Of a DNA stretch of 56,963 bases, positions 1 to 56,963 are shown one piece after another; within the stretch, counting starts at the first letter, position 1; every line of letters starts with the position of its first letter. Origin of the DNA: Muribaculaceae bacterium (lineage in GTDB: Bacteria > Bacteroidota > Bacteroidia > Bacteroidales > Muribaculaceae); contig JAFLTY010000012.1 of NCBI GenBank assembly GCA_022509065.1, forward strand, positions 1 to 56,963, read 5' to 3'. Under the pieces are notes generated by a model that saw only the letters and a list, made by a program, of their open reading frames with translations, was not told the origin of the DNA and did no database searches. The position numbers were made by a program, and so were the translations under genes.

Positions 1-140
1 GCATATTTCAAGAATATCAGCGACAACACCACGTGCTTGTACTCGCTCGGCTCAATCGACCCACGCAGAGCGTCGCAAGCCTTCCACAACACCTCCTCCA
101 TGGGGAGGCTATCTTTCTTATTTGTTGCTTTCTTAGCCAT
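1..140 (-). CDS. hsdM: Type I restriction-modification DNA methyltransferase subunit M, N-terminus only (runs off the left edge)
   Basis: Reverse-strand reading from an ATG at 140 stays open for 46 codons to the window edge. The peptide starts MAKKATNKKDSL and continues with MEEVLWKACDALRGS and IEPSEYKHVVLSLIFLKY. These two blocks are the hallmark N-terminal segment of HsdM proteins: a helical domain that contacts HsdS and precedes the SAM-binding methyltransferase domain. HsdM with HsdS methylates adenine at a bipartite site; with HsdR the complex restricts unmethylated DNA. The ATG lies two bases after the stop of the HTH gene at 143-358, so the two are surely co-transcribed. The catalytic NPPF motif and the expected hsdS and hsdR would lie outside the window. 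Identification rests on 46 residues, but the motif is distinctive. Confidence 0.85.
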   Translation of the reverse strand, partial: MAKKATNKKDSLPMEEVLWKACDALRGSIEPSEYKHVVLSLIFLKY

Positions 141-142
141 AA

Positions 143-358
143 TCAAATATTCTCTTTAGCGTTGATAAGAATTCTGGGCTCAACTTTCAAGATCTCACCT
201 ATTTTAACAAGCATTTCTAATGAGGGTTGAGCTGTGTTGGAGCACCATCGTGAAACTGTTGCTTCATTCTTGCCTAACTGTTCAGCGAGCCACTTCCCGG
301 TGCGATTCTGCTCCGCTAATACAACTTTTAATCTATTTATACGGTCTATATTATCCAT
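143..358 (-). CDS. Small XRE-type helix-turn-helix regulator leading the hsdM operon
   Basis: A 71-residue protein that is almost entirely one HTH_3 (Cro/C1) domain, roughly residues 19-62. Recognisable elements are WLAEQLGKNEATVSRW (helices 2 and 3) and QPSLEMLVKIGEILKVEP. Such solo regulators commonly sit directly upstream of restriction-modification genes and are thought to time or limit their expression; here hsdM begins two bases downstream. I chose the ATG at 358 because the domain begins right after it and because a promoter (428-398) predicts transcription starting near 392. A longer reading frame exists upstream, but its extra 58 residues look non-coding and cross the promoter. An ATG at 385, nine codons earlier, is the only other sensible start. 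The specific target is unknown. Confidence 0.8.
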   Translation of the reverse strand: MDNIDRINRLKVVLAEQNRTGKWLAEQLGKNEATVSRWCSNTAQPSLEMLVKIGEILKVEPRILINAKENI

Positions 359-397
359 ATTACTTGTTGATATGATGTAATTCATTGATGTTATTTG

Positions 398-428
398 CAA
401 ATTTAGTGATAATATTTGTGGCAACAAA
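398..428 (-). promoter_or_regulatory. Bacteroidetes-type promoter for the HTH-hsdM operon
   Basis: On the minus strand TTTG (428-425) is followed after 19 bases by TAAATTTG (405-398), matching the -33 TTTG and -7 TAnnTTTG consensus of the Bacteroidetes primary sigma factor. Predicted start of transcription is about 392, giving a leader of about 34 bases to the ATG at 358. Confidence 0.65.
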
Positions 429-540
429 AGATATGAACCTGTTTTTATCTTTTTTTTATCTTTTGCGGCGGGAGAGGGCATGTTCGTGGCCGTAGGGAAT
501 CGACAATTTCTGTCTGATAGGCAGTTGTCCAACCTATCCG

Positions 541-1971
541 TTACTTGCCGATGCAGAAGCGGGAGAAAATGGTGGTGAGGATGTCGGTCGAGGTTATTTG
601 GCCTGTCAGTTCTGAGAGGCAGTCGAGAACTGAGCGTACATCTTCGGCTACCAGATCGGTAGGATGGTCAGTATCGAGAGCAAGAATGGCTGCATCGCAT
701 GCCTTTATAGCTTTTGCGAGTGAAGTGGCATGTCGCTGATTGGTAATGATGATGTCTTCGTTGTCGGCACCTTGCTCGGCGCTATGTAGTTGACTGTTTG
801 CGACTTCCTCTAATCGCTGGCGAAGCAAATCTAACCCTTCACCGGTTTTAGCTGACACCCGGATAAAATCTTCTGTATGATTATTTTTGTCCTGGTACGA
901 AGTGTTGTTTTGATTGCTCGAGGATTTATCTGCTATCAAGTCGCATTTATTTAATATGTTAATCACAGTTTGACTCGGATCAAAAGATGGCTCGGTACTC
1001 ATTTCCCAATTTTGTAAATCGGTTTTATCATCAGTCACATGTAAAACTATCAACGCTTCTTTAGCAGTTTTGACGCTTCGTTCAATGCCTATTTTCTCTA
1101 TGGGGTCATCTGTATGGCGCAATCCGGCTGTATCGATAAATCTAAATATGTAGTCACCGATTTCAATTATTTCCTCAATAGTGTCACGTGTGGTTCCGGC
1201 AATATCTGTCACTATGGCACGGTCGCTTTGTGTCAAAGCGTTTAGTAGCGATGACTTCCCTACATTCGCTTTACCGATGATAGCGACGGGAATGCCGTTT
1301 TTGACGGCGTTCCCGGTGCGGAATGTGTCGAGCAGCCTCTCTAATTGATTCTTTATGTTTAGAGCTATGGATTTAAGTTGTTTTCTATCAGCAAAAGCTA
1401 CGTCTTCCTCCGAGAAATCCAACTCAAGTTCAAGCAGGCTGACTAAGTCTATCAGTTGTTGACGTAGTGTGTCAATATTGTGAGCAAAATTACCTTTTAA
1501 CTGAGAGACGGCTAATCGGTGTGCGGCGCGAGATGTCGAATGTATGATGTCGGCAATAGCTTCGGCTTGTGTGAGGCTTAATTTTCCTGCGGTAAGTGCT
1601 CTGCGGGTAAACTCTCCTGCGCGAGCCGGGGTTGCACCTGCATTTACAAGAGAAGCAACGAGTTCGCGTTGAACGAATTTCGAGCCATGAACGGCAAACT
1701 CCACTGTATCCTGACCGGTGAATGAGTTTGGGCCAATAAACACGGTTACGACACACTGATCCAACTCGTCGCCTTTCGAATCCAGAACTATACCGAGATG
1801 AACTGTGTGTGTGTTCACGCCCGACAACCTTTTGCCGCGCCATATCTTATCGGCAATCTCAATGGCGTCGCGTCCTGAAAGGCGTGCTACAGCAATACCT
1901 CCGACACCGGGAGGTGTTGATATTGCGACTATGGTAGTGTTATCGTAGAGTTCCGCTAATGCTTCAACCAT
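541..1971 (-). CDS. mnmE: tRNA uridine-5-carboxymethylaminomethyl modification GTPase MnmE (TrmE)
   Basis: A 476-residue protein of normal family length. With MnmG it adds the carboxymethylaminomethyl (or aminomethyl) group to U34 of tRNAs reading split codon boxes. Domains in order: N-terminal tetrahydrofolate-binding domain (about 1-120, opening TIVAISTPPGVGGIAVARLSG), helical domain, and an inserted GTPase domain. The GTPase carries Walker A GKANVGKSS at 233-241, the switch region with TDIAGTTRD, the G3 motif DTAGL at 280-284 and NKCD further on. The C-terminus ends in FCIGK, the conserved cysteine motif of MnmE. It is the last gene of the speA-truA-nuclease-mnmE run, with an 18-base gap from the nuclease stop. 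I see no clear terminator after it before the HTH promoter. Confidence 0.97.
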   Translation of the reverse strand: MVEALAELYDNTTIVAISTPPGVGGIAVARLSGRDAIEIADKIWRGKRLSGVNTHTVHLGIVLDSKGDELDQCVVTVFIGPNSFTGQDTVEFAVHGSKFVQRELVASLVNAGATPARAGEFTRRALTAGKLSLTQAEAIADIIHSTSRAAHRLAVSQLKGNFAHNIDTLRQQLIDLVSLLELELDFSEEDVAFADRKQLKSIALNIKNQLERLLDTFRTGNAVKNGIPVAIIGKANVGKSSLLNALTQSDRAIVTDIAGTTRDTIEEIIEIGDYIFRFIDTAGLRHTDDPIEKIGIERSVKTAKEALIVLHVTDDKTDLQNWEMSTEPSFDPSQTVINILNKCDLIADKSSSNQNNTSYQDKNNHTEDFIRVSAKTGEGLDLLRQRLEEVANSQLHSAEQGADNEDIIITNQRHATSLAKAIKACDAAILALDTDHPTDLVAEDVRSVLDCLSELTGQITSTDILTTIFSRFCIGK

Positions 1972-1989
1972 CTTAATATAGTTGTATTG

Positions 1990-2853
1990 TTACTTTTGTT
2001 TTTTTGAAAATTGCCAACGGGAATAGCGAGACTCTGATTCGATGCTGTTTTCCAACTCATCGGGAAGCGAAGAAAAGAAATCGAAGCCGGTGATTGATTC
2101 CACGTCGTCAACCGTTACTACAGATTGCTGCACACCACCGGGAACGCTATAATTTGGCATGATAAAAGCAATAGCTCGAGGTGGATTGGCATAAGGAGCA
2201 TACACTACTTTAAAATACCTGTCGGGCACTGTAATATGACTCTCTCCAATCGATTGTGTAAGATAATCCGAAAGTATAGGCCCTGTAATGATTACAAGCG
2301 TGCTGTCACGTATGGCCCAATTGCGGCATTGCTCTTCAAGATTGGCCCAGGCACCGGAATTGAGCGCATTTCGTTGAGGACTCATATTGGTTAGAAAAAA
2401 TGTGGCTTCCTGTGCTTCTTCCGAATAATGGAAATCGGCCGATGGCGCCATGTGTCCTCTGTCAAAACCGCTGTTGCGATAATCGCTTAATAAGGGAGAA
2501 TTAACGACATCGGGATCCGGTCTGAAGTTATTGGAGCGTTTAAATTCTTTTGATGATGCGTGTTCAGGTGTAAGAACCCAACTAACATAATACGGCTGCC
2601 GGTGAATATTGCTGAAATAGACATCAAATCCCGGATAATGAAGCATCTCGCCGTCTTCAATATTTGGAGAAATGACATGCGTCAGCTCCGTGAGTTCCTC
2701 GTCATAAGGTAGCGGATAATCCTCACTGTCAGATTTTGCGCACGTTGAGTATGCCACCGATATAAGCAATGCCGCAACCATAATCAAAGCCAATGTACTT
2801 TTGACGGATGCGCTGTCGACATGCTTCTTATTATGTCTTCGTTTTTCAGCCAT
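1990..2853 (-). CDS. Membrane-anchored or exported DNA/RNA non-specific endonuclease (NUC family)
   Basis: A 287-residue protein of the Serratia-type beta-beta-alpha metal nuclease family. The active-site motif DRGHM is at about residues 131-135, with the general-base histidine. The metal-ligand region SPQRNALNSGAW follows about 30 residues later. A hydrophobic stretch at about residues 20-37 follows a basic N-terminus (MAEKRRHNKK), so the enzyme is probably exported or anchored in the inner membrane with its domain in the periplasm. Cleavage of incoming or scavenged nucleic acid is the likely role. The ATG at 2853 is 11 bases after the truA stop; a longer frame upstream would overlap truA by 100 bases and adds nothing recognisable. 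It is odd to find this gene between two tRNA-modification genes. Confidence 0.88.
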   Translation of the reverse strand: MAEKRRHNKKHVDSASVKSTLALIMVAALLISVAYSTCAKSDSEDYPLPYDEELTELTHVISPNIEDGEMLHYPGFDVYFSNIHRQPYYVSWVLTPEHASSKEFKRSNNFRPDPDVVNSPLLSDYRNSGFDRGHMAPSADFHYSEEAQEATFFLTNMSPQRNALNSGAWANLEEQCRNWAIRDSTLVIITGPILSDYLTQSIGESHITVPDRYFKVVYAPYANPPRAIAFIMPNYSVPGGVQQSVVTVDDVESITGFDFFSSLPDELENSIESESRYSRWQFSKKQK

Positions 2854-2864
2854 ATCGAAAAATA

Positions 2865-3716
2865 TTATATTATATCGGGGATAAGGGTTTGAGGAATAGA
2901 GTAGGGATATTTGATATCCCACAGATAAAGAGCATAACCCGGTACAGATGAACCGGCGGCGCAACGATTTGATGCTTCAAGTACTCGTTGGATATGACCG
3001 GGAGCTTGTTTGGAAGTACCTACATCAAGTAGTGTCCCAACGATTGCTCTAACCATATTTCTTAAGAAACGGTTAGCGGTTATCTCGAAAAAAAAATGTC
3101 CCGCAGCATACTGTTTCCAATCCGCGTCATATACGGTACAAATATTATTGTTAGTGTCCGTATGTAATTTGGAAAAAGATGTGAAATCTTTAGTTCCAAG
3201 AAGTGATGAAGCCTCTAAATTCATTCTGTCGAAATCAAGCGGCTGAAAAAAATAACGAGACCTCTTTTCCCTGAAAGGATCGGGGCAAGTGTGCAGATAA
3301 TATCTGTAAGTGCGCGAAATGGCATCAAAGCGTGCATGAACATCATTATTTACCGCGAAGATATCCCATATTACGACAGATGGCCGAAGAATTCCGTTCA
3401 GAGTGTAAAGTACCTTCTTTCGCCGGCTTTCATCATCGAGAAATTTGGCAGCCGTTTCTTCTGATACATCAAAATGCGCTGTCATCATGCGAGCGTTTAC
3501 TCCGGTATCTGTTCGGCCGGCTCCTACAATATGCAAAGGAGTTTGCAACGCTATGCGAAGAGCTTTTTCGATGTCTTCCTGCACTGTTCGGTCTCCGGGT
3601 TGTATCTGCCAACCGTGGAAAGGGGCACCGTCGAAAGTCACCACCATCATAAAACGCCTCGTCGTAACCTGAGGGTCGTCAAGAATGATGTTTTTACGTA
3701 AACTTTCGCCGTCCAT
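2865..3716 (-). CDS. truA: tRNA pseudouridine(38-40) synthase TruA
   Basis: A 283-residue protein converting U38, U39 and U40 of tRNA anticodon stems to pseudouridine. The catalytic aspartate is D70 in GAGRTDTGVNA, and the substrate-binding block TFDGAPFHGWQIQP (28-40) is near the N-terminus. Further family blocks include FDAISRTYRYYLHT and FLRNMVRAIVGTLLDVG. The ATG at 3716 lies 4 bases after the speA stop, which suggests translational coupling. An internal methionine at residue 23 (about 3650) matches the usual family N-terminus and is an alternative start. The gene is in an operon with speA upstream and the nuclease and mnmE downstream. Confidence 0.96.
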   Translation of the reverse strand: MDGESLRKNIILDDPQVTTRRFMMVVTFDGAPFHGWQIQPGDRTVQEDIEKALRIALQTPLHIVGAGRTDTGVNARMMTAHFDVSEETAAKFLDDESRRKKVLYTLNGILRPSVVIWDIFAVNNDVHARFDAISRTYRYYLHTCPDPFREKRSRYFFQPLDFDRMNLEASSLLGTKDFTSFSKLHTDTNNNICTVYDADWKQYAAGHFFFEITANRFLRNMVRAIVGTLLDVGTSKQAPGHIQRVLEASNRCAAGSSVPGYALYLWDIKYPYSIPQTLIPDII

Positions 3717-3720
3717 TATC

Positions 3721-5619
3721 TTAATCTTTCTCTAAATATGTATAGCCATACAATCCAGACCGATAAGTCGAAATAAAGTCACGACCTTCTTCAGGGGTGA
3801 TTTTACCGGCCTTCATTGATGCAGTTACCCACGCTTCGACATTGCGGACAAGCTTTTTGGGTGAGAACTGGACATAATCAAGAACCTCCGCAACAGTTTC
3901 GCCATCGATGATCTGATCTATTTCATATCGGTCTTTATACACGCTGATGTGGACAGCGTTTGTGTCGCCGAAAAGATTGTGCAGGTCCCCGAGAATCTCT
4001 TGATATGCACCTACAAGGAAAACACCGAGGTAATATTTTTCTCCGCTTTTAAATGCATGTACAGGGAGCGCTGAAGAAACATCTCCGCCGGTGATGTATG
4101 TCTGTATCTTGCCATCGCTGTCGCATGTTATATCCTGGATGGTGCATGTGTGGGTGGGCTTTTCGTCAAGCCGCATGATGGGCATGATCGGAAAGATCTG
4201 GTCTATAGCCCATGAATCAGGTAAAGACTGGAACAAAGAGAAATTACAGAAATACTTATCGGGTACCATGCGCGTGATTTTTCGAAGTTCCTCCGGAGCA
4301 TGTTTCATCCCGGCTGCTATCTCGCTGATTTCACGAGCAATGGACCAGAAAAGCTTCTCAATCTGCGCGCGTGTCGGTAAAGAAAGCAAACCCAAGCTGA
4401 ATAGATCCAAAGCCTCTTCTCGGATTTGTAGAGCGTCATGCCAACTTTCGAAAAGATGTGTAGTATTCAGGTTGTCCCAAATATCATAAAGTTCTCTCGC
4501 CAGTTCATGCGCGTCCTCCGGCAAAATATCGTTGTCTTTCCAAGTGGGCAGCGACGTTGCCTCAAGCACCTCGAGAATGAGTATGGAGTGATGCGCAGTC
4601 AGAGAACGGCCGCTTTCAGTAATAATGTTCGGTTGTTTGAGTTCGTTCTTGACGCAGACATCCACAAGAGCGGATACAGCGTCATTGGCATATTCCTGGA
4701 TGGAGTAGTTCATTGAGGATTCTGATGATGAAGAACGTGTTCCGTCATAATCCACTCCAAGACCTCCGCCTATGTCAATGAAGTCAATATCGAAACCCAT
4801 CTTGGATAATTGTCCGTAAAATTGTGTAGCTTCGCGTAAAGCGTTCTTTATGCGTCGAATTTTTGTTATCTGACTTCCTATATGGAAATGAATAAGTTTC
4901 AGACAATCTTTAAGATCCCGACGTTCAAGAATATCCAGGGCTTGAAGCAACTCGGACGAATTCAACCCGAATTTAGACTGGTCTCCACCTGACTCTGCCC
5001 ATTTTCCTGCTCCGGTGCTCGACAATTTGATGCGGATACCTATATTCGGTTTTATTTTGAGCCGTTTGGCGATTTCAGCTATAAGAACCAACTCGTTGAG
5101 TTTTTCGACGACAAGATATATTCTACGACCCATCTTTTGTGCGAGCAATGCCAGTTCGATATAACTCTCATCTTTATATCCATTGCATATTATCAGAGCG
5201 TTATCGGCAATGTTTGTTGCGAGGACGGCATGTAGTTCGGGCTTGGAGCCAGCCTCCAACCCGATATTAAATTTTTTGCCATATATGACTATCTCTTCGA
5301 CAACCTGACGCATTTGATTCACCTTAATAGGATAAATCATAAAGCTTTCCCCGGAATATTCGTACCGTTTGGAGGCTTCTTTGAAACAATTTGATATCTT
5401 TTCTATACGGTTGTCGAGAATGTCAGGAAAGCGAAGAAGAACTGGCGATGTGACATCGCGCACTTGTAGTTCGTCCATTATCTCCTTTAAATCCACAGGA
5501 TAGTCGCCTGGTCGAGGTGTGACCACAACGTGTCCTTTATCGTTAATTGAAAAATAATTACGCCCCCAACCTTTAATGTTATACAGTTCCGAGCTGTCTT
5601 CTATGCGCCATTTTCTCAT
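3721..5619 (-). CDS. speA: Biosynthetic arginine decarboxylase SpeA (PLP-dependent)
   Basis: A 632-residue enzyme that decarboxylates arginine to agmatine, the first step of putrescine and spermidine synthesis. The N-terminus MRKWRIEDSSELYNIKGWG is typical of the family. The PLP lysine sits in MIYPIKVNQ (K99 from this start), and the glycine-rich phosphate-binding loop is DIGGGLGVDYDGT. The C-terminal beta-barrel carries PLP and substrate residues around ITESGRSLTAHHS. The length matches the fold III SpeA family. The start at 5619 was chosen because the promoter at 5697-5667 predicts transcription from about 5660 and the family begins here; the frame extends ten codons further only through a GTG. 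It heads the operon speA-truA-nuclease-mnmE. NspC, later in the same pathway, is encoded at 12549-13700. Confidence 0.97.
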   Translation of the reverse strand: MRKWRIEDSSELYNIKGWGRNYFSINDKGHVVVTPRPGDYPVDLKEIMDELQVRDVTSPVLLRFPDILDNRIEKISNCFKEASKRYEYSGESFMIYPIKVNQMRQVVEEIVIYGKKFNIGLEAGSKPELHAVLATNIADNALIICNGYKDESYIELALLAQKMGRRIYLVVEKLNELVLIAEIAKRLKIKPNIGIRIKLSSTGAGKWAESGGDQSKFGLNSSELLQALDILERRDLKDCLKLIHFHIGSQITKIRRIKNALREATQFYGQLSKMGFDIDFIDIGGGLGVDYDGTRSSSSESSMNYSIQEYANDAVSALVDVCVKNELKQPNIITESGRSLTAHHSILILEVLEATSLPTWKDNDILPEDAHELARELYDIWDNLNTTHLFESWHDALQIREEALDLFSLGLLSLPTRAQIEKLFWSIAREISEIAAGMKHAPEELRKITRMVPDKYFCNFSLFQSLPDSWAIDQIFPIMPIMRLDEKPTHTCTIQDITCDSDGKIQTYITGGDVSSALPVHAFKSGEKYYLGVFLVGAYQEILGDLHNLFGDTNAVHISVYKDRYEIDQIIDGETVAEVLDYVQFSPKKLVRNVEAWVTASMKAGKITPEEGRDFISTYRSGLYGYTYLEKD

Positions 5620-5649
5620 TGATTCATGTAGATTTATCAGGCATCGCAC

Positions 5650-5995
5650 CTTGCTTGCCGTGACTGCAAAGTTACAATTTTTTTATCATTCACGCAACCG
5701 AAGTTACGTGTCCCATCGTATCCAACTGTACAGCATAGAGTCGTTATTAATAGAAATTTTATTTTTGTTTAGGTTCTGAAAAATAGATACGTTAAAAAAA
5801 CAATAATGAAAACTCCCACTAACTAAGTCGCTATGTGTTCGACGTTAAATGTCGTTAACATGAAAATGAAGGTTAATTGAAAAAAAATTCGTATCTTTGC
5901 AAAATTAGAGAAAACGCAGCAGTTTTTTCAAGATCTAAAGGTTCAATAGGTACAAAAGGACGGTGAGAGTTGTCTCGCCGTAGGTAAATCGGATT
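5650..5995. other. Divergent intergenic region between speA and the Crp-family gene
   Basis: A gap of 346 bases with no gene. It holds the speA promoter on the minus strand (5697-5667) and, on the plus strand, a -7 box TATCTTTG at 5892-5899 for the regulator, whose -33 element is not obvious. Just upstream of that box, at about 5837-5863, lies the AT-rich segment tgttcgacgttaaatgtcg, with TGTT and AACA at its outer ends. It is a possible operator, perhaps autoregulatory, but the symmetry is poor. Confidence 0.5.
5667..5697 (-). promoter_or_regulatory. Promoter of the speA-truA-nuclease-mnmE operon
   Basis: On the minus strand TTG (5697-5695) is followed after 20 bases by TAACTTTG (5674-5667), fitting the Bacteroidetes -33/-7 consensus. 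Predicted start of transcription is about 5660, with about 40 bases of leader to the ATG at 5619. Confidence 0.65.
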
Positions 5996-6694
5996 ATGAT
6001 AAAAGAGGCTCTCGAAAAGGTTATTAACGAGGACATGCACGATATTTGGTCGATTCTTAATTCGGAAGAACGACGTATTATCGTGGAGAATTTTCATATA
6101 CATAATTTTAAGAAAAATCAGATTATTTATTCGCAGGGCGAAGATGCCGAACAACTTTGGTGTTTACTTAAGGGTAAAGTAAAGATACACAAAGATGGAG
6201 TAGGGGGAAGGTCACAGATTATCCGTTTGTATCGTCCGGTACAGTATTTCGGATTTCGAGCTTTTTTTGCCGGCGAACCGCATCTTTCCAGTGCATCGGC
6301 ATTTGAGGAATCGACACTGGGAGCGTTACCAATGAATGTGGTTAGCGACCTTATTGATGGCAACAGGGAACTGGCCTGGTTTTTCATCCGTGAACTTGCT
6401 CACAATCTCGGCGGATCTGATACTCGCATTGTCAATTTGACTCAGAAACATATCCGTGGACGTTTGGCCGAAGCGCTCATTGTTCTCCGAGATAATTATG
6501 GATATGAGGATGATGAAGCTACCATTAAGATTTATATGTCCCGTGAGGATCTTGCCAATCTATCCAATATGACCACTGCAAACGCTATAAGAACTCTATC
6601 TACCTTTGTAAGCGAGAAACTTATCGTTGTGGATGGTAGGAGAATAAAGATTATCAATGAAGCAAGTCTGCGTCGTATTTCAAAATTCGGTTAA
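5996..6694 (+). CDS. Crp/Fnr-family transcriptional regulator
   Basis: A 232-residue protein with the two-domain Crp/Fnr layout. The N-terminal cyclic-nucleotide-binding beta-roll covers about residues 25-125 (KNQIIYSQGEDAEQLWCLLKGKVKIHKDG in outline). A dimerisation helix is followed by a C-terminal winged helix at about 150-225, with the recognition region SREDLANLSNMTTANAIRTLS. I see no N-terminal cysteine cluster as in oxygen-sensing Fnr, so the ligand cannot be named. Bacteroidetes carry many such regulators, for redox, nitrosative and carbon signals. The start is at the first in-frame ATG, about 90 bases below the predicted transcription start. uvrA follows 66 bases downstream on the same strand and may be co-transcribed. 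Confidence 0.9.
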   Translation: MIKEALEKVINEDMHDIWSILNSEERRIIVENFHIHNFKKNQIIYSQGEDAEQLWCLLKGKVKIHKDGVGGRSQIIRLYRPVQYFGFRAFFAGEPHLSSASAFEESTLGALPMNVVSDLIDGNRELAWFFIRELAHNLGGSDTRIVNLTQKHIRGRLAEALIVLRDNYGYEDDEATIKIYMSREDLANLSNMTTANAIRTLSTFVSEKLIVVDGRRIKIINEASLRRISKFG

Positions 6695-6760
6695 GAAAGA
6701 AATCGTCTCGTCGGTTATGACAATTGGCAAACGTGACGTATGAATGCATGATATTTAAAA

Positions 6761-9607
6761 ATGGAAAAACACACGCTCATATATAAAGGAAAAGAAAAAA
6801 ATAGAGATAAAGATATTGTAGTAGAGAAGTCGAGGGTGCACAATCTTCGCGATGTTTCAGTGAGTCTGCCCAGAAACAAACTCATTGTGGCTACCGGGCT
6901 ATCAGGGTCTGGAAAATCCTCCTTAGCCTTCGATACACTTTATGCCGAAGGTCAGAGACGCTATGTTGAAAGTCTAAGTGCCTATGCGCGCCAGTTTTTG
7001 GGAAGATTGCAAAAGCCCGACTGCGACAAAATATCCGGAATACCTCCGGCTATCGCGATCGAGCAAAAGGTGAACACGCGCAATCCCAGGTCGACTGTCG
7101 GAACATCGACCGAAATATATGATTATATGCGATTGCTTTATGGCCGGATAGGAAAGACCATTTCTCCGGTGACCGGACTTGAAGTGAAGCATAACGATGT
7201 GGAAGACGTTATTGGCACTATTATGGCTTATCCTGAAGACACACGTGTAGCCATCGGTGCTCCAATCCGTCTCATTGACGGTAGAACTCTCGAAACGCAG
7301 CTCGAAATATACTCGAAAGCCGGCTATTCAAGGGTAATAGGTTCAGACGGAACTATTACTGCTATTGAGGATGTGTTAGATCACCTTAAAACCGACAATA
7401 AAAAGACAAAGTGTACAGATGATTTTCTTTTGTTGATAGACCGCACTGTTATTTCAAGTGATAAAGACGAGATTTCGCGAATTTCCGAGTCAATAGAAAC
7501 TGCCTTTTTCGAGGGCCAAGACAATGTCGAAGTACTTGTATTTAAGAATGATGGTGAAATTGTCCGTCATCAATTCTCGAAGCGTTTTGAATCTGATGGC
7601 ATTACTTTTATGGTGCCAAACGAACAGATGTTTAATTTCAATAATCCTTACGGTGCTTGTCCCACCTGCGAGGGATTCGGGAAAACAGTAGGTATAGCCC
7701 CGGATCTTGTTATCCCAAACCCGGAGTTATCCGTCTATGAAGGTGCAGTAGCTTGTTGGAAGGGAGAAAAGATGACACAGTGGAAAAATGACTTTGTGCG
7801 CATTGCTCCCCGATATAATTTCCCCATTCATCGCCCATATAAGAATCTGACTGATGAAGAGAAACATTTGCTTTGGCATGGAAATGCCGAGTTTCCGGGC
7901 ATATACGGTTTTTTCAGATGGATAGAGACCCAACAGCACAAAATTCAATACCGTATAATGTTGGCACGATACCGTGGCAAGACAGTTTGCCCGGAATGTC
8001 ATGGAGCAAGATTGCGCAAAGAAGCCTCCTATGTTAAGGTAGCAGGTCGTTCTATTACGGAACTGGTGACTATGCCTGTAGAATCGCTGTATCAGTGGTT
8101 TAAGACTATTGAGCTTAATGATCAAGAAAAAAAGATTGCCAGCCGATTACTTGTTGAGATTATTAACAGATTGGGTTTTCTGGTTAATGTGGGTCTTGGT
8201 TACCTTACCCTGGATCGTTTGAGTAATTCATTATCCGGAGGAGAAAGCCAACGTATCAATCTGGCTACCTCTCTGGGAAGCAGCCTGGTAGGTTCGTTAT
8301 ATATCTTAGATGAGCCTTCTATTGGACTTCACTCGCGTGATACCGAGCGACTTATTGGTGTGCTCCGTGACTTGCAGAAGTTAGGCAATACTGTCCTTGT
8401 AGTGGAACATGACGAAGATATTATGCGTTCGGCAGACTATATTATAGATGTTGGACCCGAGGCGGGAGTGAATGGAGGAAGAATCGTTTATGAAGGCGAG
8501 CCTGAAGGGTTGAAATCGGCTAATGAGTCATATACCATGAAATATCTGAATGGCAGTCTTTCCATCCCAGTCCCCAAACGCCGACGCAAATCAAATTCAT
8601 TTATAGAAATAAAAGGAGCTTACGAAAACAATCTCAAAAACTTAGATGTGCGTTTTCCGCTCAATGTCTTGACAGCAGTGACCGGAGTTAGTGGTTCGGG
8701 TAAGTCTACTCTTGTGCGTGACATTTTGTATAGGGCTATGGTGCGTCAGATTGAAGGTATCGGTGATGCTCCCGGTAAGTTCGCAGGTTTGTCCGGCGAT
8801 TACAAACACATTGGAGCCATTGAGTTTGTCGACCAAAATCCGATTGGTAAATCCACTCGTTCTAATCCTGCAACATATCTTAAAGCTTACGACGAGATAA
8901 GATACTTATTCGCCGACCAACAGGTCTCAAAACAAATGGGCTTTACTCCTACTCATTTCTCTTTTAATACCGAGGGTGGACGCTGCGAAGAGTGTAAAGG
9001 AGAAGGAACTATTACAATAGAAATGCAATTCATGAGTGACATTACCGTGGAATGCGAGGAATGTCATGGACAGCGCTTCAAGAAAGAAATTCTGGAAGTA
9101 AAATACAAAGGTAAAAATATCAATGACGTACTTAATATGTCGGTTGACGAAGCGATAGAGTTTTTCGGTTCATCATCGGGCAGTACAGAAAAACGCATTG
9201 TGGAGCGGTTACGTCCTCTTGCCGATGTTGGTCTCGGTTATATTAAGTTAGGTCAATCTTCGGCCACCCTTTCCGGTGGTGAAAATCAACGTGTCAAATT
9301 AGCTTACTTCCTGTCGCGTGAAAAAATAAGCCATACGCTCTTTATTTTTGACGAGCCTACAACCGGCTTACATTTTCATGACATCAACAAATTGATGGAG
9401 TCAATCAATCGACTTATTGACAATGGACACTCTGTTATCTTAATCGAGCATAATCTTGATGTCATAAAATGCGCCGACCATGTTATAGATATTGGCCCCG
9501 AGGGAGGAGATAAAGGCGGAGAAATAGTGGCTATAGGTACACCTGAGCAGATTGCCGAATCTTCAAATAGCTATACCGGTAAATATCTAAAAGCCAAACT
9601 AAGATAA
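6761..9607 (+). CDS. uvrA: UvrA excinuclease ABC subunit A paralogue
   Basis: A 948-residue protein with two ABC ATPase halves. The first Walker A GLSGSGKSS is at 46-54, the first signature LSGGESQR at about 492 and the second Walker A GVSGSGKST at about 643, with a second signature LSGGENQR at about 838. Zinc-binding pairs are CPTC (about 300), CPEC (about 410), CEEC (about 742) and CEEC (about 765). UvrA dimers scan for bulky DNA lesions and load UvrB. Bacteroidetes often encode two full-length UvrA proteins. The spellings QKPDCDKISGIPPAIAIEQK and GRIGKTISPVTG look to me more like the second copy than the canonical one, but that is a memory-based judgement. It converges on priA with a 4-base gap. 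Confidence 0.93.
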   Translation: MEKHTLIYKGKEKNRDKDIVVEKSRVHNLRDVSVSLPRNKLIVATGLSGSGKSSLAFDTLYAEGQRRYVESLSAYARQFLGRLQKPDCDKISGIPPAIAIEQKVNTRNPRSTVGTSTEIYDYMRLLYGRIGKTISPVTGLEVKHNDVEDVIGTIMAYPEDTRVAIGAPIRLIDGRTLETQLEIYSKAGYSRVIGSDGTITAIEDVLDHLKTDNKKTKCTDDFLLLIDRTVISSDKDEISRISESIETAFFEGQDNVEVLVFKNDGEIVRHQFSKRFESDGITFMVPNEQMFNFNNPYGACPTCEGFGKTVGIAPDLVIPNPELSVYEGAVACWKGEKMTQWKNDFVRIAPRYNFPIHRPYKNLTDEEKHLLWHGNAEFPGIYGFFRWIETQQHKIQYRIMLARYRGKTVCPECHGARLRKEASYVKVAGRSITELVTMPVESLYQWFKTIELNDQEKKIASRLLVEIINRLGFLVNVGLGYLTLDRLSNSLSGGESQRINLATSLGSSLVGSLYILDEPSIGLHSRDTERLIGVLRDLQKLGNTVLVVEHDEDIMRSADYIIDVGPEAGVNGGRIVYEGEPEGLKSANESYTMKYLNGSLSIPVPKRRRKSNSFIEIKGAYENNLKNLDVRFPLNVLTAVTGVSGSGKSTLVRDILYRAMVRQIEGIGDAPGKFAGLSGDYKHIGAIEFVDQNPIGKSTRSNPATYLKAYDEIRYLFADQQVSKQMGFTPTHFSFNTEGGRCEECKGEGTITIEMQFMSDITVECEECHGQRFKKEILEVKYKGKNINDVLNMSVDEAIEFFGSSSGSTEKRIVERLRPLADVGLGYIKLGQSSATLSGGENQRVKLAYFLSREKISHTLFIFDEPTTGLHFHDINKLMESINRLIDNGHSVILIEHNLDVIKCADHVIDIGPEGGDKGGEIVAIGTPEQIAESSNSYTGKYLKAKLR

Positions 9608-9611
9608 ATTA

Positions 9612-12074
9612 TCACATCGGGTCAACATCAAAATAGATATCGACAGCTCGGAAGTCTTTGATTGAACGTAATTTGTCAACGGTGTCGGTAAGAATCTGCT
9701 TTATCTGAGAAAGGGATACACCTGTCTCGATTTTAACCATGATGCGCCGTATATACATGTTTTTTATGCGGTTGACTGGGGGTTCATGAGGCCCGAGAAC
9801 ACGGTTGCCAAGTTGCGCTGTCAGTTGTTTCATAAGAGCTTCCGATGCTTGTTGGCAAATGTTGGCTTCCCTATGTCTGACAAATATATAGATAATACGG
9901 ATAAACGGCGGATAAGCGAAAGCCTCGCGCTCTTTCAATTCAGTTTCATAAAAACCATAATAATCATGGTTTAGCACCTGTTGTATGATGGGATGGTCAG
10001 GTTGTCTGGTCTGAACAATGACTTTGCCCGATTCCGACCTACGTCCGGCTCGTCCGGCCACTTGTTCAAGCATGTTAAAAGCTCTTTCAGCAGCGCGAAA
10101 ATCCGGATAATTGATTATAAGGTCAGCGTTCAACACCACTACGGTAGAGACATCTCCGAAATCCAATCCCTTGGTTACCATCTGAGTGCCAACCAGAATG
10201 TCCGCTTTGTGATTTGAGAAATCGTCTATAATCGTCGCGTAATTTTCTTTGTTTCGGGTTGTGTCAAGATCCATTCTGAGTACCTTCGCTTTAGGGAAGT
10301 TTTCAGATATATCATCTTCTATTCGCTCTGTTCCGAAACCAACTACTTCTAACGTGGGCTGATGACACACAGGGCAGGTGGTAGGAAGAGCATATTCTTT
10401 CCCACAGTAATGGCACACTAAACGGTTAATACGTTTATGATAACTCAATGAAACATCACAATCGGTGCATCGTGGAATATATTCGCACATTTTGCAACGA
10501 GCGATAGGAGAGAAGCCTCGGCGGTTGTGAAATATTATGGTCTGTTCTTTCTTTCCCAGTGCGTCATCTATTGCTGCTACAGTCGGTTCAGCAAGCGATT
10601 GCACCGTACCCCCTTGAAGATATGACTTTGAAAGGTCGACGATCTTCATTTCCGGAAGTTGCACGTCGCCGTACCGTACGGAAAGTGTCACCAACCCGTA
10701 ACGTCCGTTTGCTGCTTTCCAATACGTCTCTACTGACGGTGTCGCACTACACAACAAAGTTTTTGCGCCATGCAGACGGCTTAGAACAGTCGCCACATCA
10801 CGTGCGTTGTAGCGCGGTGCCGGATCAAATTGTTTGTAGCTTTGCTCATGTTCTTCGTCAACGATAACCAAGCCTAATTGTGCGAACGGTAAAAATACCG
10901 CTGAACGAGCTCCAATCACCACCAAAGGTCTGTTGGTGTTAAGCATCGTTTTCCATACCTCTACACGTTGTGCATCTGAGAATCGGGAATGGTAAACCAA
11001 TACTTTTTCGCCAAAAACATCCTGAATTCTTCCCGTCAGTTGAGTTGTCAAGGCTATCTCAGGCACTAATAGGAGAACCTGTTTGTTTTGATGCAGAATG
11101 AAGTCAATCAGATGGATGTATATTTCTGTTTTGCCTGATGATGTAACGCCATGCAATAATACGACTGGATGTTGACCGAAAAGATGATGAATGCTTTTAA
11201 GAGCCGTGGATTGTGCATCGGAAAGCTCAGGTAAAGGTTTAACCGGTTTGGGAGTCCATTGAAAACGTGATATGGTTCGGTTCTCTACTCGTATATATCC
11301 TTTTTTTACAAAACTTTTGATTATTGAGGTGTCAAAATATTCCTCTTCGTCAACGGCGGAACGCGGAACCTCTTTTAGTGGGGCAACTGGGTTTGTGAAG
11401 TTGCTCAGTTGAATTAGTTTCATCAACAAGCGCTGATGGCGGGTACTCCGCATACACGAAAAAGCTGCGCTGATGGCTTTGTCGTTGTTTCGTTCTATCG
11501 TAATCAGATAAAACTGTTCTTGTTTGGGACGGAAACGCTCAGTCAATTTTTCACGAACTGTGATTGCCCCCATGTCAATAAGTTCATATACCGTTGACAT
11601 GACACCAGAAAGGCCCTCTTTCTCAAGTTCTTTGACAGAAATCTTTTCTTTAGTTTTAACAACACCCCAAAGAGTTGCTTGTTTAGCGGTTAAATCGGTC
11701 TCGTTATCGGGATTAAAGTCAGGGCGAATCTCTATTATGGTTTCCGATTCTATTTTCAGCCCCGAGGGCAACGCTGCTTTAAGCACATCGCCGATAGGAC
11801 ACATATAATACTCCGCAATCCACTCCCACAGCGAAAGTTGAGGACGTCGTAAAATAGGCTCCGTGTCAGGGCACCAGGCAATTTCTTTTAATTCATACTG
11901 TCCTTTGAAATTATCCGTGATGTTAACGACTACCCCCGTATAATATTTTCGGCTTCCAAAAGGTACTACCACACGATACATCAATCCGACTCTATCCTTC
12001 ATTGAATCAGGTATGATGTAAGTAAAAGTTGCCGGTATCGGTACCGGTACTATGACTTCGGCATAAATAGCCAT
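9612..12074 (-). CDS. priA: Primosomal replication restart helicase PriA (N')
   Basis: An 820-residue superfamily 2 helicase that recognises stalled forks and reloads the replisome. An N-terminal 3'-DNA-binding domain (opening YAEVIVPVPIPATFTYIIP) is followed by the helicase core, with Walker A GVTSSGKTE at about 308 and Walker B DEEH at about 403. The insert carries eight cysteines in four CxxC-like pairs (about 528-568: CKMC, CTDC, CHYC, CPVC), the zinc module for primosome assembly. Helicase motif V/VI is seen as VGTQMVTKGLDF and QVAGRAGRR. Length is normal for Bacteroidetes. It is the last gene of the rpoD-to-priA run, 16 bases after rpiB. Confidence 0.97.
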   Translation of the reverse strand: MAIYAEVIVPVPIPATFTYIIPDSMKDRVGLMYRVVVPFGSRKYYTGVVVNITDNFKGQYELKEIAWCPDTEPILRRPQLSLWEWIAEYYMCPIGDVLKAALPSGLKIESETIIEIRPDFNPDNETDLTAKQATLWGVVKTKEKISVKELEKEGLSGVMSTVYELIDMGAITVREKLTERFRPKQEQFYLITIERNNDKAISAAFSCMRSTRHQRLLMKLIQLSNFTNPVAPLKEVPRSAVDEEEYFDTSIIKSFVKKGYIRVENRTISRFQWTPKPVKPLPELSDAQSTALKSIHHLFGQHPVVLLHGVTSSGKTEIYIHLIDFILHQNKQVLLLVPEIALTTQLTGRIQDVFGEKVLVYHSRFSDAQRVEVWKTMLNTNRPLVVIGARSAVFLPFAQLGLVIVDEEHEQSYKQFDPAPRYNARDVATVLSRLHGAKTLLCSATPSVETYWKAANGRYGLVTLSVRYGDVQLPEMKIVDLSKSYLQGGTVQSLAEPTVAAIDDALGKKEQTIIFHNRRGFSPIARCKMCEYIPRCTDCDVSLSYHKRINRLVCHYCGKEYALPTTCPVCHQPTLEVVGFGTERIEDDISENFPKAKVLRMDLDTTRNKENYATIIDDFSNHKADILVGTQMVTKGLDFGDVSTVVVLNADLIINYPDFRAAERAFNMLEQVAGRAGRRSESGKVIVQTRQPDHPIIQQVLNHDYYGFYETELKEREAFAYPPFIRIIYIFVRHREANICQQASEALMKQLTAQLGNRVLGPHEPPVNRIKNMYIRRIMVKIETGVSLSQIKQILTDTVDKLRSIKDFRAVDIYFDVDPM

Positions 12075-12090
12075 GTGGTAGCGGATGGTG

Positions 12091-12543
12091 TTATTGCACA
12101 GGAATCTTTTCTATGCGTCGCTGATGTCGTCCTCCTTCAAATGGAGTGCGCAGAAATTCATCCAAAATAGCGATAGCTTTTTCCGGCGCGATGAAACGTG
12201 CAGGCAATACAAGTATGTTGGCATCGTTGTGTGCTCGAGCCAAACGCGCCAACTCCACATCCCAGCAGAGCGCGGCACGGACATCCCGATGATGATTAAG
12301 GGTCATTGCTATACCGTTGCCGCTTCCGCACATTGCAATTGCCGGGTAAACTTCACCTTTTTCTATGGCTGTGCCGCAGGGATGTGCGTAATCTGCATAG
12401 TCGCACGATTCGGAGCTATAGGTGCCGAAATCATGATACGGTATATCCAAACTTTCAAAATATCCTTTGATTATTTCCTTTAACTCATAGCCGGCATGGT
12501 CGCTGCATAATCCGACAGCGAGACCGTTTTTTAATATAGTCAT
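12091..12543 (-). CDS. rpiB: Ribose-5-phosphate isomerase B
   Basis: A 150-residue RpiB/LacA/LacB-family isomerase interconverting ribose 5-phosphate and ribulose 5-phosphate in the pentose phosphate pathway. The N-terminal motif GLCSDHAGYELKE carries the substrate aspartate and histidine. CGSGNGIAM contains the catalytic cysteine, and HNDANILVLPARF is a further family block. Ribose 5-phosphate is the substrate of Prs, encoded at 16286-17230 in the same gene run. The ATG at 12543 is 5 bases after the nspC stop, so the two are co-transcribed. Confidence 0.95.
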   Translation of the reverse strand: MTILKNGLAVGLCSDHAGYELKEIIKGYFESLDIPYHDFGTYSSESCDYADYAHPCGTAIEKGEVYPAIAMCGSGNGIAMTLNHHRDVRAALCWDVELARLARAHNDANILVLPARFIAPEKAIAILDEFLRTPFEGGRHQRRIEKIPVQ

Positions 12544-12548
12544 GCTTT

Positions 12549-13700
12549 TTAACTCATTCGTGATTTATAATCTTCATAATCGAATTGTCTCAGATAGGAA
12601 CATTCTCCGTCGCTTTTGCAAAAAACTATGGCAGGATGACTGATACCGTTAAACATGTTCGTTTTAACTGTAGTATAGTGATTCATGTCCTCCAAAGTGA
12701 GCCTGTCGCCGATTTTTAAAGGTTGCTCAAATATCCAGTCGCCCATGTAGTCTCCGCTCAGACATGAATTTCCTCCAAGACGATAAATATAACCTGTACC
12801 TGTGTTCTCATTCAGACTCTCGGTTATAGCAGGTTTGTATGGCATTTCGAGGGTGTCAGGCATGTGGCATGCAAATGAAACATCCATAATTGCTGTCGCT
12901 ACACCGTCGTTATTGACGATATCTACAACACTGCTGATAAGATCTCCGGTGCGCCATGTAAAGGCACTCCCCGGTTCGAGGATGATCTCGAGGTTGGGAT
13001 ATCTCGACTTAAAGTCGCGTAATATTTTGACCAGATGGTCAGTATCATAGTCCTGCCGGGTCATTATATGACCTCCACCCATATTTACCCATTTGAGTTG
13101 CGGAAGAAGGTGCCCGAATTGATTTTCGAAAGAGACGAGTACTTTTTCCAGATCGTAGGAGGAAGATTCGCACAACGCGTGAAAATGTAAACCTTCTATT
13201 CCTTCCGGAACTCCATCAGCGAGTTCTGAGGCAGATGCCCCGAAACGACTGCCGGGAAGAGCGGGGTTGTAAAGGTCGGTGGTAATGACCGAGCACCTTG
13301 GATTTACTCGCAAGCCGGGAGATACATGCCGTCCCGATGTGCAGTTATATTGTTCCACTTTATCCTTAAAACGATACCATTGCGATAAGGTGTTGAATGT
13401 GATATGAGTGCTTCCCTCAATATATTCGTCTATAGTATTTTCGGTATAAGCTGGACTGTAAGAATAAATCTCGTTGGTGAGATACTCTCGCCCAAGCCTT
13501 AGTTCGTTCAGCGAACTGGCAGTACAAGCTACATTATATTCTTTAAAGATGTCGAAGGTTTTCCAAAGAGCATTGGCTTTGAAAGCCATAATGATTTTTA
13601 CCTGAGCGCGTTTGGCCACATCGGTGATCAACTGCAGGTTGTGGCGAAGTTTGTCTTCGTAGACAATATAAAAAGGGGTTGGAATTTCTGTAATTTTCAT
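12549..13700 (-). CDS. nspC: Carboxynorspermidine/carboxyspermidine decarboxylase NspC
   Basis: A 383-residue fold III PLP decarboxylase. It removes CO2 from carboxyspermidine (or carboxynorspermidine) to form the triamine, the last step of the polyamine route used by many gut Bacteroidetes. The N-terminus TPFYIVYEDKLRHNL is typical of NspC. The PLP lysine is in MAFKANALWKT (K41). The specificity and cofactor regions show LHFHALCESSSYDLE, NMGGGH and EPGSAFTWRTG. I start at the ATG at 13700, one base after the uvrD stop; three further codons upstream begin with TTG. It complements SpeA at 3721-5619. The partner carboxyspermidine dehydrogenase and the agmatine-processing enzymes are not in this window. 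Confidence 0.94.
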   Translation of the reverse strand: MKITEIPTPFYIVYEDKLRHNLQLITDVAKRAQVKIIMAFKANALWKTFDIFKEYNVACTASSLNELRLGREYLTNEIYSYSPAYTENTIDEYIEGSTHITFNTLSQWYRFKDKVEQYNCTSGRHVSPGLRVNPRCSVITTDLYNPALPGSRFGASASELADGVPEGIEGLHFHALCESSSYDLEKVLVSFENQFGHLLPQLKWVNMGGGHIMTRQDYDTDHLVKILRDFKSRYPNLEIILEPGSAFTWRTGDLISSVVDIVNNDGVATAIMDVSFACHMPDTLEMPYKPAITESLNENTGTGYIYRLGGNSCLSGDYMGDWIFEQPLKIGDRLTLEDMNHYTTVKTNMFNGISHPAIVFCKSDGECSYLRQFDYEDYKSRMS

Positions 13701-13701
13701 A

Positions 13702-16035
13702 TCAATCAATTATTGCAAAACGAGCGAATGATAACACAAGAGTTTTACGACCGTCGCTATCAAAGTCAACGGTAATTCGTGCGCCTCCCGGATGCTGTGC
13801 ATCGATTTGATGTATTATACCGTTTCCGAAACGACTATGGGCGATTCGCATGCCGATTTCAAGTTCTTCAGGCGAATGTTTTTCTGCAATAGCTCCGGAA
13901 GGCATTGTGATACGGTTCGGAACAGAAGCAGGTTTACTAATCGGATTAATATAAGCCTTTCCTTTTGAAGAGTCGCCCTTGTTACTTGTGCGGTTATACC
14001 GGTTTCCGGTAGGAAAAAGATTTGAAGAGTATAATGTTGTTCCGGGAGCAAGTCTAACAAAACTGGGGTCTATCTCCGTAAGAAACGGTGACGGCCCGTT
14101 CATCGAAGGAGCTCCGTTCATATATCGGGTATTGGCATACGAGAGCATACAAAATTTTTTGGCGCGTGTGATAGCCACATAAAGCAGACGTCGCTCTTCT
14201 TCGATTTCTTCAGGATTGGATTGACTCAACATTGAGGGCATCAGATTTTTTTCTACGCCCACCACAAATACATTATTGAACTCAAGACCTTTTGCTGCAT
14301 GAATAGTCATCAGGGTGACCGAACTCGAGTCGGTATCCGCGTTTTCATTCTTGTCAGCGTCTGTAGCGAGCGATATTTCAGTCATAAAGGTCGCCATTCC
14401 CGTCTCGTCCAGCAACCCCTGTTCTGTTTTGCCCTCTACGAACTGCATCGCATAGTTGCTCAATTCAACTATATTCTCATGTTTCGACACGTTTTCAGGT
14501 GTGGAATCCGAAGCATAATAAGTATCCAGCCCGGTTTTGCGAAGGATATAATCTACACCTTCCGAGGCATCGTGACCGCCGACGAAGTCGTATATGTCGT
14601 GAAGCATAGCGGCAAAATCATTGAGTCTCTTTTTTGTGGGAGCATTTACATCGAGGTTGTAAGAGCCCGGATTGGAAAGCACGGTGTACAAGCTCACATT
14701 AGCTAAAGTAGCGGCATTAGACACTTTTTGCAGGGTAGTGTCTCCTATTTTACGCGGAGGGAAATTGATGATACGTTTTATAGCCTCTTCATCGTTGGGA
14801 TTAAGGCTTAGTCGCAGATAAGCAACGACATCTTTAACCTCGCGACGTTGAAAAAATGACAGGCCTCCAAATATTCTATAGGGTATGCTACGTTTACGTA
14901 ATGATTCTTCAAGAATGCGACTCTGGCTGTTGGTGCGGTAAAGCACAGCGAAATCCTCATAACTGTCCCCGGTATTGGCTTTCACCATGGCTATACGAGC
15001 AGCCAACAAACCGGCCTCCTCATAATCGCTGTAACATTGGACTATCTCCAACGGATAGCCTTTTTCATTGTCAGAAAAAAGATGTTTAGGAATTTGAGCC
15101 TGGTTATGATAAATAAGCGACCCCGCGGCATTCACAATGTTTTGAGTCGAACGATAATTTTGTTCGAGTTTGAACATTTTCAGACCTTTGAACAGAGAAT
15201 TCATGCGCAAAATGTTGGCCAGATTGGCGCCACGGAATGAATATATGCTTTGGGCGTCATCGCCTACAACGCATATTCCGTTTGCGGCTCCGTTATGAGT
15301 AAGTAACCCTATTATAGTAGCCTGTGCATGGTTGGTGTCCTGATATTCGTCAACGAGTATATAACGGAAAAATTCCCTATAATGAGCGGCGATGTCAGGA
15401 TGTTCAAAAAGCAGTTTGTGTGTGTAATAGAGTAAATCGTCAAAATCCATTGCACCGGCGAGACGCAACCTGTCAGCATAAATTTTATATATATGCGCCA
15501 TGTGTGGTCGCCCGTTGATTTTGTCTCTTAAGATATTTGACTGTGTGGCCGCGTATTCCTCGGGCGAAACTAACGCGTTTTTTGCTTTAGAAATGGTTGC
15601 CGCTACAACGGAAGGCTTATAGACTTTGTCATCAAGATTAAGACTCTTGATTATGTTTTTAACCACATTTTTAGAGTCCTGTGCGTCATAGATTGTGAAA
15701 TTTGGCTGATATCCTATGACATCGGCGTGTCTTCGCAGTATTTTGGCAAATACTGAGTGAAAAGTGCCCATCCACAATTTGGAAGCCGTTGATACTCCAA
15801 GTTTAGCGCTCACTCTTTCCCGCATTTCGCGAGCGGCCTTATTTGTGAAAGTAAGCGCTAAAATTCGCCAAGGTTCATAGCCTTTTGCTAACAAATGTAT
15901 AATCTTGTATGTCAGGACACGAGTCTTTCCGGCACCTGCTCCGGCGATTACCAGTTCAGGGCCGTCGAGATATTCGACAGCTTCTCTTTGGACTGCATTT
16001 AGCTCATTCAGATATGTCGCACTCTGAATTGGCAT
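13702..16035 (-). CDS. pcrA: UvrD/PcrA-type ATP-dependent DNA helicase
   Basis: A 777-residue superfamily 1A 3'-5' helicase. It has the Q motif LNAVQREAV, Walker A GAGAGKT (about 32-38), DEYQDTNHAQ (about 229-238), motif IV QNYRSTQNIV, and motif VI YVAITRAKK. The C-terminal 40 residues (IGMRIAHSRFGNGIIHQID onwards) form the Tudor-like module by which PcrA and UvrD bind RNA polymerase. This points to roles in nucleotide excision repair and clearing of transcription or replication conflicts. Length is typical of PcrA. It starts 6 bases after the DUF4250 gene and nearly abuts nspC. Whether to call it UvrD or PcrA is a naming matter. Confidence 0.95.
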   Translation of the reverse strand: MPIQSATYLNELNAVQREAVEYLDGPELVIAGAGAGKTRVLTYKIIHLLAKGYEPWRILALTFTNKAAREMRERVSAKLGVSTASKLWMGTFHSVFAKILRRHADVIGYQPNFTIYDAQDSKNVVKNIIKSLNLDDKVYKPSVVAATISKAKNALVSPEEYAATQSNILRDKINGRPHMAHIYKIYADRLRLAGAMDFDDLLYYTHKLLFEHPDIAAHYREFFRYILVDEYQDTNHAQATIIGLLTHNGAANGICVVGDDAQSIYSFRGANLANILRMNSLFKGLKMFKLEQNYRSTQNIVNAAGSLIYHNQAQIPKHLFSDNEKGYPLEIVQCYSDYEEAGLLAARIAMVKANTGDSYEDFAVLYRTNSQSRILEESLRKRSIPYRIFGGLSFFQRREVKDVVAYLRLSLNPNDEEAIKRIINFPPRKIGDTTLQKVSNAATLANVSLYTVLSNPGSYNLDVNAPTKKRLNDFAAMLHDIYDFVGGHDASEGVDYILRKTGLDTYYASDSTPENVSKHENIVELSNYAMQFVEGKTEQGLLDETGMATFMTEISLATDADKNENADTDSSSVTLMTIHAAKGLEFNNVFVVGVEKNLMPSMLSQSNPEEIEEERRLLYVAITRAKKFCMLSYANTRYMNGAPSMNGPSPFLTEIDPSFVRLAPGTTLYSSNLFPTGNRYNRTSNKGDSSKGKAYINPISKPASVPNRITMPSGAIAEKHSPEELEIGMRIAHSRFGNGIIHQIDAQHPGGARITVDFDSDGRKTLVLSFARFAIID

Positions 16036-16041
16036 TGAACT

Positions 16042-16245
16042 TTAGCGATATTGATTGACAGATGGTATGTATTCGAATCCCGCTTCCTTGAGACGTTGGT
16101 TTAGTTCATCGGAATCCAGGTTCATGTCTTCACACAGTTGCTTTAAACCTTCGGGATACTTGTCACGCAACAAGGTGTTGACAACGCTCAAAAGCATTAT
16201 CGGATCAGTCGGTAATTGTGATTGAGATGAGCCTTGTTCGGTCAT
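16042..16245 (-). CDS. Small DUF4250-type protein
   Basis: A 67-residue acidic protein. The core LPTDPIMLLSVVNTLLRDKY followed by GLKQLCEDMNLDSDELNQRLKEAGFEYIPSVNQ matches my memory of the DUF4250 family: a short helical unit resembling an HTH (helix, short loop, helix), ending in an aromatic-rich tail. Function is unknown. It has no signal peptide or membrane segment and is presumably cytoplasmic. It sits between prs (40-base gap) and uvrD (6-base gap) in the same orientation, so it is co-transcribed with a DNA helicase, which says little about its own job. Confidence 0.78.
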   Translation of the reverse strand: MTEQGSSQSQLPTDPIMLLSVVNTLLRDKYPEGLKQLCEDMNLDSDELNQRLKEAGFEYIPSVNQYR

Positions 16246-16285
16246 TAGCTTTTAAATATTGGTCAAGGAGTATTGTCAACAGTTT

Positions 16286-17230
16286 TTATTTGAATACGTA
16301 TTGCGAAGAAATAGACTCGTTATTCTGCACCCTGCGTATGGTGTCCGCGAAAAGACGCGCCACAGAAATGATTGTGCATTTTGATGAGTTTTTAGTGAAG
16401 GGGATGGAGTTGGTAAAAATCATCTCTGTCAGCGCACTTTCTTCAACGCGTTCTGTTGCTGGATCGCTCATGATAGCATGTGAAGCGAGAGCCCTTACGC
16501 TTTTAGCTCCGTTCTCTTTCATAAGATCCGCTGCTTTGGTGATAGTACCAGCTGTATCCACCATATCATCGAGTAAAATGACATTTTTGTCTTTAACATC
16601 GCCGATAATAGTCATCGTTGCAACCACATTGGCCTTGGCTCGTTGTTTGTGGCAAAGTACAAGAGGCGCCCCGAGATATTTGGCATAACTGTTGGCACGT
16701 TTTGCTCCACCGACATCGGGCGTTGCGATAACCAGATCCTCAAGGTTGAGCGATTGTATGTATGGGATGAAAACAGAGGATGCATATAGGTGGTCAACAG
16801 GAATATTGAAGAAACCCTGTATCTGGTCGGCATGCAAATCCATGGTAATCACGCGGTCGACTCCGGCGGCGGTCAGTAGGTTGGCGACAAGACGAGCCGC
16901 TATAGAGACACGCGGTTTGTCTTTGCGGTCTTGACGAGCCCATCCGAAATAAGGAATAACGGCTATTACCGATTTGGCAGATGCGCGTTTGGCTGCGTCT
17001 ATCATCAGCAATAGCTCCATCAGATTGTCTGAATTGGGGAAAGTGGACTGGACAAGATACACGTCGCGTCCGCGTATCGATTCCTCAAACGAAACTTCAA
17101 ATTCGCCATCGGCGAAATGTAAGATATTCATTTTGCCGAGTTCGACACCCAGGTCACGACAGATTTCTTCAGCCATGTAATGCGATCGCGTTCCTGAGAA
17201 TACTTTGAAGGAGTTGTTCTGAGAGTTCAT
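16286..17230 (-). CDS. prs: Ribose-phosphate pyrophosphokinase (PRPP synthetase)
   Basis: A 314-residue class I PRPP synthetase. It transfers the pyrophosphate of ATP to ribose 5-phosphate, giving PRPP for purine, pyrimidine, histidine, tryptophan and NAD synthesis. Recognised motifs are FADGEFEVSFEESIRGRDVYL, the flexible-loop segment YFGWARQDRK, the divalent-cation site DLHADQIQGFF and the PRPP-binding loop VILLDDMVDTAGT. It lies 69 bases after the amylase gene and 40 before the DUF4250 gene. rpiB, five genes downstream, makes its substrate. Confidence 0.97.
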   Translation of the reverse strand: MNSQNNSFKVFSGTRSHYMAEEICRDLGVELGKMNILHFADGEFEVSFEESIRGRDVYLVQSTFPNSDNLMELLLMIDAAKRASAKSVIAVIPYFGWARQDRKDKPRVSIAARLVANLLTAAGVDRVITMDLHADQIQGFFNIPVDHLYASSVFIPYIQSLNLEDLVIATPDVGGAKRANSYAKYLGAPLVLCHKQRAKANVVATMTIIGDVKDKNVILLDDMVDTAGTITKAADLMKENGAKSVRALASHAIMSDPATERVEESALTEMIFTNSIPFTKNSSKCTIISVARLFADTIRRVQNNESISSQYVFK

Positions 17231-17299
17231 AAGGTAAGAAATAAATTTAAAGTTTATGGTTCAAAGACTGGTTTCTTTAATTTGGGTAGCCTAGACAAA

Positions 17300-19054
17300 C
17301 TAAGTCGGAAACGATACCTTCAGAATTGACGCTCCGTAACCCGAAACGTAAGTCTGTGTTGTTTTGCCCGGTTCAAGACATATTTTTTGTTTTTGTTGTG
17401 TCACTAAGTCCACAGCTTCAAAGACTCCGACCGGTAAATTTAGCGTGTCAAAAGCTTGTTGAGGTATAATAATATCGCAAATACGCGGTGTCTCCGAAAA
17501 ATTAAGCACAATAAGAATTACGTCGTTGTCTTTCTTCCTGAAATAAGCGAATTGATGGTGCGGATTTATGCCTGGATTGTCATAGTTGACATACATCAAG
17601 TCGAAAAAGAGCCCTTCGCGAATGGCTTTTTCATCATTGACAAGATGCAGAATAGTGGAGTAGAGCTTTCTAAGAGAAGACTCAGACACTGTAAGCCCAT
17701 CTGAAGAAGGGACATAATTTTTACCGAGCCATCTTCTTACTGTGTCCATCGACCAATAATCAAAAATCGAGGTACGTCCGTCAAGTCCGCTGTAACCTTC
17801 CTCATCCATGCCTTTCTCTCCGAATTCCTGGCCATTGTAAACCATCACCGCTCCTCTTGACATTGTGGTTATGGCAACAAGATATGGCAGAACTTTCGTG
17901 GCATCTCCTGCAAAAAAATCAGAGGCGAAGCGTTGTTCGTCATGATTCTCCAGAAAATTAAGCATTTGCTCCGAAATGCCTTCGGTTGTTTGCCAACACG
18001 ATGTCAGCAACGCAGCCGAAACATTTGAGCATTCAATGCCACGAAGAGTGTCATAAAGATTGACTTTGTCGTAGAGATAGTCAAAGCCTGCCTCATTGAG
18101 AAAAATATGGTAGAGGGAGACATCATAGATTTCAGCTATGAAAATGATATGCGGAAACTCGGCTTTCACTTGGCGTATGGCCCATTGCCAGAACTCAACA
18201 GGCACCATGTGAGCCATGTCGCAACGAAAACCTGATATACCTTTTCTTGCCCAAAACAATAATATGTGGAGCATCTTATACCAGGTGTCGGGTATGGGTG
18301 CGAAATGACCTATGCCGTTATATGGGTCTCTACCATAGTTTAATTTGACGGTCTCATACCAATCGTTTGAATTTGGAAAGGCGGAATAACAGTCGTTACC
18401 CGTAGCGCGGGCAGGAAATTCTCTATATGCTTCGTCTCCGGCTCCTAAATCCACGCCTATTGGCGAGAACTGCTGGCGAGTGATATAAAAAAAGTTGTTA
18501 TTGGGGAGAAAGAAAAAGTCTTTGTTGTCTTGTGCGCCTAAGTCTTCTGTGCCTTCAGGGGCAGCGTCACTGTGATAGATACGCGAAACATGGTTGGGAA
18601 CGAAATCTATTATGGTACCCATGCCCGCTTGAGTTGTGCGTTGAACAAGCTGCTCAAATTCGTGCATGCGGTTATTTACGTCCTCGCTAATATCCGGATC
18701 TATGTCATAATAGTCGCAAATGGCATAAGGGCTGCCGGCACGCCCTTTGATAATGTGCGCGTTGTGTTTCTCTATTCCGTAACGCGTGTAATCGGCATCA
18801 TGCGCGTGCTCAATGACTCCCGTGTACCAGATATGTGTAATGCCAAGCTCGCGAATGCTTTTTAAAATGCGAGAGGTAATGTTGTTCATTTTGCCGCTTC
18901 CGTTTGTCTGAATGCGGCCGTTTGGAACGGGATTTTGAGTTGCGTTTGCGAAAAGACGTGGGAAAAGCTGGTATATTACAGGGCGTAAGTTCTTGGTCTT
19001 AGCTATGCTGTTTTGACGTTTTACCTCAATTCTATTCGATGATGCAGCTGCCAT
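17300..19054 (-). CDS. GH13 alpha-amylase family glycosidase, apparently cytoplasmic
   Basis: A 584-residue TIM-barrel enzyme of the alpha-amylase superfamily. The conserved regions are visible: VDFVPNHV-like IIDFVPNHVSR (region I); GFRCDMAHM with the nucleophile aspartate near 278; FIAEIYD with the acid/base glutamate near 305; and ENHDEQR with the transition-state aspartate near 369. A C-terminal beta-domain follows. No signal peptide is seen (N-terminus MAAASSNRIEVKRQNS), unlike outer-surface Sus-type amylases, so intracellular maltodextrin or glycogen turnover is likely. The exact specificity cannot be read from sequence. It starts 37 bases after rpoD in the same direction, so it may be transcribed from the sigma-factor promoter. 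Confidence 0.9.
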   Translation of the reverse strand: MAAASSNRIEVKRQNSIAKTKNLRPVIYQLFPRLFANATQNPVPNGRIQTNGSGKMNNITSRILKSIRELGITHIWYTGVIEHAHDADYTRYGIEKHNAHIIKGRAGSPYAICDYYDIDPDISEDVNNRMHEFEQLVQRTTQAGMGTIIDFVPNHVSRIYHSDAAPEGTEDLGAQDNKDFFFLPNNNFFYITRQQFSPIGVDLGAGDEAYREFPARATGNDCYSAFPNSNDWYETVKLNYGRDPYNGIGHFAPIPDTWYKMLHILLFWARKGISGFRCDMAHMVPVEFWQWAIRQVKAEFPHIIFIAEIYDVSLYHIFLNEAGFDYLYDKVNLYDTLRGIECSNVSAALLTSCWQTTEGISEQMLNFLENHDEQRFASDFFAGDATKVLPYLVAITTMSRGAVMVYNGQEFGEKGMDEEGYSGLDGRTSIFDYWSMDTVRRWLGKNYVPSSDGLTVSESSLRKLYSTILHLVNDEKAIREGLFFDLMYVNYDNPGINPHHQFAYFRKKDNDVILIVLNFSETPRICDIIIPQQAFDTLNLPVGVFEAVDLVTQQKQKICLEPGKTTQTYVSGYGASILKVSFPT

Positions 19055-19091
19055 TGTTTTACGCCTTTGAACGAGATGTTATCATTTATTG

Positions 19092-19949
19092 TCAACCGAG
19101 GAAGGCTTTAAGCAGGTCGGAGCGGTGACCGCGCAGACGCCTTATTGCTGTCTCTTTGATTTGACGTACTCTTTCGCGCGAAATATTAAACTGATTGCCT
19201 ATTTCTTCAAGACTATATTCACGACCTCCTATTCCATAAAACATTCGGAGGACAGCACTTTCTCTTTCGGTCAGTTGGTTCAGGACGCGGTCTATCTCCA
19301 GACTTAGAGATTCGTAATTAAGGCTATCGTCAGTTGCCGGCTCGTTGTCACCGATAAGAACATCCAACAATGTGTTTTCGTCTCCTTCGCTGAATGGTGC
19401 GTCCACAGAAACCGATCGACCGGATGAGCGCAAGGTCTCGTCAATTTTTTCTGCGGGAACATCAAGAATTGCTGAAAGCTCCTCCTGCGAAGGTCTTCTG
19501 AGATGCTGTTGTTCGAACTGTGCCGTAGCTTTCGATATGCGACTAAGAGAACCTACCTGATTGAGTGGGAGACGAACCAGACGCGAATGCTCTGCGAGTG
19601 CTTGTAAAATGGATTGCCTTATCCACCACACTGCATAAGAGATGAACTTGAAACCGCGAGTTTCGTCGAACATCCTGGCAGCCTTCATTAGACCGATATT
19701 CCCTTCATTAATTAGGTCGGGTAGGGTGAGGCCTTGGTTCTGGTATTGTTTGGCTACCGAGACCACAAAGCGCAAATTACACCGCACAAGTTTGTTTATA
19801 GCCTCTTCGTCGCCTAATCGACCTCGGCGTGCCAGTTCAACCTCCTGGTCGACAGTAAGCAATTCTTCGTGACCTATTTCCTGAAGATATCTGTCAAGGG
19901 ACAGACTTTCACGGTTAGTGTACGATTTCTGAATCTTTAACTGTCTCAT
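19092..19949 (-). CDS. rpoD: Primary sigma factor RpoD (sigma-ABfr type)
   Basis: A 285-residue sigma-70 protein, short because Bacteroidetes primary sigma factors lack region 1.1. Region 1.2 is [25 protein letters not shown]. Region 2 shows [35 protein letters not shown] and [14 protein letters not shown]. Regions 3 and 4 end with [28 protein letters not shown]. It recognises the TTTG/TAnnTTTG promoters seen throughout this window. The upstream gap carries a TAAATTTG -7 box at 20030-20023, giving a leader of about 65 bases. It heads the long minus-strand run to priA. Confidence 0.96.
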
Positions 19950-20351
19950 AGATCAGGAGAGGGAATGTTTGGAGTGGGATTAATTAAATATCGGTGCTTT
20001 TTGGCACTCGGATTTAGTATTGCAAATTTAACACTAATATGGCAAAAAATTACTCATCAAATAATCGATTAGCAATTTTTAATATTTATTTGTTTTTGTT
20101 TACATGTGTATTTCAAACGCTATATTAATGAAGTGATAATAAGCCAAGCGATTAACAAACTGTAATTAGAATATTTATATTGACGCATGAATTATTAATG
20201 CATTTTGTCTGAAAATAAGAAAATATTTTGTACTTTTGTCAGTGGATTTCAGTATTTCACAACTATACGTCATCATGGGCGCTGAGCTCTAATTTGATAT
20301 TTACCAATCATTGGTTTCCAATTTATATTAACCTTTTAAAAATTTTCTATT
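19950..20351. other. Divergent intergenic region between rpoD and the beta-helix protein gene
   Basis: A gap of 402 bases, mostly very AT-rich, with no gene. On the minus strand TAAATTTG (20030-20023) is a likely rpoD -7 box. On the plus strand TTTG at 20204-20207 and TACTTTTG at 20231-20238 are a likely promoter for the downstream gene, though the 23-base spacing is longer than usual. A short perfect palindrome, ACCAAT-C-ATTGGT, lies at 20303-20315 in the leader of the plus-strand gene. Confidence 0.5.
20231..20238 (+). promoter_or_regulatory. Candidate -7 promoter element for the secreted beta-helix gene
   Basis: TACTTTTG fits the TAnnTTTG consensus. A TTTG at 20204-20207 could be its -33 partner, but the spacing is 23 bases instead of 18-20. 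Predicted leader is about 105 bases, containing the palindrome at 20303-20315. Confidence 0.4.
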
Positions 20352-21848
20352 ATGAGAAAATCTTTACTATTTTTATTAGCAGGTTGTCTTGCGGTTTCAA
20401 ATGTTACAGCCCAGGAATACAAAACCCCGGGAAATAAAGTAAGTTTGACTTTCACATCATTGAGCGAAACTCCCGGCAGCGGTGTAACCAAACTCGGTGA
20501 TACATTTTATGTATCGAATGACATCACGGTGTTAGAGACAGATACATTAACTATCGAAAATGAAGCTGTGTTGACATTGAGTCCTAAGGTTCAGATTTTG
20601 ATTGAAGGAGTAGGTAACTTTGCGCCGGCCGATACTGCTGTCATAATGAGTGCGGATGATACTGCAGGAGCAAAAGGACTTCGTTTCAGCGGCGATAACG
20701 CTTCGGGTACAGTCAAAAATATTGGATTTGAGACGACAGCTTTGTTATCATATGCATCCAACGGTATTACCGTTGAGAACTGTACATTTAACCGTGCTAA
20801 CGGCGAGATGAACTCAACAGGCGCTGTTTCCTTTGGTCCCAGCGTGAATAATGTGATTCGCAATTGTCGTTTCTTGGAGGGTACAGTACCTGCTATCGGT
20901 ACGGGTGCCAATATCGCCGCCGGCATATTGATTGAGAATTGCTACTTCTATGACAACAATACCATTAATGCAAACAAACCCCAGTTGAATATTACTACTC
21001 CCGGAGCCAATGGACCCACTATCATCCGCAATAATGAGATAATAGGCAATCAGCGCGATAAGGTTGGCGGTGTGGCAATATCAAATATGCTCGGTTTGGA
21101 AATGGGCGAAGTGATATTCGAAAACAACCTTATTCAGGATCACCGTTACGGCATGCAGGCAATGGGTGGAATGTATATTACTATTAAAGACAATATGTTT
21201 ATAGACAATCGTTATGATACAAACCCGATGACAGGCGGTAGCGCTCTATCTATTACTGACTCTACGGGTGCTTTGTTCGCCATGGTCACCGGTAACCTTT
21301 TTCAAGGCAGCATCTGGGGCATTACAGCAATAGGCAGCGGTGCCAATGGTTTCGGTGAAGTTAATCTCGGTAATATTGATCCTGTTGATTCTGCTGACTA
21401 TAATCCCGGCGGAAACGTTTTTATAGACAATGGTAACAACGGCTCAGTTTACGATCCTACAGTTCCTTATGATTTGTATAACAACTCGACCAAGACTATT
21501 TACGCCCAATGTAACACGTGGAGTGTAGCCGAACAGACTGCGGAAGAGATTGAAAAAGTGATTTTTCACAAAAACGATAATCCTCTACTTGGCGAAGTTA
21601 TATTTATGCCCGCAGGCCCGGCAAGCGTATCCGGAGTCGTAAATGACATGTCGGTTTATTATGATTCAGTCACAAGAAACATCGTTTCCCCCGGTACGGC
21701 AAATATCACAATATATGATGGAAGCGGTCGCATGGTTGTAAAAGCAAAAGCTGTTGAAACTGTCAATCTGGCTTCTTTGCCAAAAGGCGTATATGTAGTT
21801 GATGTTGAAAAAGATTCAAAAGTAAATCGATTGAAAGTGCTTCGATAA
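20352..21848 (+). CDS. Secreted right-handed beta-helix protein with a sorting-domain-like C-terminus
   Basis: A 498-residue protein with a clear signal peptide (MRKSLLFLLAGCLAVSNVTA, cleavage before QEYK). The middle, about 100-360, has repeated PbH1-type coils with short beta strands and asparagine ladders: NNVIRNCRFLEG, GILIENCYFYDNN, TIIRNNEIIGNQ, VIFENNLIQDH, ITIKDNMFIDN and AMVTGNLFQG. This is the pectate-lyase-like solenoid fold; I see no catalytic signature, so enzyme or adhesin cannot be decided. The last 70 residues (ITIYDGSGRMVVKAKA, then LASLPKGVYVVDVE and VNRLKVLR) resemble a type IX secretion type A sorting domain. It is monocistronic, with a strong terminator at 21870-21907. 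Confidence 0.75.
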   Translation: MRKSLLFLLAGCLAVSNVTAQEYKTPGNKVSLTFTSLSETPGSGVTKLGDTFYVSNDITVLETDTLTIENEAVLTLSPKVQILIEGVGNFAPADTAVIMSADDTAGAKGLRFSGDNASGTVKNIGFETTALLSYASNGITVENCTFNRANGEMNSTGAVSFGPSVNNVIRNCRFLEGTVPAIGTGANIAAGILIENCYFYDNNTINANKPQLNITTPGANGPTIIRNNEIIGNQRDKVGGVAISNMLGLEMGEVIFENNLIQDHRYGMQAMGGMYITIKDNMFIDNRYDTNPMTGGSALSITDSTGALFAMVTGNLFQGSIWGITAIGSGANGFGEVNLGNIDPVDSADYNPGGNVFIDNGNNGSVYDPTVPYDLYNNSTKTIYAQCNTWSVAEQTAEEIEKVIFHKNDNPLLGEVIFMPAGPASVSGVVNDMSVYYDSVTRNIVSPGTANITIYDGSGRMVVKAKAVETVNLASLPKGVYVVDVEKDSKVNRLKVLR

Positions 21849-21869
21849 TTTATTATTTTTTCGAAAAAA

Positions 21870-21907
21870 ACAGGGTCGCGACTTTCACGTTGCGGCTCTG
21901 TTTTTTT
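21870..21907 (+). terminator. Rho-independent terminator after the beta-helix gene
   Basis: A 13-bp stem, ACAGGGTCGCGAC (21870-21882) against GTTGCGGCTCTGT (21889-21901) with G-U pairs, has a 6-base loop and is followed by a run of seven T (21901-21907). An A-run on the other side may make it work in both directions. Confidence 0.85.
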
Positions 21908-21993
21908 AGTTGGAGGTTTTATTGATATTTTATATAGTTAGTTTTTTTACATCTTAAAATAATGATTGAGATGCGGTGACCTCAAATCGATGT

Positions 21994-22025
21994 AAAAAAA
22001 GACTGCCACCCCAAAAGGATGGCAG
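21994..22025 (-). terminator. Terminator of the small acidic lipoprotein gene
   Basis: Stem CTGCCACCC (22003-22011) against GGATGGCAG (22017-22025) has one mismatch and a short A-rich loop. On the minus strand it is followed by seven T (21994-22000 read as A on the plus strand). It lies 29 bases after the stop at 22054. Confidence 0.75.
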
Positions 22026-22053
22026 CTATTTTTCGTGCTAACTAAATTAGTTA

Positions 22054-22284
22054 TTATTCAGCAGCGGGAGCTTCTTCAGCAGCAGGAGCTTCTTCAGCGG
22101 GAGCTTCTTCTGTAACTTCAGTAGCTTCTTCAGTTACGGTAGCTTCTTCAGCGGGAGCAGCCTGTTCGGTAGCTTCGGGGCAATTGCCGCAAGTGTCGGT
22201 GCATTCGTTTTGTTTTTCACCACCACCGCATGAGAACATTGATACGCTGAAAGCAACAGCAAGGAGTAATACTAACTTTTTCAT
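22054..22284 (-). CDS. Small acidic Glu/Ala/Pro-repeat lipoprotein
   Basis: A 76-residue protein. The N-terminus MKKLVLLLAVAFSVSMFSC is a lipoprotein signal peptide ending in a plausible lipobox, with C19 the lipidated residue followed by GGG. After a small cysteine-containing segment (ECTDTCGNCPEAT) the rest is low complexity: repeated EEATEV, EEAPAEEAP and AAEEAPAAE, very acidic and proline-rich, and surely disordered. It could be a spacer or surface-charge lipoprotein; no function is known to me. The repeats are also DNA repeats (about 22063-22160, unit like gcttcttcag), so copy number may vary. It has its own promoter and terminator, which suggests a highly and separately expressed gene. 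Confidence 0.82.
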   Translation of the reverse strand: MKKLVLLLAVAFSVSMFSCGGGEKQNECTDTCGNCPEATEQAAPAEEATVTEEATEVTEEAPAEEAPAAEEAPAAE

Positions 22285-22336
22285 TTTTGTTTAAAGATTA
22301 AAAATATTAATTAATATGTTTGCTTCAAAAACATCG

Positions 22337-22367
22337 CAAAGATACGCCGAATTTTTGAACTGCCAAA
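22337..22367 (-). promoter_or_regulatory. Promoter of the small acidic lipoprotein gene
   Basis: On the minus strand TTTG (22367-22364), 19 bases, then TATCTTTG (22344-22337): a full match to the Bacteroidetes consensus. Predicted leader is about 45 bases. Confidence 0.7.
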
Positions 22368-22529
22368 GGTTTATTAATAAAATTGCGGCCGGTTTCACAT
22401 CATTTAACGTTTGATGTACATAATATGCTGTTACCGGTATATTTAGGCTATTATTAATTATGTCAACAACCGATATTCGATGTTAACAACGTTTAGCAGT
22501 TCAAATTATCGTCTCTGTTAATCTTATTA

Positions 22530-24569
22530 TCATGCTTTTTTGCGAGTTGAATCCCAGATAACATACGTTATCAGACAGGCGTAGGCTACCAATCCAAGAA
22601 TCTGAGGCATAAACTCGTTGCCATTTTCAGGTTGAGGTACACCGCACATGATAGTTATTGCACTGAATACACCGAAGAGGGCTCCACCTGCGATAAGACC
22701 CGAAGCGATGAGGGTGCCACGGTCATTACGAAGACGGCATATCTCTTTATCTTTCGAACTGTTTGCCACGATCCAGGCTATGAGTCCGCCGACTAACATT
22801 GGGGTGTTAAGGCTGAGAGGGAGGAACATACCAAGGCAGAAGGCAAGAGCGGGGACGCCGAGGAAATTAAGTATAACTGCCAGAATGGCGCCCACTATGT
22901 AAAGCACCCACGGAGTTGCCTGGCCGGTCATTATGGGTTCGACCACACTGACCATAGCATTCGCTTGAGGGGCCTGCAAACCGCCATCGCCAAAACCATA
23001 CACCTTATTAAGCATAAGGATGACGCCTCCGACCGTTGCGGCCGACACCAGAGTACCCAGGAATTTCCATGACTCTTGTTTGCGAGGGGTAGATCCGAGC
23101 CAGTAACCAATCTTAAGGTCGGTTACAAAACCACCGGCCATTGACAAGGCAGTGCAAACAACGCCTCCTACTATCATAGCGGTAACCATTCCTGATGCGC
23201 CGGTCAATCCAATCGCGACAAAAACGCCGGCAGCTATGATAAGGGTCATCATTGTCATTCCACTTACCGGATTGGAACCGACTATGGCTATAGCATTTGC
23301 AGCAACCGTTGTGAACAGGAATGCTATGAAAGCAACCATCACCCATGCTATGACAGCCTGCCAGAAAGTATGGATGACGCCAACCCAAAAGAAACATAAC
23401 ACAGCGATTAAAGCAATTGCAACGAAATATGTGATATGTTTCATCGATATGTCTTGTTGCCAACGCACTTGTTTGACCCCGGAGGACGCGCCCTTGAGTT
23501 CGCGACCGGCCAAACCTACTGCCTGACGTATGATGGACCATGATTTTATCACTCCGATGATACCGGCCATAGCTATGCCTCCGATACCTATCAGTTTGGC
23601 ATAATTTTTAAATATGGCATCGGGCGCCATGACAGCTATGTCTTCTGCTCCGTAGGCTCCTAAAAGCGGTATGATGATCCACCATACAAAAATGGAACCG
23701 GCAAAGATCACGAAAGCATATCTTAGACCAACTATATAACCTAAACCGAGTACGGCAGCCCCGGTGTTGCATGAGAAAACAAATTTCACCTTATCGGCCA
23801 AAGCTGCACCCCACGTATATGCCGTAGTGGTAACAGTGTCAGCCCATGTTCCGAAAGTGGCTACAAGATAATCATATATTCCTCCGATTAGCGATGCTAT
23901 AACAAGAAGTTTTGCCTGTCCACCGGCCGCTTTTGTATCAGTATTGTTGCCACTGATAAGCACTTGGGTTGTGGCTGTCGCTTCCGGAAAAGGATACTTG
24001 CCATGCATATCCTTTACGAAATATTTTCTAAAAGGAATGAAGAACAGGATGCCTAAGACACCACCGAAAAGCGAAGCAAGGAATATCTGTATAAAATCTA
24101 TAGTTATCTCGTTATGTTTCGATTGCAGAATGAAGAGCGCCGGGAGGGTAAAAATAGCTCCGGCCACAATCACGCCCGAACATGCTCCGATGGACTGAAT
24201 GATAACGTTCTGTCCCAACGCATTTTTCTTTTTCAATGCTCCCGATAATCCAACGGCGATAATAGCTATGGGTATAGCAGCCTCAAAAACCTGACCTACT
24301 TTAAGTCCCAAATAAGCTGCAGCGGCGCTGAATATTACTGCCATGATGAGTCCCATCGTAACAGAGTAGGGAGTTACCTCGGCATAATCGTGTGCCGGGT
24401 GCATGACGGGACGATATTCCTCGTCAGCGCCTAATTCGCGGAATGCGTTTTCTGGCAAATCGATGGGGTCAATATCTGCGGCAGGGATTCCGGTCTGTGT
24501 TGACACGAAATCGGCATTGGCTGTCTCTTCAAAGTCTCTGATTGGATTGTCGGTATTGTTTTCTTTCAT
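22530..24569 (-). CDS. OPT-family oligopeptide transporter
   Basis: A 679-residue polytopic inner-membrane protein. After a hydrophilic N-terminus of about 70 residues there are roughly 14-16 hydrophobic segments. The first pair carries YSVTMGLIMAVIFSAAAAYLG and KVGQVFEAAIPIAI, the signature N-terminal region of bacterial OPT transporters. Other visible blocks are FPEATATTQVLISG and KIGYWLGSTPRKQE. The family imports oligopeptides (some members metal chelates) with protons. The gene follows mltD by 73 bases in the same direction; I see no clear promoter in that gap, so it may share the parA-to-mltD transcript. It ends 163 bases before the lipoprotein promoter. Confidence 0.93.
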   Translation of the reverse strand: MKENNTDNPIRDFEETANADFVSTQTGIPAADIDPIDLPENAFRELGADEEYRPVMHPAHDYAEVTPYSVTMGLIMAVIFSAAAAYLGLKVGQVFEAAIPIAIIAVGLSGALKKKNALGQNVIIQSIGACSGVIVAGAIFTLPALFILQSKHNEITIDFIQIFLASLFGGVLGILFFIPFRKYFVKDMHGKYPFPEATATTQVLISGNNTDTKAAGGQAKLLVIASLIGGIYDYLVATFGTWADTVTTTAYTWGAALADKVKFVFSCNTGAAVLGLGYIVGLRYAFVIFAGSIFVWWIIIPLLGAYGAEDIAVMAPDAIFKNYAKLIGIGGIAMAGIIGVIKSWSIIRQAVGLAGRELKGASSGVKQVRWQQDISMKHITYFVAIALIAVLCFFWVGVIHTFWQAVIAWVMVAFIAFLFTTVAANAIAIVGSNPVSGMTMMTLIIAAGVFVAIGLTGASGMVTAMIVGGVVCTALSMAGGFVTDLKIGYWLGSTPRKQESWKFLGTLVSAATVGGVILMLNKVYGFGDGGLQAPQANAMVSVVEPIMTGQATPWVLYIVGAILAVILNFLGVPALAFCLGMFLPLSLNTPMLVGGLIAWIVANSSKDKEICRLRNDRGTLIASGLIAGGALFGVFSAITIMCGVPQPENGNEFMPQILGLVAYACLITYVIWDSTRKKA

Positions 24570-24642
24570 TGATAGAATGTATAAATCGTTAGATGTTAGG
24601 GATTAAATATACGAGGAGAGATTGTAGAAAGGGGGTTCTTAT

Positions 24643-26370
24643 TTAACGCTTGCGAGATGATTTGGCCGGTATCTTCAGTTTTTTGCCGGCATTTATTTTA
24701 TCATCGGTAAGATTGTTGGCTTTTTTGAGCTCTTCGACCGTAACCCCGTAACGTTTGGCAATCTTAAAGAGATTTTCACCTGATTTAATGGTATGAGTTG
24801 TTGGACGCGAAGAAGACGAAGATGCCGTTTTCTTTTTCGCTGATGTATTCATGGCTTGAGAAACTTGCGAGGATGGAGTTTCGGCTTCTTGACGCGATGC
24901 GACATCCGCAGGTTTGTCAACCGATGACGGTATAAGGGTAGTTTGCGTGAGGCTATCGGTGGGAGAACCATCTACTATATCCGTTTCGGCCAATTCTTTT
25001 TCACCGGATTCAACTTGTAATGAGTCGGTTGGTTGTTGTGCCACGGGTGTGGGTGCGCTCTCTATATATTTGCGTTCAACAGTGTTGATTTTTAGAGTAG
25101 CGCCGGCAAGTAAAGTTTTTTTACCACCATTCGCCCTCTTGACTTCGGCCTGGGATACACCGTATTTTTTTGCTATGGAAGCGAAAGTTTCACCCTTGCG
25201 GACTTTATGATTTTTAACCACAGTTTCTTCTACATATTCTCCACCTTTTTCATCTGTCCCTTTTGTTACAGTGCCTGGCAAGACGATGTCGCGGCGCGCA
25301 TACAGTTCGGCGTTATGGCTAACTATCGAATCCTCATTGGCAAGATAGTTGAGAGCCTGAAGGTTAGGCAAAACTAAAGAATAAGGATGTATGTCTCCGG
25401 GAATAATATCCGCGCGATATTGCGGATTGAGAGTGCGAATCTCTTCCATCGGGATGTCGAGAACATCACTTATTTGCTGAAAATGTACACGTCGCGTCAC
25501 ATGAACGCTATCAACCACGATAGGACGCGCTGCAAGCACCGGCGAGATATTGTGTTCTTTATAATAAGCCATAGCGTAGTTGGCCGCGATAAAAGCCGGT
25601 ATGTAGTCGCGAGTCTCGGACGGAAGAAAACGATAGATTTCCCAAAAATCTTTTTTACCACCGCCTGCTCTACGCAGTGCTTTGTTTACATTGCCCGGAC
25701 CACAATTATACGCCGCTATCGCAAGTGACCAGTCGCCGTAAGTGTCATACAGCTTTTTGAGGTAACGGGCTGCGGCGTCGGACGAACGGTACGGGTCTCG
25801 ACGCTCGTCTATAAGGGAGTTTATCTCCAGACCTTCGCCTTGTGCAGTGGGAGTCATGAATTGCCACAAGCCCGTAGCGCCTGCTTTTGACACTGCATTG
25901 GGATTCAACGCCGATTCTATTATCGCAAGGTTCCGTAACTCAAGAGGTAAACCGTATTTATCAAGAGCTTCCTCGAAGATTGGCATGTAATAGAGCCCAA
26001 GACCCAACATAGACTCGACGAGACCTTTTTTACGCTCGACATACATCTTGATGAAGCTTCTTACAATGGGGTTGAAAGGCATTTCGATGACGGTGGGCAG
26101 TTTTTGCAATCGGTCAATATAGTCTTGATCCTCAAATTCGACGGTCTTTCGAGAATCAGCGTCTTTATCCATTATTGCATACCTGGTAAGGTACCAGCTT
26201 TCCATCAAAGCGTGTACATCGACTTCAAAGCTTTCCGGTGCCACAATTTTCGTGGTGTCGAGAGCCATATTCACATCGCGTACATTCATATCGGGGTTCG
26301 CTTTGGCGAAAATGGCCGTTGAGAGCGTTAAAACGCAAGTTATAGTCTTGGATAGTTGGGAGATATTCAT
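24643..26370 (-). CDS. mltD: Membrane-bound lytic murein transglycosylase D-like protein with two LysM domains
   Basis: A 575-residue exported protein (signal peptide MNISQLSKTITCVLTLSTAIF plus AKA). The SLT domain spans about 120-260. Its catalytic glutamate is near 150 in LAIIESALNPNAVSKAGATG, followed by LWQFMTPTAQ and AIAAYNCGPGNVNKAL. Two LysM peptidoglycan-binding modules lie at about 388-432 (VRKGETFASIAKKYGVSQ) and 526-570 (IKSGENLFKIAKRYGVTV), joined by a serine/threonine-rich linker. It cleaves the glycan strand, forming 1,6-anhydromuramic ends, during wall remodelling. It is the fourth gene of parA-parB-DUF5683-mltD, with a 21-base gap from the DUF5683 gene, a gene order I associate with Bacteroidetes. 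Confidence 0.93.
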   Translation of the reverse strand: MNISQLSKTITCVLTLSTAIFAKANPDMNVRDVNMALDTTKIVAPESFEVDVHALMESWYLTRYAIMDKDADSRKTVEFEDQDYIDRLQKLPTVIEMPFNPIVRSFIKMYVERKKGLVESMLGLGLYYMPIFEEALDKYGLPLELRNLAIIESALNPNAVSKAGATGLWQFMTPTAQGEGLEINSLIDERRDPYRSSDAAARYLKKLYDTYGDWSLAIAAYNCGPGNVNKALRRAGGGKKDFWEIYRFLPSETRDYIPAFIAANYAMAYYKEHNISPVLAARPIVVDSVHVTRRVHFQQISDVLDIPMEEIRTLNPQYRADIIPGDIHPYSLVLPNLQALNYLANEDSIVSHNAELYARRDIVLPGTVTKGTDEKGGEYVEETVVKNHKVRKGETFASIAKKYGVSQAEVKRANGGKKTLLAGATLKINTVERKYIESAPTPVAQQPTDSLQVESGEKELAETDIVDGSPTDSLTQTTLIPSSVDKPADVASRQEAETPSSQVSQAMNTSAKKKTASSSSSRPTTHTIKSGENLFKIAKRYGVTVEELKKANNLTDDKINAGKKLKIPAKSSRKR

Positions 26371-26391
26371 TATGATAGCTTTACGGAGAGT

Positions 26392-27108
26392 TTAAAAATT
26401 TAGAGCCCAGGACATTCCTATCCCGGGTATAGAGTTTCGGGCGTCGGGTATCAGAGAGGGTACCACGTCCATTGAGAGATCGGGAGAGATATCGAAATGG
26501 CTTAACGACGCATCGACATATGCATCAACCATAGCCAAAAGATAAACGCCAACCATACCTATGATACAAAGGTCTCGGTTGCGTCGATAGAAATCTTTGC
26601 GCGACTTAAGCAGATTTGTCAGCCAAGATTTGTCCAGACTGGATTCCTGGGTTGTCGGTGGAAAGAAATCCATGTATGAGTTTGTCGACGGGTCATTATC
26701 CATGATATCGCGGTATGCCCGTTGATAGTCTGTCAGCATGGTGTTGTTCCATGATGTGGCATAGGCCAAACCAAGATAACCTCCCACAATGATGGGAAGT
26801 TTCCAATACCGTCGGTTATACACTTGACCCAGACCGGGAAAAAGCGCTGACATCCAGACGGCTCGATTGGGAGAAGGTGAGAACGCTTCGTCGCGTTCTA
26901 TCCACACGTCATAAGCGTCAAAACTACCGGTTGGCAAATCCCAAACCAATGAGTCAGAACGTACAATAGGATTGCCTTGCAGTTCTACCTTTACCGGTTG
27001 GATAATTATAGCGGTGTCGTTGTCTTCGTAATTCTGTGAAAATGCGTCCAAGCTTATTAACAGCACAATCAGCAGGTGTACTGTCTTTTGTTTTATGAGA
27101 TGGAGCAT
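26392..27108 (-). CDS. DUF5683 membrane protein of the parAB-mltD cluster
   Basis: A 238-residue protein with an N-terminal signal peptide or anchor (LLIVLLISLDAFS). The DUF5683 core begins at about 80: RAVWMSALFPGLGQVYNRRYWKLPI, then VGGYLGLAYATSW. The core PGLGQ-x-YN motif resembles that of TM2-like and P13-like proteins, with at least three membrane helices. No biochemical function is established to my knowledge. Its constant position between parB and a lytic transglycosylase suggests a cell-envelope role linked to division or segregation; that is inference. I start at the ATG at 27108; a GTG five codons upstream (27123) is equally open. Confidence 0.82.
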   Translation of the reverse strand: MLHLIKQKTVHLLIVLLISLDAFSQNYEDNDTAIIIQPVKVELQGNPIVRSDSLVWDLPTGSFDAYDVWIERDEAFSPSPNRAVWMSALFPGLGQVYNRRYWKLPIIVGGYLGLAYATSWNNTMLTDYQRAYRDIMDNDPSTNSYMDFFPPTTQESSLDKSWLTNLLKSRKDFYRRNRDLCIIGMVGVYLLAMVDAYVDASLSHFDISPDLSMDVVPSLIPDARNSIPGIGMSWALNF

Positions 27109-27140
27109 AGAAGAGAAATTCACAGAAAAAGGTTGTTAAA

Positions 27141-28019
27141 TTACTTCGTTGAATGAATGTTGTCGAAAAGAGCGATAAGTCTTTCGAGTTGCTCGGTGTC
27201 GTTAAAAGGAATTGTTATCTTACCTTTTCCGGCCTCATTGCAAGTGAGCGACACGCGAGTGTTAAAAGTTTGCGACAGACGATTTTTAAGTGCCGAAAAA
27301 TCAGAAGATTTTGTGCGCACCTGTTCTTTCTTACTGTCTGTCAGACCGGATTGGTATTTCTTGGCAAGCTCTTCGACTTTTCGTACGGATAGGCCGTTAC
27401 GCAATATCTCGTTATATAACTTTAGCTGCAAAGCCGGTTTCTCAATAGTAAGCAGAGCACGCGCATGACCCATGTCAACACGTTTGTCACGCAGACCTAA
27501 CTGAACCTCTGCAGGAAGTTTTAGCAACCGTAGGAAGTTTGCTATAGTGGCGCGTTTCTTGCCTATGCGTTCGCTCAGACGTTCTTGAGTGAGATTGTAT
27601 TGGTCAATAAGTTTTTTGAAAGTAAGAGCAATCTCGATGGCGTTCAAGTCCTCGCGTTGGATGTTCTCGATGAGAGCCATTTCGGTAAGCTCAGCGTCAT
27701 TGGCAGTACGGATATAAGCAGGGATAGAAGACAGTCCCGCTAATTTAGCGGCGCGATATCGTCTTTCTCCGGCAATTATCTGGTAGCTGTCCGCTCCTGT
27801 CTTGCGCAGCGAAAGTGGTTGTATAATACCCAATTCACGAATTGACGAAGCTAACTCTTCGAGTGCATCGTTATCAAATGTTCGTCTTGGTTGGTCGGGA
27901 TTGGGATGGATTTGGTCGAGAGAGATATTGCTTATGGCTGATGATCCGCGTGCTGGAACATCATCCATCGAAATCAAAGAATCCAAACCGCGTCCAAGCG
28001 CGTTTCTTTTTTGTTGCAT
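27141..28019 (-). CDS. parB: Chromosome-partitioning protein ParB
   Basis: A 292-residue ParB/Spo0J protein. The N-terminus has ALGRGLDSLI, the usual ParA-stimulating peptide region. The ParB/Srx CTPase domain follows, with ISLDQIHPNPDQPR, LEELASSIRELGIIQPL and the CTP-binding GERRYRA (about 86-92). The central HTH includes RLSERIGKKRATIANFLRLL, and the C-terminus is a dimerisation region. It binds parS sites and slides on DNA as a CTP-dependent clamp. I start at the ATG at 28019; two extra codons upstream begin with TTG. It lies 66 bases after parA. I found no good parS (only a partial match near 55635). Confidence 0.95.
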   Translation of the reverse strand: MQQKRNALGRGLDSLISMDDVPARGSSAISNISLDQIHPNPDQPRRTFDNDALEELASSIRELGIIQPLSLRKTGADSYQIIAGERRYRAAKLAGLSSIPAYIRTANDAELTEMALIENIQREDLNAIEIALTFKKLIDQYNLTQERLSERIGKKRATIANFLRLLKLPAEVQLGLRDKRVDMGHARALLTIEKPALQLKLYNEILRNGLSVRKVEELAKKYQSGLTDSKKEQVRTKSSDFSALKNRLSQTFNTRVSLTCNEAGKGKITIPFNDTEQLERLIALFDNIHSTK

Positions 28020-28085
28020 ATTCAAAAATTCATCTGCTTTTAACTCCAGTCATTACAAGTAAAACTTACTTCGTGACCGTGAGTG

Positions 28086-28853
28086 TTATTTGCGGTTTTT
28101 TTCAATTAATTCTCTTGCCAGCATGGTATGGCTCGTTGCGCCGCGGCTGTCCGGGTCATAGAGAATGGCAGGAAGCCCATGACTCGGAGCCTCGCTTAGA
28201 CGTATATTACGCGGTATAACGGTATCGAAAACCAGATCGCCGAAATGGCCCTTAAGTTCGTCAAAAATTTGATTTGCAAGTTTTAAACGGCTGTCATACA
28301 TTGTCAGGAGGAACCCTTCGATTTCAAGGTCGGGGTTAAGTCTTGACTTAATGATGCGAATGGTGTTAAGCAACTTGCTAATGCCTTCAAGTGCGAAATA
28401 TTCGGCTTGAACCGGTATAATAACCGAGTTGGCAGCCGTCAGAGCGTTGACAGTGATTAGACCGAGAGAAGGAGAACAATCTATCAGAATATAGTCATAA
28501 TCGTTAATTACATCATCAAGTAATTTTCTGAGCACTTTTTCGCGATCCGGCTGATTTATCAACTCTAATTCGGCACCGGCCAAATCGATACGGGATCCTA
28601 CTAACTCAAGACCTTCAATACAAGTCTTGACTTGACTTCCGTTGATAGGGTAGGCATCAACAAGACATTCATAAATCGATGAGTCCATCGATGAGGGATC
28701 AATGCCGTAACCGGAGGTGGCATTCGCTTGAGGGTCGGCATCGATTATCAACACTTTTTTGCCTGCAAGAGCAAGCGACGCCGCCAGATTTATGGTGGTA
28801 GTCGTTTTACCTACACCGCCTTTCTGATTGGCTATAGCTATAATTTTACCCAT
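28086..28853 (-). CDS. parA: Chromosome-partitioning ATPase ParA (Soj)
   Basis: A 255-residue deviant-Walker ATPase that drives segregation of ParB-bound origins. The deviant Walker A NQKGGVGKTTTTINLAAS is at about 9-26, with the second box VLIIDADPQANATSG and the later DCSPSLGLITVNAL. The protein is cytoplasmic and binds DNA non-specifically when ATP-bound. Length is that of chromosomal ParA rather than larger plasmid forms, which lack nothing here and carry an extra N-terminal HTH. It heads parA-parB-DUF5683-mltD. I did not find a full promoter in the 60 bases upstream. Confidence 0.95.
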   Translation of the reverse strand: MGKIIAIANQKGGVGKTTTTINLAASLALAGKKVLIIDADPQANATSGYGIDPSSMDSSIYECLVDAYPINGSQVKTCIEGLELVGSRIDLAGAELELINQPDREKVLRKLLDDVINDYDYILIDCSPSLGLITVNALTAANSVIIPVQAEYFALEGISKLLNTIRIIKSRLNPDLEIEGFLLTMYDSRLKLANQIFDELKGHFGDLVFDTVIPRNIRLSEAPSHGLPAILYDPDSRGATSHTMLARELIEKNRK

Positions 28854-28910
28854 ACAAGTAATTTAACAAAGTGGTAATGATTATACTGAACGCAAAGAAA
28901 ACAAAAAAGC

Positions 28911-28936
28911 GTGGAACAAACAAATTTTTGTTCCAC
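28911..28936 (-). terminator. Terminator of the nfnA-nfnB-like operon
   Basis: A 10-bp perfect stem, GTGGAACAAA (28911-28920) against TTTGTTCCAC (28927-28936), has a 6-base loop. On the minus strand it is followed by a T-rich tract (A-run at about 28901-28908 on the plus strand); the other side also has an A-run. It lies 40 bases after the stop at 28976, between this operon and parA. Confidence 0.8.
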
Positions 28937-28975
28937 AAAAAACCTTACATGTTGATAACTTTGTGTTAACTTTTG

Positions 28976-30442
28976 TTATTCAGGGTTTGCCAATAACTTT
29001 ATACATTCGTTAGCGGCACGTCGACCGTCACCCATAGCGAGTATAACAGTGGCACCCCCACGAACTATGTCTCCGCCGGCAAACAGCATTGGTATTGAGG
29101 ACATCATGTGGTCATCAACCTCTATAGTACCACGTTTGCTTATATCAAGATTGGAGAAAGCCGAAGGTATCAAGGGATTGGGAGACACCCCCACGCTTAC
29201 AATAACTTCGTCAACGGCTATTTCTGTAAGACCCTCGTCACCGGGAATTGGTACAGGAGCTCGTCTTCCTGACTCATCGGGCTCTCCAAGACTCATTTTG
29301 CGTAATATCATGGATTTGACGCGTCCAGTGTCGTCTCCTATAAATTTTTCCGGATTATGCAATGTCATAAACTCGACGCCTTCTTCTTTGGCATGATGAA
29401 TCTCCATGCGTCTGGCAGGCATCTCGTCTTCAGTTCTTCGATACACTATGGTGGCCTTTGCTGCACCCATTCTCAGAGCCGTACGTACCGAATCCATAGC
29501 AGTATTTCCTCCACCGATAACTGCGACATGATGACCTTTGAGCACAGGAGTATCACCACCTCGACCTGCTCCCATCAGATTGATGCGAGTAAGATATTCG
29601 TTACTGGACATAATGCCGTTGAGGTTCTCACCTTCAATACCCATGAAGCGTGGCAGCCCTGCCCCCGAAGCAACAAAAATGGCTTTAAACCCTTGTTGTA
29701 CCAAATCATCATACGACAGAGTCTTTCCTATAACAACATCAGTCAAGAATGTTACCCCAAGAGCGCGTAATGCGTCTATTTCTCTGTCTACGACGGGGTT
29801 AGGCAATCTGAACTCGGGAATACCGTATTTTAGAACTCCGCCGATTTCATGGAGAGCCTCAAAGACAGTCACGTCATGGCCGGCTGCGGCAGCGGTGCCA
29901 GCGAAAGAAAGTCCTGCCGGGCCTGAACCGACAACTGCGATTTTAGCAGGGTTAGGGATAGGGTTTTTATATGGTTTGTCCTCTTTGCCATGGTCGGCAG
30001 CAAATTGTTCAAGCCATCCGATACCTACAGGCTCTTTATTCATTTTGAGATAGATGCACCGGCTTTCGCATTGTCTTTCCTGAGGACAAACTCGTCCGCA
30101 GACAGCCGGAAGCGCGCTGGTCATTTTAAGGACACGCAGAGCATCGTTGAGATGTCCTCTTTGTATGTTTTTGATGAAGGCTGGGATGTTGATATTGACC
30201 GGACATCCTGTAATGCAACCCGGATTCGGACAATCAAGGCAACGGGTAGCTTCGCGCAAGGCTAAATCAAGTGTCAGTCCTTGAGAAACCTCTTCGTTAT
30301 TATTTCTTCGATAGTCCGGTGAGAGTTCAGGCATTGTGACTCGCGGAATAGCGGTACGTTCCGAAGGTTTGATGGCGTTTTGCAATTGTTTTCGCCAATC
30401 ACTGTCACGGGATATCAGTTCGGTTATGGTGTGATGGTTCAT
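28976..30442 (-). CDS. NfnB-like / GltA-type NADPH-dependent oxidoreductase with two 4Fe-4S clusters
   Basis: A 488-residue flavoprotein of the glutamate synthase small-subunit family. The N-terminal ferredoxin-like domain carries CLDCPNPGCITGCPV (about 72-86) and CGRVCPQERQCESRC (about 115-129), ligands for two 4Fe-4S clusters. The FAD Rossmann motif GSGPAGLS is at about 172 and the NADPH-binding GGGNTAMD at about 312. Although often annotated gltA, the partner here is not a large GOGAT subunit but the FAD/2Fe-2S protein encoded 6 bases upstream. That pairing is the NfnAB/SudAB arrangement: NADH-dependent reduced ferredoxin:NADP oxidoreductase, an electron-bifurcating transhydrogenase. Assignment to Nfn rests on pairing and family knowledge. 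Confidence 0.88.
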   Translation of the reverse strand: MNHHTITELISRDSDWRKQLQNAIKPSERTAIPRVTMPELSPDYRRNNNEEVSQGLTLDLALREATRCLDCPNPGCITGCPVNINIPAFIKNIQRGHLNDALRVLKMTSALPAVCGRVCPQERQCESRCIYLKMNKEPVGIGWLEQFAADHGKEDKPYKNPIPNPAKIAVVGSGPAGLSFAGTAAAAGHDVTVFEALHEIGGVLKYGIPEFRLPNPVVDREIDALRALGVTFLTDVVIGKTLSYDDLVQQGFKAIFVASGAGLPRFMGIEGENLNGIMSSNEYLTRINLMGAGRGGDTPVLKGHHVAVIGGGNTAMDSVRTALRMGAAKATIVYRRTEDEMPARRMEIHHAKEEGVEFMTLHNPEKFIGDDTGRVKSMILRKMSLGEPDESGRRAPVPIPGDEGLTEIAVDEVIVSVGVSPNPLIPSAFSNLDISKRGTIEVDDHMMSSIPMLFAGGDIVRGGATVILAMGDGRRAANECIKLLANPE

Positions 30443-30448
30443 TGTCTA

Positions 30449-31231
30449 TCAATTATATGCTTTTAAACGCATGAGCATTTCATTAAAGTCAACCTTGTGG
30501 GCGTCGAACTCAGGGCCGTCGACACAGACAAACTTCGTTTTGCCGTCAACGGTCACCCTACAGGCGCCGCACATCCCCGTGCCGTCTACCATTATGGTGT
30601 TTAGCGAGCACATGGTCGCCACATTATGCTTAAGTGTGGTGAGCGCGACAAATTTCATCATTATGGCCGGGCCTATAGTTACAACCAAGTCGACATTTTC
30701 TCGATTCAACACATCTTCTATGCCGGCTGTTACAAGCCCTTGTCGACCGGCAGATCCGTCATCTGTCATAACAATGACTTCGTCACTATAGCGTCGAACT
30801 TCGTCTTCAAGAATGATTAGCTCGGCTGAGCGTGCTGCAATAATACTTATGACACGATTTCCGGCTTCTTTCATCGCCTTGATAATGGGAAGTAACGGGG
30901 CTACTCCAACACCTCCACCGGAACAAATGACAGTACCATAGTTTTCTATCTTGGTGGCTCTACCCAAAGGACCGACCATATCAGTAAGATAATCTCCCGG
31001 ATTCAAACCGCAGATGAGTTTTGTTGAGTGTCCGACGGCCTGTACCACAAGAGTTACAGTGCCTTGTTCTACGTCCGCATCTGCTATGGTCAAAGGTATG
31101 CGTTCGCCGCGTTCTCCTACACGTACAATTACAAAATGTCCCGGTTTACGCGCGCGAGCTATCAAAGGAGCTTCGACAACTAATTTGACAACATTGGGAC
31201 TGAAATATTCTTTTTCCAATATACGGTTCAT
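30449..31231 (-). CDS. NfnA-like FAD/NAD-binding subunit (sulfide dehydrogenase / DHOD electron-transfer family)
   Basis: A 260-residue ferredoxin-reductase-fold protein. The FAD-binding beta-barrel holds RKPGHFVIVRVGERGERIPL. The NAD-binding half shows CSGGGVGVAPLLPIIKAM. A C-terminal 2Fe-2S site has cysteines in TMCSLNTIM, GMCGACRV and FVCVDGPEFD (about 207-240). This is the layout of PyrK/SudB/NfnA electron-transfer subunits. With the larger subunit downstream (gap 6 bases) it would form the NfnAB complex, balancing reduced ferredoxin, NADH and NADPH in an anaerobe. A pyrimidine role as PyrK is less likely, since no pyrD is adjacent. Confidence 0.88.
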   Translation of the reverse strand: MNRILEKEYFSPNVVKLVVEAPLIARARKPGHFVIVRVGERGERIPLTIADADVEQGTVTLVVQAVGHSTKLICGLNPGDYLTDMVGPLGRATKIENYGTVICSGGGVGVAPLLPIIKAMKEAGNRVISIIAARSAELIILEDEVRRYSDEVIVMTDDGSAGRQGLVTAGIEDVLNRENVDLVVTIGPAIMMKFVALTTLKHNVATMCSLNTIMVDGTGMCGACRVTVDGKTKFVCVDGPEFDAHKVDFNEMLMRLKAYN

Positions 31232-31602
31232 GATTGTAAACCAATAATCATTTAAGAACTATCTATAAAAAATTCCTCAAAATTTTGAGTCGCATCTCAG
31301 ATATGATAATGAGAATACATGTTCAATTTTGACTTCGTGAAAAGATGACTATTTATAATTTAGGGATTTATAGCGTCTCATTATAGAAGTTGATTTTGTA
31401 TATTTTCATCTATCATTTATATTCGCGAGAAGTTTTCAAAATCTTGTTTTTGAAAAGAATAATATAATATTATCCGATGTTTATTGCAAAGCCGGATCTA
31501 AACCGGCTACAAAAGTACAAATAAAAATATATGATTGCTCAGAAATTTCCATAAAATATAATAGCTCGATATGGAGCTAAATATGACGAGCTATGGATTC
31601 AA
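31232..31602. other. Intergenic region between radA and the nfnA-like gene
   Basis: A gap of 371 bases, AT-rich, with no gene. It must carry the end of the TPR-to-radA transcript and the promoter of the nfn pair. A perfect 6-bp hairpin, AGCCGG-7-CCGGCT, is at 31490-31508; its flanks are not T-rich, so it is a poor intrinsic terminator. A -7-like TACTTTTG on the minus strand (31517-31510) overlaps it but lacks a -33 partner. Nothing else is recognised. Confidence 0.45.
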
Positions 31603-32973
31603 TTATTTCAAAATCAATCGTAGAGCTTCGTCAATTCGTTCAACTTCATGAATATTTATCGAGAAAGAAGTTTGGTCTATTCCTTTCAAACTGTTTTTAG
31701 GAATTATAATATCCGATAAACCGAGTCTTTCCGCTTCGCGTATCCGTTGTTCAATACGTGTCACCTGTCGTATTTCACCGGATAGACCTACCTCGCCCGT
31801 CATTGCCCATCCATGAGGTACGGGCATGTCGACATTGCTTGATATCACCGCCGATACTACGGCAAGGTCAAGAGATGGGTCGTTGATTTTGAGACCACCT
31901 GCTATGTTGAGGAATACATCTTTGGCTGCCAGTTTGAAACCTACTCGTTTCTCTAAAACAGCCAACAGCATGTTCAAACGTTTTGAATCAAAACCGGTCA
32001 CAGTCCTCTGTGGTGTGCCATACGCGGCGGTACTGACCAAAGCCTGCACCTCGATTATAAAGGGTCGGACGCCTTCAACAGTGATACCGAGCGCCACGCC
32101 GGACAGTTGACCTTGGCTTGACGATACGAGGACTTCGGAAGCGTTTGCAATTTCACGCAAACCGCGTTGTCCCATTTCGTATATACCAATCTCGTTTGTG
32201 CTGCCAAAGCGATTTTTTATAGCTCTGAGAATGCGATACATATATTTGGAATCGCCTTCGAACTGAAGCACAGCGTCAACTATATGTTCCAATACTTTTG
32301 GGCCGGCCAGTGAGCCATCTTTTGTTATATGGCCGATTATAATGACCGGAGTAGATGTCTTCTTGGCATACGCTAATAGACGAGCGGCACATTCCCGAAC
32401 CTGACTTACCGAACCCGCAGTCGATTCCAAAACATCTGAAGCAATGGTTTGGATGGAGTCTATGACAATAATTCCCGGTTTAACATCGGAAATATGGTCA
32501 AATATGTTTTCCAGAGAAGTCTCCGTGACAATGAACACATTATCGCTTCCGCGTCCTATGCGGTCGGCGCGCAGTTTAAGCTGTGTTGCGCTTTCTTCGC
32601 CCGAAACATAGAGTATGGTCTTGGATTTTATGGCCAAAAGATTTTGAAGCACTAATGTTGATTTGCCTATGCCAGGTTCCCCTCCTATTAAAATCATTGA
32701 ACCGGAAACAAGACCACCCCCGAGTACACGGTTCAACTCACCGGAGGGCATTTTGATGCGCGTTTCTGTTCCTGCCTCGATATCGCTGACGGCTACGGGT
32801 TTTGATTTTGACGTTCCTGTAACGGGAGACGGACTACGAGAAGTCGAAGTCTGTATTTTTTCCTCCACCAAGGAGTTCCATGCTCCGCAAGACGGACAAC
32901 GACCCTCCCATTTTGGCGTATCGTTGCCACACTCCTTGCAGAACCAGGCTGTTTTATATTTTGTTTTTGCCAT
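31603..32973 (-). CDS. radA: DNA repair protein RadA (Sms)
   Basis: A 456-residue RecA-related, Lon-like protein. The N-terminal zinc finger is CKECGNDTPKWEGRCPSCG (four cysteines). The ATPase core carries Walker A GGEPGIGKSTLV (about 91-102) and the RadA-specific KNRFGST (about 252-258). The C-terminal third is the inactive Lon-protease-like domain. RadA helps branch migration in recombinational repair and DnaB-like unwinding at D-loops. The ATG at 32973 lies just after the SpoU stop; the frame extends only two codons further, through a TTG. It is the last of seven genes starting with the TPR protein at 41299. Confidence 0.96.
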   Translation of the reverse strand: MAKTKYKTAWFCKECGNDTPKWEGRCPSCGAWNSLVEEKIQTSTSRSPSPVTGTSKSKPVAVSDIEAGTETRIKMPSGELNRVLGGGLVSGSMILIGGEPGIGKSTLVLQNLLAIKSKTILYVSGEESATQLKLRADRIGRGSDNVFIVTETSLENIFDHISDVKPGIIVIDSIQTIASDVLESTAGSVSQVRECAARLLAYAKKTSTPVIIIGHITKDGSLAGPKVLEHIVDAVLQFEGDSKYMYRILRAIKNRFGSTNEIGIYEMGQRGLREIANASEVLVSSSQGQLSGVALGITVEGVRPFIIEVQALVSTAAYGTPQRTVTGFDSKRLNMLLAVLEKRVGFKLAAKDVFLNIAGGLKINDPSLDLAVVSAVISSNVDMPVPHGWAMTGEVGLSGEIRQVTRIEQRIREAERLGLSDIIIPKNSLKGIDQTSFSINIHEVERIDEALRLILK

Positions 32974-32975
32974 AG

Positions 32976-33782
32976 TCAATTTCTTATTGTCGAACCGTTT
33001 CTAAGTTTGTTTGCACGCATGGTAGCCAAAGTTATTGCGGTGGCACTAGCCACATTTAGCGATTCGACATCATGCCTGCCGGAAGGATAGGTTGGGATGA
33101 CTATTTTTCGAGATATTTTTGCGGAAACTTCCTGCGAGATGCCTTTTCCTTCGTTCCCCATCACAACGATTCCCGTTGGACTTGTGTCTTTGACAACTTC
33201 AAAAATATTCTCTCCATCCAAAAAAGTTCCCCACACGACTATTCCATCTTGAGACGCTTTTTCGAGAAGCTGTGAAAGGTCACAATAGACAACTTTTACG
33301 CGCGCTATGGATCCCATGGTGGAAATGACGCATTTTGGGTTGAAAACGTTCACGGAATCTGTGCTTGCAAATATAGTGTCGACGCCAAACCAGTCAGCTA
33401 CCCGAACTATAGTGCCAAGGTTACCCGGATCCTGAATGCTGTCAAGAGCGAGGTAAAGCTGACCGGTAACAGGTCTGACTGTCTCGGATACATCCTCAGG
33501 CATATCAAAAACAGCAAGCACAGAAGGAGGAGTGGATAAGGAGGACATACTACACATCTCCGATTCCGAAGCGTAAAAAATTTTTTTCTTATCTAAGCAC
33601 AAGTCGGGGTTATGTTCATGCCATTCTTGTGTTGACACCAGCCAACGCAATTTGAATGGGCTGCTCAGAAGCTCCCGAACATTTTTGTCACGTTCGGTAA
33701 CGAAAGCCTTATGTTCTTTGCGACCTTTCGTAGTAGAAAGACTTTTTATGATTTTGCGCAACGAGGATGGTATCTTTTCCAT
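32976..33782 (-). CDS. SpoU-type (SPOUT class) RNA 2'-O-methyltransferase
   Basis: A 268-residue TrmH/RlmB-family methyltransferase. An N-terminal substrate-binding domain (HKAFVTERDKNVRELLSSPF) is followed by the knotted SAM-binding domain with the three SPOUT motifs: QDPGNLGTIVRVADWFG (motif 1, about 115-130), VVMGNEGKGIS (motif 2) and IPTYPSGRHDVESLNVASA (motif 3). The target is ribose methylation of rRNA or tRNA; the exact nucleotide cannot be inferred. A second member of this family is encoded at 45421-46245. Gaps are 21 bases from the ClC gene and 2 bases to radA, so it is tightly coupled. Confidence 0.9.
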   Translation of the reverse strand: MEKIPSSLRKIIKSLSTTKGRKEHKAFVTERDKNVRELLSSPFKLRWLVSTQEWHEHNPDLCLDKKKIFYASESEMCSMSSLSTPPSVLAVFDMPEDVSETVRPVTGQLYLALDSIQDPGNLGTIVRVADWFGVDTIFASTDSVNVFNPKCVISTMGSIARVKVVYCDLSQLLEKASQDGIVVWGTFLDGENIFEVVKDTSPTGIVVMGNEGKGISQEVSAKISRKIVIPTYPSGRHDVESLNVASATAITLATMRANKLRNGSTIRN

Positions 33783-33803
33783 TCTTAGCTACTCTTCAGA
33801 TTG

Positions 33804-35606
33804 TCAGTCATCGCTGTAATGTCTAAGCACACGTCGATAGGAGTTGAATATTTTAGATTTTGAGACGAAACCTCGGTATCTGCCGTATTCATCGACGACA
33901 GGAAGATTCCATGCGCCTGTCTGATCGAAGGTTTTCATGACTTCCTCCATCGAGGCGTGAAAATCGATCTTGGCAGGTACAGTGGACATAAATTTCGATA
34001 CATAAATTTTCTTATACAGATCCGGACGGAACATGATGTTGCGAATTTCATCGAGTATAACAACTCCTAATAGTGTTCCCTGGTCGTTTACAACAGGAAA
34101 AAGATTTCTGTTAGAGCGGCTAATGGCACCTACCATTTGTTTCAGATTCCATTCGGGTCGCACAGTGATAAAGTCTGTTTCGATGACACTGTCTATTTTC
34201 ATTAGTGTTAGTACAGCTTTGTCTTTATGGTGTGTCAGTAACTCGCCACGTCGTGCCAAGCGCATCGTGTAAATACTGTATGGCTCGAAAATTTTAATTG
34301 TGCCGTATGCAATAGTCGAAACAATCAAGAGAGGCAGAAACAAATCGTATCCTCCGGTAAGTTCTGCCGTAAGGAAGATAGCCATAAGCGGTGCATGCAT
34401 GACAGCGCTCATCACTCCGGCCATGCCAATGAGAGCGAAATTCTTTGTTGACAGTTCCAATCCCAAGCCGAGGTAATTGCTCACAAAAGCAAATAGGAAA
34501 CCGGTCATGCACCCTACATACAACGATGGAGCGAAAGTGCCGCCGACACCGCCTGCGCCGTTTGTCGAGGAGGTGGCAAAAGCTTTTGCGAGAATAATGA
34601 GACCGATGAACATGATGATGAACCATGGACTGTTGCCTTCCTCATAAAAAAGCGATCCGTTGACTATGGCCGACGTGTCGCCGCTTAAAAGGCTGTTAAT
34701 GGACGTATATCCTTCGCCGTAGAGTGGGGGGAAAATAAAGATAAGTCCGGCCAGAATGACGCATCCTGTCAGGGTTTTGAACCAAGGGTTTTTGAAGCGT
34801 TTGAAAAATGTCTCCATCCCGTTCATAACCCTGGTGAAATATAAAGAAACAAGACCGCATAATACACCCAGAATCAACACATAAGGTATTTTGGCTGCAA
34901 GAAAAGTGTCACTCTGTACGAAAAAGAATTCAAATTCAAACCCGGTATAAATATAAGCGAGCGTCGCGCTTGTTATGGAAGCTATCAAAAGGGGCATTAC
35001 AGTGACCGTTGTCAGGTCGATCATCAACACCTCGAGTGTGAAAAGCATACCGGCTATGGGAGCTTTAAAAATGCCTGCGATACCTGCGGCTGCTCCGCAT
35101 CCGACCAGTATCATAAGTATTCGGGGCGACAGCCTGAATGCCGAACCCAGATTTGAGCCGATGGCTGCGCCGGTATATACTATGGGACCTTCAGCTCCAA
35201 CTGACCCGCCAAAACCTATAGTAACGGAACTGGCCACTATGCTGGTGTATATATTGTGTTTTTTGAGTCGGCTCTTATTGCTTGAGATAGCGTATAGGAC
35301 ACGTGTCACACCATGACTGATGTTGTCCCGTACTATATATCTGACATAGAGAGCCACAAGTACTACTCCTATGACAGGATAGATTATGAAAAGATAGTTG
35401 CCTTCTTCGATGTTTATGCCTGTGGTAAGTATGCTGGAAATAGTGTGGATGAGCCATTTCAGAATCATAGCTGCGATGCCACAAAAGACACCTACTACCA
35501 AGGCGAGCACCATGACAAAATTCTTTTCGCTGATGTGCCTTTCTCTCCAGGCCACCAGTTTTAAAAAGAACTTATATATAGGGGTGTTGGGATTAATCTC
35601 TTTCAT
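33804..35606 (-). CDS. ClC-family chloride channel/transporter with C-terminal CBS domains
   Basis: A 600-residue protein with about 10-12 membrane segments in the ClC fold. The anion-pathway motif GSVGAEGPIVYTGAAIGS (about 130-148) includes the gating glutamate of the GxExP signature, so a Cl-/H+ exchanger is as likely as a channel. The later conserved block is GAGGVGGTFAPSLYVG. After residue about 450, two CBS domains follow (DFITVRPEWNLKQMV; KIDFHASMEEVMKTF), which may bind adenine nucleotides and regulate transport. I use the ATG at 35606; an in-frame GTG at 35624 overlaps the stop of the upstream sugar transferase gene and would couple the two. Confidence 0.93.
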   Translation of the reverse strand: MKEINPNTPIYKFFLKLVAWRERHISEKNFVMVLALVVGVFCGIAAMILKWLIHTISSILTTGINIEEGNYLFIIYPVIGVVLVALYVRYIVRDNISHGVTRVLYAISSNKSRLKKHNIYTSIVASSVTIGFGGSVGAEGPIVYTGAAIGSNLGSAFRLSPRILMILVGCGAAAGIAGIFKAPIAGMLFTLEVLMIDLTTVTVMPLLIASITSATLAYIYTGFEFEFFFVQSDTFLAAKIPYVLILGVLCGLVSLYFTRVMNGMETFFKRFKNPWFKTLTGCVILAGLIFIFPPLYGEGYTSINSLLSGDTSAIVNGSLFYEEGNSPWFIIMFIGLIILAKAFATSSTNGAGGVGGTFAPSLYVGCMTGFLFAFVSNYLGLGLELSTKNFALIGMAGVMSAVMHAPLMAIFLTAELTGGYDLFLPLLIVSTIAYGTIKIFEPYSIYTMRLARRGELLTHHKDKAVLTLMKIDSVIETDFITVRPEWNLKQMVGAISRSNRNLFPVVNDQGTLLGVVILDEIRNIMFRPDLYKKIYVSKFMSTVPAKIDFHASMEEVMKTFDQTGAWNLPVVDEYGRYRGFVSKSKIFNSYRRVLRHYSDD

Positions 35607-35620
35607 AGTAAATGATAGCC

Positions 35621-37042
35621 TCACACGCCTTTTCCTGTCAATACGGTGTTAACAGTATGAAAAAGGATCTTGAAATCTACTCCAAGAGAAATATTCTCGA
35701 TATACACCAAATCGTAACGTAATCTTTCAATCATTTCATCGACATTCGATGCGTATCCATATTTAACCATACCCCAGGAAGTGATTCCGGGTCTTATTTG
35801 GTGCAAAAGACTGTAATATGGTGCCCGAGCGACAATCTGTTTGATATAATAATCTCTTTCGGGTCGAGGACCGACAATGGACATATCACCTTTCAGGACA
35901 TTATAAAACTGGGGAAGTTCGTCAAGACGATATTTTCGCATAAAGGCACCAAGTCGAGTAATACGAGGGTCATGTGTGGAAGTAAGCATGGGGCCGTCAG
36001 CTTCAGCGTCGGTAATCATCGACCTGAATTTGATTATCTTAAAAGGCCGTTTATGTAGGCCTATGCGTTCTTGACGATAAAATACCGACCCTTTACTATC
36101 ACATTTCACAGCTATAGCAAGCGTGAGATAAAGCGGTGACAAAGCTATAAGTGTTAAAGTAGACAGCAAGACATCGCCTATTCGTTTGAGATTGAGAGTT
36201 GCCTGAGATGTTTTGGTGCGAGTTATATCGACCAATAGTTCCCCGGCAATATCGTCCATGCGAGGCCGCAATGCGATAAGTTCGTATAAGTCAGGGGTAA
36301 TGAATATACTCCGTTCAAGAGGGAAAAGTGTGTTTATCAATTCTCCTGTTTGGCGCATTCCGAAAGGATGGGAATAAACGATAAGGCGCGTTATATTTAA
36401 TTCCTCGCATACCCTGGCTATTTCTGTGAAAGGATAGACCGGCTTGTCAAGTTCATGCTCGTCGTAGTTCGCGCCCGGACGTGTCTCGACATAACCCACG
36501 ATATTAAAACCTCCTCGTCCCGAAGAAGAAATTTTTTGAGCCAGTTTGAACGCACCTTTTGTTGCTCCGATAACCAAAGTGTTGAATGATAATCGCCCGG
36601 CTCGAATCTTGCGCGACACTCCGGTGGTGATTATAAGTCGCTCCAGCCAAACAGGCAAAGCCAACAAAACCCACATTATAATCATGAGTTCGTAACTCTG
36701 CAACCTATCCGGGATGTTATCGTTGATCATAGCTATAAAATATATGATCAAGGTCGAGATTGCCGATACACAAGCTGTATTGACAGCTTCATCTATACGT
36801 GACCGAAAAAAGACATTTTGATAACAACCCGATATGGCGTAAAGGGTCATTATCATCATTGGAAAAATTATCTGCCCCAGAACGACAGGTCCGGATGTAA
36901 GATGCGCCCCCAGCGTCACACCCGCTCTGAAAGCAACGGGAACGGCATAAAACCTAATGATGCTGACAAGTAGCCAACCTACATTGAGTGCGATGTAGTC
37001 TGACAGAATATATGTCATCCTTTGTTTGCGTTTTGTCAGCAT
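35621..37042 (-). CDS. Polyprenyl-phosphate sugar-1-phosphate transferase (WcaJ/exopolysaccharide initiation)
   Basis: A 473-residue membrane protein. The N-terminal half has four predicted membrane segments and a CoA-binding-like Rossmann region (NTLVIGATKGAFKLAQKI). The C-terminal catalytic domain (about 275-473) is the monotopic phosphoglycosyl transferase module, with RIGDVLLSTLTLIALSPLYL, YRQERIGLHKRPFKIIKFRSM, KYRLDELPQFYNVLKGDMS and IVGPRPERDYY. It transfers a sugar 1-phosphate from a UDP-sugar to undecaprenyl phosphate, starting capsule, exopolysaccharide or O-glycan repeat synthesis. No other capsule genes are here, so it may be the housekeeping initiating transferase for general glycosylation; that is inference. 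It starts 11 bases after the Sua5 gene. Confidence 0.93.
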   Translation of the reverse strand: MLTKRKQRMTYILSDYIALNVGWLLVSIIRFYAVPVAFRAGVTLGAHLTSGPVVLGQIIFPMMIMTLYAISGCYQNVFFRSRIDEAVNTACVSAISTLIIYFIAMINDNIPDRLQSYELMIIMWVLLALPVWLERLIITTGVSRKIRAGRLSFNTLVIGATKGAFKLAQKISSSGRGGFNIVGYVETRPGANYDEHELDKPVYPFTEIARVCEELNITRLIVYSHPFGMRQTGELINTLFPLERSIFITPDLYELIALRPRMDDIAGELLVDITRTKTSQATLNLKRIGDVLLSTLTLIALSPLYLTLAIAVKCDSKGSVFYRQERIGLHKRPFKIIKFRSMITDAEADGPMLTSTHDPRITRLGAFMRKYRLDELPQFYNVLKGDMSIVGPRPERDYYIKQIVARAPYYSLLHQIRPGITSWGMVKYGYASNVDEMIERLRYDLVYIENISLGVDFKILFHTVNTVLTGKGV

Positions 37043-37053
37043 AGGGTTTTCAA

Positions 37054-37653
37054 CTATGGTCTTAAAATTTCGAATTCTCCGTTGTTATGCAACTTCATTA
37101 TTGTGGACGGCGATTTAACTTCTTCAACGTTATGGTAAGATTCACAAACGTAATCGACTGAGTTGAGAATCGTCTCTGAAATGTCCTTGAAGCGGCCTGG
37201 CGTCGGTTCACCGCTAACATTGGCCGATGTCGATACTATTGGAGCATTGAGTAGTCTGCATAGTGAAGCCGCAAATTTATTTCGAGTCAGTCTGACAGCT
37301 AACGAACCATCCTCGGCGATAAGGTTGGAAGCCACATTAATAGCCTTGTCGTAAATGACGGTGAGTGGTCGTTCCGAATATTCTATTAAGGAGTAAGCGA
37401 TGTCGGGTACTTTTTCTACCGTACGCTCCAACAAGGAAAGGCTGTTTACCAAGGTAATCAAGGCTTTCGAAGACTCGCGTTGCTTGATGGTGTAGATACG
37501 CGCTACGGCACTCGGGTTACGCGCGTCGCAACCCAAGCCCCAAACAGTATCTGTGGGATAGAGGATTACACCCCCTCGTCTCAGCACATCAACAGCTCGT
37601 TTGAGATCTTCCATCTCGCTTGCCGATAGAGTCTCCTTGTCGGTCAACTTCAT
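37054..37653 (-). CDS. L-threonylcarbamoyladenylate synthase (Sua5/YciO/YrdC family)
   Basis: A 199-residue single-domain YrdC-fold protein. It condenses threonine, bicarbonate and ATP to threonylcarbamoyl-AMP for t6A37 of ANN-decoding tRNAs. Motifs: RRGGVILYPTDTVWGLGCDA (about 25-45), IKQRESSKALITLV and APIVSTSANVSGEPTPGRF. No C-terminal Sua5 extension is present, so it is TsaC-like in length. I start at the ATG at 37653; two more codons upstream begin with GTG. It lies between the DUF4301 gene and the sugar transferase, with gaps of 10 and 11 bases. Confidence 0.94.
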   Translation of the reverse strand: MKLTDKETLSASEMEDLKRAVDVLRRGGVILYPTDTVWGLGCDARNPSAVARIYTIKQRESSKALITLVNSLSLLERTVEKVPDIAYSLIEYSERPLTVIYDKAINVASNLIAEDGSLAVRLTRNKFAASLCRLLNAPIVSTSANVSGEPTPGRFKDISETILNSVDYVCESYHNVEEVKSPSTIMKLHNNGEFEILRP

Positions 37654-37663
37654 ACGCACTGAT

Positions 37664-39205
37664 TTATTTATCGGCCTGATGCACAGGACGAAGCAAATCG
37701 TTGACTGTTTTCACAGGATTGAAGGTAGATGCAGGCACTTCAATGAATATGGTCGACCAATCGCTCATGGCTCCGTTCCACAATCCGGGCAATTCAAGCG
37801 CTTTCAAATCGCGACCGCCAAGAGATTTTTGGCTGATAAAACCGGTGTCCGGGTCGACATACTTTTTCAAGTCATAAGGTTTACCCTCAGGGTCTTTGAT
37901 GTAACAAACCAGGTCTACAGGATTAAAATGGGTGGCTCGTGACATCATGTCCATTGCCGTATTATCAGCCTTGTTTATCTGCGATGATTCAAGAATCTGT
38001 GGTGAATATGATCCGTCTCTGTTATAAGCGAGGTAAGGCCCTCCTCCGGGCTCGCCTTCGTTGATAACCATACCACATACTCTCATCGGCCTATTGAATT
38101 TTTCCTTAAGGTAATTTATGAGTGCTGTGTCATCCAAAGAAGCCATGCCTTCTTTATATGTGCAGAGCGTTTTTTCAAGAAAACCAATCATTTCCTGCAA
38201 ACGCTGGCGAGTGGGTCTGCCATTGTTCAGTTCGTCAAGAAATTCGACAATGATGTCGTGAGTTTCTATCAAAACCCCGGCTAAAACTTTTTTATAAAGA
38301 ATTGTGTCTTCGCGTTCGTTGTCTGGTACGATGTTGTCGATGTTCTTTATGAAAACAACTGTAGAGTCGATATCTCCAAGATTTTCTATCAACGCTCCAT
38401 GTCCACCCGGACGAAATACCGGATGGCCTTTGTCGTCATAGAACAGTTTGTTATCCATATCGGCTGCGACTGTATCCGTTGACGGTTTCTGTTCGCTGAT
38501 GCCAATATTATAGCGGAGGCCAAACTTATTTTCGAGTGTAGGTTTAACCTCGTTTATTTTCTTTTTGAAAAGTTCTCGATGAGCGCCCGATACGGTGAAA
38601 TGAAGATTTACAGTGCCGTTGGTGGCAGCAGTGAGCGCTCCTTCCACCATGTGTTCTTCCAAAGGAGTGCGTGTTGTTTTGTCCTCGTATCGATGAAAAG
38701 TAAGCAAACCTTTAGGAAGATTGCCATAATTCATTCCTTCCGGGCTAATTATGGCCTTAATGATGGTTTTATATTTCTTTTCCTTAAGCAATGTCTCCAA
38801 ATCCTTGTTCTCGAGCGACTTAAGGACAGTATCCAATTGTGTACTGAAAGGCAGACTCTGGATGTTTTTAATCAAATCCTCGACATCAGACCCTTGTTCA
38901 GGAGTTTCTGAATCGCCGTTTACAAAGGCAAACAAAGCTTTGAACATACGCGAGGCCGCTCCTGAAGCCGGCACAAACTTTGTGACACTTCCACCGTCGG
39001 CGAGGTATCTTTCCCATCGTTTTAATGCCGCTTGGATGGCATTATCGTCGAGTTTCATTATTCCGTTGCCGACAGTAGCCGAACCTGCCAGACGGAGATA
39101 TGGGAACCCGTTTTTGAAGTGTTCGAGCTGTTGGTTGATTGTTTCGACTGAAATACCGCGATTTTCAAGTTCGGTCATTACAGAGGGGCTGAAAGTTGTA
39201 GCCAT
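37664..39205 (-). CDS. DUF4301 family protein
   Basis: A 513-residue soluble protein without signal peptide or membrane segment. I recognise it as DUF4301 from the N-terminal block (QLEHFKNGFPYLRLAGSATVG) and from KFVPASGAASRMFKALFAFV, LPKGLLTFHRYEDKTRTPLEEH in outline, and FRPGGHGALIENL. The PASGAASRM and FRPGGHGAL motifs look like nucleotide- or sugar-phosphate-binding loops, similar to nucleotidyltransferase or UTP-glucose-1-phosphate uridylyltransferase logic, but no function is established as far as I know. Co-transcribed with tRNA modification and envelope genes; the operon context does not define it. It follows the TPR gene by 27 bases. Confidence 0.82.
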   Translation of the reverse strand: MATTFSPSVMTELENRGISVETINQQLEHFKNGFPYLRLAGSATVGNGIMKLDDNAIQAALKRWERYLADGGSVTKFVPASGAASRMFKALFAFVNGDSETPEQGSDVEDLIKNIQSLPFSTQLDTVLKSLENKDLETLLKEKKYKTIIKAIISPEGMNYGNLPKGLLTFHRYEDKTTRTPLEEHMVEGALTAATNGTVNLHFTVSGAHRELFKKKINEVKPTLENKFGLRYNIGISEQKPSTDTVAADMDNKLFYDDKGHPVFRPGGHGALIENLGDIDSTVVFIKNIDNIVPDNEREDTILYKKVLAGVLIETHDIIVEFLDELNNGRPTRQRLQEMIGFLEKTLCTYKEGMASLDDTALINYLKEKFNRPMRVCGMVINEGEPGGGPYLAYNRDGSYSPQILESSQINKADNTAMDMMSRATHFNPVDLVCYIKDPEGKPYDLKKYVDPDTGFISQKSLGGRDLKALELPGLWNGAMSDWSTIFIEVPASTFNPVKTVNDLLRPVHQADK

Positions 39206-39232
39206 ATTATGGATGAATTAAAGCTGTTAATA

Positions 39233-41299
39233 TTATCGTGATATTCTTTTAATCAAATTGTAGGCCTGGACAATGCCGAGCTGACCGGCTTTAGAGAGGT
39301 CTTCGATGCCTTCGCCTCGTTTGCCGTTGCTTAGCAATACATATCCGCGATTGTAGTAGGCTTGTCCGAAGTCAGGTGCCAGTTGGATGGCTTTATTGAG
39401 ATATTCCAAAGCGCCTTCCATATCGCCGTATTCGATGAGAGCAACAGCTTTGTTGTAATAGGGAAGAGGTGAAGTAGGCGAAAGGTCAATGGCTTTCTGC
39501 AGGTCACTAAGTATCTCGTCAAATGTCTGACGTTCGAGGGTTTGGCGGGTCAGAGCATCGCGCGTTTTTGAGTCTGAAACATCTGAGTCTGCACTTTTTT
39601 CAGCCTTATTCAGACGCCAACGAGCCTGTGCCCGCAACAAATACGAGGGAGCGTAGTCAGCGTTTAGGGCGATAGCACGGTCAATATCCCGGATAGCTGA
39701 GGCGTAGTCACGCAGGGTGATGAAATCCATCGCACGACCAAGATAGTCAACGGCGCGTGGGCTGTGCGACGACAGATAAGAATTATAATATTCTATGGAA
39801 TTGAAATGTTGACGCACAGCATTTTCATCGACAAGGCGAGGTGGATTGATAGTGGCGAAAACTACGAATCTGAGTTGCCGTGTTTTGTTAAGGTCGTCCA
39901 GTTCTTTGATATAGAAAGTGTTTTCGCTTACCTCGTCTGGCGATGTGTAATATGCCAGTTCTATCATAGGCTCAGGTTGGATGTCCAGATTACGATCCTG
40001 AATGCGTCCTCTTATGGCAGTGTTGTTATATTCCTGCCTCAAATCAGTGTTGTCGTGTATGGTCAGAAGCTGTTCAAAATCTCTTTCTGTTATTCCTATC
40101 GAGTCAAGCGGAGTGTGGTCATCAATGTCAACCTTACCGTCGACAGGACGCAGGGCTGCTGTTAGTTGCATGCCTTTATCGTAGTCGGCTTTTGCCTTAT
40201 TCATGTTTCCTAATGCACGTTCAAAATCGCTACGAATCAGATAAGCGGCCGGGAAACCGGGATAAACGGCAATGACTGCGTTAATGTCTTCGATAGCACC
40301 GCTATAATCGTTTTTACGCGCTCTTACCATAGCGCGATTATAGTGTGCCAGGTGATCGGACGGGTTGAGAGCGATGACTGCCGAGAAATCATCAAATGCG
40401 CGGTCGTTGGCATTAGCCTGCGCGCTCAACATTCCACGGTTAAAAAGAGCGGTCTTGTTATAGGGCTCAAGGCTCAAAGCGTAATCATAATCTTCCATGG
40501 CGCCATCCCAATCGTCCAGGTTATAACGGATGTAGGCTCTATTGATATAAAGCCCGGCTATCTTGGGCTCCAAACGTATCGCTTTGTCCATGCTCTCAAG
40601 AGCGCTACGAAACAGCGGCTTTGAACGATGCATGAGCAACTCTGCCCGCATCACATGCCCATTAAACGATTTGGGATTGCGCACCAGAGCGGTGTCTATA
40701 TCCTCAAGGGCATGCAAGGTATCGGCTTGTTCAAGTCGCATTCTTGCCCTTCCTAAATAAGCGTTTTCAAATCCGGGATAATGTTTTATAACCTCTGAAA
40801 ACAGCGAGTCTGCCTGTTCTATACGGTTATCCTCTGAGCATGCTACCGCAAGATTGAACATGAGCTGGCGGTTGCGGGGTACTAAAGCCAATGCATGTTC
40901 GTAATCGGTGATAGCGCCGGAGTTATCTCCCATATTTTGACGTGCGACCCCGCGTACTTCCCAGGCGTCGGTGATGAATTCATTCAGTTCGATGGCTCGG
41001 GTGGCATCTTCCTCGGCTCCTCGATAGTCCTCAAGATTGAGTTTTGCTATGGCACGGTAGAAGTAGGGCTTCGCAAGGTAAGGTTTGGTGCTTATGGCCT
41101 GATTAAAATACTGAATAGCAACTACATAATCCTCAAAATATAGAGCATTGCGGCCAATATTCATTACCCGGTCCGCGCTTATTTGTCCAATCATCGTGAC
41201 AAAGGCGCACATCACCCCAAGAAGCATAGTGATGACACGACGGAAGTAATGACGACTGTTTCGCTCCCTATTGGATGTTATAGTTAGTCTATTCTTCAT
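39233..41299 (-). CDS. Exported TPR-repeat protein (about ten or more repeats)
   Basis: A 688-residue protein consisting mainly of tetratricopeptide repeats, in two blocks (about 30-360 and 490-680) separated by a non-repeat segment. Repeats read like AIQYFNQAISTKPYLAKPYFYRA, with conserved A/F/Y and proline positions, and end with the block DFGQAYYNRGYVLLSNGKRG. A hydrophobic stretch (TMLLGVMCAFVTMIGQISA) preceded by arginines acts as signal peptide, so the protein is exported. Such proteins scaffold envelope complexes; no partner can be named. The ATG at 41299 sits about five bases past a full promoter, so the mRNA would be leaderless; an ATG at 41227, right at the hydrophobic stretch, is the alternative. 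First gene of the operon to radA. Confidence 0.85.
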   Translation of the reverse strand: MKNRLTITSNRERNSRHYFRRVITMLLGVMCAFVTMIGQISADRVMNIGRNALYFEDYVVAIQYFNQAISTKPYLAKPYFYRAIAKLNLEDYRGAEEDATRAIELNEFITDAWEVRGVARQNMGDNSGAITDYEHALALVPRNRQLMFNLAVACSEDNRIEQADSLFSEVIKHYPGFENAYLGRARMRLEQADTLHALEDIDTALVRNPKSFNGHVMRAELLMHRSKPLFRSALESMDKAIRLEPKIAGLYINRAYIRYNLDDWDGAMEDYDYALSLEPYNKTALFNRGMLSAQANANDRAFDDFSAVIALNPSDHLAHYNRAMVRARKNDYSGAIEDINAVIAVYPGFPAAYLIRSDFERALGNMNKAKADYDKGMQLTAALRPVDGKVDIDDHTPLDSIGITERDFEQLLTIHDNTDLRQEYNNTAIRGRIQDRNLDIQPEPMIELAYYTSPDEVSENTFYIKELDDLNKTRQLRFVVFATINPPRLVDENAVRQHFNSIEYYNSYLSSHSPRAVDYLGRAMDFITLRDYASAIRDIDRAIALNADYAPSYLLRAQARWRLNKAEKSADSDVSDSKTRDALTRQTLERQTFDEILSDLQKAIDLSPTSPLPYYNKAVALIEYGDMEGALEYLNKAIQLAPDFGQAYYNRGYVLLSNGKRGEGIEDLSKAGQLGIVQAYNLIKRISR

Positions 41300-41304
41300 T
41301 ACCG

Positions 41305-41335
41305 CAAAATTAATCATTTTCGTTGAATTAACAAA
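41305..41335 (-). promoter_or_regulatory. Promoter of the TPR-to-radA operon
   Basis: On the minus strand TTTG (41335-41332), 19 bases, then TAATTTTG (41312-41305). The ATG of the TPR gene (41299) begins five bases after the -7 box, so transcription should start at or within the start codon. Confidence 0.65.
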
Positions 41336-41584
41336 AGCGGTAATATATGCTTAATTCATTTTAACGTAGTGACATGGAGTGTGTTGCCGGCTAACGTAAC
41401 ATGTTATGGTTTAATGGTTTTGGTATTTATAGTGCATCGTCACCATACAAGCCATGTTAGTAGCTGTAAAGGCTATCGTCCGTGCAATGGCCGGCTACCA
41501 ATGCTTTTCCGTATTGACTTCCACTCCTGAGTATAACTATGATAAACGTTCGATTTTTTACCGGAGTGACTAAAAGATAATATT

Positions 41585-42142
41585 TTATAGTACAGTATCT
41601 TGTTCCCAGAATGTTTCGGGGATATGGGCTTTCATATTGAGATATCGGGCTAATACGAACAGATAATCGCTGAGTCTATTGACAAAAGCGAGAGCATCTG
41701 TCTGACAAGGGTAACTGTCATCGGGTAGGGCGCACATCCTTCTTTCGGCTCGTCGACATACTGTACGCGCTATATTGGCGACGGCTGCCGACTGACTGCC
41801 ACCTGGCAATATGAACCGATTGTGTTGGGGCAACTGTCTGTCCAATGTGTCGATCTGTCGTTCGAGGGCTGCGGTATCTTCCGATGTTATACGTGATGGT
41901 TGCCAATCGCTCGTTTTTATTGTCGCCAGATTGGCGCCCAAGTCAAAAAGCTTGCTTTGCAGGGACACAAGAAAGGGTTTTACTGATTCGTCGATATCAT
42001 CGCATGCCAGTATCAAACCGAGCCAGGAATTTAGCTCATCTACAGTGCCGTATGCGTCAAGACGCGTGTCTATCTTAGAGACACGGGTTCCACCTACCAA
42101 TGAAGTGGTTCCAGTATCTCCGGTTTTGGTGTATAGTTTCAT
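41585..42142 (-). CDS. PduO-type ATP:cob(I)alamin adenosyltransferase
   Basis: A 185-residue helical-bundle enzyme that transfers the adenosyl group of ATP to cob(I)alamin to make coenzyme B12. The N-terminal ATP-binding motif is YTKTGDTGTTSLVGGTRV (4-21), followed by KIDTRLDAYGTVDELNSWLG. The C-terminal helix has FILPGGSQSAAVANIARTVC and RRAERR, whose arginines bind ATP. It probably serves B12-dependent enzymes such as methylmalonyl-CoA mutase, used in propionate formation by Bacteroidales. The start codon overlaps the S41 protease stop by four bases (ATGA type), so translation is coupled, although the two functions have no obvious link. Confidence 0.95.
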   Translation of the reverse strand: MKLYTKTGDTGTTSLVGGTRVSKIDTRLDAYGTVDELNSWLGLILACDDIDESVKPFLVSLQSKLFDLGANLATIKTSDWQPSRITSEDTAALERQIDTLDRQLPQHNRFILPGGSQSAAVANIARTVCRRAERRMCALPDDSYPCQTDALAFVNRLSDYLFVLARYLNMKAHIPETFWEQDTVL

Positions 42143-45100
42143 TTGTTATTCGAATCGAGTTTGTTAAGCAACGTTTTGACGGCTACGTCGAGCTGTTCGT
42201 CAACTCCGTTAATTATCTGCCCAGGATTGTTGTATACCACAACATCAGGATTGAGTTGCTGATTTTCAAGTGGTTTTCCGGATCGGTCGAGAGAAGTGAC
42301 CTCTGGTATACCAAAAATAATACTGGGATCAATCTGATTCTCCCACCACACGGCGGTCATCGTTCCGGGTACTGGGGCGCCTACAACTTCGCCTATGCCT
42401 AAGGTCTGATAGACGTATGGCGATCCGTGGGCGTCACTGTAGTTTGATTCGTTGACTAACATTACCGAGGGCTTTGTCCATTGATTGAAAGGATCCGAAC
42501 CGATATATCGACCGCGAGGTGCATAGCGAACGTATTCCTTACCGCTCAGTAAGACAGCCAAATCGTTATGCAACCAACCTCCTCCGTTATAACGTGTATC
42601 TACAATTACAGCTTCACAGTTACGGTATTTGCCGAGCAGTTCGCTGTAAACTTCACGGAAGGAAGGCGAGTCCATTCCTTCTACATGAACGTAACCTATG
42701 CGGCCCTCTGAAAGACTGTCAACCACCTGCGCGTTGCGTTCTATCCAACGATGATAAAGCTGGTCGGTAAGTTCGCCTTGACTTATAGGTTTAACGGTTA
42801 TCTCATCGTTAGTGCCATTGCTTCGGGCAACGGTTAAGCGTAACGGTTTGCCTGTTCTGTCTTCCAACAGGAAATTCACATCGGTGTCCGGTTTTATCTC
42901 AACGTCGTCGATGGCTGTAATTATATCACCGGCTTTAACGGACGCTGCTTTGGTGGCAAGCGGGCCGCGTGGCAACACTTCGGCGATTTTGAGTCCGTCG
43001 CCTTCATAGTCATAGTCAAAGAAGGCGCCCAGATTGGCGGTAGACATGTTGGCGCCCGGAGCATAATAACGGCCTCCGGTATGTGATGCGTTCAGTTCGC
43101 CCAATATCTCACTGAGCAAGTCGGCGAAATCGTAGTTATTTGTGATATATGGCAAGAAGCGTCGGTAGTTTTCGCCATACATATCCCAGTCAACACCATG
43201 TAAGTCTGCATCGTAAAACTTGTCGCGAACCTGTGAGAGCATGTGTTCATAAATGTATCTGCGTTCTGCCGCCGGGTGGTGGTCATAGCGCGCCTCAAAC
43301 TCTACCATGTCTTCTTTGCCGTCCGGCAATTGCACTTTTTTAATGGCTCCCATAGTCAACACGTAGAGATTTTCTTCTTTCGAATCGGTGACGAAACCGC
43401 CTCTCACACCGCGAACCAGCACTTTGGTTGTTCCTTTCTTCAGGTCACGCTCCAAAAGATTGCTGCCGCCTTCGGTCGCCGATGCGATATAATATAATTT
43501 GTCTCCGTCTTTACTTAGAATGTAATCTCCAAGGTTCGATGAAGCTGACGTCAGTCTTTTGACGCGATATTTTCGATTTGCCAAGTCAAAATCGAGTGTG
43601 GCCGGTGCATCTTCTTCGGTCGTCTCTTCTTTCTTCTTGGATTTCTTTTTGTCTTTTTTATCATCGTCGTCGTCACCTTTGCTTTCGTCCTTTTTCTCTT
43701 TTGCCTCTTTGGCGAGTTCGGCTTCCTCGGCTGTCTGGCGGAAATCGTCCCAGGCCTCTCCGTCAAGGAACATCACCATAACGTCGCCTTGTTCTCCCCA
43801 GCTTCCGTGGCTCCTCATGCCGTATTTTGTCGTGGCATAGGTTACGGCCTTCCCGTCAAGTGCCCAACGTGGATTGTAGTTGGTGTAGCCGCTTTCTGTC
43901 AAGTCAACTACTTCGGTGCCGTCCGCTTTGACAAGGGCTATGTCTTGGTTATTCCATCCTCCAACTCCAATATAAGAGGTTAACAACCAATTATTGTCGG
44001 GGCTCCATGTGAACTCTATATCTCCGTCCGAATAGCTGTAGTTGTATTTGCCTTCCAACGCTGTGTTTACGGTTTTGTCCGCCACATCGATTATGCGTAT
44101 CTCGTTTCTGTCTTCAAGAAAAGCCACTTTCTTTCCGTCAGGCGAGAAAACAGGTTGTTGAGCTGCTTTGCCATCAGCCGGCGCGTATAACAGGGTCTCT
44201 GTAATTCGACTTGAGTAGGGGAAAGTCTTCTCGTCCTCATTATCTATCGTGGCCAAATAAAGCTTCCATTGTCCATCGCGGTCGCTGTCGTAGACGAGCG
44301 AACGTCCATCTTTGCCGAAAGATATGCATCTTTCCTGATAAGGTGTGTTGGTAATGCGTTTTGTGGTCTTGTATTTTGTCGATGTCACATACACATCGCC
44401 GCGCAGAACAAAGGCCATCTGGTCTCCGTCAGGCGAGACTGCTATATTGGTGGCTCCCGATGTGCGTACGCTTTTATCCCAATCCGAGGTGTAGTCATCC
44501 TTGATTATTTCTATGTCCACTTTGACAGGTTGTTTGCCGGGTTGCAGAGTGTATATCTCGCCGTTCCACGCAAAAGCCAAGAGGTCATTGTCGGACGTAG
44601 ACAGGTTGCGGACAGGATGGTTGTTAAATGTGGTAAGCTGTTTCTTGTTGTTGCCGTCTGCGGACATCGACCAGACGTTTAGCGTGCCGTCTTGTTCGCT
44701 CAGGAAAACAATTGTCTCTCCATCGGCAGTCCATACCGGATTTAGATCATGTCCGTTGAAATCAGTGAGCTTGGTGAAATTGTCGCCGTCAATGACCCAG
44801 ATGTCCGACGTACCCGATGAACGTTCGTGTTTACGGAATTCGTTTTCAAAACCTTTTTTATCGTGGTAAACTACCTTTCCGTCTTTGGATATATCTACAG
44901 CAGGCATAAAAATCGATTTAAACATGCGTGGTCGCTTGCCGTTCGTACTCACTGTATAGGTCTGGGGCTGAAATTGACCTTGCGACGCTTTCATGTCTGG
45001 TTGTATCGTGGCGGTAAATATCACTGTACTATCATTAAGCCAACCACGGGGTGTTTCGTTTACTGAATTGGTTGTCAGTCTTTTTGCACTCCCTCCTTTT

Positions 45101-45390
45101 GCGGGAATGACAAAAACATCAAGCGAACCTTCTCTGTCACTGGCAAAAGCGATTCGTGTGCCGTCGGGACTCCAATAAGGAAACGCGTCGTATGCTTCGT
45201 TAGTGGTTAGCTGATTGGCGCGCCCACCGGCGACCGGAACTGTAAATATATCACCCTGATAACTGAATGCAATATTCTTGCCGTCAGGCGATATGGCAGG
45301 ATGTCTTAGCCATAGCGGGGCGTTCTCTTGCGCTGCTATGCCAAGGCTGCCGCATAACAGAATTGTCAGTAAAACGTTTCTATGCTTCAT
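42139..45390 (-). CDS. Tricorn-like S41 family periplasmic protease
   Basis: A 1083-residue exported protein (signal peptide MKHRNVLLTILLCGSLGIAAQ). Residues 25-550 are PD40/WD40-like beta-propeller repeats of the form AISPDGKNIAFSYQGDIFTVP. A highly charged segment at about 553-593 has runs of Asp, Glu and Lys. A PDZ domain (about 790-860, GDIITAIDDVEIKPDTDVNFLL) and an S41 protease domain follow, with VDTRYNGGGWLHNDLAVLL and the catalytic serine region NESNYSDAHGSPYVY (about 978-992). This is the architecture of tricorn protease homologues, which trim peptides. It lies 30 bases after the SpoU gene and overlaps the adenosyltransferase gene. Confidence 0.93.
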   Translation of the reverse strand: MKHRNVLLTILLCGSLGIAAQENAPLWLRHPAISPDGKNIAFSYQGDIFTVPVAGGRANQLTTNEAYDAFPYWSPDGTRIAFASDREGSLDVFVIPAKGGSAKRLTTNSVNETPRGWLNDSTVIFTATIQPDMKASQGQFQPQTYTVSTNGKRPRMFKSIFMPAVDISKDGKVVYHDKKGFENEFRKHERSSGTSDIWVIDGDNFTKLTDFNGHDLNPVWTADGETIVFLSEQDGTLNVWSMSADGNNKKQLTTFNNHPVRNLSTSDNDLLAFAWNGEIYTLQPGKQPVKVDIEIIKDDYTSDWDKSVRTSGATNIAVSPDGDQMAFVLRGDVYVTSTKYKTTKRITNTPYQERCISFGKDGRSLVYDSDRDGQWKLYLATIDNEDEKTFPYSSRITETLLYAPADGKAAQQPVFSPDGKKVAFLEDRNEIRIIDVADKTVNTALEGKYNYSYSDGDIEFTWSPDNNWLLTSYIGVGGWNNQDIALVKADGTEVVDLTESGYTNYNPRWALDGKAVTYATTKYGMRSHGSWGEQGDVMVMFLDGEAWDDFRQTAEEAELAKEAKEKKDESKGDDDDDKKDKKKSKKKEETTEEDAPATLDFDLANRKYRVKRLTSASSNLGDYILSKDGDKLYYIASATEGGSNLLERDLKKGTTKVLVRGVRGGFVTDSKEENLYVLTMGAIKKVQLPDGKEDMVEFEARYDHHPAAERRYIYEHMLSQVRDKFYDADLHGVDWDMYGENYRRFLPYITNNYDFADLLSEILGELNASHTGGRYYAPGANMSTANLGAFFDYDYEGDGLKIAEVLPRGPLATKAASVKAGDIITAIDDVEIKPDTDVNFLLEDRTGKPLRLTVARSNGTNDEITVKPISQGELTDQLYHRWIERNAQVVDSLSEGRIGYVHVEGMDSPSFREVYSELLGKYRNCEAVIVDTRYNGGGWLHNDLAVLLSGKEYVRYAPRGRYIGSDPFNQWTKPSVMLVNESNYSDAHGSPYVYQTLGIGEVVGAPVPGTMTAVWWENQIDPSIIFGIPEVTSLDRSGKPLENQQLNPDVVVYNNPGQIINGVDEQLDVAVKTLLNKLDSNNK

Positions 45391-45420
45391 ATTTTTGATT
45401 GTTGATTTTGTGATACTTAG

Positions 45421-46245
45421 TTATTGTCTTTTTCTTAGCTGCCAGAAAGTGACAGCGGCCGCCGAGGCTACATTAAGCGAATCTATATTGTGATGCATCG
45501 GGATTATTACCGAATAGTCGGCTTGATGAATCACATTGTCGCTCAGACCGTCGCCTTCTGTCCCTAATATAATGGCTATCTGAGGTATATCCTTTAATTC
45601 TTCGCTGTCAAGCGGGATGGAGGTTGGTTTAAGAGCCATGGCCAATGTCTTATATCCGAACTTATTCAGTTCGTCGAAAGGAGAGTCTATCCACGTCCAG
45701 GGGATGCGGAAGACAGCGCCCATTGATACGCGTATTGAACGTCTATTCAGGGGATCGCATGATGTTCTCGATAACAATATACCGTCAATGCCCAAAGCCG
45801 CCGCCGCGCGGAATATCGAGCCTGTGTTTGTCGACTCGCAAACCCCATCGAGTACTGCGATACGGTGTTTGCCGCCAACAACGTCTGATACCGTGGGCAA
45901 TGGACGTCTCTCCATGGCACATAACACACCGCGTGTTAATGTGTAACCGGTAAGCATCGCCAATATATCCCGTGACCCGGTATATATTGGAGTGTCATAG
46001 CCAATCTCTTCGATAATGTCTTTGCAGTCGCCGTAAATATGTCGTGCTTCGCAAAGTAGCGACAGAGGCATGTAACCTGCCTCCAAGGCAACGCGGATCA
46101 CTTTGGGGCTTTCCGCAATAAATATGCCCGTCTGACTCGCGGTGTGATGTCTAAGATTACCATCACGCAACTGCGCATAAACAGAGACTCGTTCATCGGA
46201 CAATGAAGCAATCTCTATTATGTTGTGTGTCGCGGATGGTTTCAT
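45421..46245 (-). CDS. SpoU/TrmH-family RNA 2'-O-methyltransferase, second copy in the window
   Basis: A 274-residue SPOUT methyltransferase. The N-terminal domain (GIFIAESPKVIRVALEAGYMP) is typical of substrate-binding regions. SPOUT motifs are CESTNTGSIFRAAAALGIDGILLS, IILGTEGDGLS and IPMHHNIDSLNVASAAAVTFW. It is unlike the copy at 32976-33782 in sequence and spacing, so the two probably modify different RNAs. A full promoter lies directly in front, with its -7 box ending five bases from the ATG; the mRNA is predicted to be leaderless. The tricorn-like protease and the adenosyltransferase follow in the same direction. Confidence 0.9.
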   Translation of the reverse strand: MKPSATHNIIEIASLSDERVSVYAQLRDGNLRHHTASQTGIFIAESPKVIRVALEAGYMPLSLLCEARHIYGDCKDIIEEIGYDTPIYTGSRDILAMLTGYTLTRGVLCAMERRPLPTVSDVVGGKHRIAVLDGVCESTNTGSIFRAAAALGIDGILLSRTSCDPLNRRSIRVSMGAVFRIPWTWIDSPFDELNKFGYKTLAMALKPTSIPLDSEELKDIPQIAIILGTEGDGLSDNVIHQADYSVIIPMHHNIDSLNVASAAAVTFWQLRKRQ

Positions 46246-46249
46246 ACCG

Positions 46250-46280
46250 CAAAGTTAAGAAAAAAAGGGCTTCCACAAAA
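46250..46280 (-). promoter_or_regulatory. Promoter of the SpoU-S41-adenosyltransferase operon
   Basis: On the minus strand TTTTG (46280-46276), about 18 bases, then TAACTTTG (46257-46250). The ATG at 46245 follows after four bases, so the transcript likely begins at the start codon. Confidence 0.6.
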
Positions 46281-46351
46281 CCCTCCCATAACCAAATTAT
46301 CAAATTATACGTTTGCCAGCCGCTTGTTTTAACTGACTCTTTAATGGTATT

Positions 46352-46383
46352 TTTGGGATTAACTAAAAAATTGCATAAATTTG
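46352..46383 (+). promoter_or_regulatory. Promoter of the GH115 gene
   Basis: TTTG (46352-46355), 20 bases, then TAAATTTG (46376-46383): a full match to the Bacteroidetes consensus. Transcription should start near 46390, leaving a leader of about 175 bases before the ATG at 46565. Confidence 0.7.
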
Positions 46384-46564
46384 TGAGTTTAATTGTAATT
46401 TGTAAGTAAAAATCCAGTATAATTTTTAATTCAGAACTGATAGCCAAATCTGTATCCGTACCATTATCAGAGCTGTGTTGTTAAGAATAAGGATTTAAAA
46501 AGTACATTTCACATCAGATAAAAAATAAAAACAATTTCTCAATATCATACTTAAAACCAATCAA

Positions 46565-49500
46565 ATGAGCCGATATTTTTCAGCGACATTCTTATGTCTG
46601 TTCGTTACGTTTCTGTTTGGTGTAGATGCTTTTGCAGTAAAGCCTCTCAAAGTCACATACCAAAAAGAAAAAAATGACTTTACTTTAGTTGGAAACGATG
46701 GCAAGCAAGCTGTATTCATTGTCGATGCTAACGATGCACCGGTTGTGACAACTGCAGTCGAGGCCGTTATAGGAGATATTGAGGCCATCACAGGGCGTGT
46801 TCTTGGGTTACAATCCACTCTTGACAAAGTTGAGTTGCCTATAATAGTCGGAACATTGGGTCAATCTGAATTAGTTGATAGGCTTGTCGATAAAAGAAAG
46901 ATTGCTGTTGATGGAGTAGCCGACAAATGGGAGGCTTACGGACTGGCTGTTGTCGAAAAACCATTGAAGGGTGTCAACCGTGCCCTGGTCATTTATGGAT
47001 CGACACCACGCGGAACAGCATACGGTGTCTTCGAGCTTTCGCGTCTAATGGGAGTTTCGCCGTGGATTTGGTGGGCTGATGTGACTCCAGAAAAACAAGA
47101 CGCCCTCTATGTTTCTCCGGGTAGCTTGACAGTTGGCGAGCCTTCGGTTAAATGGAGGGGTATATTCATCAACGATGAGGATTTCGGTCTTATGCCTTGG
47201 GCTGCGAAAGGAATAGATGCCCAGTATAACAATATAGGCCCAAACACTTATGCCAAAGTGATGGAGTTGTTGCTTAGGCTGAGAGCCAATGTTTTGTGGC
47301 CTGCCATGCACATGTGCTCACAAGCTTTTTGGGATAACAAAGATAATCTTCCCGTAGCAAAGAAATATGACATAGCGCTCGGTTCAAGTCATTGCGAGCA
47401 GATGCTCAGAGACAATGAATGGGAGTGGCGACACTATGAAAATAATTACGGCACTAATGAAAACTGGAACTATGTGACTAATAAGGAGAAAATACAGAAA
47501 TATTGGGAGGAGCGCGTCGAGGAAAGTAAAGGCTTTTCTGCCATGTACACCTTGGGTATGCGCGGTGTACATGACTGGGGCATAAGCGGTTATCCTACAA
47601 CCGAAGATAAGGTAAGGGGACTGACAGAGATTATTGATTTTCAGCGTTCGCTTATAGCAAAACATTTGGGTGATCCTACAGGTGTTCCTCAAATATTTAT
47701 TCCTTACAAAGAAGTCCTCGAGGCTTATAATGCAGGTTTACAGATTCCCGAAGACGTTATCATTACATGGGTCGACGACAACCATGGTTATGTGCGTCAG
47801 TTGCCGTCAGCCGAAGAACAAAAGCGGTCCGGTGGGCACGGAATGTATTATCACTTGTCTTATTGGGGAACTCCCGCCGACTATCTTTGGTTGGCGTCCT
47901 CATCGCCCTCGCTCATCAGCTACGAACTTGTCAAGAGCTACGATAATGGCGTCAAAGACCTATGGGTCATCAATGTGGGTGATATCAAACCTGCGGAGGA
48001 AGAGCTCGAATTCTGTATGGATCTTGCTTGGGATGTCGATGCATGGCAACCTGAGAAGGCCTATGAATACAATCGTTATTGGGCTGCTAAAACCTTCGGT
48101 GAAGAATTGGCAGATGCAATAGCCGATATAAAGATGGACTATTATCGGTTGGCAGCCGGAGGTAAACCCGAGCATGTTTTCGGTATAAAATATAACAACA
48201 CTGAAAAAGACCGACGCATTGCTGAATATAAAAATCTTGCTGACAAGGTTGATGCCGTTTCGACATCCGTACCGGCTCGATTGAAAGATGCCTTCTTCGA
48301 AATTATAGAATATCCTGTAAAGGGGGCTTACCTTATGAATGCAAAGACATTACGAGCTTCACAAAGTCTCGAACTCGCAGCCGCCGGTCACCGGGAAGAT
48401 GCGTTGAAATATGCCGAAGAGTCACAAAACGCTTTTAACGGAATTGTGGCATTGACCGATAAGTATAACAAGCAAACAGCCGGAGGCAAATGGGATGGTA
48501 TAATGAGCTATAAGCCACGCGATTTGGCTCATTTCGGTATGCCGCAAACAGCTACGCCTGACGGAGTGGCTCAATTTACCATTGAACAGCATGAACCACG
48601 TTTTGCAATAGTTCAAGCCAATGATTTTATTACTCACCGAGGTGATTTTAAGGAGATAAAAAATCTTGGAGTGTCAGGCACAAGTATGACTGTATGGCCT
48701 TTGAACATGAAATCGTATGGCATAAATGAGATAGGTGATGCGCCTTATATCGAATATACCGTGCCGGTGAAGCGCGGTCTTAACAAAATATCTGCCCATT
48801 TCTTGCCCACTTTCCCCATACATAGCGGCGACGCTTACAACGTCGCACTTAGTATAAATGATAAGTCTCCCGAGGTTTCTTCGCTTGTCACTTGGGCTAT
48901 GGAAGGTAAATGGCATACCACTGTAATGCAAGGGTTTAACGACGCTACCTTAAAACACATGGCCGACGAAGACGGGACTGTGAAATTGCGTGTATCCTTG
49001 CTCGATCCGGGGTTAGTGCTTAGTCGCATATTCGTCGAATATGACGATGATAACGGATTGCTGACATCACAACTACTCGTAAATCCCGATTTCGAATATG
49101 ATGCTAACGGAAAGTATAACATAACGGGAGAGACAAGTCGTGGAATACCCTCAGGATGGACATCGAAAGGAGATCTTAACGGAAATTCGTATGGTATCAA
49201 CAACGACGGGACGAACTTCAAAGGAAATAATCTTTGTTGGATAAATTCTTCGCCAATGCCGGCCGATTACGAACTTTCACAAACGATATCTCCCGACAAA
49301 CTTGACGAAGGTTACTATTTGGTGCGTTGTATGCTGTGGGTTGAAGACGGCGCTAAATCCGACTGTCGTCTCTTCGCCAATAATTATGTCCAGTACTTTG
49401 GCAAGGAAGAGGAGTACAAGAATATAATCAACCCCGGCGAGGTCAGATCTTTCGCTGGTCACGAAGGTGGTCGGACTGATAACTTCACTTTGCGTGAAAT

Positions 49501-49666
49501 GGCAGTCGTTGCGCATGTCGACGAGGGAGAACCGTTGACAGTCGGCATCCGCAGTAGTAATAAAAGACAGGATGGGACACCGGCAGACAACAACAGTGGT
49601 TGGTTCAAGGTGGATAACTTCCGCATCGACCGTCTCGAAACCATCCCCACGGGACAATCCAATTGA
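46565..49666 (+). CDS. Exported GH115-family alpha-glucuronidase
   Basis: A 1033-residue protein with signal peptide MSRYFSATFLCLFVTFLFG (cleavage near DAFA). Family GH115 removes 4-O-methyl-glucuronic acid from xylan side chains, including internal ones. Recognised blocks are GTPRGTAYGVFELSRLMGVS (read as TPRGTAYGVFELSRLMG), SPWIWWADVTPEK, WRGIFINDEDFGLMPWA, ANVLWPAMHM and MRGVHDWGISG. The C-terminal 350 residues form the usual beta-sandwich regions, the last containing a carbohydrate-binding-like fold (LLVNPDFEYDANGKYNITGE). Length fits the family. It has its own promoter. No SusC/SusD pair is next to it, so any polysaccharide utilisation locus is rudimentary here. Confidence 0.92.
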   Translation: MSRYFSATFLCLFVTFLFGVDAFAVKPLKVTYQKEKNDFTLVGNDGKQAVFIVDANDAPVVTTAVEAVIGDIEAITGRVLGLQSTLDKVELPIIVGTLGQSELVDRLVDKRKIAVDGVADKWEAYGLAVVEKPLKGVNRALVIYGSTPRGTAYGVFELSRLMGVSPWIWWADVTPEKQDALYVSPGSLTVGEPSVKWRGIFINDEDFGLMPWAAKGIDAQYNNIGPNTYAKVMELLLRLRANVLWPAMHMCSQAFWDNKDNLPVAKKYDIALGSSHCEQMLRDNEWEWRHYENNYGTNENWNYVTNKEKIQKYWEERVEESKGFSAMYTLGMRGVHDWGISGYPTTEDKVRGLTEIIDFQRSLIAKHLGDPTGVPQIFIPYKEVLEAYNAGLQIPEDVIITWVDDNHGYVRQLPSAEEQKRSGGHGMYYHLSYWGTPADYLWLASSSPSLISYELVKSYDNGVKDLWVINVGDIKPAEEELEFCMDLAWDVDAWQPEKAYEYNRYWAAKTFGEELADAIADIKMDYYRLAAGGKPEHVFGIKYNNTEKDRRIAEYKNLADKVDAVSTSVPARLKDAFFEIIEYPVKGAYLMNAKTLRASQSLELAAAGHREDALKYAEESQNAFNGIVALTDKYNKQTAGGKWDGIMSYKPRDLAHFGMPQTATPDGVAQFTIEQHEPRFAIVQANDFITHRGDFKEIKNLGVSGTSMTVWPLNMKSYGINEIGDAPYIEYTVPVKRGLNKISAHFLPTFPIHSGDAYNVALSINDKSPEVSSLVTWAMEGKWHTTVMQGFNDATLKHMADEDGTVKLRVSLLDPGLVLSRIFVEYDDDNGLLTSQLLVNPDFEYDANGKYNITGETSRGIPSGWTSKGDLNGNSYGINNDGTNFKGNNLCWINSSPMPADYELSQTISPDKLDEGYYLVRCMLWVEDGAKSDCRLFANNYVQYFGKEEEYKNIINPGEVRSFAGHEGGRTDNFTLREMAVVAHVDEGEPLTVGIRSSNKRQDGTPADNNSGWFKVDNFRIDRLETIPTGQSN

Positions 49667-49688
49667 TTTTGCCGTGTTATCTTCGGGG

Positions 49689-49775
49689 CACTCAAGATGA
49701 TTTTACCGAGTTAGCCTCTTGACACTCAAGATAATTTTACCGAGTTAGCCGCGGACACTCCTGATGATTTAACAT
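49689..49775. repeat. Tandem repeat of 33-34 bases, about 2.5 copies, between convergent genes
   Basis: The unit begins cactcaagatgattttaccg and continues agttagcc. Copies start at 49689, 49723 and 49756; the first two are nearly identical and the third is degenerate and truncated. It lies in the 132-base gap between the GH115 stop and the AraC-type gene stop. It is not an obvious terminator. Confidence 0.85.
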
Positions 49776-49798
49776 GGAGGGTACAGCAACAACTTTTG

Positions 49799-50752
49799 TT
49801 ATTTGTCGAAGGATTTTATATAGGCGCTTGGCGACATGCCGGTGAAGCGTTTGAAATATTTTCCGAAAGCACTTTGACTGGGAAAATTCAGATCGTAAGC
49901 AATCTGCTGAACCGTTTTGTCTGAATATCTCAACATGTTCTTGGCATGCTGGACAGTAACACGCGAAAGCCATCTGGCAGCTGTCTGTCCGGTTATCTGC
50001 TTGGTTACCATTGAAAGGTATTTAGGCGTGATGCACAGTTCACGGGCATAGAACTCAATGTTGCGGTGCTTGTTGTAATGTACGTGCACCAACTGGATAA
50101 AATGGTAGACGTAATTCTGAATACGTGTCGTTGCCTCGGGATCACTGTCTACTCTCTCGAAAGAATAATCGTCTGTGTGTGTGTTGAGAGCCAGCCCAAG
50201 AGTCTCGTAGGTCATTGCCGAAATCAGCATCCGGGCAATTCGTGTTCGAAAAATATAATCAGTTGGCTTAGAGGCGTTTTGCTGCAGTAAATCGAAATAT
50301 TTTCTTATAAGCTCGTTACCGTTTTTTGACATTCGCATAACGTTGCGAGGACGAGATACGAGTGCCTTGATCTCAAGAGAATTGAGGTCTATATTCAATG
50401 AGTTCAAAAAGTCTGTTGAGATGAAAAGCAGAGTGAAATCTATCGGAGCTTGCAGGTTGGCAAAAGATATCAGCGTTCCCGGCCGCACAATGACTATGTC
50501 ATTGGCGCATAAGGCGTATGTGTCCGTGTTAGCGTTAAGTTCGATCTGTCCGCCAGCATTGGAGAGTACAAGCAAGCCGTCAAGGCGGAAAGGGGTGTCG
50601 ACCTGCGATAGGGGATGCGTGTAGCCCGGATGAGCGTTACTCTCGGTCGGTACCTCAATGCGTGTAAGAAGGTACATGCCGCTTAGAAGGGCAAATTGAG
50701 ACGAGAATGGCTCAATATGAGCGAGATTCTGTAGGTTGAGTATTTTGTCCAT
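49799..50752 (-). CDS. AraC-family transcriptional regulator
   Basis: A 317-residue protein. The N-terminal half (about 20-160) is a cupin-like sensing domain (LDGLLVLSNAGGQIELNA, NDIVIVRPGTLISF). The C-terminal AraC/XylS double HTH at about 215-315 includes NIEFYARELCITPKYLSMVTKQ and QQIAYDLNFPSQSAFGKYFKRFTG, closing with SPSAYIK. Such regulators respond to a small molecule. Location between GH115 and GH89 suggests control of carbohydrate genes, but this is inference. I start at the ATG at 50752; ten more codons upstream begin with TTG. It is convergent with GH115 and 70 bases downstream of the GH89 stop. Confidence 0.9.
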   Translation of the reverse strand: MDKILNLQNLAHIEPFSSQFALLSGMYLLTRIEVPTESNAHPGYTHPLSQVDTPFRLDGLLVLSNAGGQIELNANTDTYALCANDIVIVRPGTLISFANLQAPIDFTLLFISTDFLNSLNIDLNSLEIKALVSRPRNVMRMSKNGNELIRKYFDLLQQNASKPTDYIFRTRIARMLISAMTYETLGLALNTHTDDYSFERVDSDPEATTRIQNYVYHFIQLVHVHYNKHRNIEFYARELCITPKYLSMVTKQITGQTAARWLSRVTVQHAKNMLRYSDKTVQQIAYDLNFPSQSAFGKYFKRFTGMSPSAYIKSFDK

Positions 50753-50822
50753 AGAGAAAAATCTTAAGAGCCGGTTCGACAATTCGTCGTTTCACAGTGT
50801 CGTGAGCTGCAATAACCTCCGG

Positions 50823-53015
50823 TTATTGTAAATCCCGAGTGTTTATGTCTCGCCACTTTTTCAATAACGATGACGCTATATCTTTTGGGTTGCCGGAGGG
50901 CTGGTCATCGTGCGATTCATGACCGTCGCACCATTCCCACTCCCAACGCGCCAAATCTGTATAGAAAGGTTCTTCCGCACCGTTCCACTCGCGATTTTCT
51001 TCAACAGCCTTTATCACAGCATCTGTGAACATTCTCCAACGCTCTCTATAAAAGGACGAGGCAAGACCGCTGAGGTCACGGTTGCCGTAATCGTTAAGAC
51101 CACCGGGAGCCTGAGTCCACGTTGTAATGAGATGTCGGGCGTTAGTCTCATAGTAATCGGATTCGTCGGCCGATGTGCCATAAGCCCGAGCATGATTGAG
51201 CCAATTGCCCAGAAGGAAGTCGGGACTCGTGGCGAGTAGACTGTCATAATCCTTTATGTAATCATTCATCAGCCCGGCTATTTTTTTCATTTTCGGGATA
51301 TCACGTTGGTTGTAGGCTTCGGTAAACATGTCACGAAGCAGCACGAAATGGTTGCCGAGAACTTGACGACCGACATTGACCACGTCATATAGGTGAGCCG
51401 GATTCTGACTGTCCGCTTCGATGAGAGTCTCCCAGATGGCCCACAGCGCATCATTGTCGTAATTGATTTTATTTTTTGTCGTCCAGTTACCGCTTCCTTC
51501 CAGACCCGGACGCGCATTTATCAGCGAACCTTGGCTTGCCGATACGCTATGATAGATGTCGCGATATAAATTTTTCCACGCGTCGATAATAGCCGGGTCG
51601 TCAAGACCGCCACGATTAAGAGCCCATAGACTGATCCAATCTTCCGGACGATTGGAAAGACCAGTATGCTCCCATGCCCTGTCCAGGATGTATGAGTGCA
51701 TGTGACGATTGACATCGAGACCTTCCAAAGTGCCACCAACACCTACGTGATTGGGTAGGTCGGCATTGTATACCTCGTCAATTCGCGTCATACATGTGTC
51801 CATATCTCCAGCCAAAAAAGAATTGCCTCCGAAATTTCCAAGGTAACACCAAATGAAATCTGTGCCGTGGAAAGAGTCTGTCTTTTCCCACAAAGGATTG
51901 TAGTCACAATAATAGTCAAGGAGAACCATTCTGTATGGACTGACTCCTGACAGGAATGCCTTAATACGTGAATCGGTCCATTTGTCGCTCATATAGTGGA
52001 ACATCCATGCCATCTGCACCCAAATAGCGTTGGGATCGTTCGCAACGAGCGACTCAAAGATACGCTTGGAAGAACTGCGCAGGTAGTCCTCCTCCCACGA
52101 CGGAACCTCTATCTCATTGAACGGGTCGAGACCATAGATATGAGCGGTGCCATAAGCAGCCCTTTGTTCTGTCATGAAGCGTTGTTGAATGGTGTCAAAA
52201 AGTGGTTCGGACGGTTCGATGAAATACGAACGGTATTTGTCAGGATCAAGACCTCCCCATCGACTCATCGGATGTATTTTGACATCAGGATATATGTTAC
52301 CGAGTTCCGGTGGCACATGACCCGCAAAAGCCGGAAGAACGGGAGACATACCGAGTTCGCTCATTCGTGAGACAATATTTTTTTGCAAAACTGCCTGGGC
52401 GTCGATATAGCTTTGTGGCAACGGGCCGTCCCATCTGTCAAGATTTAACATACGGTGCCAAGGCAGATGTGCCGGGCCGGAGAAGTATGAGCGTATGGTT
52501 TGGTCGTCAAGACCGAAAGAACGCCAGACGCGCTGCCAGACAGCCTCCTGACCGGCAATGGCCAGCGGCATATTGACACCCTGAAGAGCCATCCAGTCAA
52601 TAAAACGTTCCCAATCATTCCATTGCCAATAAGGCATCGTGTAGCCGTAAGTGCAATAGTTAAGGAAAAAACGCATGGGCACCTTAGACTCGCCTTCCAG
52701 TACTTCTTCAGGCAAAGGAAGCGTAGCGGGAACCACTATACTGTCCGCTGCAAACCACGAAACGTCAGTGTGACACACCTCGCGCAGATATCTGTTAAGA
52801 CCCACTGCCATGGCCGAAGGATTCGAACCCTCAATTCTAATCTTATCACCATCGACCGATACCCGATAACGCTCGGTAGAATCTTTCGACTCGACAAAAA
52901 CTATATCAGAGGCTTTTGAGCCAAGAAGCCTTTTCGCTAAAGCTTCAATACCGGTTGACTCACCAAAAACATTAATAGCCATGCAAAACGCTATATAAAA
53001 TATAAATCTTCTCAT
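50823..53015 (-). CDS. Exported GH89 alpha-N-acetylglucosaminidase (NAGLU-like)
   Basis: A 730-residue protein with signal peptide MRRFIFYIAFCMAINVFG. It has the three-domain NAGLU layout: a small N-terminal domain, a TIM barrel and an all-helical C-terminal domain. Landmarks are NYCTYGYTMPYWQWNDWERF, GQEAVWQRVWRSFGLDD, GPAHLPWHRMLNLDRWDGPL, the likely acid/base glutamate in YGLDPFNE (near 299) and the second glutamate in GGTLEGLDVNR (near 427). The enzyme removes terminal alpha-linked N-acetylglucosamine, as found on gastric and duodenal mucin and heparan sulfate. Mucin foraging is a plausible role. No clear full promoter was found in the 220 bases upstream, only a TATATTTG (53123-53116). 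Confidence 0.94.
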   Translation of the reverse strand: MRRFIFYIAFCMAINVFGESTGIEALAKRLLGSKASDIVFVESKDSTERYRVSVDGDKIRIEGSNPSAMAVGLNRYLREVCHTDVSWFAADSIVVPATLPLPEEVLEGESKVPMRFFLNYCTYGYTMPYWQWNDWERFIDWMALQGVNMPLAIAGQEAVWQRVWRSFGLDDQTIRSYFSGPAHLPWHRMLNLDRWDGPLPQSYIDAQAVLQKNIVSRMSELGMSPVLPAFAGHVPPELGNIYPDVKIHPMSRWGGLDPDKYRSYFIEPSEPLFDTIQQRFMTEQRAAYGTAHIYGLDPFNEIEVPSWEEDYLRSSSKRIFESLVANDPNAIWVQMAWMFHYMSDKWTDSRIKAFLSGVSPYRMVLLDYYCDYNPLWEKTDSFHGTDFIWCYLGNFGGNSFLAGDMDTCMTRIDEVYNADLPNHVGVGGTLEGLDVNRHMHSYILDRAWEHTGLSNRPEDWISLWALNRGGLDDPAIIDAWKNLYRDIYHSVSASQGSLINARPGLEGSGNWTTKNKINYDNDALWAIWETLIEADSQNPAHLYDVVNVGRQVLGNHFVLLRDMFTEAYNQRDIPKMKKIAGLMNDYIKDYDSLLATSPDFLLGNWLNHARAYGTSADESDYYETNARHLITTWTQAPGGLNDYGNRDLSGLASSFYRERWRMFTDAVIKAVEENREWNGAEEPFYTDLARWEWEWCDGHESHDDQPSGNPKDIASSLLKKWRDINTRDLQ

Positions 53016-53236
53016 TGGATAATCTAAATAACTATAATTCGATATAGATCAAACACATAAGTAGGCATCGAAAAACATGCGAGCCAGAGAAGAACGCATG
53101 TCTTTGAAAACCATACAAATATACAAAATGAAAATTATATAGATTGCATGTTGAGATAATTTTGAGTCGTTTTTTGCAGGATGCAGAGTTAAATACGGAA
53201 TTACATACTTAAAGCTTATTAGATGACATACAAAAA

Positions 53237-53274
53237 CAAAGAGACTGTCTAACACGTGTCAAACAGTCTCTTTG
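53237..53274 (-). terminator. Terminator of dnaK
   Basis: A perfect 12-bp stem, CAAAGAGACTGT (53237-53248) against ACAGTCTCTTTG (53263-53274), with a 14-base loop that itself contains the palindrome ACACGTGT. On the minus strand it runs into a T-rich tract (plus-strand A-run at 53232-53236). It lies 23 bases after the dnaK stop. Confidence 0.85.
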
Positions 53275-53296
53275 GTTAATTTAATGATAAAGTGTA

Positions 53297-55192
53297 TTAC
53301 TTAACTTCTTCGAAGTCGACGTCAGTTACATGGTCGTCACCGCCTTGAGAAGCGTCGGAACCAGGTTGAGCCTGACTTTGCTGAGCCTGTGCCTGAGCGT
53401 TGAGGATGTCCTGCTGAGCGGCACCGAAAGTAGATTCGATTTCCTTCATTGCGGCTTCGCAACCGGCGATATCCTGAGCTTTGTGCGCGTCTTTAAGTTT
53501 AGTGACGGCAGCTTCGATAGCGGCTTTCTTGTCGGCGGGAATCTTATCGCCAATTTCAGAGAGCTGTTTCTCGGTCTGGAAAATCATAGCGTCAGCCTGA
53601 TTGAGTTTATCGATGCGTTCTTTTTCTTTAGCGTCGGCGGCTGCATTAGCGGCTGCTTCGTCCTTCATGCGCTGAATTTCGGCGTCTGTCAGACCGCTCG
53701 AAGCTTCAATACGTATCGACTGTTCCTTGCCGGTAGCTTTATCTTTAGCTGTTACGTTGAGAATGCCGTTGGCATCTACTTCGAATGTAACTTCAATCTG
53801 AGGTACACCGCGAGGTGCGGGGGCTATACCATCGAGATGGAATTTGCCGAGAAGTTTGTCGTCTTTGGCGAGAGGACGTTCACCCTGGAGAACATTGATT
53901 TCGACAGAAGGCTGATTATCGGCCGCAGTCGAGAAGACCTCGCTCTTGCGGGTAGGTATTGTTGTGTTAGCTTCGATAAGTTTTGTCATAACACCGCCGA
54001 GAGTCTCGATACCGACACTCAGAGGCACTACGTCAAGCAGAAGCACGTCTTTTACATCGCCAGAGAGAACGCCACCCTGGATAGCTGCACCAACAGCGAC
54101 CACTTCATCGGGATTTACACCTTTAGAGGGCGTCTTGCCGAAGAATTTTTCAACGACCTGTTGAATGGCAGGAATACGGGTGGAACCGCCTACGAGAATA
54201 ACCTCATCGATGTCTGAAGCTTTGAGACCGGCATCCTTAAGAGCCTGTTCGCACGGTCCGAGAGTAGCGTTTATGAGTTTGTCTGCCAGTTGTTCGAATT
54301 TAGCTCGTGTAAGAGTTTTGACGAGGTGTTTGGGTATACCGTTTACCGGCATGATATAGGGCAGATTGATTTCGGTAGAAGTTGTTGAAGAAAGCTCGAT
54401 TTTAGCTTTTTCGGCAGCTTCTTTGAGACGCTGCATAGCCATTGGATCTTTGCGCAGGTCAATACCTTCGTCTTTGATGAATTCTTCAGCGAGCCAGTCG
54501 ATGATGACATGGTCGAAATCGTCGCCACCAAGGTGAGTGTCACCGTTAGTTGACTTCACTTCAAAAACGCCGTCGCCCAATTCGAGGATGGAGATATCGA
54601 AAGTACCGCCACCAAGGTCGAATACAGCAATTTTCTGATCTTTGTTCGATTTGTCAAGACCGTAAGCAAGCGCAGCGGCTGTCGGTTCGTTCACAATACG
54701 TTTAACGGTAAGCCCGGCAATTTCACCGGCCTCCTTAGTGGCCTGACGCTGAGCATCGTTGAAGTAGGCAGGAACTGTAATGACTGCTTCGGTGATGGGC
54801 TGGCCCAGATAGTCTTCGGCAGTCTTCTTCATTTTCTGAAGAATCATAGCTGAGATTTCCTGAGGGGTGTATTGACGACCGTCAATATCGATACGAGGAG
54901 TATTATTGTCGCCGCGTACAACTTTGTAAGGAACGCGTTCAATTTCGTCTTTAACCTGATCGTAGGTTTCACCCATGAAACGTTTTATCGAATAGATAGT
55001 ACGCGTTGGGTTAGTGATGGCCTGACGTTTGGCGGGATCACCAACCTTACGTTCGCCACCATCAACAAATGCCACAACCGAGGGGGTTGTGTTGCGACCT
55101 TCGCTGTTAGGAATAACAACGGGGTCCTTACCTTCGAGAACGGATACACACGAGTTAGTGGTTCCGAGGTCTATACCTATAATTTTTCCCAT
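53297..55192 (-). CDS. dnaK: Molecular chaperone DnaK (Hsp70)
   Basis: A 631-residue Hsp70. The nucleotide-binding domain (1-380) opens [18 protein letters not shown] and has [32 protein letters not shown] and [15 protein letters not shown]. The substrate-binding domain follows ([28 protein letters not shown]). A helical lid and a Gln/Ala-rich linker end in the conserved DVDFEEVK tail, the ligand for co-chaperones. It folds and refolds client proteins with DnaJ and GrpE, which are not adjacent here. The gene is monocistronic, with promoter at 55303-55272 and terminator at 53237-53274. No CIRCE operator is seen. Confidence 0.98.
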
Positions 55193-55238
55193 AATAAAAG
55201 TATGTATAAAGTTTTAATTTAGTTATGTCTTAATCAAA

Positions 55239-55258
55239 ACGAGATTTTTTTGTCTCGT
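55239..55258 (-). promoter_or_regulatory. Hairpin at the very 5' end of the dnaK mRNA
   Basis: A perfect 6-bp inverted repeat, ACGAGA (55239-55244) and TCTCGT (55253-55258), with an 8-base loop. The predicted transcription start is about 55265, so the stem would form in the first 25 bases of the leader, about 46 bases from the ATG. It may stabilise the mRNA. Confidence 0.5.
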
Positions 55259-55271
55259 ACTGATAATTAAA

Positions 55272-55303
55272 CAAAAGTTATGCCAAAAAAGTTGAGCAAC
55301 AAA
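55272..55303 (-). promoter_or_regulatory. Promoter of dnaK
   Basis: On the minus strand TTTG (55303-55300), 19 bases, then TAACTTTTG (55280-55272), one base longer than the TAnnTTTG consensus. Predicted leader is about 73 bases. No heat-shock-specific element is recognisable. Confidence 0.5.
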
Positions 55304-55417
55304 CATAAATGGCAGATAGGAAGAGTGTTTTAAAAACAAAGCCACAGATTATTAGCCAATTATCCCTATACTATAAGAACTCTGTCATTTTGGCAGAAAA
55401 TATAACGCAAGTAGCAT

Positions 55418-55466
55418 AAAAAAGAGGCATATCGTCTTCATTGCCAATGAAAAAACGATATGCCTC
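55418..55466 (-). terminator. Strong minus-strand terminator without an obvious gene in front of it
   Basis: A perfect 12-bp stem, GAGGCATATCGT (55424-55435) against ACGATATGCCTC (55455-55466). Inside it is a second stem (TTCATTG/CAATGAA, 55437-55443 and 55445-55451). On the minus strand it is followed by six T (A-run 55418-55423). The plus-strand side has no T-run, so it terminates leftward transcription only. Confidence 0.75.
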
Positions 55467-55477
55467 ACTATTAGAGA

Positions 55478-55499
55478 CTTCTCATGAAACCATGAGAAG
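55478..55499. other. Perfect 9-bp hairpin with a four-base loop
   Basis: CTTCTCATG (55478-55486), loop aaac, CATGAGAAG (55491-55499). It sits 11 bases from the large terminator hairpin; no T-run follows on either strand, so it is not a terminator itself. It may be a structural element of the predicted minus-strand RNA. Confidence 0.6.
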
Positions 55500-55626
55500 G
55501 GAAAAACCATGATATGTGTATCTATAGTCCGAAGCATATTAAAACCATTCTTAATCAACAATAGTGCAAATCAAAAAATTTTATCTATGAATAAATGACA
55601 AACACAATAAACCACAGGAACCTCGT

Positions 55627-55818
55627 TTAAAAGTCCCACGTGAACGGACACAGAAACACGACGAATGTCGAACGACCCTTCGCCCACGCCGTCGGGATGC
55701 CTCTTGGTGCATCTACCCCGGGCGCGTTTGTGTGCATAGTCACACTTAGATGGAAATATTTCAAATAACTCTTTGTGAATAATATAGTTAAATTTGTCTT
55801 ACTATAAATCATAGACAT
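55627..55818 (-). CDS. Possible 63-residue microprotein of unknown function
   Basis: The ATG at 55818 is about 13 bases below the predicted transcription start. The first 27 residues (MSMIYSKTNLTILFTKSYLK onward) come from AT-rich DNA. The last 36 come from the GC-rich island and contain MHTNAPGVDAPRGIPTAWAKG and the hydrophobic end FVVFLCPFTWDF. The break in composition inside the frame argues either that the frame is accidental or that a foreign segment was inserted. I recognise no domain. The promoter placement is the main support for coding; the structured DNA is the main argument against. Confidence 0.3.
   Translation of the reverse strand: MSMIYSKTNLTILFTKSYLKYFHLSVTMHTNAPGVDAPRGIPTAWAKGRSTFVVFLCPFTWDF
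55631..55730. repeat. GC-rich structured island, possibly a dispersed repeat element
   Basis: My count gives 61 G or C in these 100 bases. The flanks have 19 in 70 (55561-55630) and 25 in 120 (55741-55860). The block contains several short inverted repeats and the sequence CCACGTGAA. The abrupt edges suggest an inserted element; copies elsewhere in the genome would confirm it. Confidence 0.45.
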
Positions 55819-55837
55819 ATTTATATTATTTACACTG

Positions 55838-55868
55838 CAAAATTACAACATTAAAATTGATTATACAA
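55838..55868 (-). promoter_or_regulatory. Promoter of the predicted minus-strand RNA
   Basis: On the minus strand TTG (55868-55866), 20 bases, then TAATTTTG (55845-55838), fitting the Bacteroidetes consensus. Predicted start of transcription is about 55831. Confidence 0.5.
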
Positions 55869-55964
55869 GAATAAAAGCAGTAATTAACAAAGTTTAACTT
55901 TGTTAATTACGCAAATAAAAAAGACACAAAAAAGAATTCCCCTAAGTTAAATCATCTTCAGATT

Positions 55965-55998
55965 TTATTACAGGTAATGCATTATTACAGGTAATGCA
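55965..55998. repeat. Exact tandem duplication of a 17-base palindromic unit
   Basis: The unit ttattacaggtaatgca occurs at 55965-55981 and again at 55982-55998. Each unit contains the inverted repeat ATTAC-AG-GTAAT. The junction makes a larger one, TGCATTA-7-TAATGCA (55978-55998). The spacing of 17 bases (about 1.6 helical turns) suits a dimeric DNA-binding protein. It lies about 220 bases upstream of the KilA-N gene. Confidence 0.85.
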
Positions 55999-56182
55999 GA
56001 AAATATTTTAAAAATATTCTTTTCTTTAGGCAATTTTCAAATTCACTGATCTATCGTTATCGCCTCATCAGAAACTATTCCGGCTTCATCAACAGAACCT
56101 CCATCGCTTCGCGGACAGCAAAACCAATGGATAGACTTGCGTTTCCGCTTCAAAAACGGATACGTCAATCCGAAATATTTAG

Positions 56183-56190
56183 TAAATTTG
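56183..56190 (+). promoter_or_regulatory. Candidate -7 element for the KilA-N gene
   Basis: TAAATTTG matches the consensus and would start transcription near 56197, 20 bases before the ATG at 56217. I see no -33 TTTG at the right distance, so the promoter may need an activator. Confidence 0.4.
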
Positions 56191-56216
56191 TTTTTGGAAA
56201 TCAAAACTTTAAAAAG

Positions 56217-56963
56217 ATGGCAAAAATAATCGTCCAAAATTCCAATATCACTATAATATCAGTTAATGGTGATGATTATATATCATTAACCGATTTGGCA
56301 AAACACAAAAGCGATGAACCAAATGCCGTGATTGCGAACTGGATGCGTAACCGCAATACCATTGAATATCTCGGTATATGGGAACAATTATATAACCCTA
56401 ATTTTAAACCCACCGAATTCGAGGGGTTTAGAATGCATGCAGGCCTAAACGCTTTCACACTTTCACCCAAGAAATGGATAGAAGCGACTAACGCTATTGG
56501 TATAATAGCAAAATCAGGACGTTACGGTGGTACTTTCGCTCACAAAGATATAGCTTTCAAATTTGCAAGCTGGATTTCGGTAGAATTTGAATTATACATT
56601 GTAAAAGAATTTCAGCGACTCAAAGAGGAAGAACAGAAACTAATCGGCTGGTCGGCTAAACGAGAGCTTTCTAAAATCAATTATCGCATTCACACCGATG
56701 CCATAAAAACACATTTGCTTCCACCGGAAATAACGCGTGAGCAGGCAACAAGAGTCTATGCTGACGAAGCCGACGTATTAAATGTTGCGATGTTCGGTAA
56801 AACAGCTCGCCAATGGAGGGAAGAAAATCCCGGTTTGAAAGGAAATATCCGGGATTATGCGACAATCAACGAGTTAATTTGCCTTTCAAATATGGAAAAC
56901 CTCAATGTCGTGTTCATCGAACAAGGTATGCCTCAAAGCGAAAGACTTATGAAACTTAATCAA
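56217..56963 (+). CDS. KilA-N domain protein, 3' end beyond the window
   Basis: The open frame runs 249 codons from the ATG at 56217 to the edge without a stop. The KilA-N domain (about 1-110) is visible as DDYISLTDLAKHKSDEPNAV, WMRNRNTIEYLGIWEQL, KWIEATNAIGIIAKSGRYGG and TFAHKDIAFKFASWISVEFE. A linker helix (YIVKEFQRLKEEEQK) is followed by a second conserved part (ADEADVLNVAMFGKTARQW). KilA-N is a DNA-binding fold of large DNA viruses and phages, also found on bacterial chromosomes as a probable regulator or mobile-element relic. An in-frame ATG at 56127 would add 30 residues, but the family start and the -7 box at 56183 favour 56217. Little is likely missing. Confidence 0.88.
   Translation, partial: MAKIIVQNSNITIISVNGDDYISLTDLAKHKSDEPNAVIANWMRNRNTIEYLGIWEQLYNPNFKPTEFEGFRMHAGLNAFTLSPKKWIEATNAIGIIAKSGRYGGTFAHKDIAFKFASWISVEFELYIVKEFQRLKEEEQKLIGWSAKRELSKINYRIHTDAIKTHLLPPEITREQATRVYADEADVLNVAMFGKTARQWREENPGLKGNIRDYATINELICLSNMENLNVVFIEQGMPQSERLMKLNQ

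Follow-up and report, generated by a model that had tools for sequence, protein, structure and literature searches.

A candidate non-coding RNA unit with a strong intrinsic terminator in the gap between dnaK and a KilA-N gene of a Muribaculaceae bacterium

Introduction

Does the long stretch of DNA between dnaK and a divergent KilA-N gene in a Muribaculaceae bacterium (GenBank assembly GCA_022509065.1) hold a transcription unit of its own, and what would such a unit most likely be? A preliminary description of this DNA proposed a minus-strand unit of about 410 bases with a promoter and a strong terminator, in which no known gene was recognised. Judged by titles and the openings of abstracts, none of the papers found on small or non-coding RNA in Muribaculaceae seems to deal with sRNA genes of the family. 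If it is transcribed, the unit would provide a tangible candidate for an sRNA in a gut-type bacterium that does not belong to Bacteroides, the model genus.

The window, i.e. the whole stretch of DNA that was analysed, has a length of 56,963 nucleotides and is the complete contig C4 of an assembly of 2.28 Mb in 91 contigs that is ~95% complete. In this window, dnaK (53297-55192, minus strand) was identified by a Pfam HSP70 match. The divergent KilA-N gene on the plus strand (56217-56963) has an approximate beginning and runs off the contig. The gap between the two is 934 bp long, which ranks second among 280 gaps sampled, and the candidate unit lies inside it with no gene overlapping. Statistics on terminators, GC-rich islands, codon usage and palindromes were obtained from the window together with 20 other stretches, each of 20 kb (457 kb of the 2.28 Mb), a sample that consists mostly of contig starts and in which ORFs were called crudely.

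Results

Terminator and promoter of the unit

A strong intrinsic terminator is predicted at 55418-55466 on the minus strand. As the preliminary description had stated, it consists of a two-part hairpin of 43 bases (55466-55424) followed by TTTTTT (55423-55418). A 53-base stretch folds with a minimum free energy of -24 kcal/mol, compared with a mean of -7.6 kcal/mol for shuffled sequences, and none of 200 shuffles equalled this value (z -6.85). The plus strand also folds, but without a T tail after the stem.

We scanned the sampled 457 kb for hairpins of -20 kcal/mol or lower ahead of a T run. In total, eight such hairpins were intergenic and two were located within genes. A same-strand gene was found upstream of six of the eight intergenic terminators (in one case more than 300 nt away), and for one no gene was called upstream within its stretch. 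Only the terminator at 55424-55466 has an opposite-strand gene upstream. It is reasonable to read such a one-directional terminator without a gene in front as a sign of a transcript, and this reading withstands the comparison with the genome background. With the threshold at -15 kcal/mol, 19 intergenic hairpins and 17 within genes were obtained, and four of the 19 had an opposite-strand gene upstream. Hence, weaker orphan terminators exist as well. Just ahead of the terminator lies a second minus-strand hairpin of 9 bp with a 4-base loop (55478-55499), which appears in the predicted folds of the whole unit, of 55418-55512 and of 55470-55614. A covariance model of this hairpin plus terminator (R2) matched only itself and its own reverse strand in the 457 kb.

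A match to the sigma-ABfr-type promoter of Bacteroidota, TTG-N20-TAATTTTG, is located at 55838-55868 on the same strand, ~400 nt upstream of the terminator. The pattern is present as it had been described. It is the sole match on either strand in the 750 bases from 55467 to 56216, with 14 matches in the whole window. In 300 shuffles of these 750 bases the pattern was expected 0.13 times per shuffle, and 12.7% of the shuffles carried at least one match, so that the match is weak when taken by itself. The promoter consensus given for B. fragilis in the excerpted text of PMC7366714 is TAnnTTTG at -7 with TTTG near -33, whereas the -33 element here is TTG only. The promoter match would place the transcription start near 55833.

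A perfect palindrome of 31 bp (55880-55910) lies just upstream of the promoter match, with its centre ~62 bp before the putative start. Palindromes with arms of at least 13 bases and a loop of at most 4 bases occurred twice in the 457 kb, and the other one precedes a T run. The palindrome is possibly an operator; ~62 bp upstream of the start is a common binding position of activators. Further upstream, a repeat search detected two tandem 17-bp units TTATTACAGGTAATGCA (55965-55998), the core of which was absent from the other loci compared. An invertible promoter was also considered, but the flanking inverted repeat is imperfect (76%) and too poor to support it.

GC-rich core and coding potential

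From 5' to 3', the unit starts with an AT-rich part, which is followed by a GC-rich island and another AT-rich stretch, and it closes with the two hairpins, that of 9 bp and that of the terminator. The island (55620-55745, minus strand), which we propose as the core of the RNA, reaches up to 62% GC in 100 nt amid AT-rich DNA. Like the 9-bp hairpin and the palindrome, it was not mentioned in the preliminary description. Its GC contrast of 0.385 was the largest among 39 sampled gaps of at least 320 nt, followed by 0.295 for the next gap. The island in that second gap shares sequence with an ORF whose codon score resembles that of coding DNA, and therefore such islands can be small genes. A second copy of the island was absent from the own genome, and a dispersed repeat was rejected.

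The unit as a whole folds better than its shuffles (z -6.0). This folding signal is mostly due to the terminator and the hairpin that precedes it (z -6.85). The island alone (z -0.6) and the 5' part of the unit (z -0.65) fold no better than shuffled sequences, and the stretch 55470-55614 gives a weak signal (z -2.05). The earlier suggestion of a structured RNA is thus partly supported, by the 3' hairpins and not by the island.

Comparisons with NCBIfam, Pfam, PHROG and Rfam gave no credible match, in line with the claim that the ~410 bases contain no known gene. The best matches of eight submitted reading frames had E values of 0.025 (NCBIfam), 0.15 (Pfam) and 0.22 (PHROG), all judged to be chance. 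Rfam yielded no match in the window at the gathering threshold; at E ≤ 10, seven matches were obtained near the unit, with a best E of 0.23 and all far under their own gathering scores. With ARAGORN, the window yielded neither a tRNA nor a tmRNA.

The preliminary description had also suggested a short mRNA for a 63-residue microprotein, encoded at 55627-55818 on the minus strand. The ATG of this ORF lies ~15 nt past the putative transcription start behind an A-rich leader, and its frame stays open across the GC-rich island. Its codon score exceeds that of 88% of wrong-frame fragments, but corresponds to the 3rd percentile of 63-codon fragments from true coding sequence; among 149 intergenic ORFs of at least 40 aa it ranks 63rd. 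The island also contains a 42-aa ORF in plus-strand orientation, which scores at the 12th percentile of coding fragments. The codon score counts against a protein product but is not decisive. Relatives of the 63-residue ORF were not confirmed in genome_contigs or viral_contigs, in a search that finds close relatives only. Among 394 genomes of the family, tblastn produced one weak foreign match (G036, E 0.0013), located between a tRNA-like sequence, recognised by eye, and the end of another ORF, which we judged to be chance rather than a credible relative. Given its codon score and the absence of family hits and credible relatives, the ORF is probably non-coding, and an orphan microprotein from this or another small ORF is an improbable explanation of the unit.

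Among the 149 intergenic ORFs listed, the highest coding score belongs to a 76-aa ORF elsewhere in the window (22057-22284, minus strand), which is possibly a small gene.

Conservation of the unit

DNA searches covering roughly 780 genomes in total, with differing subsets for individual queries, revealed no credible homologue of the unit. A 416-base query matched the own genome only, among 99 genomes that included the own genome and 48 others of the genus. For a 181-base core, matches at E ≤ 1 occurred in 215 of 397 genomes of the family, and those listed outside the own genome were all short, with a best E of 0.004 over 22 bases. When 393 genomes of the order, the own genome included, were searched with a query of 901 bases, foreign matches with E values of 7e-6 to 1e-3 appeared in 33 of them. 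These matches were in AT-rich parts, and each extends over at most 2 bases of the island. The matches in the family and order look like chance.

Covariance models were built from one sequence entered twice and reach near relatives only. Under strict filters, the model of the island (R1) matched the own genome only among 48 genomes of the genus including the own genome. In these 48 genomes no homologue with compensatory changes was found by this one-sequence model, which is weak at a distance. Out of 80 named dnaK loci, which represent the best 80 among 582 listed relatives, 39 were searched with the island model, and it found nothing in them. In a set of 30 loci its only other match was at chance level (11.6 bits, E 0.74). 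A blastn comparison of the unit with the 80 named loci gave one 34-base match (E 0.059), located far from dnaK and judged to be chance. The DnaK protein itself has near relatives among these best 80 of 582: the best segment identity is 93%, to a record labelled Muribaculaceae, and three further relatives with 90% identity carry the label Porphyromonadaceae or Bacteroidales, with near-identical records possibly omitted.

The preliminary description had named beforehand a lack of conservation in close relatives as grounds for rejecting the unit, and as far as the searches reach, no conservation was found. According to the excerpted text of a study of B. thetaiotaomicron, however, 27 of 49 high-confidence intergenic sRNAs, defined by a start site and a terminator, are strain-specific (PMC7366714), and therefore a missing homologue alone does not refute the unit. 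A divergent housekeeping RNA was rejected because no homologue was found in the other genomes of the genus that were searched. Neither did a phage or plasmid origin find support: the matches were weak only, with E values of 0.1 or worse, and three patterns of 20-31 bases had no exact match in viral_contigs. The Rfam 6S model did not match the own genome, which says little because it also missed the control Bacteroides ihuae.

In the whole own assembly, the Rfam tmRNA model gave nine matches under its cut-off and none above. The best of these fragments lies right at a contig edge (C20), and the assembly may therefore have divided the tmRNA.

The region upstream of dnaK

A conserved element in the dnaK promoter region, separate from the orphan unit, was identified at 55269-55299 on the minus strand by blastn against the dnaK upstream regions of relatives. 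It was detected in 12 of the 80 named dnaK loci at E ≤ 0.1. The terminator is located just upstream of this element and therefore separates the unit from dnaK. In the genus, conservation of the upstream element concerns the region 55269-55400. Several relatives carry TGACA...TGTCA-like inverted repeats further upstream of dnaK, with a variant here (by eye), which are a possible heat-shock operator. Pairing of the unit with the dnaK leader was rejected: there is a 10-base complementarity, but 8.5% of shuffles matched the duplex energy. In a crude test that ignored accessibility, the pairing energy of the unit with the start of dnaK ranked 221st among 304 translation starts.

We compared the neighbours of dnaK at 30 loci from 45 matching genomes, comprising the own locus and 29 relatives, one of which has only 49 bases upstream. 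The gene preceding dnaK varies within the genus. In 18 of 28 usable relatives the nearest upstream neighbour is co-directional and in eight it is divergent, while in the remaining two a co-directional gene lies beyond a doubtful ORF. The tail of an M16-type peptidase gene, recognised by eye and tested with Pfam in one case, precedes dnaK in 11 of the 28. Such a peptidase was present in 10 of 12 genomes searched, and was not found in the own assembly or in one of the 11 relatives. Furthermore, terminators of -23 to -29 kcal/mol start 148-222 nt before dnaK in six of 29 relatives, compared with 274 nt here. In two relatives a hairpin of -20 kcal/mol lies nearer to dnaK and overlaps the conserved upstream element, and 21 have none that strong. 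The position of the terminator before dnaK fits the pattern in relatives, and in our reading it supports both a transcript coming from upstream and the loss of a gene.

These comparisons bring up the possibility that the terminator is a relic of a lost co-directional gene before dnaK. The gap would then be decayed or foreign filler, for which its unusual length speaks as well, the promoter match would be chance, and the hairpin may insulate dnaK. This explanation is the main rival of a transcription unit, although we regard it as rather unlikely. The stem is nearly perfect, which is unexpected for an unused remnant, and the promoter match lies a suitable distance away. The gap contains no recognisable trace of the peptidase or of any other gene, and in an assembly of this completeness the peptidase may have been lost to a break between contigs. 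If the terminator were only a relic, it would be of little importance.

The KilA-N gene

The KilA-N gene matches PDC-S22 of PADLOC (E 1.9e-129), a defence label used in Streptococcus suis genomes in the excerpted text of PMC12813430, and PHROG 2657, a transcriptional regulator (E 3.5e-56). It is a candidate phage-defence gene. Its end was found at the end of contig C78, where a PDDEXK_13 / REase-ARP-type nuclease gene follows (L089:18530-19441). Relatives of the KilA-N gene occur in 15 of the 47 other genomes of the genus, some of them as fragments or weak matches.

The match to a defence gene raises the question whether the gap could act at the DNA level, with the palindrome and repeats as KilA-N binding sites or as a self-immunity element and with any minus-strand transcript as incidental. 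A precedent is BstA, a protein with a KilA-N-like domain whose locus contains a cognate DNA element, aba (PMC8585504, as excerpted). Both loci combine a gene of this type with DNA elements, here unusual repeats in the region upstream of the KilA-N gene, including a palindrome of a size that is rare in the sampled genome. In contrast, aba is 63 bp long and spans the start of bstA (PMC8585504), whereas the palindrome and tandem repeats here are located upstream of the KilA-N gene, 219-337 bp from its start, and the gene here matches PDC-S22. An aba-type element with terminal direct repeats was not found across the start of the KilA-N gene.

Of 15 KilA-N loci tried, ten could be placed including our own, and the 31-bp palindrome was absent from the upstream regions of all nine relatives. 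A different palindrome with 13-bp arms occurs in one of the nine, and one with 10-bp arms in another. A fixed link between the palindrome and KilA-N genes is thus unsupported, and a link of the unit itself with the KilA-N genes of relatives was not seen in the regions placed. A DNA-level control region would moreover leave the terminator unexplained, and we give it little chance. Even less credit goes to a combination of both ideas, in which a lineage-specific regulatory RNA would be encoded head-to-head with the KilA-N gene and turned on or off by a dimeric protein bound at the palindrome, and would control that gene at the RNA or DNA level; this is very improbable.

Discussion

The signals in the gap are real and unusual within the sampled part of the genome, and a gene-like reading of them is plausible. 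With a probability of roughly 0.5, we interpret them as a lineage-specific minus-strand unit of ~410 nt that most likely encodes a non-coding, sRNA-like transcript and is separated from dnaK by its terminator. This reading is based on the one-sided orphan terminator, the promoter match on the same strand, the GC-rich core and the weak coding signal.

RNA polymerase would initiate near 55833, possibly assisted by a dimeric regulator bound at the palindrome centred near -62. The predicted transcript would begin with an AT-rich part, continue through the GC-rich core and the 3' hairpin, and end at the terminator, which would additionally stop it from entering dnaK. The RNA may act in trans through base pairing, a mode of action described for GibS of B. 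thetaiotaomicron.

As far as the excerpted texts describe them, GibS (PMC7366714) and MasB (PMC10994844) share with the unit an intergenic position, a match to a sigma-ABfr-type promoter and an intrinsic terminator. Promoters of this type were reported for 76% of the intergenic sRNA candidates of B. thetaiotaomicron (PMC7366714). Narrow conservation is common to the unit, to MasB (PMC10994844) and to the strain-specific majority of the high-confidence sRNAs (PMC7366714). MasB has a length of ~100 nt (PMC10994844), whereas the ~410 nt of the unit are predicted from sequence alone, and no sequence relative of the unit was found in the genomes searched. Since strain-specific, terminator-ended sRNAs are common in Bacteroides, judged from the same texts, the unit would be an ordinary member of this class unless expression data indicate otherwise.

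Orphan terminators can be ranked against the background of their own genome, and in this way could nominate lineage-specific RNAs that are missed by conservation-based searches. A second candidate for an orphan unit is a terminator-like hairpin of -18.7 kcal/mol at L095:5776-5816 (minus strand), which is located in a 390-bp gap and has an opposite-strand gene upstream.
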